Source of the DNA: a virus
Reading direction: 5' to 3' (one strand)
Virus record (IMG/VR): IMGVR_UViG_3300017719_000240
Span: 1-22,359 of that record
Length of the DNA stretch: 22,359 bases
Below, in pieces: positions 1-22,359 of this stretch (the first letter of the stretch is position 1; each line of letters starts with the position of its first letter). Position numbers and translations under genes: made by a program. The notes under the pieces were generated by a model that was not told where the DNA came from, searched no databases, and saw nothing but the letters and a program-made list of their open reading frames with translations.

Positions 1-1809
1 AGAATTTAATTTAGCTGCACTATCTTTAAAGAACTTCAACCGTTCAGGAATACCTGCAACCTGAGAGTACTTTCCTGACATACCTTTCCACAGTGAACTA
101 TTAAGTACCTCAGTAGCAGCCTCAAAATCACTATAAGACTGTCTATCAAACTCGATCTTTCCTTGACTTGCGAGACGGTTTTTAAGAAGTGTCCGTGCAG
201 AAGCCCCTTCCTTCCACATAGCCTCAAAGTCACCACCGTAGTAGGTAGAAGCGACAGCTGCTAACTGTTGAAATACAGGATCATCTGTGTCAGTAAGGAC
301 AAACTTACCTGTTTCCTTGTCAATACCAATACCGGGTATTGTCTGTACACGACCTGCTGCAATACGTCCAAAGAGTGCTTGGTTATGTTGTAGTGCAGCA
401 CCCATTTGTGCTCGTAAGTTAGCTGCGATACGACCACTCTCTCCACCAGCTGCCTCAAGGGCTGCAAGACTATTTAGATTGTTGTTAGAAAACAAGCTAT
501 CCATGTACTTAGTAGACTGCTGGTCGTTTTGAGTGAGGGAGTAAGCTAAAGATGTCACACTAGAAGCATAGGCATTGACTGCCTCTGGGGTTGTGAGACC
601 ATTCTTAGGTAAAGATTGAATGACGCCACTGTGATAGGTCATGCTTCTTGCCTGTCTTACCAGATTTCTTTCTGAGAAAGCAGCGGCTACTTCTGGAGGA
701 AATACTACATCAGCTGGAGGGACTGGAACAAGACCGTTATCACCAGATAATGCAGCACCACTAGGGGATACTCCCATCAATTCAAGAACAACTGGGTCTG
801 GGTTCAATGATTTGTAGTCAACTGTCTCTGGCGTGTAGTCAGAAGCTATAGCAGCTTTTAAATCGTCTGTAGCATTCGCTGCAATTTGTGACATAAATCG
901 TGGGTCTTTGAATGCCAATGCTGCAAGAGGGGAGTTACCATCCTTCAAGGCAATCTGAGCCATTAAAGTAGTAGCAGCTTCTGTTGCTCCCTTCATGTCG
1001 TAGTCCTGTAAGGCTTCAAAGGTTGCATCAATTGCGTCCAATCGACCCTTCATTATCTCCCATCTCTCTTGGGCTTCTTGACCAGCTGGCTTCTGGAAAG
1101 CAGGTTGAGATTTAAGAAGTACAAAAGCATCCCTCATCTGTTGTAAGCTACGTATATCGAAGTTGCCGCCAGCTTGTTCAACACGAAGGGCTGCACTTAC
1201 TGTAGCTGTAAAACTGTCAAGTGTCTTGATGTTCTGATCGTAACCAGTATTCCAGTCGATGTTGCCTTGGAGTGTACCCGCATTGGTTGCTACTTGAAAG
1301 GCTGAGTAAGTTTCTACTGCTCGTTGAGCAGCCACTTCATTAGAGATAGTCTCCCCGTTAGCCTTGGCTTTCTCTAGTTCTTGCTGGATGTACCCTGCTT
1401 GGAAGGCCGCAGAGTTTTGATTAAACTGGTCTATCTTAATATCGACTAGAGAAGGTGCTTGCTTAGGGACAAAGAAAATATCTTGTCCGAGCTTTTGAGC
1501 TATTATACTTTTTTGTTGCTCATTCATATTTAAGTTAGCTAAATCAACAGCAACGTCTTGAGAAATAGAATCTAAAGACTCCTTAGCAGCTATGCGTTTA
1601 TCAATATCAATTACTATATTTTTAAAGGCTGCATTATCCCTGTCAGATTGAGTAGCTTTAGTAGGTGTGGTTTGTGCTCTAGCAAAGGAAGCCCCAACAT
1701 CTAACAAACCACCCACAACACCCGCAGCAATTGAGGTGTTAGATACTTGAGCAACTGGTTGAGGTGCGGCGGCTGCACCAGATACATTTTGATCTAGGGT
1801 AAATGGCAT
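1..1809 (-). CDS. Large internal virion protein (3' part outside window), at least 603 aa
   Basis: From ATG 1809 I read every codon to position 1 without a stop: 603 codons, the frame ending exactly at base 1. AAGGAGAAT lies just upstream, over the stop of the 1493-aa gene (GAATAAGATG), so the two are coupled. The product begins MPFTLDQNVSGAAAAPQPVA, followed by a hydrophobic Gly/Val/Ala patch near 27-42 (IAAGVVGGLLDVGASFA), then long helical stretches such as NNAAFQAGYIQQELEK-type and LQDYDMKGATEAATTLMAQI, and Pro-rich VPVPPADVVFPPEVAAAF. This resembles T7 gp15-type internal virion proteins (747 aa), which form the periplasmic ejection tunnel with gp14 and gp16. Family identity is inferred from position, composition and size. 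Confidence 0.8.
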   Translation of the reverse strand, partial: MPFTLDQNVSGAAAAPQPVAQVSNTSIAAGVVGGLLDVGASFARAQTTPTKATQSDRDNAAFKNIVIDIDKRIAAKESLDSISQDVAVDLANLNMNEQQKSIIAQKLGQDIFFVPKQAPSLVDIKIDQFNQNSAAFQAGYIQQELEKAKANGETISNEVAAQRAVETYSAFQVATNAGTLQGNIDWNTGYDQNIKTLDSFTATVSAALRVEQAGGNFDIRSLQQMRDAFVLLKSQPAFQKPAGQEAQERWEIMKGRLDAIDATFEALQDYDMKGATEAATTLMAQIALKDGNSPLAALAFKDPRFMSQIAANATDDLKAAIASDYTPETVDYKSLNPDPVVLELMGVSPSGAALSGDNGLVPVPPADVVFPPEVAAAFSERNLVRQARSMTYHSGVIQSLPKNGLTTPEAVNAYASSVTSLAYSLTQNDQQSTKYMDSLFSNNNLNSLAALEAAGGESGRIAANLRAQMGAALQHNQALFGRIAAGRVQTIPGIGIDKETGKFVLTDTDDPVFQQLAAVASTYYGGDFEAMWKEGASARTLLKNRLASQGKIEFDRQSYSDFEAATEVLNSSLWKGMSGKYSQVAGIPERLKFFKDSAAKLNS

Positions 1810-1810
1810 C

Positions 1811-4800
1811 TTATTCTCCTTGAGCAGCTTGTGCTGTAATTTGTGAACCTGCTGACTGCCCACGAGCACGCCTAACTAAGTCTGTCATAGTGTCTAACCG
1901 TACAACGGCCCTGTATAGTTTGGTTTGGTTCTCTGTTGAGAAGCCACCATCTTCAATAAGGTTAAGAGCATCGTTGTAAAGCTCCTTACCTTCTTTCATT
2001 TTATCAGGTTCTCCAGTAGAAATCAAGGCCAAACCTTTAGATGCCCAAGTATCTATTCGTCTACGGGCATCCTTGAACTTAGCATCCTCTTTGTAGGAGA
2101 TATCTTTAGCATCGTAGAAGTTAAGGACTTTCATAGGGGTAGCACCACCAAAAACAGATGCTACAAGACCTAAACTAACCTCTTCTTCTGAGAAGGAACC
2201 AGCCATACTACGGCGTTTACTACGATACTCCCCAGTTTCAATTAACTCGACTACTTTAGAGTAAAGGTCAATTGTCTTTACCTCCCGCATCATTACCTTG
2301 AAATCTTCATAGGCTACCTGATTATGTCCACCGACCAAAGCTGAGAGAGTATTCCTCAAAGACTTTAGACCTTCCGTACCAATCTGTACTGATGGACCAC
2401 CAAGGGTAGACCAGAGTGGGTCTTCAGCAAATAGTTCTGTGTACTGCTGAACAAGACCACCTAAAGGTGCGATACGTGTGCCTAAGGATACGTCTGTTCC
2501 TACGCCTTGAGACAGTACCCAATCAAACAAGCCAAACTTAACTGCGTTTAATGCAGCTGTAGAGTCTTGATCTTCTGGGTCAATACCTAAAGCTACCATT
2601 GCGGCTGTTACCCGTGGAGGAAAGCCCATACCTCGTGTTCCAAACATAACAGTATTGGTTGCAACCATACGAGCACGTTCTGCTTTAGTAAGATCACGAC
2701 CAATCATTATGTTATCTAGGAAACGGTTGGTGTAGGACATCCACTGTGTAGCTAATCCCAAGATTGGGCCTTCCTGATAGGCACCTTTCTGCCCAGATGT
2801 CATACGGAAACTAAGAACCTGTTCACGGTTTGCTACGTACTGTAATCCTGTTTCACTGAAGACATCATCAGATACTTTTCTAGCACCATGTTCTACGACA
2901 GCAGTAGCAGCGGATGCAATACGTCCGTAAAGTTCACCAATCTTAAAGGGTGTTAGACCTCTTTCCAAAAGTTCGGAGGCTTTTGTCTGGCTGCTATTAA
3001 AAGTATCACCACTGCGTTCCAAAACAGACGTACCGATGATGTCTCTACCTGACTCACGCATGTACCGTACAGTATCTAACAACTCTTGCTTGGTCATACC
3101 AGTGAAACCATTGACATACATAGCATCAATGTCTTTAGCTGCTGCCTTAGGTGTCTTCAACATCAGGTGTGCTATGACTGGAGTAGCAGCCGTAGCCTTT
3201 GCACCAGCCTTAGGAGAGATAGCCATGATCTGTGCAACGTGAGAGGCATTGAGAACCATCTGGTCAGGGTTAAGGAAACCCATCTTTAGGTGAAAAGCAA
3301 AGGCTCTTGCCCTACCAGCTGCACCACCAATCCAGTCCTCAGGTTTTGTCTTCAAACCCTTACCAAAACCAAACACGCCTTCATCATACAGGCTCTGAGC
3401 CATCATAGTAAAAAGTGTATTCTCTTTGTCAGCCCTGTCATGCAGCCCAAGACGCCGTTTGATTACGTCCTGTTGGTCACGCATGTCTGCGTCTACTGAC
3501 TTAGAACCTTTACCACCCTTAATACGTCCAAGACGAATGAAGTCTTCTGGGTTAGAAGGAATAGGTCCATCAAATTCTACGTTACCTAATCTCTTAGCTT
3601 TTAGAACCCAGCCATTGACAGCAGCCTGAGTTGCTTTATAATGAGTGTAACGGTAAGCAGAAGATTGGAACTGTTCTATGATGTTTGTGATAGGGTCTTG
3701 GTTGCCTACACGAGCACCGCCATACTCTAGTAGAGGAGTATCACCACGTTTACGGGACACACGCATAGACTGGTACTCACCTACAGTCATGCCTTGACCT
3801 TCTACGATCTCAGCATCAACCTTTTGATCCCTACGTTTCACCTCAAACTTAGCTGTAAAGGGTTCATCGTGCTTGGTAGCCAGTAACTTCAAGTCCTCAA
3901 AGTTCTTAATTGAACTAGGGTTCCAAGAGTTGTTGGCTACGATAACTGCATTAACACGAGCAAGGTCATCCCCTGAGATACCTAAGTCTTTTATGTGTTT
4001 AATACCTGTAGATTTAAAGATAGGGGATAGTACATCGGCAATGTTGTTAAGTTCTTTAGAAGCCTTTTCAGCATTCTTGGCACTGAATGAACCTATGAGA
4101 GTACGGAAACCTTTTGTAGCTTTCTTACCTCCAGCAAGAACTGGCTCAAACACAGACCCAACAAAGAAGTTAATGGTCTCGTTGTTTCGTGAACCGCCTA
4201 CGTTGTATCCTAGTACATCTGACTTTTGAGGTACACGAGCATCTACAACATCTGTAACATACTGGTAGTTTGTACCGTCAGGAGTTTTGTATGGTTGATC
4301 CAGTTTGTATACAACTCTCTCAGCAGTTTGAGAACCTTTAATACGACCCTGTAATCGGCTGTACACAACGTCATCGTCAGCTGCCTTAGCAATAACACCG
4401 ATACCATCATAGCCTGTATTGATAGTTACTGCCCAACCACCCCGGTTAGTTACATTCTTTAGTATCTCAGTAGCTTTGACATTCCAAGCTGCGTTGTTGA
4501 AGTCAGTAAGAGCACGGTAGGCAGTGAGTTGCTTTTCAGTAGGCATCTTACCAGTAACTTGAAAGAAGTCCATTGTGAACTTCTCTGAACTAGGAGCACC
4601 TCTCTGTGCAGCTAAGTCTACTTCTGCATCACCTTCGATGTTATCACGGTAACGTGTCATTACCTTGTTAACTTCTTCATACTCCTGTTTACTTAGGCTA
4701 CGAATGTCTTTAAAAGACTTGTCAGCAATCTTACTTACACGAGAAACAAGCCCTTCAGCTGCGTTAATCATAAATCCTACACGAGGTCCAACAGTAGTTT

Positions 4801-6292
4801 GACCAGCTGAGAACAATCTAGCTGCTGCCCTTTTAACAAAGCCCTCATCTACTGTTACGTCTTCCAACTCTTTAGCTAGTCGGCTAGTGTCAATACGTTC
4901 CTCATACCGCAAGTACCAGCCACGTTTGTTTTCTTTTAATCCATAACCCTTTTCTAAGTCATCGGCATTACGGCGTACAGGTGTGTAACGAGGATCGAAG
5001 TTAACGGCTTCTTGTGCCTCTTTCTTAGTAGCAAAAGCTGCACCGTTCTCTGACTTACCTAAAATTGCTGAATAGATGAAGTTGTCTGAGTCCTCAGCCC
5101 GTCTACGAGATAACTTTACAAAGGCATTAGTTGAACTAGCCATAAGACGATTAGCTACTTTCTCCGTAGCCTCGTTTAGACTCTCTATTGTAAATGTCTT
5201 ACCAGAGAAAGGAGACTGCATGATGCGTGACATATCGTCAAACAGCATTGATGCCTTGGTTCCCTCAATAACTGTAGCCGAATGAGGTACTGGTGTAGCA
5301 GGATTAGGGTCTAGTGTTGTGGGTCCAGCCTTACCAGATACGGAGCTAGGGGCTTGACCTGTGTTGTGCTGAATAATTGTAGCTTTAGCACCAGCTACGT
5401 CACCCTTAGTGGCTGTCACAACCTCAGATGCTGACTTAGCTTTAAGAACATTCTCTATAGTTTCACGAGTAGAGGCTGAACCTGTGATAAGTTTACGACC
5501 ACCTGTGGTTATTAATCGACCAGCTACCCTAGTAGCGCCAAGAGTAGCAATATCTATTAAAGCTAGAAGTTGATTGAACCCAGCATTCTCGTCAGTACCA
5601 AAGTTATCTACAAGTTCTTGCGCATCCTTCAAACCCTCGTACTCACGAATGTTAAATAGGCCTTTACTCTCTATATTGTCTAGCTCTGTTTCCCAATAGG
5701 TATCAAACTCTTCTGGTTCCATGAACAGTGTGTCAGCATACTCTTTAGACTTTGAAGAGTCATTGCGAATAGCTAACTCAAACACACCGATTGTGAAGTC
5801 TCGTACAGTGTTTAGAGTACCAGCAGCCAACCACTTAAAAGTAGATGGATCATTCTTCTCTAGCCGTTCAGCAATACGCTTGTTAATCAACTCATAGTTA
5901 GTCAACATACGTAGAGTTTCTTGGTTAACCGTATCATCGTCAACCATCATAATACTTGAGAAGATAAACTCACGAGGGGAGACAGCTACCTGCTTACGGT
6001 CCACATGTTCCTGTGCTAAACGGCCAGCCTCTTCTACAGGTACACCCGCATCGTAAAGTGTCTCAAGGAATACGTTAAGGTCAGGGAATTGTTTAGCTAA
6101 TCCCTCGTGTGTCATATCCTCAGAAAGACGAGCCTCTGATATTACAGCAGGGTCAACTTCAAGTAGTAAGGATTGTTCCTCTACTTTTTGTTTTTCAAGA
6201 GGAGAAGTAGGATCGAGAGGTTCTTTCTGCTCTACTTCAGAAACATTTTCCGAATCTGCTAGTAGTTCCTCTAAGGAAACGATGCTATTCAT
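1811..6292 (-). CDS. Large internal virion / DNA ejection protein, 1493 aa
   Basis: By size, position after the gp14-like gene and overall helical character, this is a candidate core or ejectosome protein comparable to T7 gp16 (1318 aa). The first 100 residues are acidic (EELLADSENVSEVEQKEPLD). Residues of about 240-330 include Ala/Thr-rich stretches. The C-terminal third has conserved-looking segments: LKMGFLNPDQMVLNASHVAQ followed by a hydrophobic Ala-rich stretch (near 1045-1085), TQWMSYTNRFLDNIMIGRDL, and GMGFPPRVTAAMVALGID. I do not see the lytic transglycosylase motif that T7 gp16 carries at its N-terminus, nor polymerase motifs. ATG 6292 has TAAGGAAAA upstream that overlaps the stop of the preceding gene. 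Exact function is inferred. Confidence 0.82.
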   Translation of the reverse strand: MNSIVSLEELLADSENVSEVEQKEPLDPTSPLEKQKVEEQSLLLEVDPAVISEARLSEDMTHEGLAKQFPDLNVFLETLYDAGVPVEEAGRLAQEHVDRKQVAVSPREFIFSSIMMVDDDTVNQETLRMLTNYELINKRIAERLEKNDPSTFKWLAAGTLNTVRDFTIGVFELAIRNDSSKSKEYADTLFMEPEEFDTYWETELDNIESKGLFNIREYEGLKDAQELVDNFGTDENAGFNQLLALIDIATLGATRVAGRLITTGGRKLITGSASTRETIENVLKAKSASEVVTATKGDVAGAKATIIQHNTGQAPSSVSGKAGPTTLDPNPATPVPHSATVIEGTKASMLFDDMSRIMQSPFSGKTFTIESLNEATEKVANRLMASSTNAFVKLSRRRAEDSDNFIYSAILGKSENGAAFATKKEAQEAVNFDPRYTPVRRNADDLEKGYGLKENKRGWYLRYEERIDTSRLAKELEDVTVDEGFVKRAAARLFSAGQTTVGPRVGFMINAAEGLVSRVSKIADKSFKDIRSLSKQEYEEVNKVMTRYRDNIEGDAEVDLAAQRGAPSSEKFTMDFFQVTGKMPTEKQLTAYRALTDFNNAAWNVKATEILKNVTNRGGWAVTINTGYDGIGVIAKAADDDVVYSRLQGRIKGSQTAERVVYKLDQPYKTPDGTNYQYVTDVVDARVPQKSDVLGYNVGGSRNNETINFFVGSVFEPVLAGGKKATKGFRTLIGSFSAKNAEKASKELNNIADVLSPIFKSTGIKHIKDLGISGDDLARVNAVIVANNSWNPSSIKNFEDLKLLATKHDEPFTAKFEVKRRDQKVDAEIVEGQGMTVGEYQSMRVSRKRGDTPLLEYGGARVGNQDPITNIIEQFQSSAYRYTHYKATQAAVNGWVLKAKRLGNVEFDGPIPSNPEDFIRLGRIKGGKGSKSVDADMRDQQDVIKRRLGLHDRADKENTLFTMMAQSLYDEGVFGFGKGLKTKPEDWIGGAAGRARAFAFHLKMGFLNPDQMVLNASHVAQIMAISPKAGAKATAATPVIAHLMLKTPKAAAKDIDAMYVNGFTGMTKQELLDTVRYMRESGRDIIGTSVLERSGDTFNSSQTKASELLERGLTPFKIGELYGRIASAATAVVEHGARKVSDDVFSETGLQYVANREQVLSFRMTSGQKGAYQEGPILGLATQWMSYTNRFLDNIMIGRDLTKAERARMVATNTVMFGTRGMGFPPRVTAAMVALGIDPEDQDSTAALNAVKFGLFDWVLSQGVGTDVSLGTRIAPLGGLVQQYTELFAEDPLWSTLGGPSVQIGTEGLKSLRNTLSALVGGHNQVAYEDFKVMMREVKTIDLYSKVVELIETGEYRSKRRSMAGSFSEEEVSLGLVASVFGGATPMKVLNFYDAKDISYKEDAKFKDARRRIDTWASKGLALISTGEPDKMKEGKELYNDALNLIEDGGFSTENQTKLYRAVVRLDTMTDLVRRARGQSAGSQITAQAAQGE

Positions 6293-6301
6293 TTGTTTTC
6301 C

Positions 6302-6820
6302 TTACGGTTGAGTAGGAGTGCTGGGTGCGTTACCTACTGATGTGCTGCTAAAGTCAGCCTGAGAAAAACCCAACTTTGCAATACCAAAACCTAATTTTGA
6401 AATGTCGGAATACTTCTGAGCTTGTGCTTGAAACATACCTATCTCAGAAGTCAAGCCACTCATTTGTGTACCAAAACCTAGCTCTGAACCTAGGGCAGAT
6501 CGACCAGCACCTGTGGCTCCAGCAAGACCTGAGCTTTGTGCTGTACCCGCAGCCTGTGCAGAAGCTCGTGATCGTGCAGAAGCTAAGATATTAGACCGAA
6601 TAGCAGCCCTACGTTGCCTTTTGGCTTGTAACTGTTGAGCACGAGATTGAGCTTCAGCCGCTTTTTGCGCTGCCTTCCCAGATTTAACTGCTCCAGCTAC
6701 TCCTGCAACTGCACCAGCTACAACAATACCTCCAACTACTGTTGCAGCAGCAGTACCTGCTAAAGCTGTTGCTCCAACGCCAGTTAAAATTGCGGCTCCT
6801 ATTGTTGAAAATACAGCCAT
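6302..6820 (-). CDS. Internal virion protein, T7 gp14-like, 172 aa
   Basis: Residues 1-45 form an extremely hydrophobic, Ala/Gly/Val-rich segment (MAVFSTIGAAILTGVGATAL then AGTAAATVVGGIVVAGAVAG), compatible with membrane insertion after ejection. Then comes a helical, Ala/Gln/Arg-rich region (KAAEAQSRAQQLQAKRQRRA) consistent with a coiled coil. A Gly/Ser linker and an amphipathic helix (GTQMSGLTSEIGMFQAQAQK) complete it. T7 gp14 is 196 aa with similar composition and forms the outer-membrane portion of the ejection channel. I infer the same role, but the sequence itself shows only the hydrophobic N-terminus and coiled-coil-like part. AAGGAG lies eight bases before ATG 6820. Confidence 0.82.
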   Translation of the reverse strand: MAVFSTIGAAILTGVGATALAGTAAATVVGGIVVAGAVAGVAGAVKSGKAAQKAAEAQSRAQQLQAKRQRRAAIRSNILASARSRASAQAAGTAQSSGLAGATGAGRSALGSELGFGTQMSGLTSEIGMFQAQAQKYSDISKLGFGIAKLGFSQADFSSTSVGNAPSTPTQP

Positions 6821-6821
6821 T

Positions 6822-7292
6822 TTAAAACTCCTTCATGTACTGGGTTTCAGCTTTAGTGTAACCCTTTTTTTCGTATATCTCTGATAAGTCTGTTATATTC
6901 TCAAGGTAGGTCATACCAACGTACTTCACACCCTTCGACAAAGCCCACTCTTCGTATGCTTTCATAAGCCTGAAACCTGCCGTGCTGTTCCTGTACTCTT
7001 TACTGACGAACCAAGCTACCTCTGTTGAAATCTTTTCTGAAGAGAAAAAAGGTTCTGCGTACATTCCACATATGAAACCAACTACCTCATCTTCTCGTTC
7101 AGCAACAAGAGTAACAAAGTTCTCTAAAGGTATTGTTTGTACAAAGACTTGTTGTGTTTTCTTTGCGTCCCAAGAGTAAGGTACTTTAGACTCTTTGTGA
7201 AATTGTTTGAAGAGGATTAAGCAGTCCAGTGCATCTTCTTCTGTAGCTTCTCTAATGTTAATAGGTGTTGTTTTTACCACCAAGTACCTCAT
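6822..7292 (-). CDS. GNAT-fold acetyltransferase-like protein in the T7 gene 13 position, 156 aa
   Basis: The fold is clear from order and motifs: the opening strand INIREATEEDALDCLILF, then FVTLVAEREDEVVGFICGMY (beta strands 2-4), EVAWFVSKEYRNSTAGFRLM (motif A region, residues 91-110), and LSEIYEKKGYTKAETQYMKE (motif B). The cofactor loop normally reads R/Q-x-x-G-x-G/A. Here it is RNSTAG (101-106), with Thr at the first glycine, so acetyl-CoA binding may be weakened. The gene lies between gp12-like and gp14-like genes, where T7 has gene 13, whose family belongs to the same fold clan to my recollection. It may be structural rather than catalytic. Start: ATG 7292 overlaps the preceding gene by 35 bases and has only a close AGGA. 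GTG 7280 with GAGGT five bases upstream is a good alternative (152 aa). Confidence 0.82.
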   Translation of the reverse strand: MRYLVVKTTPINIREATEEDALDCLILFKQFHKESKVPYSWDAKKTQQVFVQTIPLENFVTLVAEREDEVVGFICGMYAEPFFSSEKISTEVAWFVSKEYRNSTAGFRLMKAYEEWALSKGVKYVGMTYLENITDLSEIYEKKGYTKAETQYMKEF

Positions 7293-9381
7293 ATCCTACT
7301 AGGTGAAAGTCTTTACCTGTTGCACTCTCGAACCTAAGTTTCATTGAACGACCACGACCACGTACCTTAGACTTAGTAACAACTGTATCTGAAGGATAGT
7401 TAATAGACCCTAGATCGTCTGGGTCTACTATCGGGACATCCTTTAATTTGTATATTTCTCTTGGAGTAGAGTTTGTTTTATTAAGGTTCCAAGACACAGA
7501 CATCAAACAACTAGAGGGATTGATAAACTCGTATCCTGCTCCACTCGCTGTGTAACCGTCTTCAGTTACTCGCATGTACGTTGTGATGTAAGGAGCAGTC
7601 TTGAATGTTGTCATGTCACCCATGAAATCGTAACCTGCTTCAGCATAACTCTTGTAGTCTGCTTCACCCCAATCAAGGTAGCTGTCACCACGGAATGTAG
7701 CAAAGGTCATCTTACCTGTTACACCATCTCGTACAAGAACTTTGATCTCACTGTCACCCTGTAAGTAGTCTCTGTAAAGAGTAGCTACTACATCGTCTGA
7801 TCCATTAACTATAGTATCGGAACCATTTACAACCTGAGTTTCCGTAAATGTAGAACCAAGACCTGCGTAGTAAGAAGTGCCAATTATGTAGCTAGTATCT
7901 GAATCCTGATCCTCTACTCTCCAAGGATAGAAAGCCTGTAGAGATAAGTCCATAATTAAAATATTATTATACTTGTAATCTATAATCTCATCGTTATCTG
8001 GATAAAACCAGAATACACGTTGATTAATTCTATCAAACTCTACATGTATCTGAGCTTTCTTTTCGTTAGCAATACTATCCCAAAAGGTCTGAATAGTAGA
8101 TAAAGAAAGGTTCTGTGCTCTAGGTACGTTTAGGCTCTCACTTTGTTGAATAGCATGGATACCTGTCTTACTCCACCAAACAGGTAAACCGTCAGCAACT
8201 GTAAAGGTATTCTCATTAGATAGGCCGACATCACTAATGCGAGTAATGGCGTACTCTGTGGCACGGAACACGTTGTCAACACCAGCAACAGCCCACACAC
8301 CGTTCTCAGCAAACACTAAGAGAGATGCCCCGATAACGTGGAGCTTTCGGATATTGTGTGCGTCAGGAATATTTACTACACCACCGTCAGTATCCAGCAG
8401 GTCACTGATGATCTCTGAGGTAGGGTCATACACCTGATAGCAGTTACCTACATCTACAAGCCTCTCTGTAAGTCTGGAGAAGTAAACCTTACCACCATTC
8501 TCAGCTGAGTCAATACCAGAATAAAATACACGACCTGCGTAGGCTGCTACTGTACGGAACCGTCCTGTCTCTACTACTGTTGTAAGTCCACTACGTACTT
8601 TGTTAAATACATCTAATACAAAGTGACCATTGGCAGCAAGAGATGAACCAGAATAGATTTCTTCCCAGTCTGTTTGATTGAAGACTCCATTAGCATCCTT
8701 ACCAGCATACCAAGCGTGAGTTAATGGAAGGGTGTAAATAGAAGGACCGCCGCCTTGGCCCCAACCTACGTTCTTAGCATCGTACTGTCGTCTGACAGAA
8801 GCGCCAGCATCAGCGGAAAAGTACTCACTTGTTACTTCGAGGTCTGTTCCTTGCCACTCAAAGTCACGTTCTTTAAAGTTGATAGCTGTGGAAGAAAAGG
8901 CTTGAGAAGACGTATTAAAACTAACGTAGAAGGTATTGACTGCTGGTGAAGCAACGATCAAAGCTCCGTTAAGGGCAGTGACTTGTATACGGTTTTCGGA
9001 AGGGGAGAGGTTATTGTTTGCTGAGTGAGTGTTTAAGTCTATTGTACCTGAGTACTTGTTAGCTGACAAAGGATCAGTAGACTTCTCATAGAAGTAAAGT
9101 ATGTTGTTAACTTGTACTACTAGAAACTCTAGGTTAGGCTGACCAGCTACGTTGTACCAGTCCAGTGTCTGTACTAAAGCACCTTGTGGAACTGTTACAT
9201 CAGAAAGAACAAAGTTTTCTTCTAATGTAAGAGCCTTACGTCTACGCCGTGTACCGTCACGTTCAAGAGCACAGTTAAGCTCATCCACTGACGCATTCTC
9301 AGGGAACGTAAGCTCAGAGGCCTCAGTGATGAGACCTTTAACAAAGGTGTTAACCGTTCTCTGGATCAGGCTCTGCGGCAT
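7258..9381 (-). CDS. Tail tubular protein B-like (T7 gp12-like nozzle) protein, 707 aa
   Basis: Probably the long beta-rich protein forming the tail nozzle beneath the adaptor ring. It begins MPQSLIQRTVNTFVKGLITE then ASELTFPENASVDELNCALE with GTRRRRKALTLEENF, a start I know from podovirus nozzle proteins, where NTFVKGLITEAS and FPENAS-DE-N are conserved. The rest is almost all beta-type, with a central KLHVIGASLLVFAENGVWAV and DGLPVWWSKTGIHAI resembling beta-propeller or repeat strands, and VFWFYPDNDEI. Length is close to that of T7 gp12 (about 790). ATG 9381 has AAAGGAAAAG upstream and overlaps the end of the 105-aa gene. The end overlaps the GNAT start by 35 bases. Confidence 0.85.
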   Translation of the reverse strand: MPQSLIQRTVNTFVKGLITEASELTFPENASVDELNCALERDGTRRRRKALTLEENFVLSDVTVPQGALVQTLDWYNVAGQPNLEFLVVQVNNILYFYEKSTDPLSANKYSGTIDLNTHSANNNLSPSENRIQVTALNGALIVASPAVNTFYVSFNTSSQAFSSTAINFKERDFEWQGTDLEVTSEYFSADAGASVRRQYDAKNVGWGQGGGPSIYTLPLTHAWYAGKDANGVFNQTDWEEIYSGSSLAANGHFVLDVFNKVRSGLTTVVETGRFRTVAAYAGRVFYSGIDSAENGGKVYFSRLTERLVDVGNCYQVYDPTSEIISDLLDTDGGVVNIPDAHNIRKLHVIGASLLVFAENGVWAVAGVDNVFRATEYAITRISDVGLSNENTFTVADGLPVWWSKTGIHAIQQSESLNVPRAQNLSLSTIQTFWDSIANEKKAQIHVEFDRINQRVFWFYPDNDEIIDYKYNNILIMDLSLQAFYPWRVEDQDSDTSYIIGTSYYAGLGSTFTETQVVNGSDTIVNGSDDVVATLYRDYLQGDSEIKVLVRDGVTGKMTFATFRGDSYLDWGEADYKSYAEAGYDFMGDMTTFKTAPYITTYMRVTEDGYTASGAGYEFINPSSCLMSVSWNLNKTNSTPREIYKLKDVPIVDPDDLGSINYPSDTVVTKSKVRGRGRSMKLRFESATGKDFHLVGYEVLGGKNNTY

Positions 9382-9667
9382 TTAACTTTTCCTTTTGGGC
9401 TTTACGGGCCTTGTACCTGTCGTTCACGGCTTTGCGGGGAGTTGGCTTCTTGTGTTCTAAGTGAGATACTACTGCTTTGATAGCAGATGCAACCCCTGTC
9501 CATCGTCCGTTAAGTTCTGCTGGAACCTGTGCTCCGTTCTCATACTTAACTGCGTAAAACTTAAAACCGTCTTGAGACTTGTAAACAACTAAGGGTTTCT
9601 CTGTCTTATCACTAACTACTTTAACTTGCTGACCGTCTTCGCTTCTGATAAGATTAACGTCTACCAT
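9350..9667 (-). CDS. Small structural-region hypothetical protein, 105 aa, basic C-terminus
   Basis: I choose ATG 9667 (MVDVNLIRSEDGQQV). The frame is open to 9748, but the first 27 residues would lie inside the preceding gene and look non-coding. The nearest strong purine stretch (AAGGAAGG) is 13 bases upstream, longer than ideal, so re-initiation from the overlapping gene may help. Residues 1-60 appear to form a small beta domain (VKVVSDKTEKPLVVYKSQDG, FKFYAVKYENG). After a short linker the last 40 residues are rich in Lys and Arg (HKKPTPRKAVNDRYKARKAQ), ending acidic. It overlaps the gp11-like gene by 14 bases and the tail tube gene by 32. The basic end could bind DNA or an acidic virion surface. 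I do not recognise a family. Confidence 0.78.
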   Translation of the reverse strand: MVDVNLIRSEDGQQVKVVSDKTEKPLVVYKSQDGFKFYAVKYENGAQVPAELNGRWTGVASAIKAVVSHLEHKKPTPRKAVNDRYKARKAQKEKLNAAEPDPENG

Positions 9668-10403
9668 AATTATTATGTGGCCTTCCTTTGTTGACCCGGT
9701 GCATGTCGTTCTGTACATAAGACTTCTGACGCCGTGCTGACTGTTCAATCTTTGGATCAGCCCCGGACTTAAACAAGGACATGGCTGTTGACTTGGCCTC
9801 TGCTAGAAGGTAAGGAAACATCACATCGTCAATGTCAGGAGTAAAGGTGTCGGAGAAAGAATCGAATGTTGGGTACTTAGTACCGTAGGCCCGTGTCTTG
9901 GCTGCTGTCAGTGTGCTGTCGATGGTAGACTTGTAAGAGTCCAGTACAATGTTCTCATCATCGAAGGAGGTGTAGTACGCAGGCATGACATCGTTACGAA
10001 TAAGTAGGATGCTGTCTGCCTGTACGTCATTAACCTGTACGACATTAGAAGCAAGACTATCACGCTTGTCTGACAAAGCAAAGAAAGAATCAGGCTCTAA
10101 GTATGTAAGACGTTTATACTCGACCCCACCTACCTTCTCAGACACGTTGTAATCCAAGAACTCGATGTTCTTTACACGAGTAGGAAAAGAGAAGTGAGTG
10201 GGCCGAGCAGAGCTAGAATAAGAGACTAGCTTGATTGTTTGTGCATGTTCAGGGATTACACGAGTAGAGATAAGATTGAAGTAAGTATTCTCAATTACTT
10301 TAGCAATCTGTTCAGCTTCATTTGAATCTGAGATACTATTGATCTCCTCCGAATCCATATCGGACAAGATGTTCTGGACTATTTCGAGGAGAGTCATCTT
10401 CAT
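9654..10403 (-). CDS. Tail tubular protein A-like adaptor (T7 gp11-like position), 249 aa
   Basis: This probably forms the ring between portal and tail nozzle. Sequence evidence: the N-terminal helix MTLLEIVQNILSDMDSEEIN, then EAEQIAKVIENTYFNLIS, a helical pattern typical of podovirus tail adaptor proteins. It is followed by a beta-rich part (TIKLVSYSSSARPTHFSFPT) and a C-terminal helical end with PYLLAEAKSTAMSLFKSGAD then ARRQKSYVQNDMHRVNKGRP, which is strongly reminiscent of gp11-like proteins. Start choice: GTG 10412, ATG 10403 and ATG 10397 are all possible. I use 10403, one base after the preceding TAA, as no start has a strong ribosome binding site. The stop overlaps the next gene by 14 bases. 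Confidence 0.82.
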   Translation of the reverse strand: MKMTLLEIVQNILSDMDSEEINSISDSNEAEQIAKVIENTYFNLISTRVIPEHAQTIKLVSYSSSARPTHFSFPTRVKNIEFLDYNVSEKVGGVEYKRLTYLEPDSFFALSDKRDSLASNVVQVNDVQADSILLIRNDVMPAYYTSFDDENIVLDSYKSTIDSTLTAAKTRAYGTKYPTFDSFSDTFTPDIDDVMFPYLLAEAKSTAMSLFKSGADPKIEQSARRQKSYVQNDMHRVNKGRPHNNYGRR

Positions 10404-10404
10404 G

Positions 10405-10977
10405 TTATGCACTCATTCCAATAATTGATATGTAGATATTTGCATAGTTTACATCTACATTGTCTGCACTAGCTTTAGTTTTAATCTCAATGTAATCATT
10501 TTGAGCTAATGCTGTAAGACCTGTTACACTAATAGAACCCCAGCTGCCAGAGCCTATAGAACGTATAGCCCTTGATCCTACAATCTCTGTACCGTTCTTA
10601 AACAAAGCCCACTCTACATCTTTAGAGCTACCTGAGGCCTGAGACGATGACATAGTAACATTAATTAAACCTGTAAGGCTCGTAGCATCATCATACCTAA
10701 ACCGTAGGTTTGGGCTGGTTACTACTGTAAAGCCCGATGTAACAGTAGAAGCTATAGAAGGTGACAAGAACTTCTCTGCAATATCTGTATCAATAGAATA
10801 AGCATAAGGAGAGGAGTGATTAAAAGCTGTAGCTGCCCCTAGATGCCTATGAATAGGTTGCCATGTACCACTACCAGAACCATTAGCAACGTATACTTCA
10901 CCACTGTTAGCAGTAGCTACACCCTTAGGTTCGTGTAAAGCACTACCTGTTAATGATGAATGTTCTACGTTAGCCAT
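10405..10977 (-). CDS. Head fibre / decoration-like structural protein, 190 aa
   Basis: The protein starts MANVEHSSLTGSALHEPKGV then ATANSGEVYVANGSGSGTWQPI, a pattern I recognise from phage structural proteins where a short attachment segment precedes a beta domain. Residues 75-190 look like a jelly-roll or C1q/TNF-type beta sandwich: alternating strands such as LRFRYDDATSLTGLINVTMS, VEWALFKNGTEIVGSRAI and the closing NDYIEIKTKASADNV and NIYISIIGMSA. It is the first gene after a consensus promoter, right after the capsid gene, and precedes the tail adaptor. Decoration proteins and head fibres often sit here. A tail-associated role is an alternative. The beta-sandwich reading is inference from strand pattern. 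Confidence 0.75.
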   Translation of the reverse strand: MANVEHSSLTGSALHEPKGVATANSGEVYVANGSGSGTWQPIHRHLGAATAFNHSSPYAYSIDTDIAEKFLSPSIASTVTSGFTVVTSPNLRFRYDDATSLTGLINVTMSSSQASGSSKDVEWALFKNGTEIVGSRAIRSIGSGSWGSISVTGLTALAQNDYIEIKTKASADNVDVNYANIYISIIGMSA

Positions 10978-11013
10978 GATATGTTATCCTTACCGGAGGG
11001 ACTTGTTAAGACT

Positions 11014-11042
11014 ATTATACACACTAGGTAAATAGTTGTCAA
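11014..11042 (-). promoter_or_regulatory. Consensus sigma70 promoter for the head-fibre, tail and internal protein genes
   Basis: On the minus strand the -35 is TTGACA (11042-11037) and the -10 is TATAAT (11019-11014), separated by exactly 17 bases: a perfect consensus match. Predicted start is near 11007, giving a leader of about 30 bases before ATG 10977, with AAGGA nine bases before the ATG. It lies directly downstream of the capsid terminator. Confidence 0.88.
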
Positions 11043-11044
11043 GT

Positions 11045-11080
11045 ATAAAAGAGTAAGAGGAGGAGATTTCTCCCCTCCCC
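11045..11080 (-). terminator. Probable intrinsic terminator after the major capsid gene
   Basis: Immediately after the capsid stop the minus strand has a G-rich arm, a short A-rich loop and a pyrimidine arm: GGAGA pairs with TCTCC and the stem extends for about seven pairs with one G-T wobble, then imperfectly further. It is followed by a T-rich tract (TTACTCTTTT). The T-tract is interrupted, so termination may be partial. Confidence 0.6.
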
Positions 11081-11091
11081 TTGTAATTATG

Positions 11092-12033
11092 TTACGCCAA
11101 AGGCGCAGTCATAACTGTTACCAAGTTCTCTGGACGGTACAGTTTCATACCATAACGTGCAGTAGTTACAAACTCTGTACGCTGGTAATCTTTGTTGTAC
11201 TCTGTGTCCACGTTTGGCATCTGACGCCATGCACCTACGAAAGGCAACACTGTCTGATCCGCAGAGAAGAACATGTTGGTGATTGCGTTGTTGACAGTTG
11301 TACCACCGATAGTTTCAGCAGCTTCTGTCTTCAGGTAGTTCGATGTATATACATCAAAGCCGTAGATGTTAGCAACAAAGGACATGCCAGTTGCGATACC
11401 ATCACGAACAATACCTTCCCAACGTGGGTTGTTAGATACGTTTGTCAACTGAGACAATGTGTTCATCTCAAATTCAACAGACGGATCAACGATAGCAACG
11501 AGGTTGCGCTGTGGAACTTTACCAGTTTTCAAAGCACGGAGTGCCTTAGCAAAGTCTTCAACAGCAATCTTGTTGCCTGAGCCGGAACCCAGCATACGGT
11601 GGTCAACGCCATTGATTGCGTTACCATTGTCTACTGTTTGCTGACCACCCAAAGCCATGATGTCTGTCTCAAGACGTTCCATCAAAGCACGTTCTTGCAG
11701 AGGCACGAACTGTGACATGATTTGGTTTGAGTAGTAAACATCCTGCATCGCTTTGTTAGTGATGTAGTTACCAGCCTGAAGATATTCAGTGATGGTGAAC
11801 GTAAACTGTGCATCATCAATCGGGTCGTATGTGACCGCATTATCTTCAGTGTAGTCGTTAACGGTTGCATCACCCAAGGATGGGATCTTGAATGTATCAC
11901 CATCTGGGAAATCATTCAACCAGTTAACGTATTTCATGCCTTGCAGTTCGTCCCGCAAGATTTCTTTAAGCTCTGCACCCCAAACTTCTGCACGTTTGGC
12001 TAATGCGAGAGTAGCTACTGTATTACCAGCCAT
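11092..12033 (-). CDS. Major capsid protein, 313 aa
   Basis: This forms the icosahedral shell, presumably with the HK97 fold. Evidence: it follows the scaffold gene with a 15-base gap, has the usual length, and carries capsid-like segments. These include an N-terminal helix (LALAKRAEVWGAELKEIL), an extended E-loop-like strand (GDTFKIPSLGDATVNDYTED then YDPIDDAQFTFTITEYLQAG), an A-domain-like stretch (VPQRNLVAIVDPSVEFEM), and IYGFDVYTSNYL followed by the C-terminal ARYGMKLYRPENLVTVMTAPL, of the kind seen in P22-type and marine podovirus coats. ATG 12033 has an AAGGAAG-type ribosome binding site. The stop at 11092 is followed by a hairpin, so strong transcription of the head genes appears to end here. 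The fold is inferred. Confidence 0.92.
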   Translation of the reverse strand: MAGNTVATLALAKRAEVWGAELKEILRDELQGMKYVNWLNDFPDGDTFKIPSLGDATVNDYTEDNAVTYDPIDDAQFTFTITEYLQAGNYITNKAMQDVYYSNQIMSQFVPLQERALMERLETDIMALGGQQTVDNGNAINGVDHRMLGSGSGNKIAVEDFAKALRALKTGKVPQRNLVAIVDPSVEFEMNTLSQLTNVSNNPRWEGIVRDGIATGMSFVANIYGFDVYTSNYLKTEAAETIGGTTVNNAITNMFFSADQTVLPFVGAWRQMPNVDTEYNKDYQRTEFVTTARYGMKLYRPENLVTVMTAPLA

Positions 12034-12048
12034 TGTTCTCTTCCTTTA

Positions 12049-12813
12049 TCAATAGAATCTGTCACCCAAACGGTCGGCATCTGCCATCATTTGCCGTTGA
12101 GTAGACGGTTTATAGTACTCTGTCGAGTTTTCTCTGCGAAGTTTTTGATAGAAAGCAAAGTCCTTCTCAGAGGATGCTTGCATTGTAGAACCCTCAGTAC
12201 GAATGCTCCCTTGCACTAATGGTGAAGTCTTAGGTGCTGACCGTCCCATCAACTGCATGAACGCAGCTGGTGATTTTGCAGCCATACCTTGCAACTCCGA
12301 CATAGGTAACCCAAGTTCATTGGCTTTGTTCTGCACAGCAGACGCAGCTTCTGTTCCATAGGCTTGTGCAAGTTCCGATTCAACGATTGCGATATTGTTT
12401 TTAGCAACACCTTCTTGCTCACGCTTTCTCAGGGTCTGTTCTACGAGGCTCTCAATGTCTGCTTCACTCGAACTTGGCTGGGTATTAGCTGTATTCGTAG
12501 TGCCACTATTGTTGTTATTGGGATCAAGAAGTTCGGTTGTGGGTGCCGAGGCCATTTCTTCCATCTTAGTTGTAACTCCAAGTTTGTATGCTTGTTTCTC
12601 TAGGTCTTCTTTTAAAGCAGCATTCTCTTGTTTCATCTGTTCGATAAACTTATCTGCTTCTAGCTTTCCCTTTGCTAACGCCTCTACATCGTTGAACTTA
12701 CGTCCTTCTCCCACAAGATCACCTAGAACTGAAGGGCTGGTCGGCTCTTCAAAAGCTGATACTTGTTGACTCTGCTCAACAGGGGTCACCTGTTCCTCAG
12801 AAAATACACTCAT
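12049..12813 (-). CDS. Capsid scaffolding protein, 254 aa
   Basis: Scaffold proteins guide coat protein into procapsids and are then expelled. This product sits immediately before the major capsid gene, as scaffolds do, and is strongly acidic, Gln/Ser/Thr-rich and predicted helical. A coiled-coil candidate lies at residues 45-80 (LEADKFIEQMKQENAALKED). A low-complexity linker (NNNNSGTTNTANTQPSSSEA) occupies about 98-117. A second helical segment (LVEQTLRKREQEGVAKNN) follows. The C-terminal 40 residues mix basic and aromatic residues (FYQKLRRENSTEYYKPSTQR), resembling the coat-binding helices of other scaffolds. No protease motif is visible. The assignment rests on position and composition; direct family similarity cannot be tested by eye. 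Confidence 0.85.
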   Translation of the reverse strand: MSVFSEEQVTPVEQSQQVSAFEEPTSPSVLGDLVGEGRKFNDVEALAKGKLEADKFIEQMKQENAALKEDLEKQAYKLGVTTKMEEMASAPTTELLDPNNNNSGTTNTANTQPSSSEADIESLVEQTLRKREQEGVAKNNIAIVESELAQAYGTEAASAVQNKANELGLPMSELQGMAAKSPAAFMQLMGRSAPKTSPLVQGSIRTEGSTMQASSEKDFAFYQKLRRENSTEYYKPSTQRQMMADADRLGDRFY

Positions 12814-12815
12814 TG

Positions 12816-13058
12816 TTAATCCTTGTCTAAGTTAATTAGGTCTAACACAGTGGTCACTGCTCTGTTAAACCCGTTGCGATCTGCTTGCTTGTATGCCCAC
12901 GAGGGTGAGTCATAGTCTGCGGCAGGGGTAGTATCCTTTAGCATAGGCTCTAGGATTTCTTTGAGGCGGTCTAGTCCCTCTCTCTGGGACTGCAATGTTT
13001 GTGCTACCGCATCCTTTTCTTTCTTTGTCTTACAGTCTTTGAACCAAGCTGCCTTCAT
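12816..13058 (-). CDS. Small hypothetical protein between portal and scaffold, 80 aa
   Basis: The product begins MKAAWFKDCKTKKEKDAVAQ and is predicted to be mostly helical and highly charged, with a possible short amphipathic or coiled helix over residues 12-42 (KEKDAVAQTLQSQREGLDRL), then a Ser/Pro/Trp turn and the C-terminal helix NGFNRAVTTVLDLINLD. The start overlaps the portal stop by four bases (ATGA), and the stop lies two bases before the scaffold start, so it is translationally coupled into the head operon. I do not recognise a family. The location suggests a head-assembly role, for example portal incorporation or a scaffold partner. This is inference from context. Confidence 0.8.
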   Translation of the reverse strand: MKAAWFKDCKTKKEKDAVAQTLQSQREGLDRLKEILEPMLKDTTPAADYDSPSWAYKQADRNGFNRAVTTVLDLINLDKD

Positions 13059-14848
13059 TCAGTAGGCTCCTCTGTGGCTTGCTCAGGAGCAGGTTCTAGT
13101 TCCTGCATACCTTGTTCAGCCTTTTCCTCTTGCTCTGCTTCAAACTCGACCTGAGCCTCTGTGACAACCTTCTGTGTCTCTAGTTGTTCACTCACTGCAA
13201 TGTTCTCGCCAAACAAGGCTGGCTCACCTAACTCATCAGCAAGCAAACGAGCAAACTCTTTACCTGAAAGGTGAGACCCGATACTAGGATCAGATGCTTT
13301 GATCTGGTACATAGTCGTAAGGTTCTGCACACGTTGAGCACGTTCAGCAAAGTGACGAGCGCCCATTGGTACGATCTTACCGTTAGCCTTGATATCGTCA
13401 CGAGTAATCTGTGTAAAGAAGTATAGTCCAGTATCCTCGTTTAGAACCTTAGCAGTATCTTCGTAGTCCATGTTGCGGCGTGACACCTCAAGCATAGCAT
13501 TCAAGATAGGCTCAAGGAACACACGTTCAAAGTGTGCAGTCTTGTGTTGGAAGATACGACCAGCAGCTGTCATAAGTTGGTTAACTTCAAAGGCTGTCTT
13601 CTCACCAGCACTACGGATGCCCATAGCCTCACGAGGAGCACCAGCCATCATCTCCATCTTAGCTTCTAGTTCACGTATCTGAAAGTCAGCATTGAGTGCA
13701 GTACTATCAGGTACAAGGTATCCTACGTCACCTTCATCACCCAAGTAGATACGAGCATTAGGTTCAAAGTCAAAGTCCTCTACGTCACCACGTATCTTCA
13801 AGACAGGGTAAGCAATCTGATCGAACACATCTGCCTTGAGGTTCTCCAAGTGGTCAATGCGATACTGCATACCTACGAGGTTATCTAGTGGCCCCATGCT
13901 GTAGAGGTTGTCAGGACGGTCACGCCAGCCTACATGGAAGATAGGATCACGACCAAGGTAGCTGGGGTTCTCTTCATTGGCTAAGACGTATGCACGGTCT
14001 ACAATAGTAATGATACGATTGTTTAAGAACTTACCTGTCTCTGTATCGTAAATGTCTCCATAGAACGTAAGTATCTCTACATAGTCTGACTCGTAGTAAT
14101 CTGTTAGACTAGCAAAGCCATCAGCAGTAAAGCCTTCTGACTTGTTTGTGTCGATGTCGTTACCCTTAGCCTCACCACGATTACCTAACATCTTCTCAAA
14201 GATATCTGCCATGTATGCTTTGTTAGGTGCAGTTTCAACCATTCGTTGTATTTCACCTAGTGTCATAACTGAACGTATGATCTTAGGAGTATCTGCAAAC
14301 TCAGAAGCAATAGGGTTAAAGCAAATATCGAAAGGGGAGATACGGACCAGCTTTGGGCCTACGTAGTTTACAACACGGTCGCCATCTTCAAACTCTGTAA
14401 TCTTACGTTGATAGTCTACAGTAGCAAAACAATTACCATACTGGATGTAGTCATTGATAAGTTTACTTGTTGTGTTTACAAAGTCAGACTGACGTAACTT
14501 GTTCTGCATGTAGGCTTGAATAATGTCACGTTTAATCTTAATATCTGAGTCTGTGTCACTGGCCTCAAATCGAAACCAACGCTTCTGCGGAAACAAAGCT
14601 GAGAAATAGTTAGCATGTAGATTGTCAGCAATCTGTGTTAACTTAGGTGTGGTTGTTGAGTTGGACCACGGAAGTTTATTAACACTCGTAGTACGTGTGT
14701 CGGTAGCGTAGATGTAGTTACGCAGTTCCTTCCATTCTTCAACCTTATTGGTACGGGCATTGTTCCAAGAAGACCAACGGTCAGAGATGTCCACAGCTAG
14801 GGCGTGTGGATTTATAATGCTTTCAATGTCAATAGTCGTGCCAGCCAT
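13055..14848 (-). CDS. Portal protein (head-tail connector), 597 aa
   Basis: The portal is the dodecameric ring at the capsid vertex that receives TerL and later anchors the tail. Support comes from position (directly after TerL, before scaffold and capsid), length in the normal range for podovirus portals, and character. The N-terminal helical part has EEWKELRNYIYATD, then LPWSNSTTTPKLTQIADNLH and YFSALFPQKRWFRFEA (residues 71-95), of the kind seen in podovirus connector proteins. A central region with PNARIYLGDEGDVGYLVPD leads into the predicted long helix LEAKMEMMAGAPREAMG. Residues about 555-597 form a very acidic Glu/Gln-rich tail. ATG 14848 has AGGAG seven bases upstream and follows a promoter. 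The stop overlaps the next start as ATGA. Confidence 0.9.
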   Translation of the reverse strand: MAGTTIDIESIINPHALAVDISDRWSSWNNARTNKVEEWKELRNYIYATDTRTTSVNKLPWSNSTTTPKLTQIADNLHANYFSALFPQKRWFRFEASDTDSDIKIKRDIIQAYMQNKLRQSDFVNTTSKLINDYIQYGNCFATVDYQRKITEFEDGDRVVNYVGPKLVRISPFDICFNPIASEFADTPKIIRSVMTLGEIQRMVETAPNKAYMADIFEKMLGNRGEAKGNDIDTNKSEGFTADGFASLTDYYESDYVEILTFYGDIYDTETGKFLNNRIITIVDRAYVLANEENPSYLGRDPIFHVGWRDRPDNLYSMGPLDNLVGMQYRIDHLENLKADVFDQIAYPVLKIRGDVEDFDFEPNARIYLGDEGDVGYLVPDSTALNADFQIRELEAKMEMMAGAPREAMGIRSAGEKTAFEVNQLMTAAGRIFQHKTAHFERVFLEPILNAMLEVSRRNMDYEDTAKVLNEDTGLYFFTQITRDDIKANGKIVPMGARHFAERAQRVQNLTTMYQIKASDPSIGSHLSGKEFARLLADELGEPALFGENIAVSEQLETQKVVTEAQVEFEAEQEEKAEQGMQELEPAPEQATEEPTE

Positions 14849-14869
14849 GATGACTCCTAGTCCTAGCTA

Positions 14870-14887
14870 TGTGTTAATAATAACACA
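14870..14887 (-). promoter_or_regulatory. Operator-like inverted repeat overlapping the portal -10 element
   Basis: A perfect dyad with 7-base arms, TGTGTTA and TAACACA, around a 4-base centre spans the -10 hexamer and predicted start. There is no T-tract after it, so it does not look like a terminator for terL. A repressor or activator binding here could gate head gene transcription. No regulator is visible in the window, so this is inference. Confidence 0.45.
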
Positions 14888-14905
14888 GTGTGATATTTTT
14901 GTCAA
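14877..14905 (-). promoter_or_regulatory. Sigma70-type promoter upstream of the portal gene
   Basis: On the minus strand a perfect -35 TTGACA (14905-14900) is followed by a 17-base spacer and the -10 TATTAT (14882-14877, one mismatch to consensus). The three bases before the -10 are TGT, matching an extended -10. Predicted transcription start is near 14870, giving a leader of about 20 bases before portal ATG 14848, with AGGAG in the leader. It lies in one of only two gaps above 50 bases in the window. Confidence 0.8.
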
Positions 14906-14908
14906 CAA

Positions 14909-16453
14909 TTAAAATGCTACTCCACCAAACTTAGGGTGAAATACTACATTGCTGTCTTGAGTTCTAACTCTTTTGACTGAACTACTAGGCTTGACAGCTA
15001 CCTCAACGGCAGCAGCTAAACAGTCCTTGCAGTCATCGTGGGCAGGGTTGTGGGATACCAACTCTTCTTCTAGTACCTGACAGTTGCCACCACGATAGTG
15101 ATACATCTGTAGGTTGTCGTACCTTGGTTCTAGTGCAGCAGCAATACGTTCTTCTTTGGAACCTTGGTGCCTGTTTGGTCTATGCTCGTCAATCTTTAAA
15201 GCTAGGCCGTTAGGTTTAATGTAGTTATCTTTTAGTTCAGATACGATAGCTGACTGAGCAGCAGTACATTCAGCCCGTAGTTTCCTGAAGTCCCAGCGGT
15301 TAAGGAGGTCAAGGATGTGTCGGAAGTACTCAGAAATCTTGTCTGTTTTAAAACGGTCGATGTCTAAAACATATACGTTATTTTCATAGTCAACTCCGAT
15401 AACGACAATGGCTGTGTAATCCGAACGCTTGCTGACACTGTAAGCAAAGTCCACAGCTGCACTAACATTTAGTTTACGTCCTTGATAGTGCCACTGTCCA
15501 TTGTCACGACTAAGATGTTTACGATCATAATACTGAAACTTCTCGTAGGCTATAGGTTGTGTGTCTGGATCAGTAGGGTCATTGTAGTACTGAGCACGAA
15601 ACTGTACACGGTCTAGGTATTGCCCACGTTTCTTAGCTAAAATCTTAATATCGAATCCAAAAAACTTACCATCTTTACGAAGTTGACGAGGCCACAAGAA
15701 GTCGCCAGTACCGTCACCGTTATCTTCTACTCCTCGTTCCATTACTTCGTAAATAGATTCTTTACCTAGTATCTCGTTGTCATCAGAGTAGACATCTTCT
15801 TCCATACCCATCAGATCAGAGTACAAGTCCTTAGGATGATACCGAGTACCTACTACCCACTCTTTAGCTTCACTGCCCTCAATAGATGAAAGCAAAGAGT
15901 ACTGGGATTTAACTTTGTTACGACCTTCCCCAGTGTACGCATTTTCAAATACCACAACATCATCAAGAACTGCAATGTCACAGTGCATCCCAGTAAGGGA
16001 AGTAGTGAGACCGCCAGTAAATATAGAAGGGTCACGGATAGCTTCTTTCTTACGATCAGGGTGGTCTAAAGCAATCTCAGAGGTAGTCCACTTTTCTCGT
16101 TTACTCTCATCTTTGTTTAGATGTTCAGGCCAGTACTTCTGGTGGATGTCTGACTCAAAGATGTTCTTGATAAACGATAGCTGTTTCTGAGCTAAGTTAG
16201 ATGTAGCTGAGATATAAAGAATACGTAGTGTAGGGTTCTTAGTCAGTTCCCAAGCAACACGGTAGGCAACCATAGCTGACTTACCGTGGTCACGAGGAAA
16301 TAAAAGTAACTGGTGTGTTTTAGCTTCTTGCCTTGTCCACCACTTACAAACATCCTCGTGACAGTTGCCTAGTACACGTTGAGGGGCAACCAGTTTTATA
16401 AACGTAATTAAGCTACGTTCAGCTGCCTCTTTAATTTCATCTATGGTAGCCAT
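14909..16453 (-). CDS. terL: Terminase large subunit (TerL), 514 aa
   Basis: This is the ATP-driven motor that loads DNA into the procapsid through the portal and cuts the concatemer. The N-terminal ATPase domain shows a Walker A-like loop PRDHGKSA at residues 53-60, the strand LRILYISATSNLAQKQ at 76-91, and a Walker B IAVLDD at 160-165 ending in two acidic residues. The motif VGTRYHPKDL at 201-210 fits the coupling motif. The C-terminal RNase H-like nuclease domain shows the first acidic residue in AAVDFAYSVSKRSDYTAIVV (Asp335, Asp345), an acidic candidate at LRAECTAAQ (Glu395), and a final acidic cluster HDDCKDCLAAAVEVAV near 485-500. Length is normal for the family. The start overlaps the chaperone-like stop. 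A 60-base gap with a promoter separates it from portal. I see no small terminase nearby. Confidence 0.95.
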   Translation of the reverse strand: MATIDEIKEAAERSLITFIKLVAPQRVLGNCHEDVCKWWTRQEAKTHQLLLFPRDHGKSAMVAYRVAWELTKNPTLRILYISATSNLAQKQLSFIKNIFESDIHQKYWPEHLNKDESKREKWTTSEIALDHPDRKKEAIRDPSIFTGGLTTSLTGMHCDIAVLDDVVVFENAYTGEGRNKVKSQYSLLSSIEGSEAKEWVVGTRYHPKDLYSDLMGMEEDVYSDDNEILGKESIYEVMERGVEDNGDGTGDFLWPRQLRKDGKFFGFDIKILAKKRGQYLDRVQFRAQYYNDPTDPDTQPIAYEKFQYYDRKHLSRDNGQWHYQGRKLNVSAAVDFAYSVSKRSDYTAIVVIGVDYENNVYVLDIDRFKTDKISEYFRHILDLLNRWDFRKLRAECTAAQSAIVSELKDNYIKPNGLALKIDEHRPNRHQGSKEERIAAALEPRYDNLQMYHYRGGNCQVLEEELVSHNPAHDDCKDCLAAAVEVAVKPSSSVKRVRTQDSNVVFHPKFGGVAF

Positions 16454-16914
16454 TAGGGTTTAGTAGGCCAATCACCACCAGCACCATCCATGTCAGGGTA
16501 TGCTAGGTTAGGCCAGTTGGCGTGAGTTGTGATGTCTCGCAGAGCCTGACGATAGGCTGTCATGGAGTCTGACATAGTTAGGTCGGACAGAGCCAAGTAA
16601 TCTGTCTCGGCTAAAAGACGGTCACGATGTTTACGGTTACTTGCTTCCAGAGCTGCTGTGCGTGAGGCAACGTCAGCATCCGATAGGTCAACCACCCGGC
16701 GAGTGTAAACCTTGCCATCGTTTAAGTAGGGATCGACACCCTCACTCTTTTGCGTTCCACTATCGAAAGCCAGAAACTTCACGACCTCTGCGCAGGAATT
16801 AGCTGCCAGCCATGTAGCATCTGGGCCACTGGCGGGGAACGACACGTTTGGAAAGAGTGTCTTGTGGTCAGCTATCTCACCAACCGTTGATCCATCTAGT
16901 CTTGCGATCTTCAT
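16453..16914 (-). CDS. Tail assembly chaperone-like protein (Phage_tail_APC type), 153 aa
   Basis: The C-terminal half contains RKHRDRLLAETDYLALSD, then MSDSMTAYRQALRDI and a final GDWPTKP. This is the signature of a small family annotated as phage tail assembly chaperones, often linked to fibre genes. The N-terminal half (residues 1-75) is an acidic, less familiar stretch with the beta-like start MKIARLDGSTVGEI. ATG 16914 has AAGGA nine bases upstream, lying over the end of the LamG gene. The stop overlaps the TerL start (TAATG). Next to fibres in a short-tailed phage, the likely job is folding or assembly of fibre proteins rather than tape-measure assembly. The family assignment rests on the C-terminal motif only. 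Confidence 0.75.
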   Translation of the reverse strand: MKIARLDGSTVGEIADHKTLFPNVSFPASGPDATWLAANSCAEVVKFLAFDSGTQKSEGVDPYLNDGKVYTRRVVDLSDADVASRTAALEASNRKHRDRLLAETDYLALSDLTMSDSMTAYRQALRDITTHANWPNLAYPDMDGAGGDWPTKP

Positions 16915-16916
16915 AA

Positions 16917-18959
16917 TTACTGTCCTTTATCTGCGAATGGTTCGGTTGGAGCGTCAAAGTCAGCGGTGTAACGGACTTTGTGAGATATTCTAAAATCGTC
17001 AATGTAGCCGCCAAAGTGATGGTAGCTTGGGCTATAACCCCTTCCAATAAAGTGATTGCCTGTGCTTAGGAATGTATTTGACAACCCCGTATTGACCCCA
17101 GTCACCGCAGTCCCATCAATATAACAAGCGTGAGGGTTCGAACCATCCTTGGTAATTGCAACGTGGTGCCAAGCCCCAGAGTTCATTGACGCATTTACGT
17201 TAAACTGAACAATGTCGGAATATCCTCCAGTACCATAAGCAAGCTGGATACAACGGTCACTACCACTACCATTAATGCCGCTGGTGAAAGCCATATATCG
17301 AGCAGACGGTTCCCCGTAAAACATATCCCATGACCCAGAAGCTGGCCACGCATTTAGATACGCAAAGAACTCCATAGTAAATGCGCCTGATAAATCGACT
17401 GCGGGCATGGAGGCATAATCGCCGTTGTCATCTAGGGCCAGAGAAGTATCTCCGAACTTAGCCTGTACGTTGCTAAGTTTAGCGTTGCCGAAAAGATTAA
17501 GATTGCGCTGCGCTGCGCTGTCAATCGCCTGACCGTCTGCCATGTTTAGCAGGAGCTTGGTGTTGGTGACTGCTGTGAGTGGGGCTGTTGGGACACCAGA
17601 AGGTTCGACTGCCGTTCCTTTTATAACCCTAACATCTGTTAGATACCCATCTAAGGTAAAGTCGTTATCACTGCCGCCATCATTAAAAGACCCAATATAA
17701 ACAGGAGTTGGGGCATTAAAGGTTGCACCATCCAAATCCCCAGAGTCCACTGCACGGCTACTCACCTCAGTACCATTAAAGAAGAACTTAATTACACCAC
17801 TGGCACGGGTGACAACAACATTATTCCAACTGTTTAAGTTTAATGTAGCAGACCAACCCACCATGTTATTAAGGTTATTAGTGCCTAACCTAATTTGGTC
17901 TGCGGCGTTATTCCACCACAGTTGATAGCTATCCGTGTTTCCATTACCGTCCATGTCTCCCAAGATAGCAATGCCTTTATCGGTTTCTGAGTAAATCCAT
18001 GCTGAAATAGTAAAGTCGCCAGTTCCAAAATTAAAATCTGAAGATGTTGGAACAGTCAACCAATCCCCAGTCCCATCAAAGTATCCACTCGCACCATTCA
18101 CCCCTGCGGAATAAACAGAAGAGGTCAGGAAGGGGCCGAAGGCTGTGACTGCTGCTGAACCTGCTGGTGTAATTGTGTGACCGTTTGACGAATTATCAAC
18201 AAACCTGTTGCTTTGGCATGTTAGCAAATTTGTATTTGAATCTGAAACAAACGGTGCAGTGCTTGGAGTAAAATTAGAGGTGTATCTAGCAATATTAGAG
18301 AAACGAACATTAGACATAAACCCGTCAAAAAGCCTAAAGCCACTGGTAAAGCCCCTTGCAGTTCCTATGTACTCCATAGCACCCGTAGCAGATGAATTAG
18401 ATAATGTAACAGAACTGGCTGTTCCATCCAAGTAGCACTTTACTGTGCTGCCGCTACGAACCAGTGCAACGTGGTGCCAAGTATTCGGAGAAAACTCTAA
18501 GTCAGAAAAATGAGTTGTTGTTTGACCAGCAGTGGAGCTAGTACCAAACACAAAGTTATTTGTGCCAGATACTCCATCTTCCTCTATATTTAGAGCATTA
18601 AGATTTCCGTTTGCATTTGTTGTGACCCTTATTGTATGATCGTCAAAAGGAACATTTACAAACACCTCATAGGTATAGTCACCTGAGAAACTACCAGCTC
18701 CAGTTGCCCGTGCATAAGCCGTGCTGTTATCAAAGCTCACAGCCCACTCACCATCAGGCCGAGCAAACGGGCCGAAGCTACCTTGGGTCACATTGCCGTT
18801 AGCTGTGATGGTGTGGTTGCTGGACGAGCTATCATCGAACACGTTGTTAACGCCGTTGTTAGTGCCATCGAAGTGAGACAAAAACGAGACACGGTTAAAC
18901 TCATCGTCAACAGGTATGTCCTTTTTACCCGCAGCACCTAGACTTCTTTGACTGAGCAT
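16917..18959 (-). CDS. Tail fibre / adhesin with three LamG-like (concanavalin-like) repeats, 680 aa
   Basis: The start is ATG 18959 (MLSQRSLGAAGKK), overlapping the preceding TAA as TAATG, with AGGAGA nine bases upstream. The longer in-frame start at 19088 adds 43 residues rich in Cys, His and Arg that overlap the preceding gene and look non-coding. Three repeats follow at about residues 24-244, 245-476 and 477-680. Each has the jelly-roll landmarks of LamG/pentraxin-like domains: a DSS/N-H-T-I opening, an F-G/TGDYT-EVF or DFTISAW strand, the WHHVAL, WNNVVV or WHHVAI strand followed by a short FxDG or YIDG turn, and a closing G(Y/F)-DDFRIS or SNVRFS strand with RYT. LamG domains bind carbohydrates, so this is probably a receptor-binding protein recognising surface glycans. 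It has no catalytic residues that I can recognise. The stop codon is followed after two bases by the start of the chaperone-like gene. Confidence 0.88.
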   Translation of the reverse strand: MLSQRSLGAAGKKDIPVDDEFNRVSFLSHFDGTNNGVNNVFDDSSSSNHTITANGNVTQGSFGPFARPDGEWAVSFDNSTAYARATGAGSFSGDYTYEVFVNVPFDDHTIRVTTNANGNLNALNIEEDGVSGTNNFVFGTSSTAGQTTTHFSDLEFSPNTWHHVALVRSGSTVKCYLDGTASSVTLSNSSATGAMEYIGTARGFTSGFRLFDGFMSNVRFSNIARYTSNFTPSTAPFVSDSNTNLLTCQSNRFVDNSSNGHTITPAGSAAVTAFGPFLTSSVYSAGVNGASGYFDGTGDWLTVPTSSDFNFGTGDFTISAWIYSETDKGIAILGDMDGNGNTDSYQLWWNNAADQIRLGTNNLNNMVGWSATLNLNSWNNVVVTRASGVIKFFFNGTEVSSRAVDSGDLDGATFNAPTPVYIGSFNDGGSDNDFTLDGYLTDVRVIKGTAVEPSGVPTAPLTAVTNTKLLLNMADGQAIDSAAQRNLNLFGNAKLSNVQAKFGDTSLALDDNGDYASMPAVDLSGAFTMEFFAYLNAWPASGSWDMFYGEPSARYMAFTSGINGSGSDRCIQLAYGTGGYSDIVQFNVNASMNSGAWHHVAITKDGSNPHACYIDGTAVTGVNTGLSNTFLSTGNHFIGRGYSPSYHHFGGYIDDFRISHKVRYTADFDAPTEPFADKGQ

Positions 18960-19447
18960 TAGGTTCCATCTCCTACCAATGCACCGTAAAGTGTGCTTCC
19001 GACTTTCCAGACTGTGATGACTGTGTAGCCTGACGTAGCCAACGTAGGTGCAACACCAGCATTGTTTACCCATGTCATCGTGGGCCATGTGATCGTTGCG
19101 GCAGAGCCATCGTCAATCATCAGGGTCATAGCCTGACCAGCGGAGAAGGCGTCAGTGTACGTTGTAGCACCCGTCAGAGTATGCGTCTGTATGGAGCCGT
19201 TGCTTGGCTCTAAAGCATAAGATGTGCCAGAGATTGCATAGATGTCTTCAATCGGCGTACCAGTATAAGCTGGGTCAGTCAGCCCACCAAGGTCGTAGTA
19301 ACCCAAGCTCGACCATGCGGTTGACCCATCGCCAGCTTTGAGTTGGCTGGTGTCTGTCTCCAAACCTAACTCACCTTGGGCAAGCGTAGGGTTACTGGAT
19401 GTCCAGTTAGCTGCCGTGTCACGGCGGATTTGAATTAGATCAGCCAC
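18959..19447 (-). CDS. Tail fibre / tropism-determinant N-terminal-like protein (Mtd_N-like), 162 aa, GTG start
   Basis: From GTG 19447 the product begins (M)ADLIQIRRDTAANWTSS, then NPTLAQGELGLETDTSQLKAGDGSTAWSSL. The pattern of IQ-RRDTAANW, LA-GELG-ETDT and KAGDG-TAWS-L is the signature of the N-terminal trimerisation/attachment domain of phage major tropism determinants and many other tail fibres (Mtd_N family). Residues 60-162 are beta-rich, with conserved-looking stretches such as TLMIDDGSAATITWPTMTWV and VITVWKVGSTLYGALVGD, typical of phage fibre ends. The lectin-like variable domain of the Bordetella phage Mtd protein is absent. The gene overlaps both neighbours: 8 bases with the 112-aa module and 1 base (TAATG) with the LamG gene. 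Role: fibre component between the baseplate and the LamG adhesin, inferred. Confidence 0.82.
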   Translation of the reverse strand: MADLIQIRRDTAANWTSSNPTLAQGELGLETDTSQLKAGDGSTAWSSLGYYDLGGLTDPAYTGTPIEDIYAISGTSYALEPSNGSIQTHTLTGATTYTDAFSAGQAMTLMIDDGSAATITWPTMTWVNNAGVAPTLATSGYTVITVWKVGSTLYGALVGDGT

Positions 19448-19778
19448 TAGCTGTACCTCCATTAATAGATTGTGCTGCTGTGTAAACGGATGCAGCGGAG
19501 CCACCATCGGCTGAATTGATTGCTTGTGCTACTTCAAACGTGGTGTATGCCACGACCTCAAGGATGTCGTTTAGTGCAGCCCCTACAGTAAGCACTACAT
19601 CTACTGAGTTAGATGCTGTGTAGTCTGCTGCCGCCAGCTTCACGCCATTCAAGTAGACATCAAGGAAATTGGGCGTGTACCCTGACGTAGTGAAAGAAGT
19701 CTGACCTGCTGTTGCTGTGAAAGCATCACGGGTCTGTGTAGCCTGTGGTACTGGCTGTGTGCCTATGTAACCTGACAT
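19440..19778 (-). CDS. Tail fibre N-terminal module, 112 aa
   Basis: The protein begins MSGYIGTQPVPQATQTRDAF, followed by TATAGQTSFTTSGYTPNFLDVYLNGVKL and a short beta-rich core (DVVLTVGAALNDILEVVAY), then an Ala/Ser/Gly-rich tail. I recognise this as the module that starts many phage fibre proteins, where it usually leads a much longer chain. Here it stands alone. The start is fixed by AGGAGG five bases upstream. It ends in TGA at 19442-19440, sharing 8 bases with the GTG start of the next gene. Likely role: fibre attachment or a fibre shaft segment, with the 162-aa and 680-aa proteins downstream supplying distal parts. The short length is supported by in-frame reading and a well-formed downstream ribosome binding site, so I do not regard it as a frameshift artefact, though a frameshift at the junction cannot be excluded by eye. 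Confidence 0.8.
   Translation of the reverse strand: MSGYIGTQPVPQATQTRDAFTATAGQTSFTTSGYTPNFLDVYLNGVKLAAADYTASNSVDVVLTVGAALNDILEVVAYTTFEVAQAINSADGGSAASVYTAAQSINGGTASG
19455..19460 (-). promoter_or_regulatory. Ribosome binding site GGAGGT that decides the GTG start of the Mtd_N-like gene
   Basis: A perfect GGAGGT lies seven bases before GTG 19447, inside the end of the preceding gene. The upstream ATG at 19507 in the same frame has no comparable site and would add 20 residues without family character (MVAPLHPFTQQ). Confidence 0.75.
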
Positions 19779-19783
19779 GATGT

Positions 19784-19789
19784 CCTCCT
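19784..19789 (-). promoter_or_regulatory. Strong ribosome binding site AGGAGG for the 112-aa fibre module
   Basis: The minus strand reads AGGAGG five bases before ATG 19778. It overlaps the TAG stop of the preceding gene, which fixes the start and suggests coupled re-initiation. Confidence 0.75.
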
Positions 19790-20813
19790 ATGCTGCTTGA
19801 AACTGATATCGGACAATAACTACACCGGAGCCGCCGGGTTTGGTTGCGTTATCTTGCCCAGAGGGGTTAGAGGCTTGACCCGCAGAGGCACCTCCGCCAC
19901 CGCCTGTGTTAGTTGCACCTGCTGCTGAGGCTGCAATAGAGGAATTTCCACCGCCGCCTTTACCGCCACCATGACTTGCAGATCCACCATCGTTGCGGTC
20001 TCCTCCACCCCCACCGCCAGCACGGCCTACACTTGATCCCGTTATGCTGCTAGTCAGACCAGCGCCACCAGTGCTGCCGTTATCAGTACCCTGACCCCCA
20101 GCGCCACCGCCACCTGATCCTTGGTTATATAGGTTGGAGTCATTGCCGCCCCGGTTTCCTTGACCAGAGGTTGCGGCGCCACCGCTTCCGTTTTCAGCGC
20201 CCCCTCCTGATCCGCCACTTTGCCCATTTGTGCCGCCGCCATAGCCGCCGCCGCCTCCGCCACCAACGGCTGTTGCAAGCGATCCAAACAGTGAATTAGT
20301 CCCGCTGCCGGATGCCGTGCCAACATCGCCACGAGCACCCCCGGCCCCTACAGTAATTGCGTAGGCTTGTTCAGTGAGAGTAACGGAGGAAGCTGTTAAA
20401 TAACCCCCTGCTCCGCCGCCGCCGCCATCGTTATAGCCGCCACCCCCACCGCCAGCAATGACAAGGTAAGAAACATCATTTTGAACGCCAAGATTTGTTA
20501 CGGTGAAAGTCCCAGAACTGTTAAAGGTGTGTACTTTAAAATTACCATCCGTAGTAATTGTGCCTCCAGTAGCCTCCATGTACGGAGGGCCGCCAATCGT
20601 GCCGCTTCCATCACCTACGTTTGTCCACTCATTAACTCCAGCAGTCGCATCCGTTAGAACATACATCTCACCGGAAGTCTTATTCTCCCAGATGTGGCCT
20701 AAGCCAGAAGCAGGGTTGCTATCAGCAGCAGGATCAGAAGTTGACACAGTTGTGTCTGTCAGTTCTGCAAACTCACTTGCGCCTCCATCGGCGTTGTCTC
20801 TCGCCTTAGTCAT
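19788..20813 (-). CDS. Second glycine-rich tail fibre / adhesin protein (paralogue)
   Basis: I place the start at ATG 20813 (341 aa, beginning MTKARDNADGG). The frame stays open to 20963, but that extension overlaps the preceding gene by over 150 bases, reads as low-quality sequence (MPHGMRSTHHNH) and lacks the character of the family. An ATG at 20822 is a close alternative. Residues 1-100 carry the same module as the upstream paralogue (NPASGLGHIWENKTSGEMYV, then EWTNVG), followed by a strand-rich linker and about 220 residues of glycine blocks (IAGGGGGGYNDGGGGGAGG and more), ending GSGVVIVRYQFQAA. The shared order and closing strand show duplication followed by divergence of the loops between glycine runs. 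Probable role: receptor-binding tip of the tail fibre. TAG at 19790-19788 overlaps the ribosome binding site of the next gene. Confidence 0.85.
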   Translation of the reverse strand: MTKARDNADGGASEFAELTDTTVSTSDPAADSNPASGLGHIWENKTSGEMYVLTDATAGVNEWTNVGDGSGTIGGPPYMEATGGTITTDGNFKVHTFNSSGTFTVTNLGVQNDVSYLVIAGGGGGGYNDGGGGGAGGYLTASSVTLTEQAYAITVGAGGARGDVGTASGSGTNSLFGSLATAVGGGGGGGYGGGTNGQSGGSGGGAENGSGGAATSGQGNRGGNDSNLYNQGSGGGGAGGQGTDNGSTGGAGLTSSITGSSVGRAGGGGGGDRNDGGSASHGGGKGGGGNSSIAASAAGATNTGGGGGASAGQASNPSGQDNATKPGGSGVVIVRYQFQAA

Positions 20814-21156
20814 CCACTGCATCCCACGATGTAGTTTCTTCGTTCCAAGTGTAACGAGAGCCATCATCAGGCATTGCCGTTGGAGCTTCCCAAAGACAGC
20901 TATCGTCATCCAAAGTCCAACTTGGGTATGGTTGTGGTGCGTAGAACGCATCCCGTGCGGCATCGTATGTCATGCCAATGCCAGCGTAGTTCTTACGAAG
21001 TGGAGTACCACCGTTTGTATGTACGCCGCCGTGGGTGTTGTAGGATGTTTGTATCCATTGACCGGGGCTACTGTCTACGAATGTGTCGAAGAACTCAGCT
21101 TCAGCTACGATGACTTGCTCTACCAAGCCGTTGTTTACTTTTGCATAATGTGCCAT
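20806..21156 (-). CDS. Conserved phage protein of unknown function, 116 aa, in the fibre cassette
   Basis: The protein begins MAHYAKVNNGLVEQVIVAEA and is acidic and rich in aromatic residues, with repeated Trp-containing stretches (GQWIQTSYNTHGG, PSWTLDDDSCLWEAP, TWNEETTSWDAVDD). I recognise the N-terminal pattern as one seen in many marine phage structural clusters, but no function is known to me. It lacks membrane segments and a signal peptide. ATG at 21156 has an AAGGGG-type ribosome binding site about 10 bases upstream, just after the stop of the preceding glycine-rich gene. Its end overlaps the likely start of the next gene by 8 bases (ATGACTAA), which suggests translational coupling. 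Its position between two paralogous adhesins suggests a fibre-associated or fibre-assembly role. That is inferred from context only. Confidence 0.85.
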   Translation of the reverse strand: MAHYAKVNNGLVEQVIVAEAEFFDTFVDSSPGQWIQTSYNTHGGVHTNGGTPLRKNYAGIGMTYDAARDAFYAPQPYPSWTLDDDSCLWEAPTAMPDDGSRYTWNEETTSWDAVDD

Positions 21157-21169
21157 GTTTTAATTCCCC

Positions 21170-22359
21170 TTAAACTGCATAACGGATGATAACGATGCCG
21201 GAACCACCGTTTGATCCCGCATAGGACCCGCCGTTGTTACCAGCACCTCCGCCGCCAGTATTTGTTTGACCCGCTGAAGGAGTGCCGTGAGATAGTGCAT
21301 CCGCACCTCCCCCATCTCCTCCGGGTGATGCACCGGGGCCACCTGCGCCTCCACCAGCATAGAACCCTGAGTCTCCTGTTGAGGTTGCTGTTGCCCATGT
21401 AGAGTAGTCCAAACCATTACCAGCCTCACCACCAAAACTGCCACCGTTTGAGCCTTGTGCGCCAGCACCTCCGCCGCCACCGCCTCCGACTACTCCACCC
21501 GGATTTCTGCCGCCATCGTTTCCTTGGCCCAAGGTACCCGCTCCGCCTTGTCCACCAGCGCCGCCTCCGCCACCTGAGCCACCAGCCCGACCATTAGAAG
21601 GGTAGTCTTGACTGTTATAAGAGTAGCCGCCACCTCCGCCACCTACAGCAGCTGTAAGGGTTGAGAATGAGGAGTTTCCACCGTCACTTCCTGAACCACC
21701 AGACACAGCACCTTGGACACCCCCTGCCCCAATAGTTACAGTAAGGTTGCCTGTGTTAAGCGTTGTAGAAGATTGGATAAGCCCCCCAGCCCCACCTCCG
21801 GCAGAATAGAAACCTAAAGCACCACCAGTACCACCTCCTCCTCCGCCTCCAGCGACAATGAGATAATCCGCTGATTTAGCTCCAGTAACTACAAGTGTAC
21901 CAGACGAAGTAAACGTGTGGTATGTGTATCCACCCGAAGTAACTACTGTTCCGCCTGTAGCGGAAAAAGAGGTAATACTATACTCACCCAGACCCGTGTT
22001 AGTCCATACGTTGTCGTTAGTTGTAGCACCTGTGCAGACATACTGTTCACCAGATGTAGAGTTGATCCACAAGTGACCTACGCCAGAAGCAGGGTTAGTG
22101 GTGGGTGTAGGGTCCGTAGCAGATACTGTAGCATCCGTAAGTGTAGCTACACTACTAGAAACACCTGTAAGCTGTGAGCCATCACCTGTAGGCTGCAACG
22201 CACTAGCTGCTAGTGTACCCTGCCCTGCAGTGGCATAAGCTGTAGCGTCTGTAGTGGCTGCAGTACCAAGTCCTACAACCTCAGATGCTGAGATTACACC
22301 GTCCTCTAAAGCAGTACCGCCAGAGAGGATGTCTGCTAATTTACGTGCCTTTGATCGTG
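21170..22359 (-). CDS. Glycine-rich tail fibre / adhesin protein (5' end outside window)
   Basis: The reading frame has no stop from the right edge of the window down to TAA at 21172-21170, so the start lies outside and about 395 codons are visible. The nearest in-frame start-like codon, TTG at 22198, is not convincing because coding continues upstream of it with a typical phage fibre sequence (RKLADILSGG, then ISASEVVGLGTAA). Then come a short beta-rich module (NPASGVGHLWINSTSGEQYV), a strand-rich linker, and a C-terminal domain of about 260 residues full of GGGGGG, GGAGG and GGSG blocks, ending in the beta strand GIVIIRYAV. This looks like the glycine-rich fibre-tip domains of phages, in which polyglycine-II helices present variable receptor-binding loops. 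That structural reading is inference. It is a clear paralogue of the gene at 19788-20813. Its role in host recognition is likely, but the receptor is unknown. Confidence 0.85.
   Translation of the reverse strand, partial: RSKARKLADILSGGTALEDGVISASEVVGLGTAATTDATAYATAGQGTLAASALQPTGDGSQLTGVSSSVATLTDATVSATDPTPTTNPASGVGHLWINSTSGEQYVCTGATTNDNVWTNTGLGEYSITSFSATGGTVVTSGGYTYHTFTSSGTLVVTGAKSADYLIVAGGGGGGGTGGALGFYSAGGGAGGLIQSSTTLNTGNLTVTIGAGGVQGAVSGGSGSDGGNSSFSTLTAAVGGGGGGYSYNSQDYPSNGRAGGSGGGGGAGGQGGAGTLGQGNDGGRNPGGVVGGGGGGGAGAQGSNGGSFGGEAGNGLDYSTWATATSTGDSGFYAGGGAGGPGASPGGDGGGADALSHGTPSAGQTNTGGGGAGNNGGSYAGSNGGSGIVIIRYAV

Follow-up and report, generated by a model that had tools for sequence, protein, structure and literature searches.

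The closest described counterpart of the locus considered here is the tail fibre gp24 of phage Pam3 and its chaperone gp25, which were solved together in one 3:3 cryo-EM complex, with residues 31-280 of gp24 and 1-162 of gp25 modelled (PMC9608196). In TFP_Y, a gp24-like fibre of a Klebsiella phage, changes in the glycine-rich domain accompany LPS-dependent host adaptation (PMC12671077). This type of fibre tip is already known. Genes of the kind described below, which encode glycine-rich proteins (GLY) and a small partner of 116 amino acids (SM116), are mostly annotated as 'hypothetical', and our search of the open-access literature turned up no account of SM116 proteins as chaperones, nor any of permutation of the tip.

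We analysed a stretch of 22,359 bases (the window) that constitutes a whole IMG/VR record, so the edge that cuts GLY2 is also the end of the record. It derives from a marine virus of bacteria and, judged by its proteins, is a fragment of siovirus-like (Cobavirinae) type: its terminase, portal and tail proteins match those of Siovirus/Cobavirinae (Roseobacter SIO1, Lentibacter ICBM1, Celeribacter P12053L). All likely genes of the window lie on the minus strand, and the fibre region reads, in transcription order, GLY2, SM116, GLY1, a 112-amino-acid module, an Mtd_N protein, a three-fold laminin-G protein, a tail-assembly-chaperone-like protein and the terminase. The glycine-rich part comprises the following features.

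21170..22357, minus strand: GLY2, glycine-rich tail-fibre protein of the upstream slot, truncated at its 5' end by the window edge (PF21722 Gly_rich_2, E 1.3e-16; phrog_2295; translation)
about 21965-22357, minus strand: GLY2 stalk (module boundary from sequence comparison)
about 21170-21964, minus strand: GLY2 tip, TNF-like/glycine-rich (module boundary from sequence comparison)
20806..21156, minus strand: SM116, small partner protein of 116 amino acids (phrog_7759, unknown function)
19788..20813, minus strand: GLY1, glycine-rich tail-fibre protein in the downstream slot, 341 amino acids, conserved start MTKARDN (PF21722, E 1.3e-20; start from relatives)
20580..20813, minus strand: stalk of GLY1 (residues 1-78), a module that remains with its slot (75% identity to the L088_dn and L005_dn stalks despite differing tips)
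19791..20579, minus strand: GLY1 tip, with a TNF-like hairpin (residues about 80-107), a glycine-rich core and the closing strand GGSGVVIVRY (AlphaFold2 strands; Pfam span; unpermuted 'N' type)

The 112-amino-acid protein (start MSGYIG; 19440-19778, minus strand) resembles a stand-alone N-terminal module of larger fibres, such as those of L086 (817 amino acids) and CRP-207 (gp54, 1003 amino acids). The preliminary description had assigned positions 19440-22359 to the glycine-rich pair and the gene between them; that span does hold GLY-SM116-GLY, and it also takes in this different module. A protein of 182 amino acids (18959-19507, minus strand) carries the Major tropism determinant N-terminal domain (PF18454) with no recognisable variable domain, and no reverse transcriptase was found among the window proteins scanned against Pfam. 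At 16453-19088 (minus strand), a three-fold laminin-G-like fibre protein (723 amino acids) is followed by a Phage_tail_APC protein, which makes a second fibre/chaperone-like pair at the same locus. A GNAT acetyltransferase gene (6822-7292, minus strand) sits amid the tail structural genes, as in other sioviruses.

Both glycine-rich reading frames are real, and the common order of modules that had been read in them was confirmed: a KAR..AD start, a stalk with NPASG.GH.W.N.TSGE.YV, a hairpin with ATGGT.....HTF.SSGT, glycine blocks and a closing strand GGSG[VI]VI[VI]RY. We rejected the start of the longest GLY1 reading frame (20963), because four relatives (L003, L005, L087 and L088) all start GLY with the same 8-nucleotide overlap of SM116, which places the GLY1 start at 20813. 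Compared with shuffled sequences, the stalk modules of GLY1 and GLY2 match with z = 25, and the tips still reach z = 12 against shuffles that leave every glycine in place, so the likeness goes beyond chance. The inserts between glycine runs, thought at first to differ completely, are 35% identical at the columns of the tips that are not Gly-Gly. The word 'duplicated' misleads: the pair is not a recent tandem duplication, since each tip is closer to the tip of another phage (GLY1 to L086, 76%; GLY2 to L088, 73%) than the two are to each other. Neither the tip identities nor a tree of the glycine cores supported recent duplication of one from the other.

PF21722 is the sole Pfam match of both proteins (GLY1, 74.9 bits; GLY2, 61.8 bits). 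We built AlphaFold2 models of single chains with locus alignments. The GLY1 model (pLDDT 88.7) had as its best PDB match by Foldseek the Pam3 tail fibre gp24 (7ypx_A; E 3.4e-6, prob 1.0), followed by 7yfw, the Bxb1 tail tip and then, weakly, ALK/LTK glycine-rich domains (E 0.03 and above). Chains A (250 residues) and a (162 residues) of 7ypx fit Pam3 gp24 and gp25. These results agree, at the level of a predicted fold, with the earlier proposal of a glycine-rich sandwich whose variable loops form a fibre tip. Pam3 gp24 itself scores 23.8 bits against PF21722, just below the cut-off of 24.3. Direct sequence comparison of GLY with gp24 gave a weak match, and sequence searches of GLY and SM116 against solved structures, as single sequences or as profiles, returned nothing meaningful. 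The GLY1 N terminus is mostly beta in the model, with one short helix and no N-terminal helical docking/trimerisation shaft as in gp24; because a difference in the N-terminal part has likewise been reported for TFP_Y (PMC12671077), we treat the shaft as a variable and not a defining feature of gp24-type fibres.

The proteins had previously been likened to the gp38 adhesins of Salmonella phages, a comparison that is wrong in family and close in principle. If GLY1 and GLY2 were adhesins of the S16 gp38 type, they would be monomers at the end of a separate gp37-like fibre, and hypervariable segments do separate their glycine-rich motifs, as they do in gp38 (PMC6851490). However, neither protein matches PF05268 (GP38) or PF21721 (Gp38_N), both of which S16 gp38 itself matches, and the gp38 structure (6F45) is not among the 50 PDB matches listed. 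Moreover, the middle domain is predicted to be TNF-like and not a beta-helix, and GLY has its own stalk, while a gp37-like partner was not seen in the window. These data largely refute a gp38-type adhesin, which we find hardly credible, and favour candidate tips of the Pam3 gp24 kind.

The gene between the two fibre genes is more than a spacer. A scan for its family, made without regard to glycine content, showed the family to be large, with relatives in at least 600 viral stretches, and SM116 to be a regular downstream partner of polyglycine genes; as set out below, it also resembles a fibre chaperone. A polyglycine gene lies immediately upstream in 67 of the 70 relatives with a readable upstream gene, versus 48 of 795 background genes (6%), and one further relative has a glycine-rich end, cut by the contig, in that position. 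A second set, of bacterial and metagenome-assembled contigs, gave 19 of 27 versus 14 of 279. The converse is looser: in loci selected for glycine, SM116 comes next after 42 of 80 polyglycine proteins. Since GLY1 itself, like about half of those proteins, has no SM116 directly downstream, dependence on SM116 is not universal. Isolated phages that infect Roseobacter, Pelagibacter and Methylophilales carry glycine-rich fibres with an SM116 partner, and cyanophages, too, have SM116 relatives. In some loci (L113, L115, L124 and L204), at least two glycine-rich fibre genes stand in a row, and each such array holds either one SM116 gene or two.

SM116 has no Pfam match and matches only PHROGs of unknown function, phrog_7759 being the best. 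Its AlphaFold2 model (pLDDT 95.6) has a beta-rich C-terminal half without helix, and its best PDB match by Foldseek was the Pam3 fibre chaperone gp25 (7ypx_a), with prob 0.87 and, taken alone, weak values of E 0.19 and a TM-score of about 0.36. An hhalign comparison with the gp25 beta-sandwich covered gp25 residues 4-48 at 30% identity (P 0.0016). When the SM116 profile was compared with 24 Pam3 proteins, gp25 came first, and among 2001 sequences ranked together with its own shuffles it came 4th (p about 0.002). These sequence comparisons lend the match modest support. We find the likeness persuasive because separate fold searches led from GLY1 and SM116 to the two halves of a single solved complex, whose genes also stand in the same order. 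A helical C-terminal (Phage_tail_APC-like) domain is fused to SM116 in none of the relatives. As SM116 is without the C-terminal helical trimerisation domain of gp25, we do not file it as a member of the gp25/Tfa family, and propose instead that it would work like one. Two other assignments were rejected. A split chaperone would consist of SM116 and a separate helical trimerisation protein, but just 9 of 178 cases had a helical-domain gene no further than three genes downstream. As to kinship with V22 gp27 (DUF4376), 97 aligned SM116 relatives gave no Pfam match above chance.

The same features could be taken to mean that SM116 remains in the fibre as a lasting part, capping the tip or acting as an accessory adhesin on it, instead of being released as a chaperone; Mu Tfa and S16 gp38 stay on their fibres in this way. 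Some phage fibre partners do remain in the virion (PMC7289586, PMC9608196), and both the missing helical trimerisation domain and the strong conservation of SM116 (mean 63% identity) would suit such a role. However, gp25, the best structural match, was not detected in virions of Pam3 and lies over the loops that face the receptor (PMC9608196), and the receptor site would be hidden if an invariant cap sat on a variable tip. We therefore consider a lasting part unlikely; most likely, SM116 chaperones the conserved part of interchangeable tips.

Whether tips are interchangeable can be read from the pairs themselves. Across 71 SM116-tip pairs, mean identity was 63% for SM116 and 31.6% for tips outside Gly-Gly columns, with a Spearman correlation of 0.15; in the 24 pairs with SM116 at least 90% identical, median tip identity was 33%, mostly as different as any others. 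Because SM116 identity hardly predicts tip identity, we infer that, like gp25, SM116 recognises what stays constant in the tip. A direct case of exchange is L088, a fragment without terminase whose kinship to the window phage rests on its flanking genes: its SM116, 112-amino-acid and Mtd_N genes are 89-92% identical to those of the window. Residues 1-75 of its downstream GLY protein (L088_dn) match the downstream slot of the window (70-83%), and from about residue 76 the protein matches the upstream tip of the window (56-96%). The breakpoint is the stalk/tip domain boundary, and the transferred tip includes the loop GLDYSTWATATSTGDSGFY. The window's upstream tip is also found in L005, there in the upstream slot. 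The preliminary description had anticipated that glycine domains would be exchanged while flanking modules stay constant, and the comparison of related loci bears this out, through both the L088 slot swap and the SM116-tip pairs; as to its suggestion of a dual-receptor tip or a reservoir for recombination, swapping between the two slots was seen.

Upstream of the terminase, 34 relatives (L219-L286) with terminases about 90-98% identical have an almost wholly different fibre locus, in which SM116 or GLY was recognised in few (L227, L254, L255 and partly L264). This high variability of the fibre locus among terminase-matched sioviruses, together with the fact that neither slot's tip is the nearest relative of the other, could mean that the two genes were acquired separately, that one tip is functional at a time and that SM116 was linked and carried along. 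Against such a history, GLY-SM116-GLY recurs in L003, L005, L087, L088 and the isolate CRP-143 (Autographiviridae), and SM116 adjoins GLY in very different phages, which makes it an improbable account. In roseophage CRP-143 (L288), an isolate of another family, the three genes are gp39-gp41, all annotated as hypothetical. We thus prefer to see the two copies as two tip sites that would also serve as a store for recombination, since tips can move between slots.

The relatives also differ in where the hairpin stands. The motif TGGT.T..G.Y..HTFTSSGTF has one of two places: ahead of the glycine core, in which case 1-6 amino acids follow the closing strand, or after the core, where in 89 of 90 cases it forms a C-terminal tail of 30-35 amino acids beyond the closing strand. 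Scoring with a hairpin profile gave 84 proteins with the N-terminal hairpin only, 90 with the C-terminal one only, 1 with both and 14 with neither (Fisher p 2e-37, relatedness ignored). These counts concern relatives, GLY1 and GLY2 both being of the N type (hairpin before core); 78 proteins without a recognisable closing strand were left out, and 15 multi-domain cases were set apart. As the hairpin is before or after the core and almost never both, the sequences look like circular permutation of the Gly_rich_2 tip. In several two-domain proteins, two neighbouring hairpins lie mid-protein, the pattern that a permuted domain ahead of a normal one would give. SM116 is 98% identical behind both hairpin types (L007 and L171), and gp43 of the pelagiphage isolate HTVC025P appears permuted, as does a 336-amino-acid protein of L030. 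Relatives named for the two tip forms are L030, L007, L202 and L290 (HTVC025P gp43). On the tree of glycine cores, normal and permuted types change at least 3 times on starred branches and 30 times by parsimony; because this tree is poorly resolved (16 of 162 inner branches starred), it is compatible with one origin of the permutation, with several, or with exchange of cores between frames.

Together, these data make it likely that GLY1 and GLY2, like gp24 of Pam3, serve as receptor-binding fibre tips and that SM116 is their dedicated folding chaperone. In this model, the stalk module would anchor the GLY protein, and the TNF-like beta-sandwich would carry a lattice of glycine strands whose distal turns may form the variable receptor-binding surface, by analogy with TFP_Y (PMC12671077). 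By analogy with Pam3, the tip would be a trimer, and SM116, like gp25, would bind the tip while it forms, with its putative beta-sandwich at the conserved junction between the TNF-like and glycine-rich parts, and then probably be released. One conserved SM116 could serve whatever tip recombines in beside it, and possibly both tips of the window, because it would not depend on the variable loops. Exchange takes place at the stalk/tip boundary and can carry a tip into the other slot. For the phrog_7759 family as a whole, we lean slightly towards a minimal fibre chaperone that has no trimerisation domain and works with exchangeable glycine-rich tips, among them tips with a circularly permuted TNF-like module. 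If true, an abundant family of so far unassigned proteins would gain a function, a simple gene-pair rule would mark receptor-binding tips, and the free exchange of tips would be explained by a chaperone that sees their constant part. A hairpin placed at the N- or the C-terminal side, but not at both, would represent a natural case of circular permutation affecting the receptor-binding domain of a virus.

Among known systems, Pam3 gp24 (PDB 7ypx chain A, 7yfw; PMC9608196) shares with GLY1 and GLY2 a TNF-like beta-sandwich with glycine-rich loops and a small chaperone gene after the fibre gene, but it has an N-terminal helical shaft and is present in one copy, whereas the GLY proteins have a beta-rich stalk and a longer glycine core and occur as two copies. 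S16 gp38 (PDB 6F45) likewise has hypervariable loops between glycine-rich motifs, proposed to bind receptors, but it belongs to other Pfam families, has a beta-helix core and sits as a monomer on gp37. The ALK/LTK glycine-rich domain (PDB 7nx1, 7lir) has a TNF-like plus polyglycine architecture like that of GLY1, but it comes from an animal receptor, and its weak Foldseek matches may reflect architecture only. For SM116, the small gene gp27 of Alteromonas phage V22 (PMC7289586) is also downstream of a fibre gene and is needed for an active fibre, but its product is a 21.8 kDa protein with DUF4376, whereas SM116 has 116 amino acids and no DUF4376. Pam3 gp25 and the Mu Tfa family share with SM116 the start '.HYA.V..GLV', a gene directly downstream of a glycine-rich fibre and, possibly, an N-terminal beta-sandwich, and differ in their conserved C-terminal helical trimerisation domain, in place of which SM116 has a beta-rich half with no Pfam match.
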